From a bacterium (GTDB taxonomy: Bacteria; Myxococcota; UBA727; JAUIJE01): a DNA stretch of 64,000 nucleotides. Position 1 is the first letter of the stretch; each line of letters begins with the position of its first letter. Shown here one piece after another: positions 1-64,000 of this stretch. Position numbers and translations under genes: made by a program. The notes beneath the pieces are model-generated. The model worked only from the letters and a program-made list of their open reading frames with translations. It made no database searches and was not told the origin of the DNA. The stretch lies in assembly GCA_030431455.1 (NCBI GenBank), contig JAUIJE010000003.1, positions 390,360-454,359 of the forward strand, read 5' to 3'.

Positions 1-2555
1 ATGAAGGAGTCGCGGTTTTCGCTGGTGTCGATTTCGGTGCGAGACAATGTATAGGCAATCCAACCGAACGCGCCGACCTCGGAGAAGATCTTGTCGAGGT
101 AGCCGAAGTAGAGGTCGGGGCCGAGGATCGCTTTGTACCAATCCCGCAGGAAGGTGATGGGGTACTTGCCGATTTCGTGACGCAGCAAGAACTCGGCGCC
201 GAGGGTGCGGCCGAGCCCTTGGTTGGTGAGGTTGACGGGCCGGATCTTGCCGTTGCCTTCGTTGATGAGCTCGTTGGTGCCCTGCAGGAGAAGGTCGCGG
301 CCGGTGAAGTACATCTGCACGTCGAGGTTGAGGTACTGGGTGAGCGATTGCTCGACTCCGCCGATGAACTGCCAGGCCCGCGGCATCACCAGGTAGGGGT
401 TGCCGGTGTTGCTGTTGAGGTCTTGGGCGGTGGGGGGCTGGCGGTAGACGCCCATCGCGCCCTTGAGGGTGGTGCCGGGCAACACCGTGAGCCGGCCGGT
501 GATGCGGGGATCGACCGACCACAGCAAGGGGCGGTCGCTGATGAGATTCTCGCCGGCGTCGAGTTCTTCTTCGTCGATGACAAAGTAGGCGAGGTCGAAG
601 CGCACCGAGGGCACAATCTTGAACCACTCGGTGGGTTGGAAGATGCCTTCGGCGTAGGTCCCGAACGCGTGCTGCTGGCCCTGGGCCGCGATCGCGGTGT
701 TCTCGTCGGGAATGCGGAACTGCACCCGGGGAAACGCGGTGATCTCGTTCGGGATGGGAAACTCAAGCGAGAAGTCTTGGGTCTGGCCGAGGTAGTCGAT
801 GCCCACCGCGGCCTCGAGCGCGTCCGAGGCCCGCCACCGCAACTCGTCGCGCACCCCCCAGTTGCGTGAGCCCGAGCCCAACCCGCCCTCGAGGCCGAAG
901 GAGCCGCCAAAGCCGAGGTCGGTGCCGTCGATGCCGACAAAGGGTTGGAAAAAATGGGTCAAGCCACCGGGGAGTTTGCTCGTCCAGCGGCCCACGATGC
1001 GGTGAAAGCTCTGCTTGACCCCGAAGTTGAACTCGGTGCCGCCGGTGGCGCCCACCACCGAGAGGTCGTCGTCGGAGCCAAACATGAACAGCGACAGAGT
1101 CTGGCCGGTCCAGGGCTCGATGCTGGCCTTGAGTTGGTAGTCCCAGTACACCGGCGCGGCGATGATGCCGCCCGCCTCGGGCACGAAGATGTCCAATGCC
1201 AAGGGAATGAGCGCATCGATGTAGGAGCGCCGGGCCGCGGCCGCGACCGTGACCTTGGGGAAGCCTTCGATCTCCACCGGCCCCCCGAAGAAAAAGCTGG
1301 TGTCGATGACGCTCACGTCGGTGAAGCCGCGGAACGACTTCATCTTGAGCTCGCGCGAGGACACGTCGACGATGCCGGCGGTGGCGCGCCCGTAGTAGGC
1401 CCCGAAGCCCCCGGGGTAGAAGTCGAGGGTCTCGAGGAACTCGGCGTTGACCACGCTCTTGAGACCCCCGAAGTGGTAGACGATGGGGATGGGGACCCCG
1501 TCGAAGTAGATGCCGGTGTCGGCGGGGTTGGCCCCGCGCACGATCAGCGCGCCCCCCGCGAAGGGCGCGCGGGCCAGGCCGGGGAGGTTTTCGATCACCC
1601 GGAGGGGATCGCCAAATGTGCCTGGAACCTTGCGCACCTCTTCGCGGGTGAGCTGCACCTTGGCCACTTCCTTGCGGGCCTTTTTCTCCCGCACCACGGT
1701 CTCGAGGCGGTTGCTGACCAGGGGGTCGAGGTAGACGATGACCTCGGTGCGCTCCTTGAACGAGAAGCTCTCCTCGACGAAGCTGGGCTCGAACTCGGCG
1801 AGGCCGAAGCTCACCCGGTGGGTGCCCTCGGGCACGCCGTAGAAAAAGAACCGTCCCTCGGCATCGCTGAACGTGGTGCGCTCCTCGATGGGGTACTCGA
1901 AGTTCGGGTCGTTGATGTCGGTGCCCTCGGGGATCGCGCCTTCGATCACCACCGTGACCTCGACCCCTTCGAGGGCCTCTTTGCTCCCCGCCTCGCGCAC
2001 AATGCCTTCGAAGTTGAGCGGGCCTTTGGCCGGCCCCGCCCCGCCGGTCTCGGCCGCCACCATCTCGTCGAGCGCGGCCTGCGCGTTGCGTTCTTCCTCG
2101 GCCTTGATCGCCTCGTCGGTGGCCACTTCCTCGACCACCACGTCGAGCTGGAACACCTGGCGATACTCGATCGCCACCGGGGCGGGCTTGTGATCAAACT
2201 CCGCGGGCACGAACACGAACGTGGTCACCGCGCCCATCGCGGCCACGTCCAGGTCGGCGAAGCCGGACGACTTCACGATCGCGACCCGGCTGACCAGGCC
2301 GTCGGCGTCGATGTCGATGCGCATGACCACATCGCCCTCGCGCGACTCGGCGCGGGCTTGCGGGGGGTAGACCGCCTCTTCCCCCTCGATGAACTGCGGG
2401 GGCTTGGTCAGCTTGGGGCGCTTTTTCGGCTTGGCTTCCTCTTGGTCAAACTGCGTCGCCTGGGGCTCGAGCTGGGCGCTGGCCGGCGCGGACACCGTGG
2501 CCCACAACGCACACCAGCCGATCACCACCAGACGCTTCAGGCTCGCTCGACGCAT
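1..2555 (-). CDS. TonB-dependent outer-membrane receptor with N-terminal TonB-type domain (3' end beyond window)
   Basis: About 851 codons are visible and the gene runs off the left edge. Seen: a signal peptide (residues 1-27, cleavage after ASA), a Lys/Pro stretch, a domain at about 55-140 resembling the C-terminal domain of TonB (YPPQAR start, SSGFADLD..A), a carboxypeptidase-regulatory-like fold at about 165-265, then a plug domain (VRKVPGTFGDP, IVRGANP, FYPGGFGAYYGRATAGIVDV) and barrel strands. Plug and barrel define TonB-dependent receptors, which import ligands through the outer membrane. A TonB domain on the same chain is unusual for a receptor. It is the last of four coupled genes. 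An in-frame ATG at 2576 overlaps the upstream stop as TGATG and would add seven residues; I chose 2555 because it gives a cleaner signal peptide. Substrate unknown. Confidence 0.9.
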   Translation of the reverse strand, partial: MRRASLKRLVVIGWCALWATVSAPASAQLEPQATQFDQEEAKPKKRPKLTKPPQFIEGEEAVYPPQARAESREGDVVMRIDIDADGLVSRVAIVKSSGFADLDVAAMGAVTTFVFVPAEFDHKPAPVAIEYRQVFQLDVVVEEVATDEAIKAEEERNAQAALDEMVAAETGGAGPAKGPLNFEGIVREAGSKEALEGVEVTVVIEGAIPEGTDINDPNFEYPIEERTTFSDAEGRFFFYGVPEGTHRVSFGLAEFEPSFVEESFSFKERTEVIVYLDPLVSNRLETVVREKKARKEVAKVQLTREEVRKVPGTFGDPLRVIENLPGLARAPFAGGALIVRGANPADTGIYFDGVPIPIVYHFGGLKSVVNAEFLETLDFYPGGFGAYYGRATAGIVDVSSRELKMKSFRGFTDVSVIDTSFFFGGPVEIEGFPKVTVAAAARRSYIDALIPLALDIFVPEAGGIIAAPVYWDYQLKASIEPWTGQTLSLFMFGSDDDLSVVGATGGTEFNFGVKQSFHRIVGRWTSKLPGGLTHFFQPFVGIDGTDLGFGGSFGLEGGLGSGSRNWGVRDELRWRASDALEAAVGIDYLGQTQDFSLEFPIPNEITAFPRVQFRIPDENTAIAAQGQQHAFGTYAEGIFQPTEWFKIVPSVRFDLAYFVIDEEELDAGENLISDRPLLWSVDPRITGRLTVLPGTTLKGAMGVYRQPPTAQDLNSNTGNPYLVMPRAWQFIGGVEQSLTQYLNLDVQMYFTGRDLLLQGTNELINEGNGKIRPVNLTNQGLGRTLGAEFLLRHEIGKYPITFLRDWYKAILGPDLYFGYLDKIFSEVGAFGWIAYTLSRTEIDTSENRDSF

Positions 2556-2575
2556 TCCCCCACACCGTCCTTCCA

Positions 2576-3124
2576 TCACCGAATGCCTGCTGGGTACAGC
2601 GTCAATTTCAGGTCCAGGCGTTTGCCGGCCTCGACCGTCTCCTGGGTACAACCCATAGCAAACACGGTTCCGTCTGCCAGCCGAAGCTCCCCGCCGGGGT
2701 CATTCTCGACGTCGGCGAAGGCGTCCACGCCCCCGCCCTTGCGCAGCCGCGACGCCATGACCACGAACGCGTATTCGCCCCAGGCCTCGATCTTGCCGAA
2801 GGTGTGCGAGTCGCTTTCGCCCTCCACCGGGTGGGCGGGCCAGGCCTGGGAGCTCGCCAACGACACCGCGGGCAAGGTCAGGTCGAAGCGCAGCTGCCCC
2901 ATCTCCTCGGGGGTCATGTCAAACAACTGGGTGCAGCCGGCCCCCGCGGGCACAAAGAACATCGCCGCCAGATACGACCCCGCCTCGGTGACCAGCGTCG
3001 GGTTGGTCGCGGCCAGCCGCAGCTGTCCCCGCTCGAAATCGAGCACCACCTCGTCGGCGGGCGCCGCTTGGCACCCCACCAGGGTGCACGCCACCAGGGC
3101 CCAGGCCGCGCGCGCGATCATCAT
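2576..3124 (-). CDS. lipoprotein of the TonB-receptor operon
   Basis: 182 residues. The N-terminus is a lipoprotein signal peptide with the lipobox LVGC at about residues 15-18. The rest is a soluble domain I do not recognise, with a few Cys and no repeats. The start is fixed by an ATGA overlap with the upstream TPR gene (ATG 3124-3122, upstream TGA 3123-3121), and its own stop overlaps a possible start of the receptor gene. This tight coupling suggests it works with the receptor, perhaps as a ligand-binding or accessory lipoprotein; that is inference only. Confidence 0.8.
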   Translation of the reverse strand: MMIARAAWALVACTLVGCQAAPADEVVLDFERGQLRLAATNPTLVTEAGSYLAAMFFVPAGAGCTQLFDMTPEEMGQLRFDLTLPAVSLASSQAWPAHPVEGESDSHTFGKIEAWGEYAFVVMASRLRKGGGVDAFADVENDPGGELRLADGTVFAMGCTQETVEAGKRLDLKLTLYPAGIR

Positions 3125-4047
3125 TCGCTCCCCGTGTCGACTTGCACTTTGGTGAGCCCGATGTGCGACGTCGCCCGGGGCTCGTTCACCCGGCACAGCG
3201 ACGTGGTCAAACACACCACCGTGGTCGCGACCCCGGCCACCGCCACCACCACCACCACCGCCCCCACCGCGGCGCCGCCGGCCACGGTGGGCACCAACCA
3301 CCCCGGGCTCTCGTCTTCGTCCGGGCCCGGGCCCCGGGTCCCGGCCGCGTCGAGGCGCACGGGGACAAACGGCGGGTCCACGTCGAGGGGCGCGCCCTCG
3401 GCGTCGGTGAGCACCAATGTGTATTGCAGCGTGTGGGGGCCGGCCGCGGGGGCGGGGTCGAGCACGTCCCCGCCGTAGGTGGTCAAGACATCTTCGGTTC
3501 CGCCCTTGGTCAAGGCCACGCTGACCTGGGCCAAGGTCTTGTCGCCGTCGCGGGCCTCGACGTCCAACCGCGCCGACGCCACCCGGCTGAGGCGGTCCTC
3601 GACGACGAAGCGCACCGAGGCCTTGCCATCGAAACGGGCCGGGGGCTCGTGCGACACCTTGATGCGCCCCTCCTCGAGGAACTGTTTTTTGGTGTCCTCG
3701 AACACCTGGCGGTACACCGGCGACGCGGTCTCCGGCAGCTCGTGGTCGGGCTTGAGCGACAGCAACCGCAAGAACCAGACCTCGCCTTTTTCCGCGTCGC
3801 CGAGCGCGATGTGGGCGAAGCCGAGGAGCTGGAAAATCTGGACCCGGTCGTCGACCGAGCGGTTGGGTTCGGCCGCGGCCAACGCGCACTCGCTGAGCAC
3901 GGTCTCGTAGTCGAAGTCGGCCTCGGCCGCTTGGCACCTTTCGAACGCGTCGCGGGGTGCGCCTTTGCCCTTTTTGCGCGCCCCCGCGGGGGTGGCGCAC
4001 AGGACCAGGACCAGGCCGGCCAGAAGGGCGCGCGGCGAGACCCTCAT
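3121..4047 (-). CDS. periplasmic TPR-like protein with C-terminal membrane segment
   Basis: 308 residues. A signal peptide (about 1-23, ending PAGA) is followed by helical TPR-like repeats (about 30-110: FDYETVLSECALAAAE, LLGFAHIALGDAEKGEVWFLRLLSLKPD). A beta-rich middle resembles proteins of myxobacterial TonB operons that process extracellular signals. Near residues 255-285 is one very hydrophobic Gly/Val/Ala segment, so the protein is probably anchored with its TPR part in the periplasm. It overlaps both neighbours by 4 nt (ATGA), indicating coupled translation. Specific role unknown. Confidence 0.8.
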   Translation of the reverse strand: MRVSPRALLAGLVLVLCATPAGARKKGKGAPRDAFERCQAAEADFDYETVLSECALAAAEPNRSVDDRVQIFQLLGFAHIALGDAEKGEVWFLRLLSLKPDHELPETASPVYRQVFEDTKKQFLEEGRIKVSHEPPARFDGKASVRFVVEDRLSRVASARLDVEARDGDKTLAQVSVALTKGGTEDVLTTYGGDVLDPAPAAGPHTLQYTLVLTDAEGAPLDVDPPFVPVRLDAAGTRGPGPDEDESPGWLVPTVAGGAAVGAVVVVVAVAGVATTVVCLTTSLCRVNEPRATSHIGLTKVQVDTGSE

Positions 4048-4826
4048 GCCCCGCCCCCGTCGACGGTGCCCGCGTCGTCGCCGCCCGCGTCCGGTCCGCT
4101 GGCGTCGGGCGCCCCCGCGTCCGGCCGGGAAAAGTCGAGCTCGCCACAGAACGGCTCGGGGCAGTCACAGGTGCCGTACTGGTCCTGTTCGAGCAGGGCG
4201 GCGCAGTCCGCCCCCCCGGGGCAGGTCCCGACGTCGCAGGGCCGCTCCTGCCGCGCCTGGGACACGAGCACCACGTCGCAGCCGCGCGGGGTTCCGCCGA
4301 ACGCCAAGTTACATTGGTCGAGGACCGCGCTCTGGGACGCCGCCGACCACACCCCGGTGCAGGATGCGTCGTCGGGGGAGGTGAGGGCGGCCGCGTCCGC
4401 GACCTCGACGCCGTCCACGCGGACCAAGAGCTCGGCCGCGCCGTCGACGAGGGAGAAGCTCACGGTGTGGTCGCCGGTCACGTCGGTGGCCGCGGCGGCC
4501 TCGCCCTCGAACACCAACGTCGAGCACTGGGCGAGATACAAAAACGGCCCGCGAATCATTTGGTGGGTCGGGCGCCGCACGCAGTACCCGTCGACGCAGC
4601 CCCCGGCCCCGTCGTCAAAATCACACTCGGTCTCGGCGGTGCAGGTGTTCTCGCTGGGCACCGTCTCGAGGGGCACGCACGCGCCCTCGACGCAATCGGT
4701 GTACGTCCCGTCGTCGGCGCGGGGACAATCAAAGTCGTCGACACACTCGGGCGCGCAGCCCGAGGACACCCAGGCGCACGTCGCGATCATGCCGCTCATC
4801 AAGGTTGTCAGGTGGGCGCGGACCAA
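4044..4826 (-). CDS. Cys-rich lipoprotein, first gene of the TonB-receptor operon
   Basis: 260 residues. The start is a TTG at 4826, chosen because AGGAG lies 8-10 nt upstream; the next in-frame ATG (4799) has no comparable ribosome-binding site. A signal peptide ends at SSGC (about residue 24). The mature part has closely spaced Cys near 25-85, a beta-rich middle and a second Cys cluster near 200-230 that may be EGF-like. The C-terminus is a DAG-rich tail (DAGAPDASGPDAGGDDAGTVDGG). Such DAG spacers are common in myxobacterial surface lipoproteins. It overlaps the next gene by 4 nt. Function unknown. Confidence 0.78.
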   Translation of the reverse strand: MVRAHLTTLMSGMIATCAWVSSGCAPECVDDFDCPRADDGTYTDCVEGACVPLETVPSENTCTAETECDFDDGAGGCVDGYCVRRPTHQMIRGPFLYLAQCSTLVFEGEAAAATDVTGDHTVSFSLVDGAAELLVRVDGVEVADAAALTSPDDASCTGVWSAASQSAVLDQCNLAFGGTPRGCDVVLVSQARQERPCDVGTCPGGADCAALLEQDQYGTCDCPEPFCGELDFSRPDAGAPDASGPDAGGDDAGTVDGGGA

Positions 4827-5030
4827 GCGGTCGTCTCCTCACGGCTGGACTGCGGCGGTGATAGCACACAATCGATCCCGCCAGCGCCCGCCCCCCGGGG
4901 AAGGTGTCGGTCGTACACGGCACGACATGGGGGGCGAGATCGATGCAGCAGGCGGTGGTTTTCCTTCGACATTCGGGTTCTGCTAACGTGGGATCGGGAT
5001 CGGCGCCCCCGTCGGGCGCCGCGCGGGTGT
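4827..5030. promoter_or_regulatory. divergent promoter region between TonB operon and kinase
   Basis: This 204-bp gap separates the minus-strand TonB operon from the plus-strand kinase, so both promoters should lie here. I see the AGGAG site for the TTG start at the left and no convincing -10/-35 pair or inverted repeat. No small gene is evident. Confidence 0.5.
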
Positions 5031-7301
5031 ATGGGCGAACGCTACGGCGAGTATGAACTGATCCGCAAGATCGCCACGGGCGGCATGGCGGAGATCTACC
5101 TGGCGCGGCTCATTTCCGAGTCCGGCTTTGGCCGTCCGGTGGTGGTCAAGCGCATGTTGCCCCAGCTGGCGGTGCGCGATGACTTCGTGACCATGTTCCT
5201 CGACGAGGCGCGCCTCGCGGCCAACTTGGTGCACCCCAACATCGTGCAGGTGTTCAACCTCGGCGAGACCGACGGCAGCTACTTCATGGCCATGGAGCTC
5301 ATCGACGGGCCCCACCTCGGGGCGCTGTTCGCGCACTCGCTGCGCCGCCGCAAGCCGTTGCCCATCGAGTTCTGTGCCTACGCGGTGGCCCGGGCCGCCG
5401 ACGGGCTCGAGTACGCGCACAACCTCGTCGACCCCGCGTCCGGCAAGGCGCTCAACATCGTGCACCGGGACATCTCCCCGCAAAACGTGCTCGTGTCCCG
5501 CCAGGGCGACGTCAAGGTCACCGACTTCGGGGTGGCCAAGGCCGACAGCCAAGAAGCCAAGACCCGCACCGGCATCATCAAAGGCAAGGTCTCGTACATG
5601 TCGCCCGAGCAATGTCTGGGCGAGGTCGTCGACCGGCGCACCGACGTGTTCGCCCTCGGCATCGTCCTGTACGAGCTCTTGACCCGGCGCCGGCTGTTCC
5701 GCGACAAGAGCGACCTGCTCGTCATGCAGCGCATCACCAAAGGCGACATCAAGCCCCCCTCGGCGATCAACAAAGCGGTCGACCCCGAGCTCGACGACAT
5801 CGCCTTGTCCGCGTTGACCCGCAAGCGGGGCGACCGGCTGCCCTCGGCCGCGGCGTTGTCCGAGCGCCTCGACTACTGGCTCGCGACCCAAAAACACGTC
5901 GATTGCCGCGGCAAGCTCGCCCGGTGGATGGGCAAAGAGGCGCCCGAGCTGGGGCTGTCCCCCGAGGACACCGACGCGGGGTCCCGTCCCTCGTGGATGG
6001 AAAAGCAGAGCAGCGGTTCGCGCGACTCGCTGTCCGATGCCGGGAGCCAGGAGAGCACGTCGTCGACACCGGCGCTGGACGCGGCGCGCATCGAGGCCGA
6101 CGCCGAAGCCCAGGCCCGCTCGGCACAGATTCGCGCGCGCATGGAGCCCGAAGAGCCCACGCTGATCGCGGACAAGACCAACCCCGATCAAGCCGCGCTC
6201 CCCGCCGCCACCGTCGAGGAAGAAGACCTCGAACCCGAGATTCTCGGCAGCCTCTCCGGCGCGGTCGTCCCCGCCCCCACCCCGCCCGAACCCCGGCCAC
6301 GCCCGATGGCGGCCTTCCTCGGCCTGGGGGGCGCGTTGCTGTTGTCGTTGGCCGCCCTCGGCTTTTACGTGATGGGCGACGACGACGGCGACACCCCCCC
6401 GCCCCTCGCCGCCGAGGAGGGCACCGCCCCCGACACCCCCGACGAGCCCGGAGACAAAGACCCCACCGGCGACCCGCCCCCCACCGCGGACAAGGGTGAG
6501 ACCACCCCCCCGGTGGGTGCCCCCGACGATCCCCCTCCCCGCGACACGCCCGACGACGAAGCGCGGATCACCATCAAATCCGTGCCCGCGGGCGCCACCA
6601 TCCTCGTCGGCAACGAGCCCAAGGACCGCGGGCCGGTCAAGCTCGCGCTCGCCCCCGGGCCCCACCTCATCGGGGCGTTGTTCTCGTCGGGGGTGGTGCA
6701 ACGCAAGGTCACCGTCGAGGCGGACAAAGACATGACGTTTGTCCTCTACGAGCCGCCCACGGTGCACATCGAGACCGACCCGCCCGGCGCCGACGTGTCC
6801 ATCACCGCCCCCGGGCGCCCCGCGGTGCAAGGCACCTCCCCCGTCGAGCTTCAGGTCCCCTTGGACGACCCAGACCAGCCCCTCGACGTGGTGGTCGAAA
6901 AATCTGGGTACGAAAAGCTCGCCGTGTCCCTCCCCGCCAACCCCGGCGAGACGGTCGAAAAGTCGTTCACCCTCGACAAAAAACGCAGCAGCGCCAGCTC
7001 CCACCAGCGGCGACAGCGGCCCCCGCCGAAAAAGCTCGCCCCCGGCACCCTCAAGGTGTTCGCCGGCCCCTACGTCAACGTCCGGGTGCCCACCCCGTCG
7101 GGCACCAAGTCGATGACCACCCCGTTCACCGCCGACGCGGTCAAAGGGGGGCGCCAGACCTTGGTCATCACCAACCCCGAGCTTGGCATCAAAGACCGCA
7201 TGAGCCTGACCGTGACCCCCGGGGGGGTCACCACCTTGAAGCTCCGGTACGCCGAAAGAGACGGCAAGTATCACCGGGTCAAGGCCGACGTGAGCCACTA
7301 G
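5031..7301 (+). CDS. transmembrane Ser/Thr protein kinase with C-terminal PEGA repeats
   Basis: 756 residues. The kinase domain spans about 8-280, with Gly-rich loop TGGMAEIYLA, ATP-binding Lys40, helix-C Glu59, catalytic loop HRDISPQN (Asp147, Asn152), DFG (Asp165) and SPEQ in place of APE. All catalytic residues are present, so it should be active. An acidic linker leads to one membrane helix (about 423-445), then a Pro/Asp-rich stretch and two or three PEGA-type beta modules (ITIKSVPAGATILVG; HIETDPPGADVSI; LKVFAGPYVNV). The layout implies a cytoplasmic kinase with an extracytoplasmic sensor. It is divergent from the TonB operon. The 3' end abuts a hairpin module. Confidence 0.95.
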   Translation: MGERYGEYELIRKIATGGMAEIYLARLISESGFGRPVVVKRMLPQLAVRDDFVTMFLDEARLAANLVHPNIVQVFNLGETDGSYFMAMELIDGPHLGALFAHSLRRRKPLPIEFCAYAVARAADGLEYAHNLVDPASGKALNIVHRDISPQNVLVSRQGDVKVTDFGVAKADSQEAKTRTGIIKGKVSYMSPEQCLGEVVDRRTDVFALGIVLYELLTRRRLFRDKSDLLVMQRITKGDIKPPSAINKAVDPELDDIALSALTRKRGDRLPSAAALSERLDYWLATQKHVDCRGKLARWMGKEAPELGLSPEDTDAGSRPSWMEKQSSGSRDSLSDAGSQESTSSTPALDAARIEADAEAQARSAQIRARMEPEEPTLIADKTNPDQAALPAATVEEEDLEPEILGSLSGAVVPAPTPPEPRPRPMAAFLGLGGALLLSLAALGFYVMGDDDGDTPPPLAAEEGTAPDTPDEPGDKDPTGDPPPTADKGETTPPVGAPDDPPPRDTPDDEARITIKSVPAGATILVGNEPKDRGPVKLALAPGPHLIGALFSSGVVQRKVTVEADKDMTFVLYEPPTVHIETDPPGADVSITAPGRPAVQGTSPVELQVPLDDPDQPLDVVVEKSGYEKLAVSLPANPGETVEKSFTLDKKRSSASSHQRRQRPPPKKLAPGTLKVFAGPYVNVRVPTPSGTKSMTTPFTADAVKGGRQTLVITNPELGIKDRMSLTVTPGGVTTLKLRYAERDGKYHRVKADVSH

Positions 7302-7695
7302 CCTTCCAGGGGGGATGTCCCATCCCTGGCCATGCTTCGCATTGCTTCAGGCGAACGTGGTTCGCCCACCCTCAGACCCTCACGGCTCGCAAGCTCGCCG
7401 AGTCGGCCCTCACCCCCAGATGTCGTGGCCAATCCGTAGGATTGGCTTCAGCAACGCGAAGCGTTGCCCTGCTCCAAGAGCCTCCGGCCCGTCGCAGCGG
7501 GGTCGCATCCTGTGGATGCAACGGTGCTGAGGTTGTGGGATGTGCCGTGGTTTTGGCGGGGGGAGTTCCTCCCCCCACGCGCGCGTGCGAGCGCTCGTAG
7601 GGCGGCCGAAGGACTTCGTTCGGGTCAAGCAACGCGAAGCGTTGCCACCCCACCCCAATGTCGCTGCACCATGCATGGCCAATGCATGGCCTTCA
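7302..7695. repeat. intergenic hairpin-module region A, between two convergent genes
   Basis: No gene is supported in these 394 bp; the stretch is a string of short perfect inverted repeats. They include GGCGAAC-GTG-GTTCGCC (7350-7366), CCAATCC-GTA-GGATTGG (7429-7445), GCAACGC-GAA-GCGTTGC (7451-7467, and an identical copy at 7629-7645), GCATCC-TGT-GGATGC (7505-7519) and an 8-bp stem with a TTC loop (7558-7576). An imperfect hairpin directly follows the kinase stop (7306-7329). The same modules recur at 25474-25972, 31142-31270 and 62953-63300. The position behind two convergent genes suggests a 3'-end or termination role, but the reuse of identical cores suggests a mobile or structural repeat. 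Confidence 0.8.
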
Positions 7696-8649
7696 TCACA
7701 CCGGCGGCAGGGCCGCGCGTTTCATCGCGGTGGTCGCGCCGAGGGCGGTCACCGCGGCCGCGCCGCACTCGCACGCGAACCGGCCCATGGTCTCGAGCTG
7801 GGTCGCGTCGACGTCGAGCGACCCGTGCCGGCGCAGCTGGGCGAGCATCGCGCCGACGAACGCGTCCCCCGCCCCGGTGGCGTCCACCACCCGCACCGCG
7901 GGGGCCGGGACCTCGACCTGCGTGTTGGGCGTGGCCAGCACTGCGCCGTCGGGGCCGCGGGTGAGCATCACCAGGCGCACCCCGTCGGCGAGCCAGCGAT
8001 CAATCACGTCCTGCTCGGTCACCGGGCCGCACAAGACGTGCGCCTCCTCGACGGTGGCCTTGACCACGTCCGCGGTGCGCACCGCCTCTTGGGCGAGGGC
8101 GATCAGCTCGTCACGATCTTTGAACATGCCAAAGCGCAAGTTGACGTCGAGGCTGACCGGCACCTCGGCGTCGCGGGCCCGGGCCACCGCCGCGCGGGTG
8201 GCTTCGCGCACCGCCGGCGCGCACAGGCTGACCGTGCCCCGGTGAAACAGCGACGCGCCCTGCACCACCGCCGCGGGCACCTCGCGGGCGGCGAGGGTTT
8301 GGTCGGCGGCGTTGTCGCGCCAGGGAAAAAAATGACGCTCTGCGTCCTCGTCCACCTGCACGAAGGTCAAGCCGGTGCGGTGCCCTTGGCGGCGCACGAC
8401 ATGACCGTGGTTCACCCCTTCGCGGCCGAGCTCGCCGAGCAGCCGGTCGGCGAAGGGATCGTCGCCCACCGCGGTCAAGAGCTCGACCGGGGCGCCGAGC
8501 CGCGCGGCCTGCACCGCCACATTGGCCGGCGCGCCCCCGAGCCGCGGGTGCAGGGCCTCGGCCTCGGCGAGGGGCACCCCCGGTCGGGGCACAAGCAAAT
8601 CGAGCAGGGCTTCGCCCAACACCACCAACGGTCGGTCTTGCATGGACAT
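7696..8649 (-). CDS. PfkB-family carbohydrate kinase (fructokinase-like)
   Basis: 317 residues. Both PfkB signatures are present: GGAPANVA (38-45) and VDATGAGDAFVGA with catalytic Asp262. The family transfers phosphate from ATP to a sugar or nucleoside hydroxyl; the length and the RLGGAPANVA form fit fructokinase-like members best, but the substrate cannot be fixed from sequence. I chose ATG 8649 because upstream in-frame codons enter the divergent gene's promoter. The neighbours, a kinase and a HEAT protein, give no pathway context. The stop lies against hairpin region A. Confidence 0.88.
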   Translation of the reverse strand: MSMQDRPLVVLGEALLDLLVPRPGVPLAEAEALHPRLGGAPANVAVQAARLGAPVELLTAVGDDPFADRLLGELGREGVNHGHVVRRQGHRTGLTFVQVDEDAERHFFPWRDNAADQTLAAREVPAAVVQGASLFHRGTVSLCAPAVREATRAAVARARDAEVPVSLDVNLRFGMFKDRDELIALAQEAVRTADVVKATVEEAHVLCGPVTEQDVIDRWLADGVRLVMLTRGPDGAVLATPNTQVEVPAPAVRVVDATGAGDAFVGAMLAQLRRHGSLDVDATQLETMGRFACECGAAAVTALGATTAMKRAALPPV

Positions 8650-8715
8650 GGTCTTGTCCATCCACCCGTCCCGGACAACCGCCTCCCGCGGCTTCTGCGC
8701 TATGCTGGGCGCGGT

Positions 8716-10509
8716 ATGGCGGAAGTTACCCAAACCAGAACGGCCATGGTCGATGGCCGTGAAATGGAAGCCGACAAGGCCGCGGCCATCCATGAAGTGC
8801 GCGAAATCTTCCTCAAGCTGAAGAAGGCGCTCAAGCAGATCTCGCTGTATCGACACAACGTCGACCGCTACCCCGAGTACCTCGAGGGTGTGCACAGCGC
8901 GATGGCCGACTTCCTCGACCGCAAGGGCATCCTCGAGCTCCGGGTCGAGGCCATGGCCTACAAATACAAAGGCGTGGTCGTGTTCGAAGACGACTCACGC
9001 GAGAACAACCTCATCTATCCCTTCTGGTCACACGGCCTGCGGCTGTTCATCTTCAAGCCCGGCCTGTCTCCCGACGAGCTTTTGCGCTTCGTGATGCTGT
9101 GTCTGACCAGCGGTGAGGACAAGGCCAAACGCAACGAAGACGTGATCACCCGCCTCTGGAAGTGTGAGTTTGAGGCCATCGAGTACATCGTGGTCGAGGC
9201 GTTCAAGGCCGTGCCCGACGACGACCCCGAGGAGGTCGAGGTCGCGGTGGAGAAGGTCGTGGCCTACCTGTACCGGCAGCTGCAATCGAACTCGAAGGAC
9301 TACCTGCGCTTTGCCCGCATCTCCCTCGAGGACCTGGAGCTCGAGCTCAACAACGTGGACCAGATTCGGGGCGCGGTGGTGCAAGGGGTGACCGCCACCG
9401 AAGCGGACCGGCAGCGGGTGGCGACGTCGCTGGAGACCGAATCGGACCGGACCATGAGCAAGCTGGTCACGGTCCTGTTCCAGTTGCTCGAGCTCGACAC
9501 CACCACCGAGAACTTCGAAGACGTCGCCGACGCCTTCGTGCAGCTGCTGGACGCGTTGCTCATCGGTGAGAAGTTCCAGTCCATCGCCCACATCCGCAAA
9601 CGGTTCGCGGTCTCGATGAACAAACCCAAGTTGCGGCCCGAGACCCGCGAGCTCATCGAGCAGGCCCGGGATCGGTTCATGACCCGGATGGGCGACGGAC
9701 AGCGCCTGCAGACCTTGGCCCAAATCCTCAACCAAGGCATCGTCAAAGACCCCGAGGGCATTCGTGAATACCTGATGGCGTTGGGGGGCGAAGCGGTGCC
9801 ACCGCTGGTCGAGGTCCTCGAGACCCTCGAGCTGTTGCCCAACCGGCGGCTCATCTCGGACATCCTCGCCGAGCTGGGCTCAGACCAGGTCGACCTGTTC
9901 AAGTCGCGCCTGGCCCACCCCTCGTCCAACCTCGTCAAAGACATGCTCTATGTGATCGACAAGATCGATCCCCCCGAGAAGTATCAAATCTTCTCCCACG
10001 TGCTCGGGCACCCCAATGCCATTTTGCGGCTCGAGACCTTGTCCCTGATCGGCCGGCACGACAACGAGCAGTGCTTCGACATCATCAAGACCACCCTGCT
10101 GCAGCACGAAGACGCCCAGATGCGCTCGCAAGCGGCCCGGTGCCTGCCGAACTTCACCATCGAGCGCTCCGTGCCCGTGCTCCTCGACGCGGTCCGGCCC
10201 GAACGCCTCGAGGGCTTGGAGGAGCCGGAGCGCAAGGCGCTGTTCACCGCGCTCGGCCAGACCCAATCCAAAGAAACCCAGGGCTACTTGTTCGGCATCC
10301 TCGACAGCAAGTCAGGGCTGTTCAACCGGCGCAAGATGGACGACCTCAAGATGCTCGCGATCTTCGCCCTCGAGGCCAACCCCTCGATGCCCTCGCTGGC
10401 CAAGCTCGCCGACGTGGCCAAAGACCAAAAGCGCAACTCCAAAGAGGTGTGTGAGTCGGCGCGCGCGGCGGTCATCCAAATGCAGGCCCGCATCGTGGGG
10501 GGCCGCTAG
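8716..10509 (+). CDS. HEAT-repeat-like protein coupled to a degenerate HD-GYP protein
   Basis: 597 residues, soluble and mostly helical. The N-terminal about 250 residues are of unknown family. From about 300 onward the sequence shows HEAT-like helical pairs (ALGGEAVPPLVEVLETLE; SRLAHPSSNLVKDMLYVIDK; MRSQAARCLPNFTIERSVPVLLDAV), which usually form a protein-binding scaffold. The stop at 10507-10509 touches the ATG of the next gene at 10510, so the two are almost certainly one operon and probably act together. No catalytic motif is visible. Confidence 0.85.
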   Translation: MAEVTQTRTAMVDGREMEADKAAAIHEVREIFLKLKKALKQISLYRHNVDRYPEYLEGVHSAMADFLDRKGILELRVEAMAYKYKGVVVFEDDSRENNLIYPFWSHGLRLFIFKPGLSPDELLRFVMLCLTSGEDKAKRNEDVITRLWKCEFEAIEYIVVEAFKAVPDDDPEEVEVAVEKVVAYLYRQLQSNSKDYLRFARISLEDLELELNNVDQIRGAVVQGVTATEADRQRVATSLETESDRTMSKLVTVLFQLLELDTTTENFEDVADAFVQLLDALLIGEKFQSIAHIRKRFAVSMNKPKLRPETRELIEQARDRFMTRMGDGQRLQTLAQILNQGIVKDPEGIREYLMALGGEAVPPLVEVLETLELLPNRRLISDILAELGSDQVDLFKSRLAHPSSNLVKDMLYVIDKIDPPEKYQIFSHVLGHPNAILRLETLSLIGRHDNEQCFDIIKTTLLQHEDAQMRSQAARCLPNFTIERSVPVLLDAVRPERLEGLEEPERKALFTALGQTQSKETQGYLFGILDSKSGLFNRRKMDDLKMLAIFALEANPSMPSLAKLADVAKDQKRNSKEVCESARAAVIQMQARIVGGR

Positions 10510-11838
10510 ATGACCGACATCAAAAGCGCCCTCCTGGGCAACAAACGCAAAGACGACCGGGCCTCGGCGGGACCACGCTCCCGCGGCCGCGACGCCAAGC
10601 TCCAGGCCCTGGGCCGGCAGGCGGTGTCGACGCTGTACATGCTCGTGCGCAACGTGCGGATGTACGATCCCGACAACGAGATCTTCGTCCAGCCCTTCGA
10701 CAACTTGCGGCAGGCGATCAATACCATTGTGGCGGTGGACAGCCGCTTCACCCTGCACGCGGTGGGCACCACCGTCTACATCAACGACAAACAAATGGTC
10801 CTGGACTTCACGTCCATCGAGAACGTGAAGTACCTCACCGAGATGATGAAGGAGAAGGACGTCGGGGGCTTCGACGTCAACCGTCCGGTGCAGCTCCAGG
10901 AGCTCAAGGACTTCATCTGGATCTTCAGCCCCACCAACGAAGCCAACGCCACCGAAGACGGCATCGACGGTCACAAGCTGGCCAACATCAAGGTCGGCAA
11001 GTTCGCCCGCATCCAAGAGATCCTCGACCGCCTCGAGGAAGACGCCATCGACGCCGAACGCAAAGTCGACCGCAAGAAGTACGCGATGACGGTCTATGCC
11101 CGGGCGATCTATTACATGGGCAAGTTCGTCGAGCGCTTGGTCAGCGGGGGTCAGCTCCCGGCGATGCAGCCCGCGGCCCGCCTGGTGCAAGACCTCGTCG
11201 ACATCTGCCACGAAAACCGCAGCCACTTTTTGGGCATGACCACCACCCGCTCGGTGGACGACTACTTGCTGCACCACTCGGTCAACACCGCGCTCATCTC
11301 CATCGTGTTCGGCAATGAGCTCGGCATGACCCGTTCCCAGCTGCACGAGCTGGGCATGGCCGCGCTGTTCCATGACATTGGCATGGCCGAGATCGACACC
11401 AAGATCCTCAACAAGAAACGCCAGCTGTCCAAGCAGGAGCGTCGCATCATCGACCTCTACCCCCTGCACACGGTGAAGACGCTGCTCAAGGGCCGCTCCC
11501 TCGACGCCTCGATGACCTCCAGGATCATTGCGGCGTACGAGTCCAAAATCGACTACTCCAAGCCGATGAAGGACAAAGACGGCAACATCAAGGTGATGCT
11601 GCCCAAGGTCGAGCTCGGCATCTACGGCCGCATCATCAACATCGGCGCGTGCTACGACGCGTTGACCTCGGCGCGCCCGTTCCGCGAGGCTTACGGACCC
11701 GAGGTGGCGATGACCCTGATGGTCTCGGACATGAAGTACAAGTTCGACCCCTGGCTGTTGCGCGTGTTCATGAAGGTGATGGCGATTCAGCCCGTGCGGG
11801 TGCTCGAAGGCAGCGCGCAGAAGATCCAGATCGGCTGA
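10510..11838 (+). CDS. HD-GYP-type phosphohydrolase-like protein lacking the GYP motif
   Basis: 442 residues. The N-terminal half (about 30-230) is helical and unassigned. The C-terminal half is an HD domain, with HHSVNTALIS at 255 onward and the HD pair His288-Asp289 in ALFHDIGM. In active HD-GYP phosphodiesterases a HHE..G.GYP segment follows; here the equivalent region reads AYESKIDYSKP, so the GYP element is lost. It may bind rather than cleave a cyclic dinucleotide, or act on another phosphate substrate. It directly follows the HEAT-like gene with no gap. Confidence 0.85.
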   Translation: MTDIKSALLGNKRKDDRASAGPRSRGRDAKLQALGRQAVSTLYMLVRNVRMYDPDNEIFVQPFDNLRQAINTIVAVDSRFTLHAVGTTVYINDKQMVLDFTSIENVKYLTEMMKEKDVGGFDVNRPVQLQELKDFIWIFSPTNEANATEDGIDGHKLANIKVGKFARIQEILDRLEEDAIDAERKVDRKKYAMTVYARAIYYMGKFVERLVSGGQLPAMQPAARLVQDLVDICHENRSHFLGMTTTRSVDDYLLHHSVNTALISIVFGNELGMTRSQLHELGMAALFHDIGMAEIDTKILNKKRQLSKQERRIIDLYPLHTVKTLLKGRSLDASMTSRIIAAYESKIDYSKPMKDKDGNIKVMLPKVELGIYGRIINIGACYDALTSARPFREAYGPEVAMTLMVSDMKYKFDPWLLRVFMKVMAIQPVRVLEGSAQKIQIG

Positions 11839-12066
11839 TCTCGCGTATCGTTCTGATTTGAAAGAGATTTCGGGGCAGCGACGCAACTGCGGGCGCGCGG
11901 CCCCGGATGTCCTGCAGAGGGTTCGTGTTCGCGTGTGCCGGAGGCGCGGGGCGATGGCCTGCAAGAGCGTGGCTCACCTGCCTTTCGGGGCGGGGCCGGA
12001 CGGGTTTGTCCGGCGGGGCAGCGTGGCGGCGGCGGGGGCGGGCCCTCGGGCTAAGTGCCTAATTTT
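11839..12066. other. convergent intergenic region with hairpin
   Basis: This 228-bp gap separates the HD-GYP gene from the minus-strand genes. A perfect stem GCCGGAC-N6-GTCCGGC lies at 11995-12014, without a following T run, so it is at best a weak terminator. Near 12060 is an AT-rich patch next to the stop of the minus-strand gene. No gene seen. Confidence 0.4.
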
Positions 12067-12456
12067 TCATCTTTTTGGAATCTGCTCCACGATGGACCAG
12101 CCGGTGGCCTCCACGTGGTCGAAGGCGTCGGCGCCGGTGGGCCCCTCGGCCTTTTGCAGGCTGACCCCATCGAGGCAGTGGGCCGCGGCCCACTGCACGA
12201 GCACGCCCTCAAAGGTGGGCAAGGGGGTCGGGCGGTCGGCGTCGAGCACAATGTGCACCTGGGCCTGGGCCCCGGCGGGCACCCGGCCCTTGCGCAGCCG
12301 GACCGCCTGGTCGGCCCCGCACCCGGTGGGCGCGGCCGCGGTCCAGGTCTTGGTCAGGCGAATGGTGGGCTGGTCGGGCTCGTCCCGGGCCGGGCTCGCG
12401 GCCGCCCCGAGGAGGAAAAGCACAACAATGCATAGGGACGCTGCGGTGCGGATCAT
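12067..12456 (-). CDS. small secreted protein of unknown function
   Basis: 129 residues with a clear signal peptide (MIRTAASLCIVVLFLLGAAASPA). The mature part, about 105 residues, has two Cys (CGADQAV, AAHCLDG) that could form a disulfide, and no family I recognise. Its ATG (12456) overlaps the TGA of the acyltransferase gene (12455-12453) as ATGA, so it is translated from the same mRNA. Confidence 0.7.
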   Translation of the reverse strand: MIRTAASLCIVVLFLLGAAASPARDEPDQPTIRLTKTWTAAAPTGCGADQAVRLRKGRVPAGAQAQVHIVLDADRPTPLPTFEGVLVQWAAAHCLDGVSLQKAEGPTGADAFDHVEATGWSIVEQIPKR

Positions 12457-13823
12457 GTGGGGGCGATGACCCGCTCGAGCTCGGGATCGATGAACCGGTC
12501 GATCACCAACAGGGTCCGGCCCCGCAGCGCCTCACGCAAGTCGCGCAGCTCGCGGACCTGTTGCTTGAGGTCGACGAGCAACAGAAAGACCGCGAACCCT
12601 TTGCGGGCGATGGACTGTCGCTCGAGCACGCGGATCATGGCCCAGCCGGACAAGAGCAACAGCGCGACCACCAGGGGGCCGTAATAAAGGCCCGTGGGCA
12701 AGCCCAACAGATAGACCGCCCCGGCCACGATGAACCCGTAGGCGCCGAGGGTGAGGGCGAGGGAGGTGGCGAGCTTGGTGGTGGCGACCACGTCTTTGCG
12801 CCGGGTCATGGCGTCACCGGCGATGATGGCCGCGACGAGGATGGGCGCGTGCACGATCACCCCGGGCAGGGCGAGGGGAAGCAACACCGCCATCAGGAAG
12901 AAGTGGCCGAGGAGCTTTCTGGCCCACGCGCGCTTGGACAGCGGCTTGGTGAGGTCGCGGTCATGCAAGCCGAGGGCGGACAGCTTGAACTGGTAGGCCT
13001 CGATGTCTTTGTAGAGCTCGGCGACCTCGGGGACCTCGCGATATCGTGCATAGTGGTCAACGAGGCGGCGCGAGATCTCTGCGCGCTCGGCCAACGACAG
13101 CCGGCGCTCCACCGGGGCGTAGAGCCGGCGCACCCCGTCGAGCACGCGCAGGGTCTCGAAGTTCTCGGCGTTGATGGTCAAGGCCCGCAGCGCGAGGTCG
13201 AACCGCTCGGTGGTGGCCCGGGCGGTGGCCTTGCCGTCGTCGGCAAACGCGTTCACGGTCTCGTCGGAGATGGCCAGAGGCTCGCCGAACTGCACGAGCA
13301 CTTGGCTGCGCAACCGCGTGCGCCGCTTGTAGGTGAGGCCGCAGGGCACGACCACCACCGGCACGCCCTCGGCGCGCGCCCCCAGAGCGATGCGGGCGGC
13401 GCCGGTCTTGAGCGGGGCCAGCTCGCTCCCGGTGTGCGAGATGCCCTCCGGAAAAATGCCGAACGCGTCCCCCTCGCGCAGCACGTCGAACAGCGCCCGA
13501 AACGCGTCGCTGTTGTCGAGCGCGCCCTGGGTCTGCCCGCTGTGGTCCTGCCGGCGCTTGATCGGCACCGCGCCCAAGATGCCGGCCAAAAAACGAAACG
13601 CGGCCGACTCGAACAGCGTGTCCTTGGCCGCGAACCGCACCCGGCGACCGCAGGTGGTGGTGATCAGCACCGGGTCCATCAGGCTGTTCGGGTGGTTGCC
13701 CAAAAACACCACCGGGCCCTCGGCGGGCACGTGCTCGAGCCCCACCACCTCGATGTTGCGGAAGAAGGTGTGCGTGGCCACCCGCAACAGCGTCACCAAC
13801 AGGTCGTACAGCGTCGTGCGCAT
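12453..13823 (-). CDS. PlsC-type 1-acylglycerol-3-phosphate acyltransferase-like membrane protein
   Basis: 456 residues. The N-terminal 240 residues form a PlsC-like acyltransferase domain: GNHPNSLMDP (His44, Asp50; the HPNSLxDP variant of the usual HX4D motif) and FPEGISH. The family acylates lysophosphatidate or related glycerol lipids. The C-terminal half carries three or four membrane helices (about 330-430) ending in a charged helix. I placed the start at ATG 13823; upstream in-frame sequence is Arg-rich and unlike a real N-terminus. Downstream and overlapping is a small secreted protein. Confidence 0.88.
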   Translation of the reverse strand: MRTTLYDLLVTLLRVATHTFFRNIEVVGLEHVPAEGPVVFLGNHPNSLMDPVLITTTCGRRVRFAAKDTLFESAAFRFLAGILGAVPIKRRQDHSGQTQGALDNSDAFRALFDVLREGDAFGIFPEGISHTGSELAPLKTGAARIALGARAEGVPVVVVPCGLTYKRRTRLRSQVLVQFGEPLAISDETVNAFADDGKATARATTERFDLALRALTINAENFETLRVLDGVRRLYAPVERRLSLAERAEISRRLVDHYARYREVPEVAELYKDIEAYQFKLSALGLHDRDLTKPLSKRAWARKLLGHFFLMAVLLPLALPGVIVHAPILVAAIIAGDAMTRRKDVVATTKLATSLALTLGAYGFIVAGAVYLLGLPTGLYYGPLVVALLLLSGWAMIRVLERQSIARKGFAVFLLLVDLKQQVRELRDLREALRGRTLLVIDRFIDPELERVIAPT

Positions 13824-13930
13824 CCCGCGAGCATACCGCGCCCGCGCCCTGGGCCCATCGCCTCGAACCGGACCGCGGGGCCGGAAATGCCCCCCACCCG
13901 CCCCCGCCAGACGGTAAACTCCCAAGTACC

Positions 13931-14575
13931 GTGAAGGTCTTTCTCATCCACGGCATGGGCCGCTCGCGGGCGTCCATGCTCCTGCTCGGCAGCCGCCTCA
14001 AGCGCGCGGACCACGACGTGTCGTCGTTCGGCTACACCGTCAGCACCACCCCGTTCGAGCGCATCGCCGACGAGTGGGTCGCCCACATCCAGGCCGAACA
14101 CGCCGGCGACGCGCCCTACGCCATCGTCGGCCACTCCCTCGGCAACATCATCACCCGCCACGTGTGCGACCGGCTCCCGGCGGGGCTGTCCCGGTTGGTG
14201 ATGCTGGCCCCGCCCAACAAGCCGCCGCTGTTGGCCCGCCAGCTTCGTGACAATTTCTTGTTCAAGGCCTTGGCCGGCGAAGGGGGCCAACGCCTCGCCG
14301 ATGAGGCGTTCTACGAGACGCTGCCCGTGCCCGCGGTGCCCACCCTCATCCTCGCCGGCAACGGCGGCCCCCGCCTGCGCTTTTTGCCCTTCGGCGAGGC
14401 CGAGCACGACGGCATCGTCGCCCTCGACGAGACCGACCTCGAGGGGGTGCCCCGGCGCATCCTTCCCGTGTTCCACACCTTCATCATGAACGACCGGCGC
14501 ATCGCCCGGCTCATTCAACATTTCCTGCAGACCGGTCGCGTCGACGACGTCCTGCCCGACGAGGCCGCGGCCTGA
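13931..14575 (+). CDS. alpha/beta hydrolase (lipase/esterase-like)
   Basis: 214 residues starting at a GTG. The fold signature FLIHGMGRS begins at residue 4 and the nucleophile elbow GHSLGN puts the catalytic Ser at residue 69; His in the EHDG segment (about 159) may complete the triad. The compact size and HGMGRS resemble PGAP1/lipase-like hydrolases acting on lipid esters, but the substrate is unknown. The next hydrolase follows directly and may be translationally coupled through a TGATG at 14573-14577. Confidence 0.85.
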   Translation: MKVFLIHGMGRSRASMLLLGSRLKRADHDVSSFGYTVSTTPFERIADEWVAHIQAEHAGDAPYAIVGHSLGNIITRHVCDRLPAGLSRLVMLAPPNKPPLLARQLRDNFLFKALAGEGGQRLADEAFYETLPVPAVPTLILAGNGGPRLRFLPFGEAEHDGIVALDETDLEGVPRRILPVFHTFIMNDRRIARLIQHFLQTGRVDDVLPDEAAA

Positions 14576-14598
14576 TGTGTCGTCTCCAAGGTCCTGAC

Positions 14599-15582
14599 AT
14601 GCCGCTCTCCACCATTTCTCGTCGCGTTGCCCTCGGTGCGCTGTTCGCGATCTTCGCCCTCTCCGCCACCGGCTGCGAGACGGCCAAGGCCAAGATGTTC
14701 GAAGCCGCGATGCAAAAGCAGCGCAAGGACACCGGCTTTGTTTTGCAGCACGCCACCGTCGACGGGCTCGAGTGGGCCTACCTCGACCAAGGCGACGGCC
14801 CCGAGACGGTGCTGCTCATCCACGGCTTCTCCGCCAACAAGGACACCTGGCTGTCCCCCGCGATCGAGCCACTGCGCGCGCGGTACCGCATCATCGCCCC
14901 CGACCTGCCCGGCTTCGGCGACAGCACCTACCAGCCGGCCCTCGACTACAGCTTCCCCGCCCAGGCCGAGCGGGTGGTCGCGTTCATGGACCACCTCGGC
15001 CTCGACAAAGTGCACGTGGTGGGCGCGTCCATGGGCGGCGGCATCACCCTCGCGTTGGCGGTGGCCCACTCCGACCGGCTCTGGTCCGCGAGCGTGCTCA
15101 CCGCCGCCGGCGTCCAATCACCCGAGCAAAGCGCGTTTTTCCAAGCCCTCGAACGCGGGGAGCCCAACTGGCTGTTGGTCCGCACCGAGGAGGACTTTGA
15201 CCGCATGTTGCCGATGGTGTTCGCCCACCCCCCCGAGGTGCCCCCCGCGGCCAAGCCCTTCGTCGTGGCCGAGCTCAGCCAGCGCTACGACCAACACGCG
15301 GCCATCTTTCAGCAGATGAGCAGCAAACCGGTGTACCTCAACGACCGCTTGTCACAGATCTCTGTGCCGTTGCTCGCGGTGTGGGGCAACCAGGACCGCA
15401 TCCTGCACCAAAGCGCCACCGACGTCATCGCCGCGGAGGTGCCCCAGGCCACGGTCAAGATTCTCGACGGCTGCGGCCACGCGCTGCAGGGGGATTGTCC
15501 CGGGGCCACCGCCACCGCGCTGATGACGTTTCTCGAGGGGATCGGGCCGGCTCAGACCGAGAGCGCCGCGTCCGGATCGTAG
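14599..15582 (+). CDS. lipoprotein alpha/beta hydrolase
   Basis: 327 residues. The signal peptide ends at a lipobox, SATGC, with Cys26, so the enzyme should be membrane-anchored outside the cytoplasm. Catalytic features: oxyanion segment LLIHGFSANKDTW, nucleophile GASMGG (Ser144), acid in VWGNQDRIL and His in DGCGHAL. I chose ATG 14599, preceded by AAGG; the in-frame ATG at 14575 would bury the signal peptide behind eight residues. It follows another hydrolase in an apparent operon. The last 31 bp overlap the 3' end of the minus-strand oxidoreductase. Confidence 0.87.
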   Translation: MPLSTISRRVALGALFAIFALSATGCETAKAKMFEAAMQKQRKDTGFVLQHATVDGLEWAYLDQGDGPETVLLIHGFSANKDTWLSPAIEPLRARYRIIAPDLPGFGDSTYQPALDYSFPAQAERVVAFMDHLGLDKVHVVGASMGGGITLALAVAHSDRLWSASVLTAAGVQSPEQSAFFQALERGEPNWLLVRTEEDFDRMLPMVFAHPPEVPPAAKPFVVAELSQRYDQHAAIFQQMSSKPVYLNDRLSQISVPLLAVWGNQDRILHQSATDVIAAEVPQATVKILDGCGHALQGDCPGATATALMTFLEGIGPAQTESAASGS

Positions 15583-16997
15583 CCCGCGGCCTTGACCGCG
15601 AAATAGCCACAAAGCCCATGCACGCCCCCGCCGGGCGGCGTCGAGGCAGAACAGATGAACACCCGCGGATGGGGCGTCCGGTACGGCGACACCCGGGCCA
15701 CCGGCCGGGTAAAGAGTTGGCCCGCGGTGGCCGCGCCCCCCACCACGTCGCCGCCGATGTAATTGGCATTGTAGCGTTCGAAATCGGGCACCGTCATCGT
15801 CGATCGCTCGACGATGACATCGCGCACCCCCGGGGCGAACCGCTCCAGTTGGCGCAGGATCACCTCGGTGCGATCGCCGTCGTACCCGTGGGGCACATGA
15901 CAGTAGGCCCACGCGGTGTGCTGTCCGGCCGGGGCGCGGCTTGGGTCCCAGGGGGTGGTCTGGGTGACCAACACGTAGGGCGCGTCGTCGAGACGCCCCT
16001 CCCAGGCCGCGCGCTCGCCGCGGGCCATCTCCGCGAAGGTCCCGCCCACGTGCACGGTCCCGGCTTTTGTGCACAGCGGGTCCCGCCAGGGAATCGGCGC
16101 GGACAGAGACAGGTCGACCTTGCAGGTGCCCGGGCCCATGCGGTACCGCATGAGCCGGGCCCGGTACCCCGCGGGCAGCGCCTCCCCCGCGATTTCGGCC
16201 AAGGCCTGGGGCGCGGTGTCGAAAAACACCTGGGCGTCGTCGGGCAGCTCCCGCAACGACGAGATCGGACGCGAGGTCTCGATCACCCCGCCCCGGGCGC
16301 GCACGAGGTCAGCGAGGGCGTCGACGATGGCCTGGGCCCCCCCGCGCGGAAAGGGCCAGCCCACCGCGTGGCCGGCCAGGCCGAGCATCAGGCCGATGGC
16401 CGCCGACGGCAACATGTCGAACGGCAGCACCGAATGGCCGGCCAGGCCGCCAAACAGCGCGCGGGCGCGTTCGGTGCGAAAGCCGCGCACAAACGACGAC
16501 GCCGAGCGGAAGCCGAGCAGCCCGAAGCGGGCCATCAAAAGCGGGGACCGCGGCAACCCCAGCGGGGCGAGCCCGTCGTGGGCGAGGTCGATAAAGCGCT
16601 CGACGAAGGGGGCCATGCGCCGGCGGTAGCGGGGCCCGTCCTCGCCGAGGTGGGCCGCGGTCTCGTCCACATCCCGGAACAGCGCGGCCGCCGGCTGGTC
16701 GTCGAGGGGGTGGGCGCAGGGCACGTCCGGGTGCACCCAATCGAGCCCGTGGTCGACGAGCTTGAGCTTTCTCCAGATCGGGCTCGCCACGCCCATGGGG
16801 TGCACCGACGAGCACACGTCGTGCAAAAAGCCCGGGCCGTGCAGGGCCGTCGTCCGGCACCCGCCCCCGACGGTGGGCTGGGCTTCGTACACGTTGACGG
16901 GCACGCCGCACGCCGCGAGGCAGGCGGCGGCGGTGAGGCCGTTGGGGCCCGACCCGATCACAATCGCGGGGCGGCTTTTGTCGAGGGCGCGGGCCAT
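15552..16997 (-). CDS. FAD-dependent phytoene-desaturase-like oxidoreductase (PYROXD2-like)
   Basis: 481 residues. The Rossmann start IVIGSGPNGLTAAACLAACG followed by YEAQPTVGGGCRT is the FAD-binding signature of the phytoene desaturase/PYROXD2 group. A C-terminal GGGVHGLCGYFA segment is the second flavin contact. The family dehydrogenates or isomerises lipids or carotenoids; this member stands alone, so the substrate is open. It ends tail to tail inside the 3' end of the hydrolase gene (31-bp overlap). Confidence 0.88.
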   Translation of the reverse strand: MARALDKSRPAIVIGSGPNGLTAAACLAACGVPVNVYEAQPTVGGGCRTTALHGPGFLHDVCSSVHPMGVASPIWRKLKLVDHGLDWVHPDVPCAHPLDDQPAAALFRDVDETAAHLGEDGPRYRRRMAPFVERFIDLAHDGLAPLGLPRSPLLMARFGLLGFRSASSFVRGFRTERARALFGGLAGHSVLPFDMLPSAAIGLMLGLAGHAVGWPFPRGGAQAIVDALADLVRARGGVIETSRPISSLRELPDDAQVFFDTAPQALAEIAGEALPAGYRARLMRYRMGPGTCKVDLSLSAPIPWRDPLCTKAGTVHVGGTFAEMARGERAAWEGRLDDAPYVLVTQTTPWDPSRAPAGQHTAWAYCHVPHGYDGDRTEVILRQLERFAPGVRDVIVERSTMTVPDFERYNANYIGGDVVGGAATAGQLFTRPVARVSPYRTPHPRVFICSASTPPGGGVHGLCGYFAVKAAGYDPDAALSV

Positions 16998-17021
16998 GGG
17001 CCCGGCTTAGCAACCCGAAGC

Positions 17022-17282
17022 TCAGGCGGACAGGCGCGGCGGCACGCGCGCGGGCGGCACGGCGACGCGGTCGCGGGCCTCGGGCAGGAAGGTCCCGTCG
17101 TCGATGGCGATGCTCTCGAGCACCTGGACCCGGCGCTCGAGCTCGGCGTTTTGGGCGATCAGCCGGGCGACATCCCCGCTCTGGCCTTGCACCGACATCT
17201 GCTTGGACTTGAGATAGGCCTTCGAGATGATCGCCGCGAGGGGCACGGACATCGTGGCGAGGATGACGAGGGCAGCAGTCAT
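17022..17282 (-). CDS. PspB-like small membrane protein
   Basis: 86 residues. One N-terminal membrane helix (about 3-22) is followed by a basic turn and a short coiled coil (AQNAELERRVQVLESIAIDDG). The order, and the ERRVQVLESI..D pattern, resemble the C-terminal half of phage-shock protein PspB (ERIQALESILDAEHP), which reports envelope stress. No PspA or PspC gene is nearby, so this is tentative. It is divergent from the lipoprotein gene at 17418. Confidence 0.6.
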   Translation of the reverse strand: MTAALVILATMSVPLAAIISKAYLKSKQMSVQGQSGDVARLIAQNAELERRVQVLESIAIDDGTFLPEARDRVAVPPARVPPRLSA

Positions 17283-17417
17283 GGGGCGGGCTCCTTTCGC
17301 GGGCGCAGCCGTCAGAACGAAATCACCGCGCGGCCCACCGGCAAGGCTGATCTGTCACAATCGCGGGCGGCCGCGACGGGCCTGTTCGGATCGGTCCTTT
17401 TTGGCTACAGAGCGATT

Positions 17418-17765
17418 ATGTCGCGTACGTTTGCGGTCCTGTTGGCCCTGTGGCCCCTGGTGGGCGCGGGTTGTTCGATCAACCCCTGCCAGCAGCTCGC
17501 CGAGCGCATCTGCCAGTGTGAGCTGAGCGCGGCCCAGCGCCAGAGCTGTCGCACCAACCGCATCACCAACCAGCAGAACCAGTTTGGCTTCTCGCTCGAC
17601 GGTGACGCCGACCGGTGCACCGCCGCCCTCGAGACCTGCACCTGTGACGCGCTCGACCGGCAGCAGACCGATCAATGCGGGTTCACCAAGGAGGGCGGCT
17701 CGGTCAACGACATCGAAGACCCGCCCCAGACCCCGAGCTTCCTCGACGAAGAGGACCCGCAGTGA
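17418..17765 (+). CDS. small Cys-rich lipoprotein
   Basis: 115 residues. The signal peptide ends at VGAGC (about 15-19). The mature part has many Cys in spaced pairs (NPCQQLAERICQCEL, RCTAALETCTCDAL), suggesting a disulfide-stabilised domain. Its stop overlaps the GTG of the phosphatidylserine synthase gene as GTGA, so the two are co-translated. No family recognised. Confidence 0.72.
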   Translation: MSRTFAVLLALWPLVGAGCSINPCQQLAERICQCELSAAQRQSCRTNRITNQQNQFGFSLDGDADRCTAALETCTCDALDRQQTDQCGFTKEGGSVNDIEDPPQTPSFLDEEDPQ

Positions 17766-18619
17766 GCGAAGAGCCGCTGCAAAAGCGCCGCCTGCGGTTC
17801 TGGCGGCGCCGGCCCCGGGTGAAGCGCGAACGGCGCTTCGACCTGCAAAAAGCGCTCTTCATTCTCCCCAACGCCTTCACCGCCGCGAGCATCTTCTGCG
17901 GCCTGTACGCGATCTTGCAGGCCACCTCCCCCGACGGGAGCCGCGAGTCGTTCTACCTCGCGGCGATGGCGATTTTTTACGCCGGCTTTTTCGACATGTT
18001 CGACGGGCGGGTGGCGCGCATGACCCGCACCCAGTCCGACTTCGGCGTGCAGATGGATTCGCTCGCGGACGTGATCTCGTTCGGCGTGGCCCCCGCCGTG
18101 CTCGTCTACCGCTGGGCCCTGATCGACCTCGGGCCCTGGGGCAAAGCAGTGGCATTTGTGTACGCGGCCTGCGGCGCCATCCGCCTCGCCCGGTTCAATG
18201 TGCTCAGCGCCCGCGGCTTGGGCTCGTCTTCGTATTTTATCGGCCTGCCCATCCCCATGGCCGCGGCCATGCTCGTGGCCTTGGTCATCGCCCAATACAA
18301 AAGCTTCGGCACCGAGGTCGAGGCCATCGGCTCGGTGGTCGCGCTGGTGCTCGTGCTCTCCTACCTGATGGTGAGCAACGTGCGCTACTACACCTTCAAG
18401 ACCTACCGCCCGAGCATCAAGAATCTCCCCTTCCTCGTCGTGGCCGGCGGGGCGTCGCTGTTTGTGACCATCAACTTCCGGCTCTCGGTGACCCTGGTGC
18501 TGCTCATCGGGGGCTACATCTTTCTCGGCCTGTGCGCCGAGGTGCTGTTCTTCAAAAAGCGCAAAGAGTCCGGCTGGAACCTCAAACACTCGGCCAAGGC
18601 CAGCAACGCGTCCCACTGA
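17762..18619 (+). CDS. pssA: CDP-diacylglycerol--serine O-phosphatidyltransferase
   Basis: 285 residues, GTG start overlapping the upstream stop. The CDP-alcohol phosphotransferase signature DG-x2-AR-x8-G-x3-D-x3-D is complete (DGRVARMTRTQSDFGVQMDSLAD), with the Asp residues that bind the metal and CDP. About six to eight membrane helices follow. The enzyme makes phosphatidylserine from CDP-diacylglycerol and serine at the inner membrane, the first step to phosphatidylethanolamine. The basic N-terminal extension (about 1-28) is longer than in some homologues. I favour PssA over other family members from the motif spacing and LPNAFTAASIFCG start. Confidence 0.88.
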   Translation: MSEEPLQKRRLRFWRRRPRVKRERRFDLQKALFILPNAFTAASIFCGLYAILQATSPDGSRESFYLAAMAIFYAGFFDMFDGRVARMTRTQSDFGVQMDSLADVISFGVAPAVLVYRWALIDLGPWGKAVAFVYAACGAIRLARFNVLSARGLGSSSYFIGLPIPMAAAMLVALVIAQYKSFGTEVEAIGSVVALVLVLSYLMVSNVRYYTFKTYRPSIKNLPFLVVAGGASLFVTINFRLSVTLVLLIGGYIFLGLCAEVLFFKKRKESGWNLKHSAKASNASH

Positions 18620-18675
18620 CCGCCACGTTTTGCGGCGCCATTGCATCCCGGGGCGCGGGGGCGCAACAATGCGCC

Positions 18676-20841
<2,166 letters not shown>

Positions 20842-22577
20842 GCGCGCGCGCCTGGTCGGTCTCTTTTTCCGAGATCTCGCGTGGTTTGGCATCGACCCCT
20901 TCGGGGAACTCGCCGAGCACGTAGAGCAAACCCAGCCGCGACTGCTCGAGGTCGAGGCGCTGGCGCAGCAGGTCGACCTCGGACAGGAACACCGCGAGAT
21001 TTGCGTCGGTGACGTCGAGGTCGGTGGCCACGCCCACTTCGTACAACGCCTCGGCGTTGGCGGCCGCATCCTTGGCCAATGCCAAGGAGCGCTCGGAGGC
21101 GACCACCCCTTCGCGCTTGACGTGAATGTCCGCGATGTTGCCCCGCACCTGGCGCGCGATCTCAGACTCGGCCTTGCGCACCTTGAGCAGCTCCTCGCGA
21201 ATCTTCGACGCGGACTCGCGCAGCGCCGCGTAGCGTTGGCCGCCGTCGTACAGCGGGACCTGGGCGCTGATGATCAACGCGCCGGTCACCGGCTGCGAGG
21301 TGAACCCCGAGGTGTTGGACGTGTACCGGCCTTGGGCGGTGAGGTTGACCGACGGCAGGAACATCATCCACGCGTCGGTGCGGTTGCGGTCGGCGATGGT
21401 GAGCGCGGCCTTCTGAATCTTGAGATCGATGCGCGACGACACCGCCCGCGACACCAGGTCGGGCTCCTTCTCGAGCTCCACCGCGGCGATCGCGTCGGGG
21501 GCGGTGACGGCGAATTCCTCTTCTTCCCCGACGAGAAAACCCAGCGCGCCGAGGGCGCTTTGGAGCGCGTTGCGCGAGGTCCGGACCTGCTGCTCGGCCC
21601 GGGCCACGTCGAGCTCGGCCCGCGCCAACACCAGCGGCGTGGCCACGCCCAGCTCGACCCGGTCCTTGACCGCGGTGCGGTGCCGCTCGCTGTTCTCGAG
21701 TTGTTTTTGAGACAGCTGGACCAGCTCTTGGGCGGTGACCGCGCCGTAGTACGCCTGCGCCACCGCGAGCATGATCGCGGCCCGGGCTTGGCGGTTGGAC
21801 AGCTCGACGACGTCGACCGCGTCATACGCGTTCTGCAGGAGGGGAATCGCCCGCCCGTTGAACAGCGGCATGTTGAACGTGGCCTGGGCCCCGAGCAGGT
21901 GCGCGGGTTGGACCACGATGTCGGCCGCTTTTTGGTTCTCCAGTTGGGTGGCCACCGCCCGCAGCTGCGCGGCCGATTCTTGGGACTCACGGCGCGCTTG
22001 GGGATCGGTCTGGACCGCCGCGCTCTGCTCGACGATGTTGGCGAGGTTGGAATAGAGCAAAGCCTGCTGGCGGAACTGCTCCTCGTCGCCGAAGGCGACG
22101 GTCTGCTCGGGGTAGTTGTAGGTGTAGGACCCGCCGAGGCTGACGTTGGGCAACAGCAGCGCCCAGGCCTTGCGCACCTGCGCCTCCTGCTGGACGACCT
22201 TTTCGTTGGCGATGCGCAGATCGAAGTTGTTCTCGGTGGCGCGGGTCATGGCCTCGCCGAGCTCGATCAACGGGGGCGCGTCCCGCGGGATCAAGCCGTA
22301 CCGGCTCGTCGGCCCGCCCCCCGACGGAGCGCTGGGGGCCGCCGCCGCGCCGCCTTGTGAAAAGCCTCCGCCCCCCGAGGGCGCGCCCCCCGAGGGCGCC
22401 GCGGGGGCCGCCGCGGCGGGGGCCTGCGCGGAGGGATCGCCGCCGCCGCCAGGGACCTGGGCCCGGCCCGACGAGGCGATGGCCAAGGCCGCACCGACGA
22501 GGACCAGCGGCGCGACACGCACAGGTTGATAGAAACTCTTCACAAGCACGGGCTCTACCAATATGGATAGGTCATGT

Positions 22578-22601
22578 CACCGGCAAAGCTCATCGCCGGT
22601 G
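22578..22601. promoter_or_regulatory. palindrome in divergent promoter (possible operator)
   Basis: CACCGGC (22578-22584) and its exact complement GCCGGTG (22595-22601) are separated by 10 bp between the divergent TolC-type and lipoprotein genes. The spacing fits a dimeric regulator, but no adjacent regulator gene is present. The palindrome is GC-rich, so chance is possible. Confidence 0.35.
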
Positions 22602-22619
22602 GGAATGTCAGAGGAAGAC

Positions 22620-23249
22620 ATGCGCGCGTTGGGATTGTTGAGTTTGATGTTGTTGGCCACCGGTTGCCCCGGGGTCGTCTCCGCCATCGAGGTGCTCCCC
22701 CCGCGCACGTCGGCGACCTGCACCGCCCCCGGGGTGAACAGCGCGGCCTACGGACGTGGCCTGCTCGACGTCGAGGGCACGCGCACGTTGCACGGGGCGT
22801 ACTTTGCCGACCTGCGCATCTCGTCGTTCCAGGACATGGTCGTCGACGCGTTGTCGTTGGACATCGACTACCTCGGCAAGTCGGAGACCGGGCTCGAGCT
22901 GCCGGTGGGCAATGTGTTCTTGACCGGGGCGGACGACGAGCTTCGGGTCGCGGTCCTGGAAAATGTCGAGCTGTTGCCCCGCGACATCGCGGTGGAGCTG
23001 CGCGACGACAGCGACGCCACCGACATTGAGTTCGAGACGGTGCAGGTCACCATCACCGCGCTGCGCGGGGAGCAGGCCTTGATGGGTGAGGCGGGCTCGT
23101 TCGCCCTCGACGTCTGCAAGGGCTGCCTGGTCGAAGAGCCGGCCGAGGAGGACTGCGGGGACGCGGGCATCGCCGAGACCGGCGCCTGCCGAGAAGGCCA
23201 GGACGTGCCGCTGTACGGCTGCGCGTCGGGGGGCGGCGGCCTCTTCTAG
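22620..23249 (+). CDS. lipoprotein of unknown function
   Basis: 209 residues. ATG 22620 is preceded by GAGGAAG. The signal peptide ends at the lipobox LATGC (about 12-16). The middle (about 30-165) looks like a beta sandwich; a Cys-rich tail (CKGCLVEE, EEDCGDAG, GACREG, YGCASGGGG) ends in poly-Gly. No family recognised. It is divergent from the TolC-type gene. Confidence 0.72.
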   Translation: MRALGLLSLMLLATGCPGVVSAIEVLPPRTSATCTAPGVNSAAYGRGLLDVEGTRTLHGAYFADLRISSFQDMVVDALSLDIDYLGKSETGLELPVGNVFLTGADDELRVAVLENVELLPRDIAVELRDDSDATDIEFETVQVTITALRGEQALMGEAGSFALDVCKGCLVEEPAEEDCGDAGIAETGACREGQDVPLYGCASGGGGLF

Positions 23250-23464
23250 CGTGCCGTGACCGGGCCGCGCGGCCCGTGGTCGGTGCACCAACGACCGTCT
23301 CTCGGCCTTCGGGCCCGGTCGTCACGGCCCGGCCCGATGCAGGGCCATTCTGAACCGGCGCCGGCACGCGCCCCGCACGGGCGCGGACCGGTGCTCCAAA
23401 TTCCGCTTAAGAATCAGCGTCTTAGCACGCCGCCGGCACGTCCCCGGCGGCGCGCACGCGCGGC
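23250..23464. repeat. convergent intergenic region with large imperfect hairpin
   Basis: No gene seen. GCCGTGACCGGGCC (23253-23266) pairs with 23312-23328, which is its complement interrupted by three extra bases. Inside lies the perfect palindrome CGGGCCGCGCGGCCCG (23261-23276). Two further GC-rich stems sit near 23370 and 23430. Likely bidirectional 3'-end structures of the two convergent genes. Confidence 0.5.
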
Positions 23465-23767
23465 TCAGTCGTGGCGCCACACCGAGAACAACGAGCGGAT
23501 GAAGCTCCCGTCCTCTTCGTCCCCGGCCAGCCGCTCGAGCTCACCGTCGTCGAGCACGATGACGCCGCAATGGAAACACTTCTCGATCTCGACCTGGCGC
23601 CACTTGATGGTCTGCAGGTCGTAGCCGCACTTGGGGCAGTGCATCCAGTGGAGCTTCTTGCGCTCGTCTTTCTCTTGGGCGTCGAGCTCCTTCAGCTTTT
23701 CCTGGTGGAGCCGGCGGAGCTTTTCCGCCTCTTCCCGGGCAAAGTATTCGTCTTCGGACTGGGACAT
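23465..23767 (-). CDS. TFIIB-type zinc-ribbon protein
   Basis: 100 residues. An acidic/basic helical N-terminus (about 1-40) is followed by a zinc ribbon with CPKC (44-47) and CFHC (64-67), then VIVLDDGELERLAG. CPxC...CxxCxGxxLDxxEL is the hallmark of the zf-TFIIB family of small bacterial proteins. Its molecular role is not established. It is divergent from the FrzS-like gene. Confidence 0.8.
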   Translation of the reverse strand: MSQSEDEYFAREEAEKLRRLHQEKLKELDAQEKDERKKLHWMHCPKCGYDLQTIKWRQVEIEKCFHCGVIVLDDGELERLAGDEEDGSFIRSLFSVWRHD

Positions 23768-23952
23768 GGTCTGCCTCCTGGGTCGTGGCCGAGGCTGTCT
23801 TTGTCCGCCGGTTGGCCGCCGTCAAGGCGATTCTCGGCCACGATCGGACTCATCCGAGACGGCGAGAAACGTTTTTGACGCCCTTACCCTTGCTGACTAA
23901 TGTCCTCGCTGGTCTTGAGGATCGGGGCGCCGTGCGCCCATGGGAGTCCTTC

Positions 23953-25473
23953 GTGAGCGAGATTCTTCTCATTGATTCCGAGCAACCCTTTGCCGACGAG
24001 CTGTTGTCGGCTCTCGAGAACACCGGCTTTCAGGTGACCAAGCTCGAAGACGGCAAAGAGGGCCTCGAGTACGCGCGCAGCAACGCGCCGAACCTCATCG
24101 TGCTGTGCGTCGAGCTGCCCAAAATGAGCGGCTACTCGATCTGCAACAAGTTGAAGAAGGACGCGGAGCTCAAACAAATTCCGCTCATCATCACGTCGAA
24201 AGAGGCCACCCCGGAGACCTTCGCGCAGCACAAAAAGCTCAAGACCCGCGCCGAGGATTATTTGATCAAGCCGTTCTCCACCGAGGACCTGATCGAAAAG
24301 ATCGGCGCCCTCATCCCCATGCCCGACGGGGCTGGCGGGGGCGATGACGCGCTGGACGCCCTCGACGCCCTCGGGGAGCTGGAGGTGTCGGCCGACGACA
24401 TCAACGACATCGAGCTGGCCGAAGACGCCCTCGACCTCGGCGAGATCGACAACGCGCTGGGCGGGCTCGAAGCCTCCGCCGACGAGGACGACGACCCCCT
24501 CGGCGGTTTGGGCGATGACGCCGACGCCCTCGCCGCCGAGTTCGAAAGCGCGGACAGCCCCCAAGACGCCTTGTCCGGCCTCGACGACGTCAACCTCGAC
24601 GCGCTGGAGATGGGCGCGGAGGACGTGGGCGAAATCGGCACCGGCGATGTCGAACCGATGGAAGAGATGGACGTCGACCAAGCGCTCGACGACCTCGGGG
24701 CGACGTTCGACGCCGCCACCCCCGCGGCCCCCGCGATTCCCGCCAGCGTGTCCAGCGGCGGCGGAGGCGGCGGGGGCGCAAGCTCGGCCGACCTCGAGGC
24801 GTTCGCCAAGGCGCGCCGGGAGAACACCGAGCTCAAAGCCAAGGTGTCCGAGCTCGAGACCCGTCTGCGCGCGGCCGAAGAGCAGGCCCGCAGCAGCCAG
24901 GATGCGCTCAATGACGCGTCCAGTTCGTCGTCGTCGTCCGCCCGCGAGACCCTCGAGCTGAAGAAGGCCGTCCGGGCCAAAGAAAAAGAACTCGGCGAGC
25001 TCAACGACCAGCTGCTGTCCAAAGAGGAAGCGGTGGTCGAGCTCCAAGAGGAAATCGACCGCATCCGCCGCGAGGCGCAAGAGGCGCTCAACACCGCGTC
25101 GTCGAAGGACGCGGAAATCGCGTCGCTGACCGCCAAAGCCGAATCGCTCGAACAAGAGCGCGACGAACTCGAAGCCACCGTGCGCGACCGTCTCCAGGTC
25201 GCCGAGCAACAAGCCAGCGACCTGCGGGGCCAGCTCGACGCGGCCCGGGCCGAGCACGAGTCCACCGCCGCCGAGCTGCGCGGCAAGATCGACGCCGCCG
25301 AGCGCGAAGCCAAGGAAAGCGGGGCCCAGCTCGTCGACGCCTACAACCGCCTCAAGAAAGAAGAGCGGTTGCGCGACAAGGCCCGCGAGGCCGCCAGCAT
25401 TGCCCTGTCCCTGCTCTCGGGCGACGTCGACGACGCCAGCGCCGAGGGCGAAGGTGTGGGCGCGCACAATTAG
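23953..25473 (+). CDS. FrzS/AglZ-like pseudo-receiver plus coiled-coil protein
   Basis: 506 residues from GTG 23953, which has GGGAG 7 nt upstream. A receiver domain (about 1-120) lacks the phospho-acceptor Asp: the expected position reads Cys in LIVLCVELPKMSG. The following GYSICNKLKKDAELKQIP and FAQHKKLKTRAEDYLIKP match my recollection of Myxococcus FrzS, whose receiver is also atypical. Then come an acidic Asp/Ala/Leu linker (about 130-265), a poly-Gly hinge and a long coiled coil (about 280-490). FrzS and AglZ are polar-localising motility proteins with this layout. No Frz, Agl or pilus genes are in the window, so a role in motility or polarity is inference. Confidence 0.82.
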   Translation: MSEILLIDSEQPFADELLSALENTGFQVTKLEDGKEGLEYARSNAPNLIVLCVELPKMSGYSICNKLKKDAELKQIPLIITSKEATPETFAQHKKLKTRAEDYLIKPFSTEDLIEKIGALIPMPDGAGGGDDALDALDALGELEVSADDINDIELAEDALDLGEIDNALGGLEASADEDDDPLGGLGDDADALAAEFESADSPQDALSGLDDVNLDALEMGAEDVGEIGTGDVEPMEEMDVDQALDDLGATFDAATPAAPAIPASVSSGGGGGGGASSADLEAFAKARRENTELKAKVSELETRLRAAEEQARSSQDALNDASSSSSSSARETLELKKAVRAKEKELGELNDQLLSKEEAVVELQEEIDRIRREAQEALNTASSKDAEIASLTAKAESLEQERDELEATVRDRLQVAEQQASDLRGQLDAARAEHESTAAELRGKIDAAEREAKESGAQLVDAYNRLKKEERLRDKAREAASIALSLLSGDVDDASAEGEGVGAHN

Positions 25474-25972
25474 CTCCGAGGGGGGATGTCCCAATCCCCC
25501 GGCAATACTTCGCATTGCTTAGGCGAACTGCGTTCGCCCCCTCGGCCTTCACGGCTCGCAAGCTCGCCGAATCAGGCCTCACCCCCAATGTCGAGGCTCG
25601 AAGCGCCTCCGGCGCCTCGCCTCGGGTCGTACGCCGTCGCGTACGACCAGGCAGGGTTTTGGGTTGGGGTGTCGAGGGCGGTTTGGTCGGGCCTGGTCGT
25701 ATGCGATGGCATACGACCAGGCAGGGTTTTGGGTTTGTAGGTTTGGGGTTGTGGGTCGCAGGGCCAGCTGGCGAGCGCGGACGGCGACGCGCCCCCGCGA
25801 TTTGCAGACGCATTGGATCACCGATTGTTCCCTGACTGGTCGTACGCACGCGCGTACGACCCGAGGCGAGGCGCCGAAGGCGCTTCGAGCCTCGACATTG
25901 GGGGTGAGCCGCGATTCGGCGAGCTTGCGAGCCGTGAGCGGCGAGGGGGACTGGGACAGTCCCCCTCGGAGG
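25474..25972. repeat. intergenic hairpin-module region B, a two-sided array
   Basis: No gene in 499 bp. The outer parts (about 25474-25660 and 25830-25972) are imperfect inverted copies, so each convergent gene ends in the same module series. Stems: 25481-25500, GGCGAAC-TGC-GTTCGCC (25522-25538), three 10-11 bp stems with 4-nt loops at 25625-25648, 25694-25719 and 25838-25861, and a 12-bp stem with a GGA loop at 25942-25968. The middle stem has TATGC where the other two have TACGC, with the matching change in its other arm. A direct repeat AGGCAGGGTTTTGGGTT follows each of the first two long stems. Confidence 0.85.
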
Positions 25973-27316
25973 CTAGTGCGCGCCGGCGTCGCCGGCGGCG
26001 GCCTCGTCGTCGGTGATGTGGGTGATTTGTACGCGGGCCACGTGGCGGTCGGCGAGGTTGAGCACCTTGAGGCGGTGGTCCTGTTCGACGATTTCGTCGC
26101 CCACTTGGGGCATTCGTGCCAAGCGCTGCAAGAACAGCCCTGACAATGTATTGGCATCCAAGTCCGCGGGGATCTTGAGCCCGATTTCGCGTTCTACGTC
26201 ACCGAGCGAGGCGAGGCCGTCGGCTTCCCAGGTGCCGTCTTCCTTTTTGTAGATGCCGAGGTCGGGGCTCTCGTCGTCGGTCTCGTCCTGGATCTCGCCC
26301 ACGATCTCCTCGAGCAGGTCCTCGAGGGTCACGACCCCCACGAACACGCCGTATTCGTCGACGACGAAGGCCATGTGCGCCCGCCGGCTGCGCATCAGCT
26401 CGAACAGGTCCGAGATGCGTTGGGTCTCCGGCACGATCATCGGCTCGCGCACAAACTCGCGCAAATCATGCCAAGGGGTCTTCTGACCGTTGAGCAACGC
26501 CTTGTGGATGTCCTTGACCAACACCAGGCCCAGGATCTTGTCGTCCTCGTCGGAATCGATGAGCGGGAAGCGCGAGTGGGGCTCGTCCCGGATCACCGCG
26601 AGGTTCTCGTCGGGGGTCCCGGCCACGTCCAGCATCGCGGCCGAGCCGCGGGGGATCATCACCCGGCCCACCAGGCGCTCGTCGAACTCGAAGATGTTCT
26701 TCAGCATCGCGGCCCGGTCCTGCTGAATCTCGCCGTGGGCGCCCGAGGTCGCGACCATGCCCTTGAGCTCGTCGGTGCTGTACACCTCGTGGTGGCTCGC
26801 CTCGGCCACGCCGAACAGCGACAGCAGCCCCGACGACGCTTTGTTGAGCGCCCAGTTGAGCGGCCACACCGCGAGGTAGGCGGCCCACAGCAGATACGAG
26901 CTGAGCACCGCGACCTGCTCGGGTTTGCGAATCGCGAACGTCTTCGGCACCTGCTCGCCGATCACGATGTGCAACGAGCTGAACACCAAAAAGCCGGTGA
27001 TGAACGACACCGTGTGCAGGAGGTTCTCCGGCAACCCCAGCGCGTGGAACACGGGCTCGAGCAGCGCCGCCACCGCGGGCTCGCCCACCCACCCGAGGCC
27101 GAGGCTGGCCATGGTGATGCCGAGCTGACACGCCGCGAGGTAGGCCTCGAGGTTGTTCATGATTTTGCGGGTGAGGCGCGCGGCCCCGCTGCCGTCGTTG
27201 GCCATCTGGTCGATGCGAAACGCGCGGGCCTTCACCAGCGCGAACTCCGCGGCCACAAAAAACGCGTTGGCCGCGAGCAACAACACCACCGCGCCGAGGT
27301 TGAACCACATGTTCAT
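25973..27316 (-). CDS. CNNM/HlyC-CorC family membrane protein with CBS pair
   Basis: 447 residues. The N-terminal CNNM transmembrane domain (about 1-190, four helices) contains the conserved acidic/Ser/Asn patterns seen in magnesium/cobalt efflux relatives. A CBS pair follows (about 210-335; VMIPRGSAAMLDV, VVDEYGVFVGVVTLEDLLEEIVGEI) and a CorC_HlyC domain closes the protein (about 350-435). The family is linked to Mg2+/Co2+ homeostasis; bacterial members are often labelled hemolysins without evidence. Stand-alone gene ending in region B. Confidence 0.93.
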   Translation of the reverse strand: MNMWFNLGAVVLLLAANAFFVAAEFALVKARAFRIDQMANDGSGAARLTRKIMNNLEAYLAACQLGITMASLGLGWVGEPAVAALLEPVFHALGLPENLLHTVSFITGFLVFSSLHIVIGEQVPKTFAIRKPEQVAVLSSYLLWAAYLAVWPLNWALNKASSGLLSLFGVAEASHHEVYSTDELKGMVATSGAHGEIQQDRAAMLKNIFEFDERLVGRVMIPRGSAAMLDVAGTPDENLAVIRDEPHSRFPLIDSDEDDKILGLVLVKDIHKALLNGQKTPWHDLREFVREPMIVPETQRISDLFELMRSRRAHMAFVVDEYGVFVGVVTLEDLLEEIVGEIQDETDDESPDLGIYKKEDGTWEADGLASLGDVEREIGLKIPADLDANTLSGLFLQRLARMPQVGDEIVEQDHRLKVLNLADRHVARVQITHITDDEAAAGDAGAH

Positions 27317-27346
27317 GCCGGTCGCATAGCACCCAGGCCAGGCGCG

Positions 27347-28003
27347 TCACACCGCGCGCGCGGGCTTTTGGCCCACGGTGCACTCCCGCTTGCCCCCTGC
27401 CCCCGGCCGCGACCGGACGGTGAGCCCGGCGGCCCGCAGCCCGTCTTTCACCGCCCGGGACGCGGCGTAGGTCAAGAGCCGGCCCTGGGGGCGCAAGGCC
27501 GCGGCCACCTGGGCCAACACCGGCGCGGTCCACGATGCGGGCTGGTCCCGTGGCCCAAACGGGTCGAAATAGACCGCGTCGAACCGCTCCGCGCCAAGGT
27601 CGAGCCCGGCCACGTCGTCGACGTGCACCGTGAGCCGGTGGCCCGCCGCCTCGGCCGCGTGGCCCGGGACGGCGAGCGCGCGCGCCACCCACGGCCAGAG
27701 CGCGCCGGCGGGACCTGTGGCGAAGACCGCTTCGGGCAAAGGCGCGCGCTCCACCGCGACGTAGTCGAGCACCGCCCCGCAGGCGACGGCCGCGCGGTGG
27801 GTGCACACGAGGTTGGTGCCCGGGCCAAGCCCCACCTCGAGCACCGTCCACCGGGCGCCGGGCGCGCGGGGCCATTGCGCCCCGTCGACAAACACGTGTT
27901 GCGATTCGGTGCGCGCGCCGTGGCGCGACCGAAACGTCAGCCCGGTCTCGTCGTCGACCAACGTCTGGGACCCGTCCGGGGTGTCGATCCAGCGCCACCG
28001 CAT
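27347..28003 (-). CDS. MnmC/MnmD-like SAM-dependent methyltransferase
   Basis: 218 residues. The N-terminal FRSRHGARTESQHVFVDG resembles the start of the MnmC methyltransferase domain, and VLEVGLGPGTNL is the SAM-binding loop. DAVYFDPFGP takes the place of the DAWFLDGFAP motif. MnmC's C-terminal methyltransferase completes mnm5U34 in tRNA anticodons; monofunctional MnmD versions are known. The FAD half is absent here. The substrate call rests on these motifs only. Confidence 0.75.
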   Translation of the reverse strand: MRWRWIDTPDGSQTLVDDETGLTFRSRHGARTESQHVFVDGAQWPRAPGARWTVLEVGLGPGTNLVCTHRAAVACGAVLDYVAVERAPLPEAVFATGPAGALWPWVARALAVPGHAAEAAGHRLTVHVDDVAGLDLGAERFDAVYFDPFGPRDQPASWTAPVLAQVAAALRPQGRLLTYAASRAVKDGLRAAGLTVRSRPGAGGKRECTVGQKPARAV

Positions 28004-28089
28004 GGGGGGAGCGTAGCGCGCCGGGACGACGGGTTCGCGCGGTTTGCCCCCGGCGGGGGAGGTGGTATCGCGGGCTCGTCGGAGGAGCC

Positions 28090-28980
28090 GTGCGCGTACG
28101 TAAAGCCATCATTCCCGTTGCCGGGCTGGGCACGAGGTTTTTGCCCGCGACCAAAGCGGTGCCCAAAGAGCTCCTGCCCATCGTCGACAAGCCCACGCTC
28201 CAGTACATCGTCGAGGAGGCGGCCGCGTCCGGCATCGAACACATCGTGCTGGTCAACGGGCGGAACAAGAGCGCGATCGAGGACCATTTCGACATCGCCT
28301 ACGAGCTCGAGGACACCCTGCGCAAACGTGACAAGGTGGCCCTCGCCGACGAGATGCGCGACATCAGCGCCCTGTGCCAAATCACGTCGGTGCGCCAGAT
28401 GCAGCCCCTTGGCCTCGGCCACGCGGTGCTCGCGGGCCGCGCGGTGGTCGGGGACGAGCCCTTCGCGGTGCTGCTCGGCGACGACCTGGTGCGCACCGAC
28501 GACGGGCAGCGGCCGGGAATCGGCCAGCTCATCGACGCGTTCGAGCAGACAGGGAAAGGCCAGGTCGCGCTCATGCAGGTGCCGAAGTCGGAGATTGAAA
28601 AGTACGGCGCCGCGGTGGGCACCCCCGACGCGAACAACCCGCGCCAGTTTTTGATCGACAAGCTCGTCGAAAAGCCCCCCGCGGGCACGGTGGACACCGA
28701 CCAAGCGGTGATCGGGCGGTATGTGTTGCCCGCGTCGATCTGGCCGCTGCTCGAGTCGACCACCCCGGGCCGTGGCGGGGAAATTCAGCTCACCGACGCG
28801 CTGGCCGCGCTCCTGCAAAAGGAGGGCCTCGGCGGCTACACCATCGACGGCGAACGATTGGACGCGGGGGACAAAGTGGGCTTTTTGCAGGCCAACCTCA
28901 TCGAAGCGATGTCCCGCGACGACCTGCGGGCGCGGGTGGTGGAGATGATGCGTGGCGTGCTGGAGCGGTTTGATGGTTGA
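28090..28980 (+). CDS. galU: UTP--glucose-1-phosphate uridylyltransferase
   Basis: 296 residues with GTG start. The nucleotide-binding signature GLGTRFLPATKAVPKELLPIVDKP begins at residue 12, followed by VNGRNKSAIEDHFD and LLGDDL. The enzyme makes UDP-glucose, the precursor for cell-surface polysaccharides. Length and motifs match GalU rather than RmlA (dTDP-glucose). The stop lies 3 nt inside the start of the next gene, so they are coupled. Confidence 0.95.
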   Translation: MRVRKAIIPVAGLGTRFLPATKAVPKELLPIVDKPTLQYIVEEAAASGIEHIVLVNGRNKSAIEDHFDIAYELEDTLRKRDKVALADEMRDISALCQITSVRQMQPLGLGHAVLAGRAVVGDEPFAVLLGDDLVRTDDGQRPGIGQLIDAFEQTGKGQVALMQVPKSEIEKYGAAVGTPDANNPRQFLIDKLVEKPPAGTVDTDQAVIGRYVLPASIWPLLESTTPGRGGEIQLTDALAALLQKEGLGGYTIDGERLDAGDKVGFLQANLIEAMSRDDLRARVVEMMRGVLERFDG

Positions 28981-29728
28981 GCGGCGGCGGCTCTTGTGGG
29001 TGGTGGTGGCCGGCACAATGCTGTTGGGTACGGCGGCGACGGCGTTCGCCCCCACCCCGCGGTGGTTGATTCGGCGCGCCCTGTGGCTCCAGCTCGAGCG
29101 GAACATCGAGTCGCTCACCGCGACCTTCGATCTCATGCGCTACGACATCGACGGCTACCCGCGGGGGTTCCGCACCACCCAGCGGTTGACGGTGGTGGCC
29201 CCCGACAAGTTGCGCCGGGAGACCGACCTGCCCGACGGGGCGTTGGTCGAGGTGCAAAATGGCGCCAAGGCCCTGCTCGAGGTCCCCAAGAAGGGCGTGC
29301 AGCTGCAAAAGGCCCGGCCCACGGTCTGGGAGCAGTGGATCACCGCGGGCAAACCCCTCGACGCCCCCGCGGCCGGAGATCGGGTGGTCAAAGGGTTCGA
29401 ACAGCTCGGCATCGACGTCGAGCAGGTCAGCTTTTCCCGGTTCGATGGGCGGGTCTGCTACGTCATCGGGGCCAAGCCGTGGGAGAAGGACAAGCCCCAG
29501 GCCTGGCTCGACAAAGAGACGCTTCACCTCACGCGGCTGATCTGGGTCGGGACCGACAAGCAGCGGCAAGAGCAACGGTTCATCGGTTGGGGCTCGGCCG
29601 AGGGCGGCGCCTGGCTGCCCAAATCCATCGAACGGTACCGGGGCGACACGCTCATCGAGCGCGCCACCCTCCGCGACGTCGAGCGCAACCAAGCCGTCGA
29701 CCGCGCCCGGTTTGTGATCGAAAAATAG
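28973..29728 (+). CDS. LolA-like periplasmic protein
   Basis: 251 residues. A signal or anchor helix (about 6-27) precedes a single-domain protein whose pattern (LTATFDLMRYDIDGYPRGFRTTQRLTVVAPDKLRRE) resembles the half-barrel of LolA/outer-membrane lipoprotein-sorting proteins. These bind acyl chains or lipids. It overlaps galU by 8 nt and precedes a TPR gene, so envelope biogenesis is likely. Confidence 0.65.
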   Translation: MVERRRLLWVVVAGTMLLGTAATAFAPTPRWLIRRALWLQLERNIESLTATFDLMRYDIDGYPRGFRTTQRLTVVAPDKLRRETDLPDGALVEVQNGAKALLEVPKKGVQLQKARPTVWEQWITAGKPLDAPAAGDRVVKGFEQLGIDVEQVSFSRFDGRVCYVIGAKPWEKDKPQAWLDKETLHLTRLIWVGTDKQRQEQRFIGWGSAEGGAWLPKSIERYRGDTLIERATLRDVERNQAVDRARFVIEK

Positions 29729-29795
29729 CCGCCCCCGGCCCGGCCGCCGGGCAGAAATGGCGACAAAATCGCGCGTTCGTGCCATGTTCGGCGGT

Positions 29796-31142
29796 ATGAG
29801 CGAAGAATCGCCCGCGGCCGAGGCGGCGGGGCTTGATCCCGACCAAATTCGTGTCCCGCCGGTCCCCGAGGGACATTCGCCCACGCCCATCGTCGTGCAC
29901 CGCCTGATGGCGGTCCCGGGCAGCGACTCGCTGTACCGGCTGGACGAGGAAGAGCCGGAAGACCCGCTGACGATCACGCCCCCCGAGCTCGCCGCGATCG
30001 AAGAGGCGCTGGCCCAGGGCGATGTGGACACCGCCCGCGACCAGGCCGAGGCGCTGTACGCCACCGAGGGTCTCAAGGTGTTCGCCCAAGGCGCGGTGGC
30101 CCGCACCCACCTGATGGAGGGCGACGTCGAGGCCGCCCGGCGCACGCTCGAGGGGCTGCTCGACGACGACCGCCTCCGCGCGGTGCGCGCCTCGCTGCTG
30201 CTCACCGAGGGCAAGATCGCGGAGGCCCGGGTCGCGATCAAGGCCGCGCTCGAACAGTCCCCGCGCGGCCTGATCGAGGCCTACACCGAAGCATTGGTGC
30301 TGGTGGCCGAGGGGCGCCCGCACGAGGCCCAAGGCCGCTTCGCCGAGGTGTGCCGGTCCGCGCCCTACCACGCGGTGGCCCGGCACCAGCTCGGCCAGTT
30401 GCTGCACGCCGCCGGGGACCCGGCCCGTGCAGGGACATTGTTTGAGCAGGCGATCGAAATCGCGCCTGGGTTTTTGCCCCCGGTGGTGGCCCTCGCCGAA
30501 ATGTTTATGGAGTCGCGCCAGTACGGCGAGGCCATGGGCCTGCTCGGCGACCTCGCCGAGCGCCGCCCCGACCTGCTCACCCCCCGCTTGATGCAGCTCA
30601 AGGTGTTGCTCGCGGTGGGCGAGCTGCGCCCCGCCCTCGAGCTGGCCAACGCCCTGCGCGGCGCGGCCCCGCTTCACCCCGAGGTCGAGCTGCACTGGGC
30701 CGAAGCGGTGTGGCGCTCGGGCGACCGGGACAAAGCCAAAGAGGCCCTGGAAAAGCTCGCCCAGCACGAGGACGTGACCGTGCAGGTCCGCGCCCTGCGC
30801 GAGCTGGGTCGCTTGTCGCTCGCGGCCATGCCCCCCGACTTCATCCGCGCGGTGGCCGCGTTCGACGGGGCCACCCAGCGCGCGCCCCTCGACGGCGAAC
30901 TGCGCGTGGAGCTGGCCGAGGTGTGTTTCGCCGCGGGCGATCACCAAAAGGGCGAAGAGGTCCTGCAAAAGCTGCTCACGTTCCCGTCGGTCGACCTCGG
31001 CCCGTTGCTCAACGGCGCGGTGGTCGCGCAGAACAACGGCAAGTCCCCCGTGGCCAAGCAGCTCGCCGAGCGCGCCCTCGAGGCGGTGCGCGGCACCGGC
31101 GCGGAAGAACAAATCCGCGCCTTTGTCAGCCAGCTCGGTTAG
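29796..31142 (+). CDS. TPR-repeat protein
   Basis: 448 residues from ATG 29796; in-frame ATGs at 29757 and 29784 are possible and no start has a strong ribosome site. After an acidic N-terminus, at least eight TPR-like helix pairs run from about residue 60 to the end (ALAQGDVDTARDQAEALYATEG; ARHQLGQLLHAAGDPARAGTLFEQAIEIAPG). No signal peptide or membrane helix, so it is a cytoplasmic protein-binding scaffold. It ends directly in hairpin region C. Confidence 0.8.
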   Translation: MSEESPAAEAAGLDPDQIRVPPVPEGHSPTPIVVHRLMAVPGSDSLYRLDEEEPEDPLTITPPELAAIEEALAQGDVDTARDQAEALYATEGLKVFAQGAVARTHLMEGDVEAARRTLEGLLDDDRLRAVRASLLLTEGKIAEARVAIKAALEQSPRGLIEAYTEALVLVAEGRPHEAQGRFAEVCRSAPYHAVARHQLGQLLHAAGDPARAGTLFEQAIEIAPGFLPPVVALAEMFMESRQYGEAMGLLGDLAERRPDLLTPRLMQLKVLLAVGELRPALELANALRGAAPLHPEVELHWAEAVWRSGDRDKAKEALEKLAQHEDVTVQVRALRELGRLSLAAMPPDFIRAVAAFDGATQRAPLDGELRVELAEVCFAAGDHQKGEEVLQKLLTFPSVDLGPLLNGAVVAQNNGKSPVAKQLAERALEAVRGTGAEEQIRAFVSQLG

Positions 31143-31270
31143 TCCAGCGGGGATGTCGCAAGCTCAGCGATGTCGGCTGGCCATTCCGAAGGAATGGCTG
31201 AAGCAACGCGAAGCGTTGCCGCGCTCCCAGAGCCACGACGAGCGCCCGATCGGGCGTCTCGTCGCTGGAC
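31142..31270. repeat. hairpin-module region C bounded by 8-bp inverted repeats
   Basis: GTCCAGCG (31142-31149) and its exact complement CGCTGGAC (31263-31270) bracket 129 bp. Inside are CCATTCC-GAA-GGAATGG (31181-31197), the invariant GCAACGC-GAA-GCGTTGC (31203-31219) and a nested stem GACGAG/CTCGTC around the palindrome CGCCCGATCGGGCG (31243-31256). The left end overlaps the TPR stop codon. The discrete ends make this the most element-like copy of the module family. Confidence 0.75.
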
Positions 31271-31289
31271 ACTCGCCGCCCGCCCGCGC

Positions 31290-31748
31290 CTATCCTCGTC
31301 GGCCAAGCCGGCGGCGGACCCGATCGAACAGAATGCGTCGCAGGCTCAGCCGTTCGTAGGGTGCGAGCACCGTCGCGCCCACGCCGCGTTCGAGCGGGGT
31401 CCAGGTGCCGTCTCGTTCGACCCGCGTGACCTGGGCGCGGACCAAGTCGGCGGTGGTCCAGCCATCGATCCACGGGAGGTTGTCGGGTTTGAGCAACACC
31501 GCCCCGCGGGCGTCGAGACCGACCACCCGGTGGATGACAAAATCGCCCGAGGGAAAAAACGCCGCCACCACGTCGCCGAGCCGCAGGTCGGTCACCGGGC
31601 TGAGCTCGACCCGCGACCCGGACGGAATCGCCGGCTCCATCGACTGGCCGGTGGCGCGCATCACCTGGGGCCGGCGCGAGACGGCCTCGAGCACCAGCTC
31701 GAGCGCGGCGCGGTCCTTGACGTCCTCGGGCGCGGCCTCGTCGGTCAC
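31290..31748 (-). CDS. S24/S26-type peptidase-like protein, soluble
   Basis: 152 residues from GTG 31748. The motif GQSMEPAIPSGS gives the catalytic Ser of LexA/signal-peptidase type enzymes, and GDVVAAFF...FVIHRVVG gives the second box with His where signal peptidase I usually has Lys (a Ser-His arrangement known from SipW-type enzymes). There is no membrane helix. Such small S24/S26 proteins are often found with PqqD-like and HPr-kinase-like genes in RiPP clusters, and both are encoded nearby. A leader-peptidase role is inference. Confidence 0.72.
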   Translation of the reverse strand: MTDEAAPEDVKDRAALELVLEAVSRRPQVMRATGQSMEPAIPSGSRVELSPVTDLRLGDVVAAFFPSGDFVIHRVVGLDARGAVLLKPDNLPWIDGWTTADLVRAQVTRVERDGTWTPLERGVGATVLAPYERLSLRRILFDRVRRRLGRRG

Positions 31749-31787
31749 CGCATGGTTGTACGCCGCTCTGCCTGATATGGCCACGTC

Positions 31788-32636
31788 GTGGACGCCGTGG
31801 ACCGCCTGCCCAAACGCACCCGCCTCGCCCTGCGCGCGGTGGAAAAGGCCGTCCGCGCCCAAAACAGCCTCTACCGTCCCCTGCACATCGCCCAGCGGGT
31901 GGTGGGCTCGGCGCTGATGACCGCCCTGTCCCCCGACGAAAAAGAAGCGTTGGGTCTCATGCTCTACGACCACGGCCGTCACTACCGGGGGCACGGGCTG
32001 CACGCCTGGGAACAGCTGTGGTTCAAAAGTGACCTGCCCAAGGCCCCCGCCCGCCTGCTGGTGGGCGCAAGCGGCGCGGGCCGCGAAGCGGTGGGGCTCA
32101 TCGAGCTTGGCCATACAGTGACATGTTTTGACGGCAGCCCGTCGATGGTGCGCGAGTGCCAAGCGCGCATGGGCGACAAAGGGCACGCGTTTGTGGCCAG
32201 CTTCACCGGGTTTGCCGACGACATCGCCGCGGGCCGGCGCCCGGCCGGGCTCGACGAGGCCCCCTACGACGCGGCGCTGATCGGCTGGGGCAGCATCGGC
32301 CACGTCTACGACGACGACGTGCTCGTCCGCCTGCTGCGCGCCCTCGACCGGGTCTGCCCGACCGGGCCGCTGCTGCTGTCTTTTCCCGAGCCGCGCCAGG
32401 AGACCTACGACATCTCGCCGGGCAAGGCCGAACGCCTCGGCCGCGGCATCGGCCGCGCGGTGTGCAACGTGCGCGGTCGCGACCCCACCGTGCACCGGTA
32501 CGAATACTTCGCGGTGGCCGAGGGTTTTTTGCGCAGCTTTCCCCGTGAAGCGGTCGATGGCTGGGCCGCGTCCATCGGGCGCAAGGCCGTGCACGCCAAC
32601 TATGGATACCCGACGGTGACCCTGCAGAAACGGTAA
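31788..32636 (+). CDS. SAM-dependent methyltransferase-like protein
   Basis: 282 residues from GTG 31788. LLVGASGAGREAVGLIELGHTVTCFDGSPSMV is a class I methyltransferase motif I with its acidic post-I loop, and DAALIGWGSIGHV occupies motif IV. The N-terminal about 80 residues are helical and may contact substrate. It is divergent from the S24/S26 peptidase (39 bp between starts) and convergent with the HPr-kinase-like gene. It may methylate the product of the adjacent peptide cluster, but this is unproven. Confidence 0.7.
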   Translation: MDAVDRLPKRTRLALRAVEKAVRAQNSLYRPLHIAQRVVGSALMTALSPDEKEALGLMLYDHGRHYRGHGLHAWEQLWFKSDLPKAPARLLVGASGAGREAVGLIELGHTVTCFDGSPSMVRECQARMGDKGHAFVASFTGFADDIAAGRRPAGLDEAPYDAALIGWGSIGHVYDDDVLVRLLRALDRVCPTGPLLLSFPEPRQETYDISPGKAERLGRGIGRAVCNVRGRDPTVHRYEYFAVAEGFLRSFPREAVDGWAASIGRKAVHANYGYPTVTLQKR

Positions 32637-32667
32637 AGCGCCGATTTTGCTCGCCCCAGTACCGTGG

Positions 32668-33528
32668 TCAGCGGGCGCGGTTCTCGACGTGGGCGAGCAC
32701 TTGTTCGAACACCTCGTCGGCGGGGGTCTCCAGGGCGCGCCAGAGCCGCACGACCTTGACCCCGGCCACCAGGTCCATCACCCGGTCGAGCAAGGCCTGC
32801 TGCAATGTCACGTCATGGGAAAAACACACCACGTGCCGCATCACCTGGGCCACGGCTTCGCGGCCGGGCAAGTCTTCGATCCAGGTCTGGCCGTTGGTGG
32901 ACTGCTCGAGCAGGGCGAGGCCGGCGAAGGTCCCGCCCACCTCGTGGCCAAGTTTGCCCGCGGAGCCGAAAAACGGAGACGGCAACACCCGCGGCGCATC
33001 TGTGGACAGCTGCGCCACCAGGCTGATGTCGTCCGAGATGTACTGGGCCTGGGTGAGCGAGGTCGAGAGCGTGGTCTTGCCCTGCCCCGACACCCCCGCG
33101 AACAACAGCCCGCGCCCGGCCTTCACCGCGCTCGACGCGTGAAACATCAAGCCATCAAACTCGAGCGGCAGAAGCGCGGTGACCATGCCCCGCAGGGGGT
33201 TGATGAGACTGATGAGGGGGGTGTTCTTGAACTCTTCGAGATGGATGCGCGCGTCCAGCGTCTTGCGGTGACATTGCGCCTCGAATACGTCCGCCGCGCG
33301 GATGGTCACCTGCTCGTCGTCGACGCGCACGTCCAGGTCCTGGACCTGGTGCTGCTGCTGTTCGGGGTCTTGGCCGTAGGTCTGCTCGACGATGCGCAGC
33401 CGGGGGCGCGCGTCATCGGGCGGGGCCGGGTGCTGGTATTGCGCGACCCACTTGTCCATCGCCGGGGTCCAGCACGCGGTTTGCTCGAGGACCATGGGCC
33501 CCAGCGACCAGAGCAGGGGCTTGGTCAT
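32668..33528 (-). CDS. HPr-kinase/phosphorylase-like P-loop protein of the RiPP cassette
   Basis: 286 residues from ATG 33528. Walker A GVSGQGKTT spans 145-153, followed by YISDDISLV as a Walker-B-like Asp pair. The N-terminal about 120 residues are beta-rich. This size and layout match HPr-kinase-like proteins found in RiPP clusters (for example beside lasso-peptide genes), which are distinct from true HprK because no PTS genes accompany them. It starts 10 nt after the second radical SAM gene, on the same transcript. Confidence 0.75.
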   Translation of the reverse strand: MTKPLLWSLGPMVLEQTACWTPAMDKWVAQYQHPAPPDDARPRLRIVEQTYGQDPEQQQHQVQDLDVRVDDEQVTIRAADVFEAQCHRKTLDARIHLEEFKNTPLISLINPLRGMVTALLPLEFDGLMFHASSAVKAGRGLLFAGVSGQGKTTLSTSLTQAQYISDDISLVAQLSTDAPRVLPSPFFGSAGKLGHEVGGTFAGLALLEQSTNGQTWIEDLPGREAVAQVMRHVVCFSHDVTLQQALLDRVMDLVAGVKVVRLWRALETPADEVFEQVLAHVENRAR

Positions 33529-33538
33529 GACCGCGCGC

Positions 33539-34738
33539 TCACGGCTCGGTGTCGAGCCGGCCCTTGGGCGCGGGGGGCTCAAACGTGGTGTCGCCCACCA
33601 GGGTCAGGGCCTTGCCCCGGTCCATGGCCGCGTTCTTTTTGACCTTGAGCGCGGCCAGCTCGTGCGCGGCCTCCGCCAGCTGCCGCGAGCTCGACGAACA
33701 CCCGTCGATGTCCCCGTCCTCAATGTCACTGTAGGCCATACACGGCCCGCACGAACTCTTGACCTCGCACGAGCTGCACGTGCTCATCTTGTCGAAGGTC
33801 ATGTCGCGGACCGCGTCGAGCTGGGCGCTGCCGAACCAGATGTCGGCCAGGGGCGCGTCCTTCACGTTGCCCGCGGCGGTGGCGAAAAAGCCGCACCCGA
33901 GCACGCTCCCGTCCGCGGCGATGGCGAGGTGGCTGCGCGCGGCCCCGCACATCACGCCTTCCTTTTGCACGATCGACGCGGTGCCGTCGCACAGCTCGCC
34001 GGGCTGAAAACGGCGGAAAGCCGAATAGAGGTCCGGCCGCGACAACACCTTCTGGCGAATCTCGCGGGGGCTGAGCGCGTACTTCAGCGGGTCGCGGTTG
34101 CCGTCCATCTTCGGCTTCACCGTGGGGTCGAACGACCAATCCGCGCCCACCTCCTCGGCCAGCGTGATCAGCCCATCGATGTGGTCGACGTTGAACGTCA
34201 TCAGGTTGGCCTTGAGCGCGGTCCTGACCCCGCGTTCGCGCAACAGGCGCAGGGCGCGCACGGTGCGGGCGTGGCTGCCGGGAATCCGGGTAAACCCGTC
34301 GTGGGTCTCGGCCAGGTGGCTGTAGAGGGTGACCTCGACCTTGCTCACCTGGAGCGCGGCCAACCGGTCGGCCTTCTTCTCGTCGATGTGCGTCCCGGTG
34401 GTGAACAGCTCCACCGAAAACCGGCGCTGCCGGGCCTCGGCGATGAGCTCGAGCATGTCCCGGCGCAGGAAGATCTCGCCCCCCGAGAAGGTCAGCTGAA
34501 TCACGCCCAGGGCCGCGAGCTCGTCGAGGATGCGCCGGTAGTCGTCGAGGCTGAGGCTGTGCTCTTTCGGGTGGCTCTGCTCAGATTCGTAACAGTGGTC
34601 GCACTTCAGGTGGCAGCGGTTCTCGACGTACAAGAGCGCGGCGTGGGGCCGGACCTGGGCCCACTTCTGCGCGCGCGCGGCCTGCTTTTTTTTGGCCGTG
34701 CCCGCGAGCTGGTCAAAACCGATGAGGGCCGAGCTCAT
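33539..34738 (-). CDS. radical SAM/SPASM peptide-modifying enzyme, second copy
   Basis: 399 residues. The radical SAM cluster motif CxxxCxxC is at Cys42, Cys46, Cys49, followed by FSGGE for SAM binding. The C-terminal SPASM region has eight or more Cys (GVMCGAARSHLAIAADG..GCGFF, CSSCEVKSSCGPC, DGCSSS) for auxiliary Fe-S clusters. These enzymes (PqqE, sactipeptide and related maturases) modify ribosomal peptides. It overlaps the first copy by 4 nt (ATGA) and is clearly its paralogue. Confidence 0.9.
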   Translation of the reverse strand: MSSALIGFDQLAGTAKKKQAARAQKWAQVRPHAALLYVENRCHLKCDHCYESEQSHPKEHSLSLDDYRRILDELAALGVIQLTFSGGEIFLRRDMLELIAEARQRRFSVELFTTGTHIDEKKADRLAALQVSKVEVTLYSHLAETHDGFTRIPGSHARTVRALRLLRERGVRTALKANLMTFNVDHIDGLITLAEEVGADWSFDPTVKPKMDGNRDPLKYALSPREIRQKVLSRPDLYSAFRRFQPGELCDGTASIVQKEGVMCGAARSHLAIAADGSVLGCGFFATAAGNVKDAPLADIWFGSAQLDAVRDMTFDKMSTCSSCEVKSSCGPCMAYSDIEDGDIDGCSSSSRQLAEAAHELAALKVKKNAAMDRGKALTLVGDTTFEPPAPKGRLDTEP

Positions 34739-35943
34739 CCCACCTCCGTGAACAGCCGGCCTTCCGAAAGCTCGGCCAGGTCCACGTCGATGTCGCCCAC
34801 CAACGGAAGGGGCGCGCCCTTTTGGAACTTCTTCTGCACGCGCAAGAGCTCATCCGCGACGAGCTTTTTGCTTGTCGCGTCCTGTCGTGAATAGCTGTTG
34901 CAGGCCTTCTCGTCGTCGTGCTCGATGAGGCCGTAGGCCATACACGGGCTGCAGCCTTGGCGCACGTCGCACGATGAGCAGCTGCTCATCTCACCGAACG
35001 TGGTCTTGCGCACCCGATCGAACAGCGGGGACCGGGTCCAGATGTCCTCGATGGGGTGTTCGAGCGCCGAGCCCCCGGCCACCGGGAACATCGCACACGG
35101 CGCGACCTGCCCGTCGGCCCACACCGTGACCAGCCCGCGCGCCGCCGCGCAGAGGGTGCCCTTGTCGCCACGGGGATTTTCCCCGTGGCAGAGGTTGTCC
35201 GCTTCGGTCATCGACGTGGCCTTGGCGAACTCGGGCCGCTTGTACACTTTGTCTTTCAGCTCCGCGGGCGGGACGGCGAACTGCAATGGCTTTGTGTCGC
35301 CGTTCATGCGCGGCTTCACCGTGGGGTCGAGCGCGTAATCGGCGCCACAGTCCTTGGCCAGCGCGACCAGCTCGTCGAGGTGATCAACGTTGAACGTCAT
35401 CACGTTGGCCTTGAGCACGGTGTGCACGCCCCGCTCCTTGAGCAGCCGGAGGGCGCGTACGGATTTGGCCCAGGAGCCCTTGGTCCCGGTGAACTTGTCG
35501 TGCACCGCGGGGTCGTGGCTGTACAGCGAGATGTGCACCTCGCTCACTTGGAGCGCGGCGATGCGATCGGCCTTTTGCTCATTGATGGGCGTGCCGCTCG
35601 TATAGATGCGCACCGCGAACCGTTTTTGGCGGGCCTGCGCGACGATGTCGAGGAAGTCCTTGCGCAAGAAGGGCTCGCCCCCCGAAAAGGTGCAGACCAG
35701 CACGCCCAGGCGGGCGAGCTGGTCCAGAATGTCACTGTACTGTTCGAGCGAGAGGCCTTCGACGTGCGGGTGGGTGTCCTCGGCCTCGTAGCAGTGTTCG
35801 CACTTGAGGTGGCAACGGTTCTCGACATACACGTGGGCGAACATCGGCCGGACGTTCGCCCACGTCTTCGCGTAGGTGTGATCGAGCAGCTGAGAACGCG
35901 AGTCCTGGTAACTCTGCGACCGCTTTTCGATCTGAACCAACAC
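34735..35943 (-). CDS. radical SAM/SPASM peptide-modifying enzyme, first copy
   Basis: 402 residues from GTG 35943, starting 2 nt after the precursor-peptide stop. Cys44, Cys48 and Cys51 form the radical SAM motif (CHLKCEHC) and FSGGEPF follows. The SPASM part carries GTLCAAARGLVTVWADG..APCAMFP, CSSCDVRQGCSPC and EKACNSYS. The adjacency to a Cys-containing small peptide with a leader-like N-terminus is the main evidence that the peptide is its substrate. Likely reactions include thioether or C-C crosslinking; the type cannot be told from sequence. Confidence 0.9.
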   Translation of the reverse strand: MLVQIEKRSQSYQDSRSQLLDHTYAKTWANVRPMFAHVYVENRCHLKCEHCYEAEDTHPHVEGLSLEQYSDILDQLARLGVLVCTFSGGEPFLRKDFLDIVAQARQKRFAVRIYTSGTPINEQKADRIAALQVSEVHISLYSHDPAVHDKFTGTKGSWAKSVRALRLLKERGVHTVLKANVMTFNVDHLDELVALAKDCGADYALDPTVKPRMNGDTKPLQFAVPPAELKDKVYKRPEFAKATSMTEADNLCHGENPRGDKGTLCAAARGLVTVWADGQVAPCAMFPVAGGSALEHPIEDIWTRSPLFDRVRKTTFGEMSSCSSCDVRQGCSPCMAYGLIEHDDEKACNSYSRQDATSKKLVADELLRVQKKFQKGAPLPLVGDIDVDLAELSEGRLFTEVG

Positions 35944-35945
35944 GC

Positions 35946-36125
35946 TCAGCTACCGTTGCACCCGGCGGCGCACATCGAGCTATCTTGCTTGGTGCAGGTT
36001 CCCGGGGGAGCCATAATGCCGTTGGCTCCGGTGCAGCTGAGGGCGAAGCGCTCGAAGGCGCTCCCCGACCGCAGCATCGGTTTTTGGTAGCGGCGCTTTT
36101 TCAGCGGGTTGGTTTGCCGTTTCAC
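35946..36125 (-). CDS. candidate RiPP precursor peptide (59 residues)
   Basis: GTG 36125 has AGGAG 6-7 nt upstream (36131-36135), overlapping the stop of the giant surface-protein gene. The peptide has a very basic N-terminus, then Tyr13-x-x-Pro16-x-Leu18-x-x-Gly21, close to the YxxPxLxxxG leader element bound by PqqD-like domains in lasso and other RiPP systems. The presumed core (about 30-59) has four Cys at 31, 44, 52 and 56 plus Ser/Thr/Gly residues. The gene stops 2 nt before the first radical SAM gene. I infer it is the substrate of both radical SAM enzymes. Confidence 0.75.
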   Translation of the reverse strand: MKRQTNPLKKRRYQKPMLRSGSAFERFALSCTGANGIMAPPGTCTKQDSSMCAAGCNGS

Positions 36126-36133
36126 AGTCTCTC

Positions 36134-39100
36134 CTAATATCGCACGAACAGGCTGCCGTCACCCTGGCCGGCGCCGTTGTCGGCCCGCTCGGTGGCCCAG
36201 CAGAGCTCATCGAGGCCGTCGTTGTCGAGGTCCCCGCAGGCCGAGGCGAACCCGGCGTAGAACCCGTCGAAGGTGGACGGATAAATCGCGTCCGGCTCCG
36301 TGCGGGCCCCACCGGTCAGGCCGCTGCCCTCCGCGTAGTCGTACCCGAGCCAGACCGTGACCTTGGCCGGCTCTGCCGCCTGGGCGAAGTAGAGCACCAT
36401 CACGTCGTCGTAGCCGTCGCCGTTGGTGTCCTGGACCGCCACGTTGCTGTTGACCTGGAAGGCCAGCGGCTGGGTGAAGCTCAGGTTGTAGTCTGCGGTC
36501 GCCGACAGTGCGCCCCCGTTGGCCTTGTAGATGGCCACGTTGGGCGCCTGGGAGGCGACGAGGTCTTGATCGCCATCGCCGTCCACGTCGCCGGCGGCGA
36601 GGTCGCGCCCGCAGCCCGAAGCAGTGCAGGCGATGACATCAGTCGCCGCCAGTAAGGCCAGGGATTCGGTCGCCGGCGGCACCGCCCAGTCGCCGGTGGC
36701 CTTGCCATGGATCACGTAGAAGCCGTCGTGGCCGTCGACCACAAAGTCGTCGTACGCGTCGGCGTTGAGGTTGCCCACGCCGGTGGCGACGCCGAGCAGC
36801 GGGGTCTCGGCCGCGCCGCCCTGCGGGCGGTCGTTGTCGAGCAACGCGTAGCGGCTGCCGTTGGCGGTGCCGATGGCCCCGGTGGTCGGCCGGGTGCCAG
36901 ACCCGAACAGGACCACGTAGTCGGTGGTGTAGGCGTAGAACGCGTCCCAGGCGGTGATGCCGATGTCGTCAAAGCCGTCACCGTCGACGTCGCCGAGGTT
37001 GCGCGGCTGCACGCCCACGATGGACAGCGACTGCAGGTCGATGACCACCGGGGTGGTCTCGACGAGGTCGGGGACGCCGGGCACAGTCTCGACGTTCGTG
37101 CCGTAGAAGATGTGCAGCTCGCCGTAGAACGTGGTCGGGTCCACCGCGGTGACGATGAGGTCGTCGCGGCTGTCCCCGTCGAGGTCGGCCACGGCCACCC
37201 CGAGGTAACCGAGGTTGGCGGTGCCGCCCACGTTGGTCTCGTCGAGGGTCTTGCCCACCGAGAGGCTGCCGAGATCGCCGCCGCCGCCGAAGATGCGCAC
37301 CGAGCCGTGGCAGTAGAACGGGAAGGTGCAGTTGTCGCCTTCGTTCCAGGCCGCGACCGCAATGTCATTGAAGCCATCGCCGTTGAAGTCACCGCCCACC
37401 TGGGGCACGCCGCCGAAGTAGTCGCGCTCGGCCGCGCCCGCGGCCACGTCGTTGTCGACGTTGGCGTAGGTGAACATCGAAGTGACCAGACCGGCTTCGC
37501 TCACGGTGGCGAACGAGGTGTTGCCCACGTCGTCGACGGACAGCACCCCGAAGTACCAGGTGTTGTCGTAGGCGAGGAACTGGGAGGTCACCGAGAACGC
37601 CCCGCCCGGGGTCGGGTTGGCGTCGGGCGCCACCCGGCCGCCGAAGGACGGGTAGGGCTCGCCCGCGGCCAAGGCGGCCACGTCGGCTTCGGTGATCGGA
37701 CTGCGCGACGCGACCACGGTGACGGTCACCGGGCCCCCCGCTGCGCCGTCGTCGCCGGGCGCCGCGGTGGTCGAGACTTCGATTTGGCCGAGCCGGGGGT
37801 TGCCAATCACCGCGGTGGTCAGCGCCGGCACCGCCGGGGCGGTGATGTCGACGGTGGTCTGGACCGCACCCGAGCCGCTGTTGCCGGCCAAGTCGGTGCA
37901 GGTCGCGACCCAGTCCGCGGTGTTTTCGCTGGTGTCGGTCACGGTCACGGTCACGCTGTCGGTGCCCGAGCCGTCGACCGGCCCTTGCGCGGTGGCGAGG
38001 TCGGTGCCGCCCTCTTGCAGGGTGATGGTGCCGTTTTCGCATTGGGTGACGTCGACGGTGACCTGCACCTGCAGACCCGCCAGGCCCTCGTTGAGGTCGC
38101 TGGCGATGTTGAAGGTCTCGTCCACCGGGTTGTTCACCGTGCCTTGGCCATCGGTGATGCTCGCGATGGTCACGGTGGGCGCGCCGAAGTCCACGTTGTA
38201 GTTGAACTCGCCGGTGGTGCCGCCCATCGCGTCGCCATCGGCGAAGGTGATCTCGATGGTGCCGCTGTCCCCGTCGGTGACGGGCAGGTCCACCCAGATG
38301 GTGTCGCCCATCTCGGTGATGGTGGCGGTGGTGGCGAGACCGTCGACCAGGACCGTGATGGTCGTCGGCATCGGCGCGGCGGTCCAGCCGTTGACCGAGA
38401 TTTCGAAGCGAGCGGTGCCGCCCCCGATGTCATCGGCGGCGCCGATTTCGATCATGCCCGCGACTTGGTCCGGCGAGGTCAGGAGCACCGAGTATTCGCC
38501 GGTGTTGACCTGGATGCTGACCGGCTGTGAGGTGCCGACGTTGCCGGAGGTCTCGGTGCCGCGCGCGCGCAGCGAGGTGATCTCCCCGTTCACGTAGGGC
38601 ACGTTGATGCGGATGACCTCGGTGCCGCTGTCCGCGCCCACCGTGGTCGTCCCACGCTGCAGGTTGTTCTGGTCGATGATCGCGATGGTGCGACCGGCGC
38701 TCAGTCCGGCGTAGTCGACGGTGACATCGAGCTGGAAGCCCGACTTGGCCGGGTCGGCGTCGTCCGCGGCCATGAACACCGCGTCCGCGGCGGGCGCGGT
38801 GATGGTCAAGCTCGGGCCCACGCTGTCCACCGTCGGGGTGTACGGCGCGGACGTGCTGGTGTTGCCGGCCACGTCGCTCACGACCGCGGTGAGGTTGTGG
38901 GCGCCGTCGGCGAGGGTGATGTCGGCGAAGACCGCTTGGCCACCCGCCACAGGGGCGGTGCCCAGGCTCGAGGCCCCATCGAACAGCTCGACGGTCTGGG
39001 TGGCGCCCGCGTTGGTGGTGACCACGATGTCGATCTGCAGGCCCGCTTGGGTCACGGGGTCTTTGTCGTCGGCCACGAGCAGCGTCGGTTTGCTCGGCAC

Positions 39101-42100
39101 CGCGATGCTCACGTTGGGGGCGACGGTGTCGACGAGCAACGCCAAGCTGGTGTTGCCGGTGAAGCCGTTGCCCGCGGAATCGGTGCCCTGCACGGAGAGG
39201 GTGTGGTTGCCCTCGGGGAGCGCGACGTTGGTGAAGGTCACGGAGTTGCCCGCGGTGACCCCCGTCGCCACCTGGGTGCCGTCGATGCGCAGGGTGATGG
39301 TGCGGCCGTTGTTGATGTCGTTGAAGGTCACGGTCACGTTGGACACCGCCGCGCCCGGGGGGTCCCCGCTTTCGATCCCGTTGAACACGCCGACCGGGGC
39401 GCCGTCTTCGACCACGGTGATGGCGTTGACGTTGGGGAGCGATGAGTCGACCGAGAAGTTGCGCACCGCGGTGCCGCTGTTGCCGGCCGCGTCGGTGGCG
39501 GAGAAGGTCGCCACCCACGCGCCATCGGTGAGGTTGGCGGTGTTGTTGGTGCAGACGCCGGACGCGAGGACACAGACCCGGCCCACGGTCGCGGGCCCGG
39601 TGTAGGTGATGGTGACCTGCGCGCCGGCGGCCAGCCCCGTCACGGTGGTGTAGGCCAGCTGTTGGTACCCGTTGATGCCCGCGTTGGCGTCGGCGGCGTT
39701 GCCGTAGAGCAGGCCTTGCACGGGTGAGCTCACGTTGAAGCTCGGGGCCACGGTGTCGACCCGGAACTGCGCGTTGGCCGGCCCGGTCTCGGTGGCGCCG
39801 TCGTCGACGTAGGCGCGGATTTGGTACTGGGTCGCGTCGGAGTAGGCCACGCTGATGGTGGTGGTCGCGGCCACGCCCGAGGCCACGGTGCCGAGGTCAT
39901 CGGTGAACACCACGGCGCCGTCGCTCACCCGCACCACCTCGATGCGGGCGGTGTAGGTGCCGACGGTGAAGCTCGCGGTCACGCTCACTTGTGCGTCGAG
40001 TTCGGTGGGGGTCGCGGGTTGCGCGTCTTCGCTCGCCACCCACCAACCGTTGCCGTCGGCGTCCCCGGCCACCGAGACCGAGAGTGACACATCCCCGATG
40101 GTGAAGGTCAGGACCTGGGTCGTGGTGTTCACGCCGTCGGTGGCCTGGACCGTCAGGGTGCAGTTGGGCTGGTCGATGTTGGTCAGCGGCAACGTGAAGT
40201 TGCCCGCGCCATCGAGGGCGAGCATGCCGCTGAGGTTGAAGTTGCCGCCCCCGTCGCAGGCCAAGTCGTAGGACGCGGACGTCGCGCCGGTCGCGTTGCC
40301 GGTGAGGTTGAGGGTGGTGCCGTTGGCCGGGTTGGCGTCGAGGTCATCGCCCGGGCCGTAGAACTGCCCGTCCACCGGCGAGGTCACGCTGAGCAACGGG
40401 GCGGTGCGGTCGACGCTCACGTCGACTTGGTTGTCCCCCAAGGTGCTGGTGCGCACACCGTCGGTCACGCTGGCGGTGAGGGTGAAGTCGCCGTCGGCGA
40501 GGGTGACCTGGATGAAGGCCGTGCCCTGGCTGTTGACGAAGCCGGAGTAGGTCGACGCACCGGTGTCGATGTCGACCTGGAAGCCCTCGCAGAACGCGGC
40601 GTTGTTGGTGTCGACCGCGACCGTGGTCTGGAACCCGGGGGTGATGGGGTCGGTGTCCACCGCGGCTTGGCCGAAGAGCGCGCCGTCGGCCGGCGACGTG
40701 ATGGTCGCTTCGCACGGCAGATCGACCACGATGTGGAAACTGACCGGCACCATCACGGTGTTGATGCCGTCGGTGGCGGTGATGGTCGCGGTGCAGTCGC
40801 CTTGGTCGAGACCGGTGAGGGAGGTGTCGAACGCCCCCGCGGGCAGGGTGCCGCTCTGGTCGCCGCTGTTGCCGTTGCAGGTCACGTCGTAGCTGGCCAT
40901 GGTCGCGCCCATGATCGACCCGGTGAACGCGAGATCGATGAGGTTGAGCGGGTCGGCGTCGAGGTCATCGGTCTCGTCGTAGGTCGCGTCCTCGACCGGG
41001 TAGGTGATCGCCACCACCGGAGGCATGGTGTCCACGGTGACGTTCACGGTGTTGTCACCCACATTGCTGGTGGTGGTCCCGTCGCTGTTCGAGACGGTGG
41101 CGGTCAACGTGCTGTCGCCCTCGGGCACGGTGACGTTCACGGTCATGGTGCCGTTCGACACCGTGGCCGGCCCGTAGGTATTGCCGCCGACCTCGACCGA
41201 GCCGGTCCAGGTTGCGCAGGCGGGGTTGTTGCCGGGATTGATCACCACCGGAATCTGAAGGCCAGGACTGCCTGGGTCCGCGTCGGTGGTCATCGCGCCG
41301 TACACCGTCCCATCGGGGGGCGAGACGATGTCCGCGGCGCACGGCTGCGGAAGATTCACGGTGAAGTGAACCTCGATCATCTCGTCTTGGGAGCCGTCGG
41401 ACACGGTTACGATCAAGGTACATTGTGGTTTGCTGATGTTCTCAACTTGGATGGTGAAGCTGCCGTCGACATTGAGGGTGATGTCGCCGTTGTCCGTGAA
41501 GGGCGCGCCGGTGCCCGAGCAGGTGATCTCATAGGTCGCTTCGGTGGTGTCGACGGTGGTCCCCGCGAACTCGAGGGTGATGCCATTGAGAGCATCCCCG
41601 TCGAGGTCATCGGTCTCGTCAAAGGTCTCGCCTTCGAGAGGGCTGGTGAGGGTCACGCTGGGGGGCAAGGTGTCGACGTCCACGCTGATGTTGGCGATGT
41701 TTTCGTTGCCGTCGTCGTCGTAGACGCGGGAAGTCAGCAACACGTTGTTGCCTTCGGGAAGGGTCACGACCACGTTGCCGGTGCCGTCGGCGCCAATGGT
41801 TCCGCTTTCGGTGATGCCGTCGACGGTCACGTCGAGGGACACACCGGCGCACTCGATGTTGCCGGTGTCGATGGTGACCTCGGTCTGAAAGCCGATGTCG
41901 GGCGATGCGTCGATGCTGTCGGCGGTGAAGTCGTCGCCGTCGAGGGGGCTGGCGAAGGTCGCGGCGCAGGGGAAGTCGGGGTTGACCTGGACGGTCACCG
42001 AGATCGCGACGGTGGCGATGAGGTTGCCTTGGTCGTCGACCAGGTCCGCGCGGACGGTGTTCATGCCCATGTTGTTGCCCACGGTGACTTGGCCGGTGGC

Positions 42101-42718
42101 GTTGCCGCTGCCATTGGTGGTCGCGGTGACGTCCACGTCGCCGGCGTTGACCACCAGATCGTGGTTGTTGGGGTCTTCTCCGCTGCAGGTCACGTCGAAG
42201 TCAATCTGGGCGCCGTCGGTGTTGGGGTCGGCGTCGGTGGTGATCATCGCCCCGGAGGTGGGCTGGTTGAAGGTGCAAGTGGTCGAACCGTCGGGCTCGA
42301 CACCGGTTACGGTGATTTCGGCGCTCGCGCCCAGCGTGTCCGAGACCGTCAGGGTCTGCTCTGTGCCCCCGGACGAAGCCGCGATGTCGAAGTTGTTGAA
42401 CGTGGCCGATCCGTTCGAGACCGTCGCGGTGGCTTCTTCCCCCTCGCTCGAGGTCAGCGTGAGCACGCGGCCATCCGACCCGCTGTAGTCGACCTCAACG
42501 TCGAACTGGATGTTGTTCTCCAGCGGATCGTCATCGTCGCTCGGATTCAACGTGTCACCGTCCACCGGCGCGATGAACGTGATCGTGGCCGTGCCCGCAT
42601 CCGTGCCGCCGTCCGGACCCACGGGCCCCGGGCACCCACACCCCTGCCCCAGCGCGGAGACCACAACCCCCGCGGACAAAATCGCCACCAACCGTTGAAC
42701 CCGGAACGTATTCGTCAT
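36134..42718 (-). CDS. giant surface protein: Ig-like repeats and C-terminal FG-GAP propeller
   Basis: 2194 residues from ATG 42718, with AGGAG 8 nt upstream. A signal peptide ends near GQGCGC (Cys27), probably a lipoprotein. About residues 50-1740 are a dozen or more Ig-like beta domains recurring as SPxDGxxF..DDxDxxPxNG and TVDTxPP motifs. From about 1770 to the end are seven FG-GAP repeats with Ca-binding DxNxDGxxD loops (DFNGDGFNDIAVAAW, DLDGDSRDDLIVTA, DTNGDGYDDVMVLY), which fold into a beta-propeller like an integrin head. Such proteins are adhesins or surface scaffolds. It lies directly before the precursor peptide, 9 nt apart, so it shares the transcript. Confidence 0.9.
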   Translation of the reverse strand: MTNTFRVQRLVAILSAGVVVSALGQGCGCPGPVGPDGGTDAGTATITFIAPVDGDTLNPSDDDDPLENNIQFDVEVDYSGSDGRVLTLTSSEGEEATATVSNGSATFNNFDIAASSGGTEQTLTVSDTLGASAEITVTGVEPDGSTTCTFNQPTSGAMITTDADPNTDGAQIDFDVTCSGEDPNNHDLVVNAGDVDVTATTNGSGNATGQVTVGNNMGMNTVRADLVDDQGNLIATVAISVTVQVNPDFPCAATFASPLDGDDFTADSIDASPDIGFQTEVTIDTGNIECAGVSLDVTVDGITESGTIGADGTGNVVVTLPEGNNVLLTSRVYDDDGNENIANISVDVDTLPPSVTLTSPLEGETFDETDDLDGDALNGITLEFAGTTVDTTEATYEITCSGTGAPFTDNGDITLNVDGSFTIQVENISKPQCTLIVTVSDGSQDEMIEVHFTVNLPQPCAADIVSPPDGTVYGAMTTDADPGSPGLQIPVVINPGNNPACATWTGSVEVGGNTYGPATVSNGTMTVNVTVPEGDSTLTATVSNSDGTTTSNVGDNTVNVTVDTMPPVVAITYPVEDATYDETDDLDADPLNLIDLAFTGSIMGATMASYDVTCNGNSGDQSGTLPAGAFDTSLTGLDQGDCTATITATDGINTVMVPVSFHIVVDLPCEATITSPADGALFGQAAVDTDPITPGFQTTVAVDTNNAAFCEGFQVDIDTGASTYSGFVNSQGTAFIQVTLADGDFTLTASVTDGVRTSTLGDNQVDVSVDRTAPLLSVTSPVDGQFYGPGDDLDANPANGTTLNLTGNATGATSASYDLACDGGGNFNLSGMLALDGAGNFTLPLTNIDQPNCTLTVQATDGVNTTTQVLTFTIGDVSLSVSVAGDADGNGWWVASEDAQPATPTELDAQVSVTASFTVGTYTARIEVVRVSDGAVVFTDDLGTVASGVAATTTISVAYSDATQYQIRAYVDDGATETGPANAQFRVDTVAPSFNVSSPVQGLLYGNAADANAGINGYQQLAYTTVTGLAAGAQVTITYTGPATVGRVCVLASGVCTNNTANLTDGAWVATFSATDAAGNSGTAVRNFSVDSSLPNVNAITVVEDGAPVGVFNGIESGDPPGAAVSNVTVTFNDINNGRTITLRIDGTQVATGVTAGNSVTFTNVALPEGNHTLSVQGTDSAGNGFTGNTSLALLVDTVAPNVSIAVPSKPTLLVADDKDPVTQAGLQIDIVVTTNAGATQTVELFDGASSLGTAPVAGGQAVFADITLADGAHNLTAVVSDVAGNTSTSAPYTPTVDSVGPSLTITAPAADAVFMAADDADPAKSGFQLDVTVDYAGLSAGRTIAIIDQNNLQRGTTTVGADSGTEVIRINVPYVNGEITSLRARGTETSGNVGTSQPVSIQVNTGEYSVLLTSPDQVAGMIEIGAADDIGGGTARFEISVNGWTAAPMPTTITVLVDGLATTATITEMGDTIWVDLPVTDGDSGTIEITFADGDAMGGTTGEFNYNVDFGAPTVTIASITDGQGTVNNPVDETFNIASDLNEGLAGLQVQVTVDVTQCENGTITLQEGGTDLATAQGPVDGSGTDSVTVTVTDTSENTADWVATCTDLAGNSGSGAVQTTVDITAPAVPALTTAVIGNPRLGQIEVSTTAAPGDDGAAGGPVTVTVVASRSPITEADVAALAAGEPYPSFGGRVAPDANPTPGGAFSVTSQFLAYDNTWYFGVLSVDDVGNTSFATVSEAGLVTSMFTYANVDNDVAAGAAERDYFGGVPQVGGDFNGDGFNDIAVAAWNEGDNCTFPFYCHGSVRIFGGGGDLGSLSVGKTLDETNVGGTANLGYLGVAVADLDGDSRDDLIVTAVDPTTFYGELHIFYGTNVETVPGVPDLVETTPVVIDLQSLSIVGVQPRNLGDVDGDGFDDIGITAWDAFYAYTTDYVVLFGSGTRPTTGAIGTANGSRYALLDNDRPQGGAAETPLLGVATGVGNLNADAYDDFVVDGHDGFYVIHGKATGDWAVPPATESLALLAATDVIACTASGCGRDLAAGDVDGDGDQDLVASQAPNVAIYKANGGALSATADYNLSFTQPLAFQVNSNVAVQDTNGDGYDDVMVLYFAQAAEPAKVTVWLGYDYAEGSGLTGGARTEPDAIYPSTFDGFYAGFASACGDLDNDGLDELCWATERADNGAGQGDGSLFVRY

Positions 42719-42791
42719 CTTTGTACTCCTAGCGAGCAATTCTTCGGCACGAAGACGGCGCGACTGTACCCCATGCGCTCATCGGCCTGAT

Positions 42792-42824
42792 TAAAAAATG
42801 GAACACCTGGTGAGTGTGCCAGGT
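42792..42824 (-). terminator. intrinsic terminator-like hairpin behind pqqD-like gene
   Basis: On the minus strand ACCTGG (from 42824) pairs with CCAGGT (to 42805) around an 8-nt loop, followed 6 nt later by six T (42798-42793). It starts within 4 nt of the PqqD-like stop. The delayed T run makes it a weak or partial terminator, so transcription into the giant gene may be reduced rather than stopped. Confidence 0.5.
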
Positions 42825-42827
42825 ACC

Positions 42828-43121
42828 TCACGGTCCGCTTGCCCGGGGCTCATCGTGTACGAACATGAGACCCTTTTTCACCGCCTCCTCCACGAACGAG
42901 ATCGCGTCCGCGCGCAACTCCGTCTCCGACACGTCGAACTCGGCCAGCATGTCCGCCGCGATCTCCGACAACCGGCGGGATCCGTCCGCGCGGTCCCATA
43001 TGTAGGTCGCGGTGTCGTTCAGCGTGTGCAGCGTGGAATCGTGCGGGGTGATGACGATGGCTTCCCCGTCGATGGTCCGCGCCGGCGTTTCCGGGTTCTG
43101 TTCCACATACCGGTCCCACAT
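42828..43121 (-). CDS. PqqD-family peptide chaperone / RiPP recognition protein
   Basis: 97 residues with GGAGAG upstream. The pattern GEAIVITPHDSTLHTLNDTATYIWDRADGSRRLSEIAADML followed by DAISFVEEAVKKGL is the complete PqqD fold. PqqD proteins bind the leader of a precursor peptide and present it to a radical SAM enzyme. It is encoded 5' of the giant surface protein on the same strand as the precursor and both radical SAM genes, making it their likely partner. A hairpin with a T run follows the gene. Confidence 0.9.
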   Translation of the reverse strand: MWDRYVEQNPETPARTIDGEAIVITPHDSTLHTLNDTATYIWDRADGSRRLSEIAADMLAEFDVSETELRADAISFVEEAVKKGLMFVHDEPRASGP

Positions 43122-43179
43122 TGGACTCTCCTGGGCGCCACGCGCCGTCTTTCTTGGTGGCCACGCGGCCCTGATCCGT

Positions 43180-44289
43180 TCAAGGGTGAGCGGCTTTGGT
43201 CGTCCCCAACAACGCTTCGACCTCAGCCCGGAACACCGCGGGCTCCGTATAGCCAATGTGCACGTGCCGCACCACGCCTCGCTCGTCGACCACGTAGGTG
43301 GTCGGCAACGACTCCATGCCCACCTGCTCGCCGAACCCGGAGCGTCTTCCGGCGTCCTGATCGAGCACCGAGGTGAAGCTCGGCGCGAGTTTTTCCCATT
43401 CTTTTCGAGCCTTTAGCAGGTCGCGCGGCTCGCGGTTGACCCCCAAGACCATCAGGCCCCGGTCGCGGTAGGCGTCGTGGAGCGCGCTCAATTCCGGAAT
43501 CTCGCGTTTGCAGGGCGCGCACCAGCTCGCCCACAAATCGACGATCGTCACCTTGGCGCCCAAGGCGCCCGTCTGTACCGCGGGGTCACCATCGAACAGC
43601 GCCGGCAGCGTCACGTCGGGCAGGGCATCGCCCGGGCCCACCGGCCGGCCCGCGCCGGTCACCTGCACCCCGGCGGCGACCACGTAGCCGAGCAGCAACA
43701 CCACAAACACCGGCGCGGTCTTCACCTGGGGCCGCGCCTCGGTGCGGAACAACGACGGCAAGAACAACACCAAGACGACCAAGCTCGGCCCGTAGGTGAT
43801 GGCGCACTTGATCGCGAACCGGGTCATGCTGTAGCTGTGGCCATCAAACAATGCATAGGCAGCGTTGACGGGATGATGCGGCAACCACCACGCGTCGGAG
43901 GCGAACGCCGCCGCCGACACCCCTGCCATCTGCAGCAGGCAGAGCCACACCCCCGCGTGGCCCACCACCGCGAGGGCCCGGGCCACCGAGAGTTTGTGCG
44001 GGGCCCACAGACGGGACGCGAAATAGAGCGCGGCCGCGGCCACCCCCCACACCAAGAGGTCGGCGTTGACCTGGGTCCACAGCTGCCGCCCGATGCGGCG
44101 GGTCACGATGTCGGCGTTTTCTGTGTAGAGCGGCACCTGCCGGTAGACGTACGGCAACCCCCGAAGCACCTGCACAAACAGGTACAAGCCGGCCACGCTG
44201 ACCACCCCGCCGTCGCGGTCGAAGGCCACCCGCCGCAACGTGGGCAGGGGCGCGACCAGCATGGTGGAAAACCGAGCCAAGGCGTTCAT
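43180..44289 (-). CDS. membrane protein with C-terminal TlpA-like thioredoxin domain
   Basis: 369 residues. The N-terminal about 200 residues hold five membrane helices and look like a Yip1-type domain. A further helix precedes a TlpA/DsbE-like thioredoxin domain with active site WCAPC (Cys257, Cys260) and the cis-Pro segment LPTTYVVD. The active site should face the periplasm, where it could reduce disulfides or assist heme or metal delivery. It overlaps tadA by 4 nt and lies 58 nt before the PqqD-like gene. A link to the Cys-containing peptide is possible but unproven. Confidence 0.85.
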   Translation of the reverse strand: MNALARFSTMLVAPLPTLRRVAFDRDGGVVSVAGLYLFVQVLRGLPYVYRQVPLYTENADIVTRRIGRQLWTQVNADLLVWGVAAAALYFASRLWAPHKLSVARALAVVGHAGVWLCLLQMAGVSAAAFASDAWWLPHHPVNAAYALFDGHSYSMTRFAIKCAITYGPSLVVLVLFLPSLFRTEARPQVKTAPVFVVLLLGYVVAAGVQVTGAGRPVGPGDALPDVTLPALFDGDPAVQTGALGAKVTIVDLWASWCAPCKREIPELSALHDAYRDRGLMVLGVNREPRDLLKARKEWEKLAPSFTSVLDQDAGRRSGFGEQVGMESLPTTYVVDERGVVRHVHIGYTEPAVFRAEVEALLGTTKAAHP

Positions 44290-44774
44290 GCCGTCTCCTC
44301 CCCCGGGGCGCGGCGGGCACGGCGGGCTTGGAAAAACGCCCGCAGTTGTTCGGCGGCTTTTTCCGCGCAGAGGCCACCCTCGACGTCGAGGCGGTGGTTC
44401 AATCGGGGGTCGGTGCAGACCTGCCCCAGAGAGGCCACCGCCCCTCCCTTTTTGTCGTGGGCGGCATAGACCAGACGCGCCACCCGGCTGTTCACCAATG
44501 CTCCTGCACACATGAAGCACGGCTCCAATGTCACATACATCGTACAGCCCTCGAGCCGCCAATGCCCCAGGGCGTGGGCCGCGCGCCGCAGGGCCACCAC
44601 CTCGGCGTGGGCGGTGGGGTCCTGGTCCTGTTCGCGCCGGTTGCCGGCCTCGGCCAGCACGTGGCCGTCTTTGACCAGCACCGCGCCCACCGGCACGTCC
44701 CCCGCCGCGGCGGCTTGGGCGGCCAGCGCGAGGGCGCGGGTCATGTGCGCGTGGTCGACGTCAGGGGTGCTCAT
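44286..44774 (-). CDS. tadA: tRNA adenosine(34) deaminase
   Basis: 162 residues. The zinc-binding HAE (His56-Glu58) and PCFMC (Cys86, Cys89) motifs are complete, and the length and NRREQDQDPTAHAE context match TadA rather than other CDA-fold deaminases. TadA converts wobble adenosine to inosine in tRNA-Arg. It overlaps thiD upstream and the TlpA-like gene downstream, both as ATGA. Confidence 0.9.
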   Translation of the reverse strand: MSTPDVDHAHMTRALALAAQAAAAGDVPVGAVLVKDGHVLAEAGNRREQDQDPTAHAEVVALRRAAHALGHWRLEGCTMYVTLEPCFMCAGALVNSRVARLVYAAHDKKGGAVASLGQVCTDPRLNHRLDVEGGLCAEKAAEQLRAFFQARRARRAPGEETA

Positions 44775-45559
44775 GCCGGCCCCGGTTGGCCCACCGGGCC
44801 CCGGGCCACGCCGAGGTCGGGGGCCGCGGTCACCGCCCGGTGGGTGTAGTCCACCGCCTGCCGGGCCGCGGCTTCGAGGGAATGTCCCTGCGCGATGAAG
44901 GTGGCCAGGGCCGCGCTCAGGGTGCAGCCGGTGCCGTGGGTATGCACAGTTTGAACCCGGTCGTGCTCGATGCGCACGGTGGCCCCGTCCGGGCCACACC
45001 ACACGTCGGTGATGGTGGTGCCGGGCACGTCCCCGCCGGTGACGAGCACGCTGTGGGCCCGGCCCATGGCCCGGAGCCGGTGGCCCAGCGCGCTCGGGTC
45101 GGTGGTCACCGGGTCTTGGGCGAGCACGCGCGCTTCCTGTTGATTCGGGGTCACACACGTACACAGCGGAAACAGCCTCTGGCACAGCGCGGCCGCGGTG
45201 TCCTCGACGACCAGCGCGCCCCCCGCGGACGCCACCGCCACCGGGTCGCACACCACCGGCGCACCGGAGGACGCGAGGGCGCTGGCCACGGCTTCGATTT
45301 GGCCCCGGGTGGCGAGCAGGCCGACCTTGACCGCGGCGATGTCGAACTCCGCGCGCACCGCGTCGAGTTGCGCGCACACCACGTCGATGGGCACGGGGAA
45401 GACCGCGCTCACCCCTTGGCTGTTCTGCGCGGTGAGGGTGGTGACGACGCTGGCCGCGTACCCGCCGAGGGCGTGGATGGTTTTGCTGTCCGCGCTCAGG
45501 CCCGCCCCTTGGGTGGGGTCGAACCCGGCGATGGTCAAGATCACGGGCGTCCGCGCCAT
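44771..45559 (-). CDS. thiD: hydroxymethylpyrimidine/phosphomethylpyrimidine kinase
   Basis: 262 residues. ILTIAGFDPTQGAGLSADSKTIHALGG at the start, VKVGLLAT, CDPVAVASAGG and the catalytic THGTGCTLSAA are all ThiD motifs. The enzyme phosphorylates HMP to HMP-PP for thiamine synthesis. No TPP riboswitch elements are visible upstream. First gene of the minus-strand operon thiD-tadA-tlpA-like, possibly continuing into the PqqD-like gene. Confidence 0.93.
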   Translation of the reverse strand: MARTPVILTIAGFDPTQGAGLSADSKTIHALGGYAASVVTTLTAQNSQGVSAVFPVPIDVVCAQLDAVRAEFDIAAVKVGLLATRGQIEAVASALASSGAPVVCDPVAVASAGGALVVEDTAAALCQRLFPLCTCVTPNQQEARVLAQDPVTTDPSALGHRLRAMGRAHSVLVTGGDVPGTTITDVWCGPDGATVRIEHDRVQTVHTHGTGCTLSAALATFIAQGHSLEAAARQAVDYTHRAVTAAPDLGVARGPVGQPGPA

Positions 45560-45649
45560 GGCCCGCGTATGGAGGAAACGGGCCCGAACGTCGAGAGGGC
45601 GGCCGGGCACAAACGCGCGGCGGGGCCACGATTCTGGCAGTCTTGCCCC

Positions 45650-47263
45650 GTGGCGCCCCCCTCGTCCCCCCAGCGTCCCCCCGCGCGCGGCTCGTCGATC
45701 GCGGCGCGGTTGTTTTTGGCGGTGGGTTTGCCGGGGGCGCTGCTTGTCATCGCCCTCGGGGTGCTCGCCTGGTTCGGGGCCGAGCGCACGATCTTGGCCA
45801 GCCTCGACCGCGAGCTCAAGGCCACCGTGGCCATCGGCGCCTCGTCGATCAACCCGCTGATGGCGCGGCTGTTGGTGCCCGACGAAGGCAAAGAGTCGCG
45901 CAGCTACAAAAACTTGGTGCGCCGGTTGGCCACCATCCGGGACGCGACCAAGAGCGCGCGGGTCATGCTCGTGGGCGACGACGAACTGGTGCGCGCGGAC
46001 AGCGACGGGGCCCTGCCGGTGTTCGCCCAGGCCCCGCGGGTGGCGCTCGACCGCACGGAGTTTTTGGCCGCCCTGGCCGGCGCGCCGAAGGTGAGCGTGC
46101 CGTTTGAGAGCGGGGATGGGCGGAAGTTCCTCGCCGCCTACGCCAAGGTCCCCGAGCGGAGCGCGGGGCAGGAGCTGCTCGAGGAGCTGGCCATCGATGG
46201 CGAACACCAGCGTTCGTTTGTGCTCGTGGTCGAGGCCCCTGCAGAGGCATTGGACGCGACCCGGGCCATCGCGTCCTATCTCGGGGTGCTGGTGCTTTTG
46301 TTCTTGCTGGTGGTGTTCGGCCTCGCGGTGTTGCTCGCGCGCACCATCACCAAGCCGGTGCTGGCCTTGGCGGTGGGGGCGGAAAAACTCGCCGCCGGGG
46401 AGCTGGAGCTGCCCCTGGAGGTGCCGCGGGGCAAAGACGAGGTCGCGTTCTTGGGCCACACCCTCGAGGGCATGCGGCGCTCGTTGCGGGACCGGGACGA
46501 AGAACGCCAGATGATGCTCGCGGGCATCGCCCACGAGGTGCGCAACCCCCTGGGGGGCATGGAGCTGTTCGGCGGCTTGCTCGAGGAGACCATCGCCGAA
46601 ATGCCACTGGATCGCCCCCCCACCGAAGACGAACGCGACGAGCTGCGGTCGCACGCCCAGCGCGTGCGCAAAGAGCTCACCTACCTCACCGGGGTGGTCA
46701 ATGACTTCTTGGCCTTCGCCCGGGAGACGGAGGTCTCGCGCACCAAGGTCAACGTGACCGCCCTGCTCGAGGACGTGGCCAGCCTCAAGAACAAGCCCGG
46801 GCACGTGCCCGTCACCGTGCAGCCCGACTTTTCGGGGTCCTTCGCCCTCGAGGAGGGGCGCATCAAAGAGGCCCTGCTCAACCTGGTGGAGAACGCCCAA
46901 CAGGCCACCCCCGCGGACGGACAGGTCACGCTCTTTTCCGCCGCCGACGGGGACGATCTCTTGCTCGGGGTGCGCGACACCGGCAAGGGCATGGACGCGT
47001 CGACGAGGACCCGGGTGTTTCAGCCCTTTTTCACCACCAAGGAAAAAGGGTCCGGCCTCGGTCTGCCCCTGGTGGCGAAGTTCGCCCGCGACCATGGCGG
47101 CTCGGCCGAGGTCGAGAGCGCCCCCGGCGAAGGCACCACCATCACCTTGCGGCTGCGGCCCGGGCCGGTGAGCGCGCGCAGCTCGTTCAAGGATGACGAG
47201 CCCGGCCTGCTCGGCGACGACGAGCCCGATCCCGATCGCGAGCCGTTGCTCGGGGACGGGTGA
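45650..47263 (+). CDS. membrane sensor histidine kinase
   Basis: 537 residues from GTG 45650. Two membrane helices (about 20-45 and 200-230) flank an extracytoplasmic sensor domain; a HAMP linker follows (about 230-285). The H box AGIAHEVRNPLGG carries the phospho-accepting His, and the N (LLNLVENAQQA), G1 (DTGKGMD), F (PFFTTKEKG) and G2 (GSGLGLPLV) boxes are complete. The acidic C-terminal tail is unusual. No response regulator is adjacent, so its partner is elsewhere. Divergent from thiD. Confidence 0.93.
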   Translation: MAPPSSPQRPPARGSSIAARLFLAVGLPGALLVIALGVLAWFGAERTILASLDRELKATVAIGASSINPLMARLLVPDEGKESRSYKNLVRRLATIRDATKSARVMLVGDDELVRADSDGALPVFAQAPRVALDRTEFLAALAGAPKVSVPFESGDGRKFLAAYAKVPERSAGQELLEELAIDGEHQRSFVLVVEAPAEALDATRAIASYLGVLVLLFLLVVFGLAVLLARTITKPVLALAVGAEKLAAGELELPLEVPRGKDEVAFLGHTLEGMRRSLRDRDEERQMMLAGIAHEVRNPLGGMELFGGLLEETIAEMPLDRPPTEDERDELRSHAQRVRKELTYLTGVVNDFLAFARETEVSRTKVNVTALLEDVASLKNKPGHVPVTVQPDFSGSFALEEGRIKEALLNLVENAQQATPADGQVTLFSAADGDDLLLGVRDTGKGMDASTRTRVFQPFFTTKEKGSGLGLPLVAKFARDHGGSAEVESAPGEGTTITLRLRPGPVSARSSFKDDEPGLLGDDEPDPDREPLLGDG

Positions 47264-47270
47264 CCGCCCG

Positions 47271-47963
47271 CTACTGGGCGTGGCGGGCCTTGACCCGGCG
47301 CACGATCACCACCACCAACCAAATGCCCATGCACACCAGGTTGAGCAGCCCGAGCAAAGGGTCAGGCCCCACCGCGGCCACCGCCACCCGGTACAGGCCC
47401 AACGACAAGATCCCAAGGTTGCCCATCAATGCATAGGCATACGCGGGCTTGACATCCGCGTCTTCGCCGCGCCCCCCGCGCCCCCACAGGCCCCACCGCG
47501 GGACCTTCTCGACGTAGGCCGCGAACCGTTCGCCGTAGCGCTCGGCCAGCAAGCCTTCCTCGTGCCGCACGATCACGTCGAGGAACACGAACATCACCAC
47601 CCCCAGGGCGGCGGTGACGAGGAGCGGGGCCCACACCAGGCTCGCCCCCACCAAGAACAACAGCGTGCCCCAATAGAGCGGGTTGCGGGTCCGGGCGAAC
47701 ACCCCCGACGTGACCAACGCGTCGGTCGCCCCCTGGCCGTACACCACCGCCCGCAGGCGGCCCTCGCCGAACAAACGAAACAAGAACGCCACCAGCAGCA
47801 CCGCCGCGCTCACCGCGTGGCCGAGCGGCTCCACCGCGGTGCCCCCGGGCCGGGTCAAGCGCCACATCAAAGGCGCGTCCACTGGGATCGCCACCGCGCA
47901 CAGCGCGATGGCGAACAGCGCCACCAACACCGCCAACCGATACTCGAACAGTCGTCGACCCAT
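47271..47963 (-). CDS. isoprenylcysteine carboxyl-methyltransferase/PEMT-like membrane protein
   Basis: 230 residues from ATG 47963 (GTG 47984 is an alternative). Five or six membrane helices, with the family signature GVFARTRNPLYWG and EEGLLAERYGERFAAYVEKVPRW that forms the SAM site in ICMT/phospholipid methyltransferase-like proteins. In bacteria the substrate is usually unknown; lipid or quinone-like molecules are possible. Followed by a 40-residue hydrophobic C-terminus with Arg/Lys. Last gene of a probable minus-strand operon. Confidence 0.85.
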   Translation of the reverse strand: MGRRLFEYRLAVLVALFAIALCAVAIPVDAPLMWRLTRPGGTAVEPLGHAVSAAVLLVAFLFRLFGEGRLRAVVYGQGATDALVTSGVFARTRNPLYWGTLLFLVGASLVWAPLLVTAALGVVMFVFLDVIVRHEEGLLAERYGERFAAYVEKVPRWGLWGRGGRGEDADVKPAYAYALMGNLGILSLGLYRVAVAAVGPDPLLGLLNLVCMGIWLVVVIVRRVKARHAQ

Positions 47964-48002
47964 ACGCTCGTCTAGCCCAGCCACGCCGGCGGCAAAAGCA
48001 CG

Positions 48003-48392
48003 CTACCGCCCGGTGGCCAGGCTGCATTTGCAGCGGGCACACACAAGCGCGTCGTCGACGGGGTTGTTCGCTTGGCACGCGGGACAGATCCAGTGGCTTT
48101 GCCCCGAGGTGCGCACCTGGTCGACCAGGCTCTGCCCCCGCCGGGCAAAATACGCCCGGGCCGCGCCCACCGCCCCCACCGCGATCATCATGAACGGCAC
48201 CACCGCCAAGCTGAGCCGGGACTGGTGCAGGGCCACCAACACCGCGGCCAGGGCCGAGCGCGAGCCCCGGATCGGCACCACCCCCCCGGGGGTCATCGGC
48301 TCGGGCGGGGGCAACGCCCCGATGAGCGCAATGCCGACGAGGCCGAGCCCCACCAAGGCCAGAAAGAACGTCAGGCGTCGCGACGCGGTCAT
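48003..48392 (-). CDS. small membrane protein with C-terminal zinc ribbon
   Basis: 129 residues from ATG 48392. Two hydrophobic helices (about 8-28 and 55-80) precede a zinc ribbon with CPAC and CARC near the C-terminus (GQSHWICPACQANN...VCARCKCSL). The ribbon should face the cytoplasm. No family recognised; context is a methyltransferase on each side. Confidence 0.7.
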   Translation of the reverse strand: MTASRRLTFFLALVGLGLVGIALIGALPPPEPMTPGGVVPIRGSRSALAAVLVALHQSRLSLAVVPFMMIAVGAVGAARAYFARRGQSLVDQVRTSGQSHWICPACQANNPVDDALVCARCKCSLATGR

Positions 48393-48434
48393 GCCCACGT
48401 CGTGCGGGACCACACGCCGGGTGTCAACCCGCCC

Positions 48435-49373
48435 TCACCTCCGGGCCAGCTGCACCAACGCGCCCCGGGTGTTGGCCGCCGCGCCGGTGGCGGTGAAATC
48501 GGGCCCCAGCCGCAGGGGGGCGAGGGTCTTCACCGCGCGCCCCACCTCGTCGGCCGCGGACCGCACCGCCTCCATCAATGTCTCTGCATCGAGGGAACGG
48601 TCGTTGCACGACAGCGACATCGCCCCCCCGGGCAAGAGCGCGGCCAGACACTGCCGGGCCAAGGTGTGCATCACGTCCCGCGCCACCATGCGCTGCCCCG
48701 ACGGGCGCAGCGCGGTGGTGGGCGGGTCACAACAAATCGTCTGGTAGACCGGGCCGCGTTTTTCCGCCCGGCGCAGGACCTTGAGCGCGTCGTCGACGAT
48801 GAACCGGTGGGCGCGGGGAAACGCCCCGTTGAGCGCGAGGTTGGTCGCGGCCCAGCCCGCGCACTTCTTGCTCATGTCCACGTGGTCGACGCGGGTCGCG
48901 CCCCCCACGAACGCGGCCGCGCCGGAGGCGCCGGCGTGGGCGAACAGATTGAGGTGGGGGCCGCCTCGGGCCCGGGCCCGCAAGAACGCACGGCCCTCGC
49001 GCAGGTCGGCGAACACCCCCGCCCCCGCGGCGTCGGCCTCGCGGGGCCGGACAAGAAGACGCACCCCGGACTCGGTCACCACCACCCCGCGGGGCACGTG
49101 GCCCCGCACGATGTCGACGTCGGCCTGGCCGCGTTTTTTGCGCTCCAACAGCACCAGCCCCTCGGGCACCGCCGGGCCCAGGCCCGTCACAATGTCACGG
49201 ATTGACGCGCGCCAGCGCACATCGTGCAGCTCGATGCGCGCGACCTCCCCGTACACGTCGACGAACAGACCGGGCACATCGTCGCCCGTCCCGTCCACCA
49301 GCCGCCGCACGTCGTGGACGATGCCCGCGCGCCGCTTCACCGCGCGCCGGACCTGTTGGCTCAGCCCCGCCAT
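48435..49373 (-). CDS. RlmI/RlmK-like class I rRNA methyltransferase
   Basis: 312 residues. The N-terminal RNA-binding part has GLFVDVYGEVARIEL; the catalytic part has NLFAHAGASGAAAFVGGATRVDHVDMSKKCAGWAATNLALNG, the RlmI-type SAM motif, and CCDPPT as motif IV. RlmI methylates C1962 of 23S rNA at C5. Motif IV has Thr at the third position where others have Ser/Thr, and the usual PUA domain is shortened, so this is a family call rather than an orthologue call. Confidence 0.8.
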   Translation of the reverse strand: MAGLSQQVRRAVKRRAGIVHDVRRLVDGTGDDVPGLFVDVYGEVARIELHDVRWRASIRDIVTGLGPAVPEGLVLLERKKRGQADVDIVRGHVPRGVVVTESGVRLLVRPREADAAGAGVFADLREGRAFLRARARGGPHLNLFAHAGASGAAAFVGGATRVDHVDMSKKCAGWAATNLALNGAFPRAHRFIVDDALKVLRRAEKRGPVYQTICCDPPTTALRPSGQRMVARDVMHTLARQCLAALLPGGAMSLSCNDRSLDAETLMEAVRSAADEVGRAVKTLAPLRLGPDFTATGAAANTRGALVQLARR

Positions 49374-49379
49374 CGGGGC

Positions 49380-50018
49380 TCAGACCGCGCGGCGCCGCTC
49401 TTGGATGCGCGCGAGCAGGGTCTCGAGGTAGGCGACCTGGCCCGCGTTGTCCGCGGTGGAGGACGCGCTTCGCACCGGCGCGGTCATCGGCTGGGTGTGC
49501 ACCACCTCGGGCGCGGCCGCGGCCGCGGGCGCGGGCTGCTCTGCATACGCCGGCGTCGGGGTCACGGGCTGCGCCGCCGGCGCGGGCTGGGCCACCGGCG
49601 CGGGCTGGGCGCGTTGGGCCTGGAGCTCGCGGGCCCGCTCGTCGGCGCGCTTGAGCTCGGCCAGGCGCTCGCGGGCGAGCTCGTTGTCGGGCGCGCCGCC
49701 GAGTACCCGCTGGTACAGAGTGATGGCCCGGGTGAGGTCGCCCCGGTTGGCGGCTTCTTCGGCTTGGGCCTGCAGGGTCTTGGCGTCGGCTTGGGCCACG
49801 CTGCGGGTGGGGCCGCCCGATTGCTGCTCCTCTTTGTAGAGCTTGTGCACCGCGATCCACTTTTCGTGGACCTGGCGAATGCGCGGGTCGCCCAGCGCCT
49901 TCAAAATCTCGAACGACTTGGCCAAGTCGCGCACCGCCTGGGCGAGGTTGCCGCGGCGGATGTGGTCGTGGGCGCGAAGCCAGAGCTGTTCGGCGATCTT
50001 CGCGTTCGGCTGGTTCAC
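49380..50018 (-). CDS. TPR-like cytoplasmic protein with Pro/Ala-rich linker
   Basis: 212 residues from GTG 50018, chosen because AGGAGG lies 9 nt upstream. Two or three TPR-like repeats (about 10-130; ARGDLTRAITLYQRVLGGAPDNELARERLAEL) precede a Pro/Ala/Gln-rich linker and a short C-terminal helix (QVAYLETLLARIQERRR). The pattern suggests an interaction scaffold. First gene of a probable operon with the RlmI-like, zinc-ribbon and ICMT-like genes. Confidence 0.75.
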   Translation of the reverse strand: MNQPNAKIAEQLWLRAHDHIRRGNLAQAVRDLAKSFEILKALGDPRIRQVHEKWIAVHKLYKEEQQSGGPTRSVAQADAKTLQAQAEEAANRGDLTRAITLYQRVLGGAPDNELARERLAELKRADERARELQAQRAQPAPVAQPAPAAQPVTPTPAYAEQPAPAAAAAPEVVHTQPMTAPVRSASSTADNAGQVAYLETLLARIQERRRAV

Positions 50019-50143
50019 TCGGGGGCCTCCTCGATCGGTCGTCGCCAACCGATCGGCGCTGATTGTGCCGCGTTTTGCCCGCCGGCGCGCGTTTTTTGCG
50101 ATCTGCCTCAGCGCTGGCCAACACCCGCGGTAGGCTCGCGCCG

Positions 50144-50788
50144 ATGCCGAGCAAGAAGGCGACCCCGGGCAAAAAACGCTCGCGCGAAGAATCCGAACAG
50201 CGCATTTTGCGCGCGGCCGAGGACGAGTTTTCCGCCCGGGGCTTCGCCGGGGCGCGCATGGAGCACATCGCCGACCGGGCCGGGCTCAACAAGGCGCTGC
50301 TGTACCGCTACTTCGAGTCCAAAGAGGGGCTCTTCTCCGCGACCCTCGAGCGCCGCTTCGAGCGCCGCTACCAGACCATCGACAAGGTGCCGCGCAACCT
50401 CGGCGAAGCCCTCGCCTTCTGGGTGGGCCAAGCCGCGCGTGACAACCGCCTGCTCCGGCTGCTGCAGCGCGAGGCCCTCAACGAAGACCAGCCCGCGGTG
50501 CACGAGGACCTGCGCCGGCGCCACTACCGGCGGCAGGTCGACATCATCCAGACGCTCATCGACGACGGCCAGATGCCCGGCGAGCTCGACCCCGACATGC
50601 TCGTGGTCGCGCTCACCGCGCTGGTGAGCTACCCGGCGATGTTCCCGCGCCAGACCGAACTGATGTGTGGGCTGGACCCGACCACCGAAGACTTTGTGCA
50701 GCGCTACCAGACGACGCTGCGCCAGCTGTCCGCGGCGCTGGGGAAAGCCGCACAAAAAACCCCGCCGAGCGCTTCAAGCCAAAAATGA
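50144..50788 (+). CDS. TetR-family transcriptional regulator
   Basis: 214 residues. The N-terminal helix-turn-helix is typical (ILRAAEDEFSARGFAGARMEHIADRAGLNKALLYRYFESKEGLFSATLE, about 20-68). The C-terminal ligand-binding domain is helical. It is convergent with the P450 operon, and its last 176 bp overlap the 3' end of the P450 gene, an unusually large overlap. It may control that operon through the repeated GTAACG sites at 54325-54340, but this is inference. Confidence 0.9.
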   Translation: MPSKKATPGKKRSREESEQRILRAAEDEFSARGFAGARMEHIADRAGLNKALLYRYFESKEGLFSATLERRFERRYQTIDKVPRNLGEALAFWVGQAARDNRLLRLLQREALNEDQPAVHEDLRRRHYRRQVDIIQTLIDDGQMPGELDPDMLVVALTALVSYPAMFPRQTELMCGLDPTTEDFVQRYQTTLRQLSAALGKAAQKTPPSASSQK

Positions 50789-52112
50789 GCGGCCGCACCC
50801 CGTCCTCGGTCGCGGCTTCGGCCGGGGCCAGCGGCGCGGGGCGGTGCAGCAACAGCGCGCGCAACACGTCGGTGATGAGCCCTTGGGCCAGGCGCCCGCC
50901 CAGGCAGCTGCGCCCGCCAAAGCCGAAGGTGAGCGACACGTTGTCGACGTGGGAGCGCGCGGGATCGAACGCGTCGGGCTGTGCATAGCGGCGCGGATCG
51001 CGCTGCAACAGGTACGGGCTCACAAAATGGATGGTGCCCTTTTTGACGTCCTGGCCCATGACGCAGGTGTCCTCGCGGGCCACGCGCAGGTACTGCCAAA
51101 ACGACGGAAACAGCCGCAGCCCTTCGCGCAGGCAACGCGACAGGTCCCCGTCGCGGCTGAGCCCCCCGCGGCGCAGCTCGGCCACGTCGGTCTCGGTGAC
51201 GTCGTCGTGGGCCCGCCGCCACCAGGTGGGGTGTTGCATCATGCGCCACGCGGTCCAGGACGCGGCCAGGCTCGTGCTCTCCGTCCCCGCGATGAACTGG
51301 GTGACGATTTCGTCGCGGATCTCGTCGTCGGACAACGAGGCGAAGTCGCACAATGCAAATGCAGGGACCGGGCCCTCCCCCCGGTCGAGCCGGTCCCGCA
51401 GGTCGCGCAAGATGCGCCGCGAAAACCGCTCCATCTGCGCGCGCACCTCGCGCAGGCGGCCCGCGGTGGGCCCGAGGGCGAGCATCGGCTTGGGCCACCA
51501 GCGCGAACAGAGCTGGTGCAAACACAGGTTGGCCTCGTCGACCGCGGCCGCGATGTCGGCCGCGTCGTCGGCGTAGCTCTGCCCGAACAGCACCGTGCAC
51601 AGCCGCTCAAAGATGAAGCGGGCGAACGCGCGGTAGAGGTCGGTTCGGCCGTCCTGGGTGTGCGCGGCGAGGAGCGCGTCGAGCCGCGCGCTGTCCCCGG
51701 TGTTGTCGATGTCGAACATCAGCTGACGCTGGGCCGCGGGGTAGGCGGGGATGACCCAGGGCCGGCGGGCCTTGGCCCGGGCGTGGTCGAGGTAAGGCAA
51801 CGTCTCGCCGGTGAGATCGCGCAACACCGAAAAGCCGCGGAATGTTCCTGCATACCCATACGGCCGCAGCTCTTTGTCGAGCGCGGGGTGGCTCAAGATC
51901 GCCTGGGCCGCGTCGACGTTCAGTGCGAGCGCGGCCGGGCGCACCCCGAGGTCAAACCGGCCGAGCGCCCCTTCGGCCCGGCGCGCCACCTCCGCGAACA
52001 GCGCCAGGGGGTTGTCGCGAAACCACGCCACGTTGCGCAGCGATTGCGCCGCGCTCGCCTCCAGGGGGTCTTGGCCCGCGCGGGGCAAAAGCTCCGGCCA
52101 CGCGTCGATCAT
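50613..52112 (-). CDS. cytochrome P450
   Basis: 499 residues. All core motifs are present: I-helix FIAGTEST, EGLR, and the heme loop FGFGGRSCLGG with axial Cys403. The normal P450 end (GLKRSAGFFVRLSP) is near residue 458; the remaining about 40 residues are Ala/Ser/Gly-rich and lie entirely over the convergent TetR gene. Translational coupling to the desaturase gene (ATGA at 52112) puts it third in an operon with two lipid/carotenoid-type oxidative enzymes, suggesting a hydroxylated polyene or lipid product. Redox partners are not nearby. Confidence 0.9.
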   Translation of the reverse strand: MIDAWPELLPRAGQDPLEASAAQSLRNVAWFRDNPLALFAEVARRAEGALGRFDLGVRPAALALNVDAAQAILSHPALDKELRPYGYAGTFRGFSVLRDLTGETLPYLDHARAKARRPWVIPAYPAAQRQLMFDIDNTGDSARLDALLAAHTQDGRTDLYRAFARFIFERLCTVLFGQSYADDAADIAAAVDEANLCLHQLCSRWWPKPMLALGPTAGRLREVRAQMERFSRRILRDLRDRLDRGEGPVPAFALCDFASLSDDEIRDEIVTQFIAGTESTSLAASWTAWRMMQHPTWWRRAHDDVTETDVAELRRGGLSRDGDLSRCLREGLRLFPSFWQYLRVAREDTCVMGQDVKKGTIHFVSPYLLQRDPRRYAQPDAFDPARSHVDNVSLTFGFGGRSCLGGRLAQGLITDVLRALLLHRPAPLAPAEAATEDGVRPLIFGLKRSAGFFVRLSPAPRTAGAASSGSAAQSLRWSGPAHTSVRSGAGTSPGSSPAR

Positions 52113-52882
52113 GACCGCCTCACGGGCCGGGCGAGCCAGCCGATCACCCGCTGCTCGCGGGGGGTGCCGAAGGGGGCGATGCCGAGGCGCAGGTGGTGCG
52201 CGCGCAGCTGCACATATTGTGAAAAGGGATAGCGGGGGTCGCGGTGGTGATCAAAATGCCACCCCGAGTGGGTGGTGAGGTGCGGCATCAGCCGCGCCGC
52301 GTACCGGCTGTGCGGCACGTACACGGTGGTGAAGCCAAACCACATCACCGTGAGCAGCACCGGCAGCCACCAGCCGAGCACCACCCCCATCACGCCCACG
52401 TGCTGGGCCAACGCCCACGACGCGCCCCCGCTGAGCACGATGTGCAAGACGGTGAGCGCGCGGTCCTGCCCGCGCATGTCCGCGAGCGACCGCAAATAAT
52501 AAAGCGGCACCAACGGCAAACGCACCAGCAACGCCAGCAGCCCCACCCCGTACACCACGTGTTCGGGGTCGTCGTCGTGGCCCACCCGCCGGTGGTGCGT
52601 GAGGTGCGCGGACTGCAGCAACGGGAAGGGCAACAAGATCACCAACGACAGCCCAAAGCCGGCCAGTTGGTTGAGCCCCCGCGAGCGGCACATCACCCCG
52701 TGCACCGCGTCGTGCACGCAGATGCACAAGAAGTAGAGCGCGGGCCCACTGAGCGCGATGTGCGCGGCCAGGCCCCGGCCGCCGTCGAGGTACAGCCCCG
52801 CGCTCGCCGCCGCCCACAATGCCAAGGCAAGACCAAACCACAGGGTCAGGCCCCGGCGCACGGGGAACGGCGGGGGGCTCAC
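52109..52882 (-). CDS. membrane di-iron fatty-acid desaturase/carotenoid hydroxylase-like protein
   Basis: 257 residues from GTG 52882, overlapping the upstream stop as GTGA. Four membrane helices and three His boxes: HDAVHG, HLTHHRRVGHD and HFDHH. The set binds a di-iron centre and is shared by fatty-acid desaturases and CrtW/CrtR-type carotenoid ketolases and hydroxylases. The neighbouring desaturase-like FAD enzyme and P450 make a carotenoid or fatty-acyl substrate plausible. Confidence 0.85.
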   Translation of the reverse strand: MSPPPFPVRRGLTLWFGLALALWAAASAGLYLDGGRGLAAHIALSGPALYFLCICVHDAVHGVMCRSRGLNQLAGFGLSLVILLPFPLLQSAHLTHHRRVGHDDDPEHVVYGVGLLALLVRLPLVPLYYLRSLADMRGQDRALTVLHIVLSGGASWALAQHVGVMGVVLGWWLPVLLTVMWFGFTTVYVPHSRYAARLMPHLTTHSGWHFDHHRDPRYPFSQYVQLRAHHLRLGIAPFGTPREQRVIGWLARPVRRS

Positions 52883-54312
52883 GCGACCTCCGCGTGCCGG
52901 GGGCGCGCCGCGTGTACCTCGTCGGCGGTGGCCTGCCCGGTCTGGAGCGCGCCCAGCAAGCCGGGGACCCCCGCCCCGCTGTGCGCGAGGTGCCAGCCTT
53001 TGGGCATGAGCCGGCACAAGCCGGTGCGCAACGAGCGCGCGGTGAGCCGCCGGCCGTACACCGCCCCCTCGTGGGCGCCGAACTGATCGGTCCACGCTTG
53101 GGGGCCGAGCTCGCGCACCTCGTCGAGCGCGGCGCGGACCCCGAGCCGGGCCAAGCTCTCGCGCACCACGCGCACGATGCTGTCCTCGTCGCTGTCCTCG
53201 GGGGCGAACGCGCACAGCACCTGGCGTGGCCCGCGCGCGCCGGCGTTGAGGGTGGGGGACGTGAAGTTGACCGTGCCCGGGGTGGCGGCCCCGGTCGTGG
53301 CCGCGAAGCTCACGTCGTCGTCGGAGCCAAACCAGCTGACGTTGCGCATCGCGAGCCGCGCGGCCGCGGCCTCGTCCAATGTGACCGCGAGGAGCACGGT
53401 CCGCACCCGGTGGCTCTTGCGAAACGCGCGCGCCAACGACGCCATGCCGGGCGCGTCGGGGGCGAGGCGGGCCACCGCCCCCGGGCTGCACGCCCACACC
53501 ACCCGGTCGACCCACATCCCGTCGCGGCCGCGGGGCCCGGTCACGGCCACGTGGGTGCCTTGCCTGTGGTACCGCACGGCGGTGACCGCGCACCCGGTGT
53601 CGATCTTGGCCCCCGCCGCGGTCGCGGTGTGGACCAGCTCGTCGACCAACGCGCCAAAGCCGCCCACCGGCATGTGCGGTGGCCGCAACAGGTGATGGCG
53701 CGCGGCCGCGAACACCACCGCGGACAGCGCGGCGAACGCCTCGGAGAAGATGCCCTGCAGGTGTCCGATGCGGCGCAGCTCGGCCGGCCCCACGCCACAG
53801 CGCTGCGCCAAGGTGGCGAGCGAGTCGTCCCGGTGGGTGATCAGCCAGCGCTTGTCCCGCAGCGAAAGCGGCGCGCGCAGCACCGCCCCCATCATCTCGT
53901 GGCCCGCGTGGCGGAACCGGGCCCCCTCGCCGATCACCCCGCCCGCGCGGCCGAGCGCGTCGAGGCGATCGCACAAGGCGGTGCCCGCGGCGCTCAACCC
54001 CGCCGGGCGCCCGGCGACCATGGGGGCAAAGTCCCCGGCGCCGACCCCGAGCAGGTCGTAGTGCACGGGAAACGCCCGGAGCGGCAACGACACGCCCAGC
54101 GCGTCGAGCACCGCCCAGCCCGGGCCCCCGTCGCCGAGGCCCCAGATGTATTGCGGCCCGGGCGCGAACCGGTGGCCGGCCCAGTCGATGGCCCGCGCCA
54201 CCCCGCCCACGTGGTCGAGGCGCTCGAGCACAGAGACCTCGTGCCCCGCCCGCGCGAGCAGCCCCGCCGCGGTCAACCCACTGATCCCAGCTCCGACGAT
54301 CGCCACCCGCAT
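52879..54312 (-). CDS. phytoene-desaturase-like FAD oxidoreductase, first gene of operon
   Basis: 477 residues. VAIVGAGISGLTAAGLLARAGHEVSVLERLDHVGGVAR is the FAD-binding start of CrtI-type enzymes, and AHSGAGVPGLLGALQTG near the end is the second flavin contact. The family dehydrogenates, isomerises or cyclises isoprenoids. The promoter is just upstream: TATAAT lies 8 nt before the ATG and no ribosome-binding site is visible, so the mRNA may be leaderless. The gene overlaps the next by 4 nt (GTGA). Confidence 0.88.
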   Translation of the reverse strand: MRVAIVGAGISGLTAAGLLARAGHEVSVLERLDHVGGVARAIDWAGHRFAPGPQYIWGLGDGGPGWAVLDALGVSLPLRAFPVHYDLLGVGAGDFAPMVAGRPAGLSAAGTALCDRLDALGRAGGVIGEGARFRHAGHEMMGAVLRAPLSLRDKRWLITHRDDSLATLAQRCGVGPAELRRIGHLQGIFSEAFAALSAVVFAAARHHLLRPPHMPVGGFGALVDELVHTATAAGAKIDTGCAVTAVRYHRQGTHVAVTGPRGRDGMWVDRVVWACSPGAVARLAPDAPGMASLARAFRKSHRVRTVLLAVTLDEAAAARLAMRNVSWFGSDDDVSFAATTGAATPGTVNFTSPTLNAGARGPRQVLCAFAPEDSDEDSIVRVVRESLARLGVRAALDEVRELGPQAWTDQFGAHEGAVYGRRLTARSLRTGLCRLMPKGWHLAHSGAGVPGLLGALQTGQATADEVHAARPRHAEVA

Positions 54313-54350
54313 GGATTGTAATTATAACGTTACCGTTACTTTTCAATCGA
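54313..54350 (-). promoter_or_regulatory. AT-rich promoter with TATAAT and GTAACG repeats
   Basis: On the minus strand TATAAT (54326-54321) ends 8 nt before the ATG at 54312, which would put transcription start at or next to the ATG. Just upstream are two direct GTAACG units and the palindrome TAACGTTA (54325-54332), overlapping the -10 box. This is a likely regulator site; the TetR gene at 50144 is a candidate. Confidence 0.6.
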
Positions 54351-54384
54351 AATCGTGCCCCCCGGGGGGGCCGCCCCGCGCCGC

Positions 54385-55704
54385 CTATTCGTCGGCGCTG
54401 GTCTTCTTTTTGGTCGCCTTCTTGGCCGTGGCCTTCTTGGCCGTGGCCTTCTTGGCCGGCGCTTTCTTGGCCGTGGCTTTCTTGGCCGGCGCCTTTTTCG
54501 CGGCGGCCTTTTTCGCGGGGGCCTTCTTGGCCGTGGCCTTTTTCGCCGGCGCCTTCTTGGCCGTGGCCTTCTTCGCCGTGGCCTTCTTCTTGGTGGCCTT
54601 CTTCGCCGGGGCCTCGTCGGCGGCGCCCTCGGCGTCGGCGGTCGCTGCGGCCGCGGCCGGCTCGTCGGACGACGCTTTCTTGCTCGCCCGCACCTTCTTC
54701 ACCTTGGCCGGCTTGTCCCCGGCGCCAGACGCGGCCGGCACATCGTCGGCGGCGTCCGCCTTCTTGGCCTTCTGGGGCTTTTTCTCGCCCTTGTCCCCCT
54801 GGGCCGGCGCTTTGTCGTCGGGGTGGGCGGCCCGGTGCTCGGCCAACGACTCCCGGTACGCGGCCTCTTCCGACTGCGGCAACACCGCGAGGCGAATCCG
54901 GTCCTTGGGAAAGCGGTTGACGATCTTGTTCACCAGGTAGTTGAGGCTCATCAACGCCGCGGCCCCGAGACCGAACAGCTGGGGGCCCTCGGGCTTGCCG
55001 TTTTTGACCGTGCCCGTCGGCCCCCACTCGTCGATGGTGACCAACACTTTGGGGCGCGACCCGTCCTCGATCACATGGGCCACACACGCGGCCGCCCGCC
55101 CCGCCCGGGTGACGATCTCCTGGACCGTCTCCTCGGCCAGCGCACGCTTTTCTTCCGGGTCGCTCTGCAGCTGGTAGTCGTACCGATCGTCGTCGACAAA
55201 ATCGAAGAACCGTTGCCGGCGCCGGTCGCTGCGGCGTCCGCCGTCGTCGTCCGAGGGGCCGCCTCCGCCGCCGCCGCCGCCACTTTCGCTCTTGCGTTTG
55301 GCCCGGTCCTCGCGCCGGTCGGCTTTTTGTTTTTCGTGGGCCTCGTCTTGGGCCTTCTGCGCCCGCTGGGTGTCGCCCGCGACCAGGGGGTTGACCCCGC
55401 CGAGCACGTAGCGGCCCATGCGCACGGTCTCGCCGCGGCCGTTGCGCTTTTTGTTGCGCCGGCCTTTGCGGGCGTCGAGCTCCATGAGCACGCCGGACAG
55501 CTCGTGGGTGGGCATCGAGTCGATGCGGTTGCCGATGTCGTCGGGGGGCAAACGCGCGCCCGGCTCGTCCGATTTGCGGTTGCCGATGTCGTCGGGGGGA
55601 AGACGCTGGGCTTGCTTGGGCTTGCGGTTGCCCACGCTGTCGCCAGGTTGCAGACCGTCCGGTTCTCCACGGAACACATTCCGGTTTCGCCGTCTTCGCG
55701 CCAT
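54385..55704 (-). CDS. Jag/KhpB-like KH-domain protein with histone-H1-like tail
   Basis: 439 residues from ATG 55704. Order: Arg-rich N-terminus; a duplicated [10 protein letters not shown] segment; a charged linker with poly-Gly; a domain at about 170-290 ([22 protein letters not shown]... [34 protein letters not shown]) that resembles the KH domain of Jag, with the GxxG loop altered; a Lys/Ala linker; and a C-terminal [13 protein letters not shown] repeat (about 375-435) as in histone H1-like proteins. Jag usually neighbours yidC, as here. The tail should bind nucleic acid non-specifically. Its fusion to a Jag-like domain is unusual. Confidence 0.78.
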
Positions 55705-55867
55705 GTCTGGATTCCTCGTGCAGCCCCGCGCTGCGGGTGCCTTGCTTTCGTCTTTGGCTGTATCCGTCAACACCACGACCGGTCGATCGGCGCCGCGAGT
55801 GTCTCGAATGGTTGTCACCCGTTTGTACCTTCGATGGCGCGGGCGCAACCGGTCTTACAATACCCGA
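55705..55867. promoter_or_regulatory. divergent promoter region
   Basis: 163 bp between the Jag-like gene (minus) and a lipoprotein gene (plus). No clear palindrome or -10/-35 pair. No small gene supported. Confidence 0.4.
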
Positions 55868-56170
55868 ATGCTTCGATCTGCGCTCACTTTCTGCGGGGTT
55901 TTGGCGCTGTTGTCGGGGTGCTCGTTGTGGGGCCAACCCATCGCGTACACCGACGACGCGGGGCCGGGGCCCGGGGGACGGGACGCCGGGGTCACCGACG
56001 TGGCGCGCGACGTCCCCCACGACCAGGACCACGCCCCCGACGGGGGGCCTGGCGCGGACGCGTCCACCCCCGCCCCCGCCGACGCGGGGCCGTCCTCGGC
56101 TTGGACCACGGGGCGCTGCGACGACGCGGGCTGTGTCGACGCCGGCTGGACCGAGACCGAGCCCGCCTAG
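55868..56170 (+). CDS. small DAG-rich lipoprotein
   Basis: 100 residues. The lipobox LLSGC is at about 14-18. The mature part is Asp/Ala/Gly/Pro-rich, with DAG units (DDAGPGPGGRDAG, GPGADAS, ADAGPS) and a Cys pair CDDAGC near the end. It is probably a surface-exposed spacer; no globular domain is evident. Confidence 0.65.
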   Translation: MLRSALTFCGVLALLSGCSLWGQPIAYTDDAGPGPGGRDAGVTDVARDVPHDQDHAPDGGPGADASTPAPADAGPSSAWTTGRCDDAGCVDAGWTETEPA

Positions 56171-56340
56171 GCGGGGACAGATGCAAATACATTGCCGCGG
56201 CCCCAACCTGCGGCAAGCCGGGGCCCACCGGCGCACGATCGCCGCGCCGGCGCCGCGCGCCAGCGCCCGATGAGGCGTCTGGGCGCGACACGCCGCGGGG
56301 CACGGTTCGTGCTCTTTTCGAGGGCAACCAGGAGGTTTGT
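56171..56340. other. 170-bp intergenic region
   Basis: Contains one copy of the dispersed motif (TGCAAATACATTG, 56182-56194) and the AGGAGG site of the following gene near the right end. No gene or terminator seen. Confidence 0.4.
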
Positions 56341-57006
56341 ATGTCTGGTCCGCTCGGTGCCGCGTCGTCCCCTTCACCTGGTCTTCGCGCCGCGGGCGTG
56401 ACCTTGCTCGCGGGGGCCGCCGCCTATGCCCTGCACCTGTACGAGCTCGTCCCCGGTCGCGCCGGCGCCACCCCCGCGGTGTGGGGGCCCCTCGCGGTGT
56501 GGGCCGCGGCCTTGCTCGTCGGGACGGTGGCGCATTGGCGGTGGGACCGAAAGCCCTGGGCCTCGGTGCTCACGGGAACATCCAGCTCCGCCGGGGTGCC
56601 CGTGGGCGATGCGCCCCCGCCCGTTCCCCCCGCGGCCACGTTGCTGGTGTTCGCGGTGGGGGTGGTCGGCCCATTGTCACTGCATAGCTTGTTCTTCGTC
56701 GAGTCTGGCTTCCGGGGCTGGGCGGGGTTGTCGATGATCATTGTGCCCCACGCGCACCTGGTGTTCGGCGGGCTCCTCGCCCGCGAGGTCAACGCGGTCC
56801 TGCGCGGCGACCCGCCGAAGCTCGTCGGCCGGGTGGGCGCCCCGGTGGCGGGCGCGACCTTGGCCGCGGCCATCCCCGGGGTCGTGTTCGTCGGGCTGCC
56901 CCCGCTGATCACGGCCGTGACCGGCACCGTGATCGCGGTCCCGGTGCTGCTCATCGCCGCCCGCTGGCGCCAAGACCTCGAGGCCGCGGCGCCCGCGCGG
57001 CGTTGA
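56341..57006 (+). CDS. polytopic membrane protein of unknown function
   Basis: 221 residues with AGGAGG 6 nt upstream. About six hydrophobic helices (for example VTLLAGAAAYALHLY, LLVFAVGVVGPLSLHSLFFV, VPHAHLVFGGLLA) and short charged loops; two His in membrane segments could bind a metal but no family is recognised. It is convergent with yidC. Confidence 0.75.
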   Translation: MSGPLGAASSPSPGLRAAGVTLLAGAAAYALHLYELVPGRAGATPAVWGPLAVWAAALLVGTVAHWRWDRKPWASVLTGTSSSAGVPVGDAPPPVPPAATLLVFAVGVVGPLSLHSLFFVESGFRGWAGLSMIIVPHAHLVFGGLLAREVNAVLRGDPPKLVGRVGAPVAGATLAAAIPGVVFVGLPPLITAVTGTVIAVPVLLIAARWRQDLEAAAPARR

Positions 57007-57015
57007 GCGCGCGGG

Positions 57016-58941
57016 CTACTTCTTGCCCTTGTTCGGCCCCGCTTTGCCCTTTTTCGATGTGTCGGCGGCGGGGGCGGACTTGGGGTCCACGTCCTGGAAC
57101 TTCCGCTTGATGAACCACTGCTGCACCAAAGTCAGCGAGGAGTTGGTGATCATGTAGACCGACAGGCCAGACGGCATTTGGAACATGAAGAACGTGAACA
57201 TGATCGGCATCGCCCACAACACGTACTTCATCTGCGGCTGGTCTTGGGGCGGCGGCGACATCGACGTCTGGATCAACATCAGGAGGCCCACGCCGAAGGG
57301 CAGGATGCCGATGCCGAGCACCGGCAACAGGTCGGGCTGGCTGAGGTCGTTGATCCAGCCGAAGAAGGGCTGCTGGTAGAGCTCCACGCTGGTCCACAAC
57401 GTGCGGTACAGCGCGAACCAGATCGGCATCTGGATCAACATGGGGAAACAACCCGCCAAGGGGTTGATGCCCTTTTCTTTATACAGCTCCATTTGTTTTT
57501 GACCGAGGAGCGCGCGGTCGTTGCCGTACTTCTCTTGCAGCTCCTTCATCAGGGGCTGGAAGGTCTTCATCTGCTGCATCGACGTGTACGACTTCTGGGT
57601 CAGGGGGAACGTCAGCAGCTTGATCAGAATCGTGAGCAGGATGATGGCGATGCCGAAGTTGCCGGTGTAGTCGTTGAGCCACACCAGCACCGCGAGGATC
57701 GGCCGGGAGAGCACGCCGAACATGCCGAACTCGATGTTCTCCCGGAGGTTGTGGCCTTCGGCCTCGAGGAGCTGAAGCTGGTTGGGGCCAAAGAAGCCGC
57801 GTTGGCTGACGGTCTTGGTCTCCCCCGGACCGACGGTGATCGGCTTGAGCTTGATGTGCACCAGGGCCGCGTCGGTGGAGCCCTTGTCTTCTTGCCCGCC
57901 GTCTTTGGCGAACCAATGACCGTCGGCGGTGCACCCCATCGTCGACTGGGCGTCGACGGGCAGCACCGCGGCGGTGAAGTACCGCAAGGAGGCGGCGGCG
58001 TGCTCGAGCGAGCCGTTGACGGCGTTCTTTTCGTCCTTGTCGGACAGGTCGGAGACGTCGAACCCTTCGCGGTCGCCGCCCACCGAGCAGCCCGCGGAGA
58101 TCGGATCGCGCGCGCCCATGCTCGCGAAGAAGCCCTGCTTTTTGTCCGCGGGGGCGGTGGCCGCGGTGGTGGTGAGGGTGAAGTTCGCCACTTTGGACGT
58201 GTCGCTGGTGTTCTCGACGATGAGGTCGTGGGTGAAGCCAAAGCGACCGTCTTCAAAGGTGTAGCGGCGGGTGACCTTGACCCCGCTCTCGGTGAGCCGG
58301 GTGAACGCGATGGTGCTGTCGGTCTGCTCGGTCAGGGCATAGCCGGCGTTGGACGTCAGCTGGACGTCCCCCTCGCCCGCGGACAGCGCGAACTGCCGAA
58401 CGCCGTCGGGGAACGAGGTGCGCGCGAGGTCCATGCGCGGGTAGACCATCTCCCCGCTCTTGGGATCGATGGTGCCGCGCGCGGTGTCGCCATACCCGGG
58501 CAGCTCCCATTTCGAGAACTGGCCGCCGGCGCTGCTGAGCTCGGCCACGAACCCGCCGCGCACCGCTTTGGTCTTCACCCCCGACGCGCCCTCGACGCGT
58601 TTTTCCACCCTGGCGGTGACCGCGTCACCGTTTTGGGCGCTCAGTTGGGCGGCGACTTTCTCGTCGACCGGCGGCGCGTCCGCGGGGGGCGCGCCGTCGG
58701 GGCCGGGTGCGGCGTCGGCCACGGGGGCGGTGCCGTCCTGGGGCGCGGGCTTGTCCGCGTCCGCCTTCGGCTCACCCTTTTTGTCGTCGAGCTGGCCTTG
58801 GTCGTCGGCCTGGGGGGGCGGGACCTCGGGGGGGAAAATGGTGTTCCAGGCAAAGATGAGCCCGGTGGACAGGACGATGGCGAGCAGCAGGCGCGAGTTG
58901 TCGGGACCGGCCGGCTCGTTCACGAGCGGGGGGGGATTCAT
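57016..58941 (-). CDS. yidC: membrane protein insertase
   Basis: 641 residues. An N-terminal helix (about 18-36), an Asp/Pro/Ala-rich spacer, a large periplasmic beta domain (about 110-390; [16 protein letters not shown]) and the conserved C-terminal domain (about 400-620) with [45 protein letters not shown]. YidC inserts and folds inner-membrane proteins with or without SecYEG. The C-terminal [12 protein letters not shown] tail is typical of bacteria that couple it to ribosomes. A Jag-like gene follows at 54385 on the same strand, separated by two plus-strand genes. Confidence 0.95.
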
Positions 58942-59064
58942 GGGTCTGGCATAGGGACGATTTCCCGGGGGGACAAGGGCCGACCTGGTCCGCCCCCCGC
59001 TGCGGGGTTGACCGCTGGCCCCGCGTGGCCGAAACGTCCCCCGACGTCGCGAAAAGGAGGGGCC

Positions 59065-59469
59065 GTGGCCCTCACGCCGAGCAAAGACCTGTTGCGGTTC
59101 GACAACCCGAACCCCGAGCGCGATTACGAAATCTTCTTTGATTGCCCGGAGTTCACCTGTCTGTGTCCCCTGACCGGCCAGCCCGACTTCGCCAAGATCG
59201 AGATCCGCTATGTGCCCGACCGGTACTGCGTCGAGCTCAAGAGCCTGAAGCAATACCTTTGGTCATTCCGCGACGAAGGCGCTTTTCACGAAAAAGTCAC
59301 CAACCAGATCTTGCACGACCTGGTGGCGGTGACCGGGGCCCGCAAGCTCGAGGTCATCGCCGACTTCCTCGTGCGGGGGGGCATCCGCACCGTGGTCACC
59401 GCTCGTCACGAAAAGGGCGTGACCGCCGACATCCCCTTGCGCGACGACGTCGACGTCCGCCGTGCCTAG
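59065..59469 (+). CDS. queF: NADPH-dependent 7-cyano-7-deazaguanine reductase
   Basis: 134 residues from GTG 59065 with AAGGAGG 4 nt upstream. The QueF signature is complete: [11 protein letters not shown] with catalytic Cys34 and Asp41, and [16 protein letters not shown]. It reduces preQ0 to preQ1 in the queuosine pathway. The length fits the unimodular (B. subtilis-type) family. No other que genes are in the window. Confidence 0.95.
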
Positions 59470-59478
59470 CCGGTGCGG

Positions 59479-60549
59479 TCAATGCAGATCGCGCTCGTAT
59501 AGATCCTGTTCGTCGAGGCCCAAGTAATGACCGATTTCGTGCAACAGCGTGGTGAAGATGAGCTCGACGAGGTCTTCCTCGTCTCGACTGGAGACTTCGA
59601 GGTTCTTTCGAAACAGGACGATGTTGTGCGGGTACTGGGGCGCCTTATCCTCGAGCTCGACGAGGGCCGGGGGCGCACCGCGGTACACCCCGAGGCTGCC
59701 CGGGGATAGCGGCTCGTCGCCTTCGCAGAAGGTGGCCACGTCGGGCACGTCCTCCACCATGATCGCAATGTTGTTGAGGTAGTCGCGCACCGCGGGGGGC
59801 AACCGCTCGATGGTCTTCTCCATGTGGGCCACGAAGGTGTCCTCGTCCATGCGCACCGGCAACGGAAACACGTCGGGGGCCAACGCATGGGCCCGGGCGA
59901 AGGCCTTGTCCGCGGCCGCGTGGTCCTGCTTCACCGTGAGCACCCGGCCCCGCAACCCATAGGCCTCGGCGAGCCGTCCATCGCGGTCCAGGGCCTGGGC
60001 CAGGACCTTTTCAGAATCGTCCAACTGTCCGAGATCAAACAGGATTCCCGCCTTCACCAGGCGGGCCTCGGCGCTCTCGGGCACGGCTTTGACCGCCTGC
60101 TCGGCCGCGGCCAAGGCGGCCCGGGTCTCGTACATCACGTGGCGGGCCTCGGCCAACGCCATCCACACATCCCCCGCGAACTGCGGCAATGCATCTTCAT
60201 TGTCGGCCAGCTCCGCGGGTTGTTCGCCCCGGGACAAGGCCTCGGCCAGACCCTCGAGCAGCGCGCGGGCCCCCTCGAAGTACTCCCCCCGCAGCAACAC
60301 ATCCGCGATGGCCCAGCGCGCCACCAAGCTCGCCCGCAGCTCCTCGGAGACCGTCTCGGCGCGGTCCACCGCCGCTTGGATGCCCTGCGTGGCCTCCACG
60401 AACGCGAGATCGAGCTCGAACACCAACGCGTTGTCCGGCGCGGCCCGCTTCAACGCCCCCAAGGCATCGCCCACCTGGTCGACGTCGCCCTGCTCGAACC
60501 GCGCCCAGGTCTCGTCGAGCGAGGCCGCCCAATCACCCTCGTCAGTCAC
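59479..60549 (-). CDS. TPR protein with C-terminal zincin metallopeptidase domain
   Basis: 356 residues from GTG 60549, overlapping the upstream gene by 8 nt. TPR-like repeats cover about 10-230. The C-terminal about 120 residues match the small zincin family PF06262, with the zinc motif HEIGHYLGLDE (His337, Glu338, His341). Family members are uncharacterised putative metallopeptidases. The fusion of TPRs to this domain, encoded with a pseudo-receiver, suggests a protein-binding, possibly regulated protease. Confidence 0.8.
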   Translation of the reverse strand: MTDEGDWAASLDETWARFEQGDVDQVGDALGALKRAAPDNALVFELDLAFVEATQGIQAAVDRAETVSEELRASLVARWAIADVLLRGEYFEGARALLEGLAEALSRGEQPAELADNEDALPQFAGDVWMALAEARHVMYETRAALAAAEQAVKAVPESAEARLVKAGILFDLGQLDDSEKVLAQALDRDGRLAEAYGLRGRVLTVKQDHAAADKAFARAHALAPDVFPLPVRMDEDTFVAHMEKTIERLPPAVRDYLNNIAIMVEDVPDVATFCEGDEPLSPGSLGVYRGAPPALVELEDKAPQYPHNIVLFRKNLEVSSRDEEDLVELIFTTLLHEIGHYLGLDEQDLYERDLH

Positions 60550-60970
60550 CGACGCCTCCCCACATCTGGGTCACCTCCACCGCGAGGTCGCGCAGGGCGG
60601 TGTCCCCCTCGGGCAGCACCACGTAGGCGCTCGCGCACAATGTATAGGCATCGGCCAGCACCGCGGGGGACATCGCCGGCTGCCCCACCACCACCACCTC
60701 CGCGGTGGCGGTGCGCACGCTGCCCTTGAGCGCCTGCAACGCCTCCAGCCACGGCGTGGGCTCGTCGGGGAGCACCAACACCACGAGGTCGACCCCGTCT
60801 TGGCCGCGGGCCATGCACTGTTCGGCGTGGGGCAAGACCTCGGTGGCGTTTTGCACCCAGCTCACCGCCGCCTGCGGCTGGTGCTGCTCAAACAGCCCGC
60901 ACAACATCGCGCCGCGCGCGGCCTGCTCGTCGGCCACCACGATGTGCGCGGGTCGTTCGGTGAGGCTCAT
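60542..60970 (-). CDS. degenerate receiver-like (pseudo-receiver) protein
   Basis: 142 residues. HIVVADEQAARGAMLCGLFEQ and the overall alternation of strands and helices look like a response-regulator receiver. The phospho-acceptor Asp is replaced (DLVVLVLPDEP, Val at the expected position) and the conserved Lys before Pro reads Leu (AYVVLPEG). It therefore should not be phosphorylated in the usual way. It is coupled to the TPR-zincin gene. Confidence 0.7.
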   Translation of the reverse strand: MSLTERPAHIVVADEQAARGAMLCGLFEQHQPQAAVSWVQNATEVLPHAEQCMARGQDGVDLVVLVLPDEPTPWLEALQALKGSVRTATAEVVVVGQPAMSPAVLADAYTLCASAYVVLPEGDTALRDLAVEVTQMWGGVGD

Positions 60971-61003
60971 GGGCGGAGCCTATCCCGACCGGCGCAGAGG
61001 CGG

Positions 61004-62530
61004 TCAAAGCGGTTCGCGCCGGCGCACCAACAAAAGCATCAACAGGGCCAAGGCGAGCGCGGGGGGCGCGGCCGCGTCCCCGCTCACGCACGTACACCCC
61101 TCGACGACGCTGGGGGGCGGTTGGGGCTCGGGCTCGCCCTCGCCGGCGTCGTCCCCGGGGGCGCCGGCATCCTGGACAACGCCCGCGTCGGGCCCCTCCG
61201 CGCCCGCGTCCGGGCCGCCGCCGGCCGCGTCGGGGCCCGCCCCCGCGTCGAGTCCCGCATCCGCCACGTCGCCCGCGTCGGGTCCGGTGACCCCCGCGTC
61301 CGGCCCGCCGATGAGCGTGACCGGCTCGACCTGCACGGCGTCGAACACGACTTTGCGCATGGTGCCGAAGGCCTCGCCGGTGTTGTCCTGGGCCCGCACG
61401 GTGTAGGTCTCGCCGGCGACAAAATCGAACGTGCCGAGGGCGGCCCAGCCGTCCTGCGCGGTCTGGTCGAGGGTGACGGCGCTGAGCCCGCTTTCGCTCG
61501 TCACCGCGTAGGGCACCTGGGTGCTGCCCGCGACGTTGGCGTCGGTGTACACGCTGATGGCGTAGCTCCCGGATTGTTCGACCCGGATGGTGGTCTCGGC
61601 CCAGACATCTTCAGTGGCATTGTCCCAGGCCCAGGTCCAGCGCAGGCTCCCTGCATAGCCATTGATGCCGTCCCAGCGCATGGACTCGGGCGCGCCCCCG
61701 TAGGCCTGACACGCGTCCTTGTCGTCGAGGATGCGCCCTTCGGGGGGCACCGCGAGGCACCCTTCACAGTCCGCGGCGCAGGTCTCCGAGGTCTCGTCGA
61801 GGGTGCAGTACCCGTCGCCGCAGGTGGCCGGCCCCATCATCAGGTCGCTCATCTCCGCTTCGACGCCGTTGAACAGGTTGGTGTCCACGTTGCCGGTGAT
61901 GCCGGCCACGCTCCCCGTCGACGAGGTCTGCCAGAAGTCCCACCGGGTCAAGGTGTTGGGCAGGGTCGGACAAGTGACATTGTAGTTGGCGAACCACAGG
62001 GGATAGCCGGCGAGCTCAAACTCGTCGGTGTTGATGCGCGTGTTCCAGAAATACTGGTAGGTGTAGAGCAGCGGCTTTTTGCCCGTGGCCGCCTCCACCC
62101 GGTCGATCCATTGCCAGATCGCCGCGATGTACTCCTCCGGGGTCTCGTCGCCGGTGCCGTCGTGTTCGATGTCGATCACCGGCACCAGGTCGTCCGCGGC
62201 CAAGCGCCCCTTGAGCCGGTCGAGCATGAGGTCGGCTTGGTCCACCGGGTCCTCGTCGATGAGGAAGTATTGGTACCAACCGCGGATGATGCCGTTGTCC
62301 CGTGCCCCGGCCCAGTTCTCGTCGAAGCGCTCATCGATGTCCTCGAGGCCGTGGTTGACCCGGATGACCGCGAAGCGGACCCCGTCCCCGGCGACCTGGG
62401 CCCAGTCGATCGCCCCTTGCCACTTGGACACGTCGATGCCGGGCACGGTGGGCCCGTCGGGGCAGGTCTGGGCCTGGGCGGCCCCCGCGGCGAACAACAA
62501 AACCAGGGCGGAGCAGAGTGCACGGAACAT
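61004..62530 (-). CDS. secreted GH25 lysozyme-like hydrolase with MYXO-CTERM tail
   Basis: 508 residues. The signal peptide (1-20) is followed by a glycoside hydrolase family 25 domain (about 25-215: PGIDVSKWQGAIDW, VPVIDIEHDGTG with the acidic catalytic pair). A Cys-rich region (CGDGYCTLDETSETCAADCEGC), a beta-sandwich domain (about 285-405) resembling a carbohydrate-binding module, a DAG spacer and a C-terminal GCTC-helix-RRR sorting signal follow. GH25 enzymes cleave the MurNAc-GlcNAc bond of peptidoglycan. Surface anchoring suggests action on other bacteria, as in predation, but this is inference. Confidence 0.9.
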   Translation of the reverse strand: MFRALCSALVLLFAAGAAQAQTCPDGPTVPGIDVSKWQGAIDWAQVAGDGVRFAVIRVNHGLEDIDERFDENWAGARDNGIIRGWYQYFLIDEDPVDQADLMLDRLKGRLAADDLVPVIDIEHDGTGDETPEEYIAAIWQWIDRVEAATGKKPLLYTYQYFWNTRINTDEFELAGYPLWFANYNVTCPTLPNTLTRWDFWQTSSTGSVAGITGNVDTNLFNGVEAEMSDLMMGPATCGDGYCTLDETSETCAADCEGCLAVPPEGRILDDKDACQAYGGAPESMRWDGINGYAGSLRWTWAWDNATEDVWAETTIRVEQSGSYAISVYTDANVAGSTQVPYAVTSESGLSAVTLDQTAQDGWAALGTFDFVAGETYTVRAQDNTGEAFGTMRKVVFDAVQVEPVTLIGGPDAGVTGPDAGDVADAGLDAGAGPDAAGGGPDAGAEGPDAGVVQDAGAPGDDAGEGEPEPQPPPSVVEGCTCVSGDAAAPPALALALLMLLLVRRREPL

Positions 62531-62718
62531 GGCCCATACCTAGCCGACCACCCCGCGCCCGGGGACTGATTCGGCCTGAAACCTCATGGTCGCGAACCCG
62601 GGGTGGCGGCATTTTCCGTCCGGCGCGTAACCCGCTGCGCACTTGGGCCGGGAATGAAAATCCGGAACACTGATTTCACACACCTTTTCGGCCCCGCTGA
62701 ACTGGCACCCATCCTGCG

Positions 62719-62952
62719 ATGGGATTGGCCATGCGACCGAAGCTCCACCGTGCCGCCCGATTCCGCGTCCTTGTGCAGTTTGCCCTGCTGGCCGGGCTCG
62801 TGGCCCTCTTTGTCGGGGCCTCGTTCATCCCCGGGACCCCGGGCACGCTGGTGCAGGCCGCCCTCGTGCCCTGCTTCGGCATCGTGGCCCTGATGGGCGT
62901 GGTCCGCGCGGTGATGCGCCCCTACATGCGCCGCTTCTTCGTGGGGTACTGA
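62719..62952 (+). CDS. small two-helix membrane protein
   Basis: 77 residues (73 if it starts at ATG 62731). Two membrane helices (about 18-36 and 44-64) with Arg-rich ends (MRPKLHRAARFR; RAVMRPYMRRFF). No family recognised; neither start has a good ribosome site. It is followed at once by hairpin region D. Confidence 0.6.
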   Translation: MGLAMRPKLHRAARFRVLVQFALLAGLVALFVGASFIPGTPGTLVQAALVPCFGIVALMGVVRAVMRPYMRRFFVGY

Positions 62953-63300
62953 ATCCCCCCGAGGGGGCGCAGGCCCCCTCGCTCCACTTGCGCGTCGCAA
63001 GCTCCGCGTTCGTGGAGCCTCACTCCCCGCTCGAACCCTCCAAGGACCTGCGGTCCGTCGGATTCGGGTCGCATCCTGCGGATGCAACCAATCAATGTCT
63101 TTGCAGGCCGTCGCGATTCCGAAGGAATCGCACAAGCAACGCGAAGCGTTGCCACCTCACGTGATTCGTGAGATTGGGACATTCTGGTTTGCGTCGCGAG
63201 GTGGCGCCGTTCTTGGCCTTCCTCGCGCCAGCCGGTTCACGTGCGACCAGCCAGGGCGTCGTGAGATTGGGCCGGTCCGGTTTGAACGCGCCATGTGACT
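62953..63300. repeat. intergenic hairpin-module region D
   Basis: No gene in about 350 bp between a plus- and a minus-strand gene. Stems: GAGGGGGC-GCAG-GCCCCCTC (62961-62980), GGACC-TGC-GGTCC (63044-63056), GCATCC-TGC-GGATGC (63071-63085), GCGATTCC-GAA-GGAATCGC (63113-63131) and GCAACGC-GAA-GCGTTGC (63136-63152). It shares the GGGTCGCATCCTGYGGATGC and GCAACGC cores with region A in the reverse order, and holds one dispersed TGCMNNNRCATTG motif (63093-63105). Confidence 0.8.
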
Positions 63301-63312
63301 GCATGTGGTGGG

Positions 63313-63957
63313 CTACAGGTTGGCCGAAGGGGGCGCGTCGGTGAGGGCGAGCACGAGGGTGTCCGCCAGCCAGGCCTGGTAGCGGTCGGCGGTCCAGCCG
63401 CTCTCGTTGACGAGCATGCGCCACACGTCGCGGCTGGTGTACATCCAGAGCACGCGGCGCGCTTCTTCTTCGGTCAGGCCGGGGCGTTGCCGGCCCGCGG
63501 CGAACAGACGGGCCACGCGATCTTTTTGCATGGACAGACGCATGGCTTCGAAGCGCTGCTCTTCTTTGCGCAATGTCGCTGAAAACGCGGACGCCCCGCG
63601 CAACACGCCAAGCTCAGCCTGCTCGCCGTCGTACACCGCCCGCGCCACCACCGCGGTGAGCGCGATGGCCCGCACCGGGTCGTCCTCGCCCTCGAGGAGC
63701 TGAGCCGCAGCCGCGAAGCGCTCACCAAACAGCGCCTGTTCCATCAGCGCACCGAGCAGACCCTCCTTGCCTTTGAACAGCGCATACACCGTCGACGCGG
63801 CGACCCCCGCGCCCTCGGCGATGGCCTGGATCGTGGCCTTGTCGATGCCCCGGGCAGAGAAGAGGGCTTTGGCACTGTCGAGGACGCGGGCCCGGGTCTC
63901 CTCGGCCGCTTTTTGCCGGCGGGGGGAGGTGTAGGTGCGCTTGTGGGAGCGGGGCAT
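63313..63957 (-). CDS. TetR-family transcriptional regulator next to its probable operator
   Basis: 214 residues. The helix-turn-helix is clear (VLDSAKALFSARGIDKATIQAIAEGAGVAASTVYALFKGKEGLLGALM, about 25-72). A perfect ATATAG-N4-CTATAT palindrome lies 5 bp upstream of its ATG, and another gene starts in the other direction at 63998. This is the usual TetR layout: the regulator represses itself and the divergent neighbour. The ligand domain gives no hint of the inducer. Confidence 0.92.
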   Translation of the reverse strand: MPRSHKRTYTSPRRQKAAEETRARVLDSAKALFSARGIDKATIQAIAEGAGVAASTVYALFKGKEGLLGALMEQALFGERFAAAAQLLEGEDDPVRAIALTAVVARAVYDGEQAELGVLRGASAFSATLRKEEQRFEAMRLSMQKDRVARLFAAGRQRPGLTEEEARRVLWMYTSRDVWRMLVNESGWTADRYQAWLADTLVLALTDAPPSANL

Positions 63958-63962
63958 ATTCG

Positions 63963-63978
63963 ATATAGCTCACTATAT
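63963..63978. promoter_or_regulatory. TetR operator-like palindrome ATATAG-N4-CTATAT
   Basis: Six-base arms match exactly around CTCA (63969-63972), in an AT-rich island between the TetR gene and the plus-strand start at 63998. The palindrome overlaps TATAGT (63977-63972 on the minus strand), a possible -10 box for the TetR gene. Confidence 0.7.
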
Positions 63979-63997
63979 TGAAATCGGAGGCGCGGCG

Positions 63998-64000
63998 ATG
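63998..64000 (+). CDS. start codon of a divergent gene cut by the window edge
   Basis: ATG at 63998 is preceded by GGAGG at 63986-63990. Only the start codon is inside the window. It is the likely target of the adjacent TetR regulator. Confidence 0.45.

Follow-up and report, generated by a model that had tools for sequence, protein, structure and literature searches.

The question raised by this locus is why a gene for a 2194-residue surface protein lies between the genes for a PqqD-family protein and a 59-residue peptide, in the midst of genes for peptide modification. The DNA analysed, here called the window, is a stretch of 64,000 nucleotides from a bacterial genome. On its minus strand lie, in order, a TlpA-like thioredoxin gene, a PqqD gene, the gene of the 2194-residue protein (the giant), the peptide gene, two radical SAM/SPASM genes, an HPr-kinase-like gene and an S26-type peptidase gene. 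The features are listed below.

43180..44289, minus: membrane protein with a C-terminal TlpA/ResA-type thioredoxin domain (Redoxin/AhpC-TSA in Pfam)
42828..43121, minus: stand-alone PqqD-family protein, a RiPP recognition element or RRE (PF05402, 62.9 bits, cut-off 23.4)
36134..42718, minus: giant surface lipoprotein, 2194 residues (Pfam; N-terminus; integrin alpha matches by profile and Foldseek)
36134..37693, minus: family-defining C-terminal domain of the giant (profile searches; alignments A3 and A5)
35946..36125, minus: precursor peptide, 59 residues (leader KKRRYQKPMLRS, Cys-bearing core, terminal CNGS)
36066..36098, minus: leader motif [KR][KR]xYxxPx[VIL]x[ST] (Y13, P16 and S20 of the peptide; 63 distinct leaders)
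34735..35943, minus: radical SAM/SPASM enzyme 1 (PF04055, 92 bits; PF13186; CxxxCxxC and SPASM cysteines present; alignment A1)
33539..34738, minus: radical SAM/SPASM enzyme 2, paralogue of enzyme 1 (50% identity)
32668..33528, minus: predicted HPr-kinase-like peptide kinase (weak ScmC/HprK-related model matches; invariant motif; structure matches)
31788..32636, plus: methyltransferase, recurring accessory (a homologue adjoins the cassette in genomes G046, G044 and G047)
31290..31748, minus: S26/S24-type peptidase, candidate leader peptidase (PF00717, 26.7 bits, cut-off 23.3; Ser-His motif GQSMEP...VIHR)

An earlier, sequence-only reading of this DNA had named the PqqD gene, the 59-codon gene (GTG start), the two radical SAM/SPASM genes (overlapping by 4 nt), the HPr-kinase-like gene (ATG at 33528, 10 nt past the second radical SAM gene) and the S24/S26-type peptidase gene, and all were found where it had placed them. 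It had also described the methyltransferase as facing the peptidase, which is wrong, the two genes being divergent. The membrane thioredoxin gene (44289-43180) is probably part of the cassette and likely its first gene; TlpA/ResA-like homologues lie upstream of PqqD in three other loci, in genomes G002 (L140), G038 (L209) and G024 (L280). The PqqD gene is the only one in the 7.7-Mb genome to which the window belongs, and its product matches the solved structure of a lasso PqqD protein (9x90).

The giant lipoprotein and its distribution

The giant is predicted to begin with a signal peptide bearing a lipid-anchor cysteine (GQGCGC), to continue through tandem Ig-like repeats and to end in an integrin-alpha-like FG-GAP propeller. 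The other giants likewise carry a lipoprotein-like N-terminus, which ends in GCxC in most of them. The best PDB profile matches of the propeller are integrin alpha subunits (integrin alpha-5 at 5e-32), and Foldseek, used with a predicted model of modest confidence, matches integrin alpha as well. The likeness is confined to the FG-GAP beta-propeller; unlike the integrin alpha subunits, the giant is a bacterial lipoprotein with an Ig-like stalk. Foldseek places PDB 9oee at the top of the propeller's matches; in it, a Streptomyces protein is bound to UmbA4, from the umbrella toxin particle.

With the first radical SAM protein as query, three relatives were obtained, all with a giant Ig/FG-GAP protein adjoining a short peptide and with PqqD, kinase or peptidase nearby in differing combinations; the same query gave no matches in IMG/VR. 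Further loci were obtained from a profile of the peptide, and in each the peptide was encoded directly past the stop codon of a giant protein. Because both groups of loci repeat the giant-peptide arrangement, the position of the giant between PqqD and peptide is a conserved feature. The sequence-only reading had singled out a 2194-residue adhesin at this place as foreign to the cassettes it knew; the protein is real, and a predicted lipoprotein, and far from being odd it is a constant part of the cassette.

A profile made from the C-terminal domains of ten giants matched 27 genomes among 195 of the same phylum, and in most of its weaker matches, missed by the first peptide profile, the giant was again followed by a YxxP peptide. 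With a second profile, built from 24 giants, a full-length giant was found in about 69 of the 195 genomes, each of which has a single copy (E 1e-144 to 1e-43); these matches are followed by a clear gap, other FG-GAP proteins giving partial matches only, with E above 1e-34. The phylum is probably Myxococcota, because the window's genome has 26 MYXO-CTERM domains and the 14 control genomes have none. Within the window, a MYXO-CTERM domain (61016-61099, minus strand) ends a 508-residue ORF (61004-62530).

Constant and optional members of the cassette

Many of the genomes are fragmented, and counts are given for the loci that could be scored. In the first set, a small ORF with a [YW]xxP motif started between -20 and +34 nt from the stop of the giant gene in 27 of 28 loci, as against 2 of 143 other genes of the same loci (Fisher 5e-28), a control counted once and with slightly stricter pattern settings than those used for the second set. 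The pattern had been written after some of these 28 loci were seen, and the fairer test is a second set of 40 loci found by the giant profile alone. Here a slightly wider pattern identified the ORF in 36 of 40, and in 39 of 40 with three added by eye (G069, G105 and G119). Altogether, a small YxxP-leader ORF lies directly past the giant's stop (-20 to +40 nt) in 66 of 68 loci, 63 of them by the strict pattern; no recognisable peptide was seen behind the giant in the other two (G049 and G194). On the side opposite the peptide, PqqD adjoins the giant in every one of the 59 loci whose upstream sequence is long enough, and in many giant-bearing genomes only one PqqD is listed.

The remaining genes are less regular. 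An HPr-kinase-like gene accompanies the cassette in 47 of 56 loci, an S26-type peptidase in 43 and radical SAM genes in 18, so that PqqD, giant and peptide are constant, kinase and peptidase usual and radical SAM genes optional. The radical SAM pair named in the sequence-only reading is therefore not the core of the cassette: most loci have no radical SAM gene, and a closely similar second copy was seen only in the window. When the radical SAM label is mapped on a tree of the giants, six changes are required, against a mean of 16.6 after shuffling, and the label is clustered; the simplest description of the pattern is that one large clade lacks these genes altogether. In this tree, the giant of the window falls together with that of G002, a genome of the same order. 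Many cassettes of family f13 comprise PqqD, kinase and peptidase only, with no crosslinking enzyme, and some lineages have neither kinase nor peptidase beside the giant. In one genome group (L200, L247, L253, L272 and L277), a haem O synthase-like protein with the motif TKPRLSxLVLFT is encoded just upstream of PqqD, and the peptides are Cys-rich ('..VLLAC..CC..') with no adjacent kinase or peptidase gene.

The precursor peptide

In the window, the sequence ATTAGGAGAGACTGTG places AGGAGA over the stop codon of the giant gene. Because the peptide gene starts near the giant's stop, the two may be translated in a coupled manner. When 63 distinct leaders were aligned on the Y/W position, K or R was found at -3 in 60 and at -2 in 53, Y or W and P at +3 in all 63, V, I or L at +5 in 59 and S or T at +7 in 52; the search pattern imposed Y/W and P, and in part +5, and left the rest free. 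Behind this leader the core varies widely between families, with 0 to 8 cysteines, and a single shared function is accordingly not obvious. A gene-encoded precursor whose leader is conserved and whose core varies, as seen in these 63 leaders, and an RRE encoded with it, as in 59 of 59 loci, are both marks of a RiPP system.

Comparison of G090 with G175 gave changes at 22.5 of 32 synonymous versus 6.5 of 103 nonsynonymous sites of the peptide gene, and that of G084 with G090 gave seven synonymous changes versus one nonsynonymous; over other pairs of relatives, the dN/dS-type ratio ranged from 0 to 0.64. Because synonymous changes far exceed nonsynonymous ones within genera, the small ORF is, as judged from its codons, a real gene under purifying selection, and by the same measure its core does not diversify in the manner of a polymorphic toxin. 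It was not found that radical SAM homologues consistently occur without PqqD or a short Cys-containing peptide, nor that the peptide is unconserved, the two outcomes that the sequence-only reading had named as fatal to its proposal.

Searched as a single sequence, the window's peptide gave no convincing matches beyond itself and two paralogues in the same genome, and profiles were needed. These two orphan peptides are encoded in tandem (L014:9469-9877; G000:C18, about 731470-731880), some 305 kb away from the cassette and next to a gene resembling that of peptide deformylase. Both share the leader, and their Cys-rich cores end in CNGS or CQGS. Genes for radical SAM, PqqD or kinase proteins were not recognised nearby, and the two peptides are possibly further substrates acting in trans. 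Eight loci (L194, L198, L202, L204, L248, L252, L266 and L269) combine divergent radical SAM genes with Cys-free peptides that share an aromatic core (GPFREAPRR, GYGGFQRPPP), in which the crosslink chemistry is likely different.

Kinase, peptidase and radical SAM enzymes

The HPr-kinase-like protein scores weakly against its family (about 25 bits), and its catalytic motif (H148, S165-G166-x-G168-K169, D184) is invariant over an alignment of 17 relatives. Its structural model, poor in the N-terminal 112 residues, finds its best matches in PEPCK/HPr kinase, with low TM-scores. The motif H..G..G.GK[ST]..D[DE] of lasso-peptide-type kinases is also present, as compared with that of BsfK (PMC10368454). 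The GxSM...HR motif of the S26-type peptidase is kept in most loci, and in most loci kinase and peptidase motifs are both intact. The C-terminal serine was considered as kinase site for all the peptides and was rejected, since it is the last residue in only 8 of the 63 peptides of the phylum set; among peptides of the radical SAM 'ALAC' type, 12 of 16 end in this residue. S or T at Y+7 (52/63) is commoner than a terminal Ser, and may be part of the leader, because it is also found where no kinase gene adjoins.

A contig scan with the radical SAM alignment responded to generic motifs, most of its 80 loci holding unrelated radical SAM proteins, and only loci bearing PqqD or kinase genes were used. 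The window, with two radical SAM/SPASM enzymes and a Cys-rich core, resembles a sactipeptide or ranthipeptide locus in its make-up; the group as a whole does not, other loci having no Cys or no radical SAM gene.

Relation to known systems

The systems nearest in gene content are SynChlorMet and, in the Bradymonadales, lasso clusters that bear a kinase gene. SynChlorMet (ScmC, ScmD, ScmE and ScmF; NCBIfam) likewise combines an HPr-kinase-like protein, PqqD and two radical SAM/SPASM proteins. Membership of it was rejected, the window's proteins scoring 25.2 (ScmC), 32.8 (ScmD), 106.4 (ScmE) and 92.3 bits (ScmF) against cut-offs of 125, 100, 400 and 400. To our knowledge, a giant surface protein is no part of that cassette. 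GeoRSP (TIGR04302, TIGR04303), to which the sequence-only reading had looked, also has PqqD and radical SAM/SPASM proteins; it is not the best comparison, and membership was rejected, PqqD scoring 37.2 bits (cut-off 100) and the radical SAM proteins 133.3 and 126 (cut-off 400). The HPr-rel-A system (TIGR04352/TIGR04353) pairs an HPr-kinase-related protein with a PqqD family protein as here, but the window's proteins fall below its cut-offs.

The bsf lasso clusters of the Bradymonadales share with the cassette a YxxPxL leader, a stand-alone RRE and an HPr-kinase-like peptide kinase in which the motif is the same. Experiments on Bradymonas showed that its RRE, BsfB1, speeds phosphorylation of the YxxPxL precursor by the HPr-kinase-like BsfK (PMC10368454). 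The clusters also have a nucleotidyltransferase, one of which lies beside the cassette of G002, and an FG-GAP protein at the cluster border, compared here from the published description; the paper regards it as presumably not involved (PMC10368454). In contrast to the window's radical SAM/SPASM and S26 genes, bsf clusters have a B2 leader peptidase and a lasso cyclase C. The YxxPxL-type leader with an RRE is a lasso-like feature of the window, but no Pfam domain of a B2 leader peptidase or asparagine-synthetase-like cyclase was found among its cassette proteins. The partnership of giant, peptide and machinery was not found described in the literature, PMC10368454 being the only paper found with both FG-GAP and PqqD.

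Proposed function

The arrangement itself, as read from the predicted genes, is clear: a single-copy giant flanked by a PqqD/RRE gene and a YxxP-peptide gene. The chemistry and function are inferred from it, and on balance the locus is best regarded as a RiPP-type peptide maturation cassette dedicated to the giant surface lipoprotein with its integrin-like propeller and conserved throughout a phylum, most likely Myxococcota, with a product that works with the giant. The earlier idea of peptide maturation linked to the cell surface gains support, as PqqD, giant surface protein and a conserved peptide are kept together over the phylum. PqqD would bind the leader and hand the peptide to the kinase, in the way that BsfB1 serves BsfK in Bradymonas; in the window it would also hand it to the two radical SAM/SPASM enzymes, which would form crosslinks in the Cys-rich core. 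Gene order suggests that the S26-type Ser-His peptidase would cut off the leader and that the thioredoxin-like protein would hold the cysteines in the right redox state. Because the RRE, YxxPxL-type precursor and HPr-kinase-like enzyme of Bradymonas are all present here, RRE-guided phosphorylation is, by analogy, the likeliest common step, with radical SAM crosslinking added in some lineages, the window's among them. The finished peptide would be exported and act with the giant, a partnership again suggested by gene order, most likely at its propeller or stalk, either as a ligand or as a bound component. More tentatively, the modified peptide could be a dedicated component carried or bound by the single-copy giant, and so a part or ligand of a cell-surface machine rather than a free antibiotic or cofactor.

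The peptide might instead be an ordinary secreted RiPP (antibiotic, signal or metal binder), with the giant as its receptor, immunity or uptake protein, or a mere operon mate. Sets of kinase, PqqD and radical SAM genes with similar peptides do occur outside the phylum in Acidobacteria, Rokubacteria, Endomicrobia and others; in the three named groups the sets, some with an S26 gene, go with YxxP..FExxALACGK..S peptides. No giant was found in the flanks of these sets, nor a full-length one in 25 genomes with such sets or related, where FG-GAP matches were partial only. Within the window's phylum, however, PqqD, giant and peptide are inseparable (59/59 and 66/68) while the modifying enzymes vary, and no dedicated exporter was seen in the cassette; a free RiPP is rather unlikely. 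Four of the outside loci (L055, L056, L060 and L076, from Acidobacteria, Rokubacteria and Endomicrobia) encode YxxP..[FY]E..ALAC peptides, all with a terminal Ser. In these four peptides the residue is a candidate phosphorylation site, by analogy with paeninodin-type lasso peptides.

A giant surface lipoprotein with an integrin-like tip could also be a stalk showing the modified peptide to neighbours or prey, in contact-dependent toxicity or kin recognition, and the core does differ between families; this is improbable, since within a genus the cores are near-identical from species to species and evolve under purifying selection, unlike those of polymorphic toxins, no immunity gene was recognised and each genome has one giant copy. 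The small ORF could, lastly, encode not a natural-product precursor but a factor that assembles or regulates the giant and is itself controlled through PqqD binding and phosphorylation. This would suit the ORF's start near the giant's stop and the f13 cassettes that have no crosslinking enzyme, and is highly improbable given the conserved RRE leader and variable, often Cys-rich C-terminus, the usual make-up of a RiPP precursor, and the radical SAM/SPASM genes in 18 of 56 loci.

The reading of the cassette as serving the giant links RRE-guided peptide modification with a giant integrin-like surface protein retained across a phylum to which the myxobacteria most likely belong, a connection not made before. 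The order PqqD, giant lipoprotein, YxxP peptide is a precise and easily searched signature, and the loci offer dozens of natural variants in which differing modifying enzymes go with one leader. They raise the testable question of what modified peptides do in bacterial surfaces and social behaviour; if the proposal is true, a RiPP would serve in this phylum as part or ligand of a cell-surface machine.

Follow-up and report, generated by a model that had tools for sequence, protein, structure and literature searches.

The window, by which we mean the whole stretch of DNA analysed here (64,000 nucleotides of contig JAUIJE010000003.1, assembly GCA_030431455.1), carries what sequence comparison identifies as a conserved gene cassette, in which a PqqD-like gene, the gene of a giant FG-GAP lipoprotein, the gene of a small cysteine-bearing precursor peptide, radical SAM genes and the gene of an HprK-like kinase follow one another (Table 1). 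The precursor gene, its family, the set of enzymes and the linkage to the giant gene are all well supported by comparison between genomes, and the neighbouring enzymes, judged from their sequences, very probably modify the Cys-containing peptide. The chemistry of the bonds, the sites of phosphorylation and cleavage and the role of the giant are what we infer from these patterns.

Table 1. Features of the precursor cluster (positions within the window)
Feature	Position	Strand	Basis or remark
S24/S26 signal-peptidase-I-like protein (archaeal/SipW type), start uncertain	31290..31748	minus	weak archaeal signal peptidase I match, E 9.8e-6
Methyltransferase-like protein, convergent with operon	31788..32636	plus	methyltransferase-peptidase pair also beside G046 cluster
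HprK-like peptide kinase (286 aa)	32668..33528	minus	His..GxxGxGKT..Asp-Asp motif; fold match
Radical SAM/SPASM protein 2 (399 aa)	33539..34738	minus	50% identical to protein 1, motifs intact
Radical SAM/SPASM protein 1 (402 aa)	34735..35943	minus	CxxxCxxC at 44-51, full SPASM Cys set
RiPP precursor (59 aa)	35946..36125	minus	own sequence, paralogues, family members
AGGAG ribosome-binding site	36131..36135	minus	sequence reading
Giant lipoprotein (2,201 aa)	36134..42739	minus	lipobox ALGQGC near N-terminus, Ig-like Big_13 repeats, C-terminal FG-GAP; alternative ATG start 42718
Terminator-like hairpin and T tract between PqqD and giant gene	42802..42827	minus	consensus match only
PqqD-like RRE, discrete (97 aa)	42828..43121	minus	PF05402, E 3.6e-17
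Membrane-anchored TlpA/ResA-like thioredoxin (369 aa)	43180..44289	minus	also beside PqqD in G002, G038

The precursor gene

The precursor is encoded on the minus strand (36125-35946) by an ORF of 59 codons that starts at GTG and has the translation VKRQTNPLKKRRYQKPMLRSGSAFERFALSCTGANGIMAPPGTCTKQDSSMCAAGCNGS. Residues 1-30 form the leader, with YxxPxL at 13-18 and FER at 24-26, and the predicted core runs from Cys31 to Ser59. A sequence-only reading of the same DNA had proposed this ORF, with its GTG start and 59 residues but no strand, and the minus-strand translation bears it out, including the positions given for the cysteines (31, 44, 52 and 56) and for Tyr13, Pro16, Leu18 and Gly21; the frame also ends, as had been said, 2 nt ahead of the GTG of the first radical SAM gene (35943). 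The AGGAG and the close succession to the giant gene had likewise been recognized, with distances that need small corrections: the AGGAG stands 5 nt from the GTG rather than 6-7, and the stop of the giant gene lies 8 nt before it rather than 9. The AGGAG overlaps the TAG stop of the giant gene, which makes it likely that the two genes are translationally coupled. The GC content at the third codon position of the precursor is 0.80 (vs 0.51/0.59), and with the comparisons below the sequence record marks the ORF as a genuine gene that had been overlooked.

A family of precursors with a conserved leader

The sequence-only reading had suggested that the gap beside homologous radical SAM genes be examined for a conserved leader, a variable core and fixed cysteines, and this is what was found there. 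Small ORFs near related radical SAM genes provided a seed alignment of 11 sequences, in which Tyr13, Pro16, Leu29 and Cys31 are invariant; the signature conserved in the family is [Y/W]xxPx[ILV]...[FY]ER..L.C. The YxxPxL element noted earlier stands, whereas its proposed extension to Gly21 (YxxPxLxxxG) is ruled out by the alignment, in which Gly21 is unconserved and the true continuation is [FY]ER..L.C.

A profile of the family was run against 195 genomes of the phylum, and 35 of them gave a match at the threshold of E 0.01 or better. The composition of this set of relatives suggests that the window's genome belongs to a Myxococcota lineage. Relatives reach 1e-11 to 1e-16, some of these having been seeds, while those found blind range from 1e-11 to 1e-5. 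Enzyme genes played no part in finding the new matches, and yet in the stretches that were fetched most of the better ones adjoin genes for PqqD, SPASM radical SAM, HprK-like or S24/signal-peptidase-like proteins. Across 25 precursor loci, an adjoining radical SAM gene is present at 21, an HprK gene at 21, an S24 gene at 19 and a PqqD gene at 17. Short precursors with a conserved leader, a variable core and adjoining modifying enzymes are the pattern of RRE-dependent RiPPs, and the comparative data agree with the earlier reading of the ORF as a RiPP-type precursor whose leader is basic and whose core is of the Cys/Gly/Ser kind, the PqqD gene being in the same cluster.

Of 28 precursors compared, 27 place the first Cys 18-20 residues from the Tyr or Trp, and 26 contain a second Cys. 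Family-wide the first Cys alone is nearly invariant, most relatives having two or three, and the sequence between the cysteines is highly variable; the four-Cys core with its C-x3-C[NQ]GS end is special to the window's genome. Two exceptions are known, G038 lacking a Cys at the expected position and G079 having a single one. No NCBIfam model matched the family members and no Pfam model did so meaningfully, so that on this evidence the family is uncatalogued and such genes escape annotation in these bacteria.

Within the family a compact subtype, with many members from family f8, has the order PqqD, radical SAM, precursor, kinase, peptidase and typically a core of the form EALMGICKGG...GGGS. 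The loci L088-L091 and L045, with the core EALM[GS]ICKGG..GGGS beside PqqD, radical SAM and kinase genes, make up a distinct and well conserved group of this subtype.

Weak matches in other families (L095, L096, L097, L100, L103, L104 and L105) were left uncounted, enzymes of these kinds being absent from the stretches read. As a separate observation, family f18 has repeated small ORFs (L096 2105-2353; L097 8079-8297; L100 5264-5857 and 7762-7929) whose leaders carry YxxPxI and whose core, TLFTGSGP..GGVI, hardly varies. None of the cassette's enzymes was found near these ORFs, which are possibly another type of RiPP.

Linkage to a giant FG-GAP lipoprotein

In 14 genomes from 11 families a giant gene on the same strand ends 0-33 nt before the precursor gene begins, a count that takes in two giants cut by contig ends and one (G019) in two overlapping frames. 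The giant genes are mostly 2,200-2,750 codons long and encode Ig-like repeats together with an FG-GAP propeller at the C-terminus; a C-terminal FG-GAP was found in 12 of 12 giants scanned and Big_13 in 11 of 12, and their N-termini, where readable, resemble a lipoprotein signal. Directly upstream of most giants is a PqqD gene, and in four genomes (G002, G020, G058 and G051) it was predicted at this position and then located, just as the G019 precursor was located at its predicted place, 8 nt past the giant. About 18 FG-GAP genes occur in the window's genome, and three encode proteins of more than 2,000 aa; with numbers such as these the repeated adjacency is not a matter of chance. The converse, that every FG-GAP giant has a precursor, was rejected, as a genome-wide search found no precursor of the family at this genome's other big FG-GAP genes. 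The earlier reading had correctly named the giant as a neighbour; what it missed was the conserved linkage itself, which is the most unusual feature of the system, together with the terminal Ser, the HprK-like kinase beside it and the signal-peptidase-like enzyme.

A literature search found no published pairing of FG-GAP proteins with radical-SAM RiPPs. Giant FG-GAP lipoproteins are a common and unexplained class of surface proteins, and the strict pairing gives them a first testable function. One tentative proposal, which we put forward as an idea more than as an expectation, is that the giant and the peptide, once modified and phosphorylated, are the two parts of a dedicated system at the surface, in which the propeller carries, displays or senses the peptide, much as an integrin-like head would that had a ribosomal ligand of its own; were this so, FG-GAP giants would be a new type of partner protein for RiPPs. 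The hairpin between the PqqD and giant genes is a possible attenuator that, to judge from its sequence, may lower the transcript level of the giant, precursor and radical SAM genes.

That the gene is strictly adjacent and coupled to that of the giant in 14 genomes would also fit a peptide that is simply a small protein partner of the lipoprotein and undergoes no radical chemistry, the radical SAM enzymes acting on the giant or elsewhere. We consider this improbable, for the same leader, first Cys and enzymes occur in the compact subtype without any giant, the leader bears a known RRE-binding motif, and the paralogues described below sit away from any giant.

The enzymes of the cluster

Both radical SAM proteins have the features of SPASM maturases of sactipeptides and ranthipeptides, namely an intact CxxxCxxC and the auxiliary-cluster cysteines. 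Their nearest assigned families are NirJ2, GeoRSP and PqqE, with scores so far under the cut-offs that the reaction is unreadable from homology, and a search of genome contigs with protein 1 gave a single match, from a distant Lachnospiraceae. In the radical SAM tree the compact subtype forms one supported clade, while the giant-linked sequences lie on basal branches whose lack of resolution led us to set aside the idea that they are a single clade. The two proteins of the window are sisters, joined next by the single gene of G002 (support 91/71), and by this placement they look like a duplication within the lineage. The apparent duplication coincides with the presence of four cysteines in the core, as against two or three in most relatives, and each enzyme might serve one Cys pair.

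The discrete PqqD-like protein is the only one in the genome above the Pfam cut-off, and is of the kind on which RRE-dependent RiPPs rely. The kinase contains the motif FHASS..GVSGQGKTT..SDD, that is, the His, the P-loop GxxGxGK[ST] and the Asp-Asp of its class, with His-Lys-Asp-Asp all present. Its sequence gave only weak P-loop/PEPCK matches against the PDB, while its AlphaFold model (mean pLDDT 72, with a poor N-terminus) matches PEPCK and HprK/P structures (E 8.5e-6 and 3.3e-5). The S24/S26 protein, by its sequence a candidate leader peptidase, is encoded outside the operon, from which an opposite-strand gene separates it.

That intervening gene encodes the methyltransferase-like protein, which may add a further modification. 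The pair it forms with the peptidase gene recurs beside the cluster of G046, and paired methyltransferase-like and signal-peptidase-like genes are seen in two distant genomes (window 31788-32636 (+); L042 11531-12448). In three giant-type loci the gene immediately upstream of PqqD is TlpA-like (window 43180-44289; L109 5350-6465; L038 221-832); it is possible that the thioredoxin keeps the cysteines reduced or acts on disulfides of the giant.

A PqqD with SPASM radical SAM enzymes is also the layout of the PQQ and mycofactocin pathways, and the best NCBIfam relatives include PqqE, the mycofactocin maturase and GeoRSP, so that the peptide might be read as the scaffold of a small redox cofactor, like PqqA or MftA, consumed by the radical SAM enzymes and not secreted. 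The evidence leaves such a scaffold only an outside chance: the core between the cysteines varies greatly among relatives and has no invariant pair of residues from which a cofactor could be formed, the set extends to a kinase and to an enzyme resembling a signal peptidase, and the neighbouring gene encodes a secreted lipoprotein.

Terminal serine, and proposed cleavage site and pathway

A C-terminal Ser is found in 19 of 28 precursors, compared with 5.7% of the other proteins at the same loci (P ~1e-17); seven of 16 giant-type precursors lack it, two of these ending in Thr. The residue before the first Cys is A, S, T or G in 14 of 16 sequences made up of the giant-subtype precursors and the window genome's own paralogues (P 1e-5). 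This cannot serve as a general rule for the leader-core boundary, as it applies to only 3 of 12 in the compact subtype and so holds for the giant subtype alone. Both tests were framed after the patterns had been seen, and related rows are not independent. The sequence at the predicted cut is ALS|CTG in the window's precursor and ALA|CTG in the paralogues, and a cut before Cys31 would put the Tyr at -18.

PadeK and ThcoK, which require His-Lys-Asp-Asp, place their phosphate on the precursor's C-terminal Ser (PMC9266682), and the commonness of the terminal Ser is what would be expected if the HprK-like kinase acts as they do. In the pathway that we propose, the discrete PqqD would grip the YxxPxL leader; the two SPASM radical SAM enzymes would modify the Cys core, most likely by thioether or other Cys-started radical cross-links; the kinase would phosphorylate Ser59, by analogy with PadeK and ThcoK on lasso precursors; the signal-peptidase-I-like protease would remove the leader just before Cys31, by analogy with LppS; and the product would act at the cell surface with the giant Ig-like/FG-GAP lipoprotein. 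The middle steps may also follow another order. As a whole we judge this model probable. It would join on one small precursor three chemistries that are usually apart, radical-SAM modification, probable C-terminal phosphorylation and leader removal of the signal-peptidase type.

Relation to known systems

The system extends the PqqD/HprK group of RiPPs, comprising the lasso peptides and LPP, with a new form. The RRE-binding motif of this group is [Y/W]xxPx[L/V/I/A/F/Y] (PMC10368454, PMC13381572). As described in PMC13381572, the LPP of Bacillota resemble the window in having a discrete PqqD-type RRE, an HprK-like kinase and an archaeal/SipW-type signal-peptidase-like leader peptidase, LppS, which removes the leader after a Thr. 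The cluster has these three components together, the peptidase gene lying outside its operon. The LPP leader YxxPxV...FET is near the YxxPx[ILV]...FER of the present family, but on alignment the full form YxxPxVLxHQxIxFETxxS is shared only as far as YxxPxL and the FE dipeptide, HQ and FET being absent, and a scan of the cluster proteins showed neither the NTP transferase nor the MsbA-type transporter of the LPP core set. PMC13381572 contains the word 'radical' 0 times and mentions no radical-SAM enzyme, and its passages on the pathway that were consulted name no giant lipoprotein, whereas the window has both; the kinase it describes, LppK, acts on core Ser3, whereas the predicted target here is the terminal Ser59. 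In predicted length (Tyr at -18) the leader comes near both the LPP motif and the lasso leaders, which have the Tyr at -17 (PMC10368454).

Paeninodin-type and Bradymonadales lasso systems (PadeK, ThcoK, BsfK; PMC9266682, PMC10368454) share with the window the [Y/W]xxPx[L/I/V] leader, a PqqD-type B1 and a His-Lys-Asp-Asp kinase; the paeninodin group has in addition a C-terminal Ser as kinase target, which is the predicted target in the window's precursor, whereas in BsfA the target is core Ser3 and not the C-terminus. The Bradymonas bsf lasso cluster is 'bordered at one end by an FG-GAP repeat protein' that was 'presumably not involved' (PMC10368454). This border may be the same association seen from the other side, and FG-GAP genes dismissed as cluster borders may be members of the pathway. 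The shared YxxPxL, PqqD and HprK-like kinase, found with BsfA/BsfK (PMC10368454) and in Paenibacillus, could suggest that the window's peptide is itself a lasso precursor, which we hold to be very unlikely: neither a lasso cyclase nor a B2 protease is among the cluster proteins scanned, the Cys-based core CTGANGIMAPPG has no acceptor Asp/Glu at positions 7-9, and two SPASM radical SAM enzymes are present instead.

Beyond this group, the two-enzyme sactipeptides thuricin CD and ruminococcin C, as far as the available parts of the sources describe them, likewise combine two radical-SAM enzymes with a Cys-bearing core; the window differs from them in its stand-alone RRE, kinase and signal-peptidase-like enzyme, its thioethers are only predicted, and no sactisynthase model passes its cut-off. 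The SynChlorMet and GeoRSP cassettes of NCBIfam also place PqqD-like beside radical-SAM/SPASM genes, and ScmC is weakly related to the kinase (E 9e-6), but all scores are far under the curated cut-offs and no NCBIfam model is related to the precursor.

Paralogues in the same genome

Two further copies of the precursor gene turned up when the window's own genome was searched; they lie on contig C18, at 731471-731629 and 731679-731834, some 305 kb off (E 6.7e-5 and 1.1e-4). They are in tandem, with 1 nt from the stop of the first to the start of the second, and their sequences end in KRPYRRPAIASSETYERMALACTGSFNEMFMGCLLPKNSMGTLMCAIACQGS and KKPYRRPTIASSETYERLALACTGSFNDQFMGCLLSKEGMFLMCNAPCNGS. Both keep all four cysteines in alignment, the motif [FY]ER..AL.CTG and the C[NQ]GS end. 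No modifying enzymes were found near them within the fetched flanks, and since the genome has one PqqD above the cut-off and only one closely related radical SAM pair, the paralogues, if matured, would need the machinery of the window's cluster in trans. The dN/dS between the two is ~0.42 (Nei-Gojobori), a value that is only indicative for such short sequences. That the frame stands open between its neighbours merely by chance, a thought encouraged by the shortness of the frame, its GTG start and the other open frames that overlap it, is next to inconceivable in view of these purifying-like substitutions, the codon-position GC, the paralogues and the relatives at the same place, and is contradicted by the conserved family. 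The tandem pair (L028 13969-14485, equivalent to G000:C18:731468-731984, minus strand) is flanked by the gene of a peptide deformylase and by a gene of no related kind.
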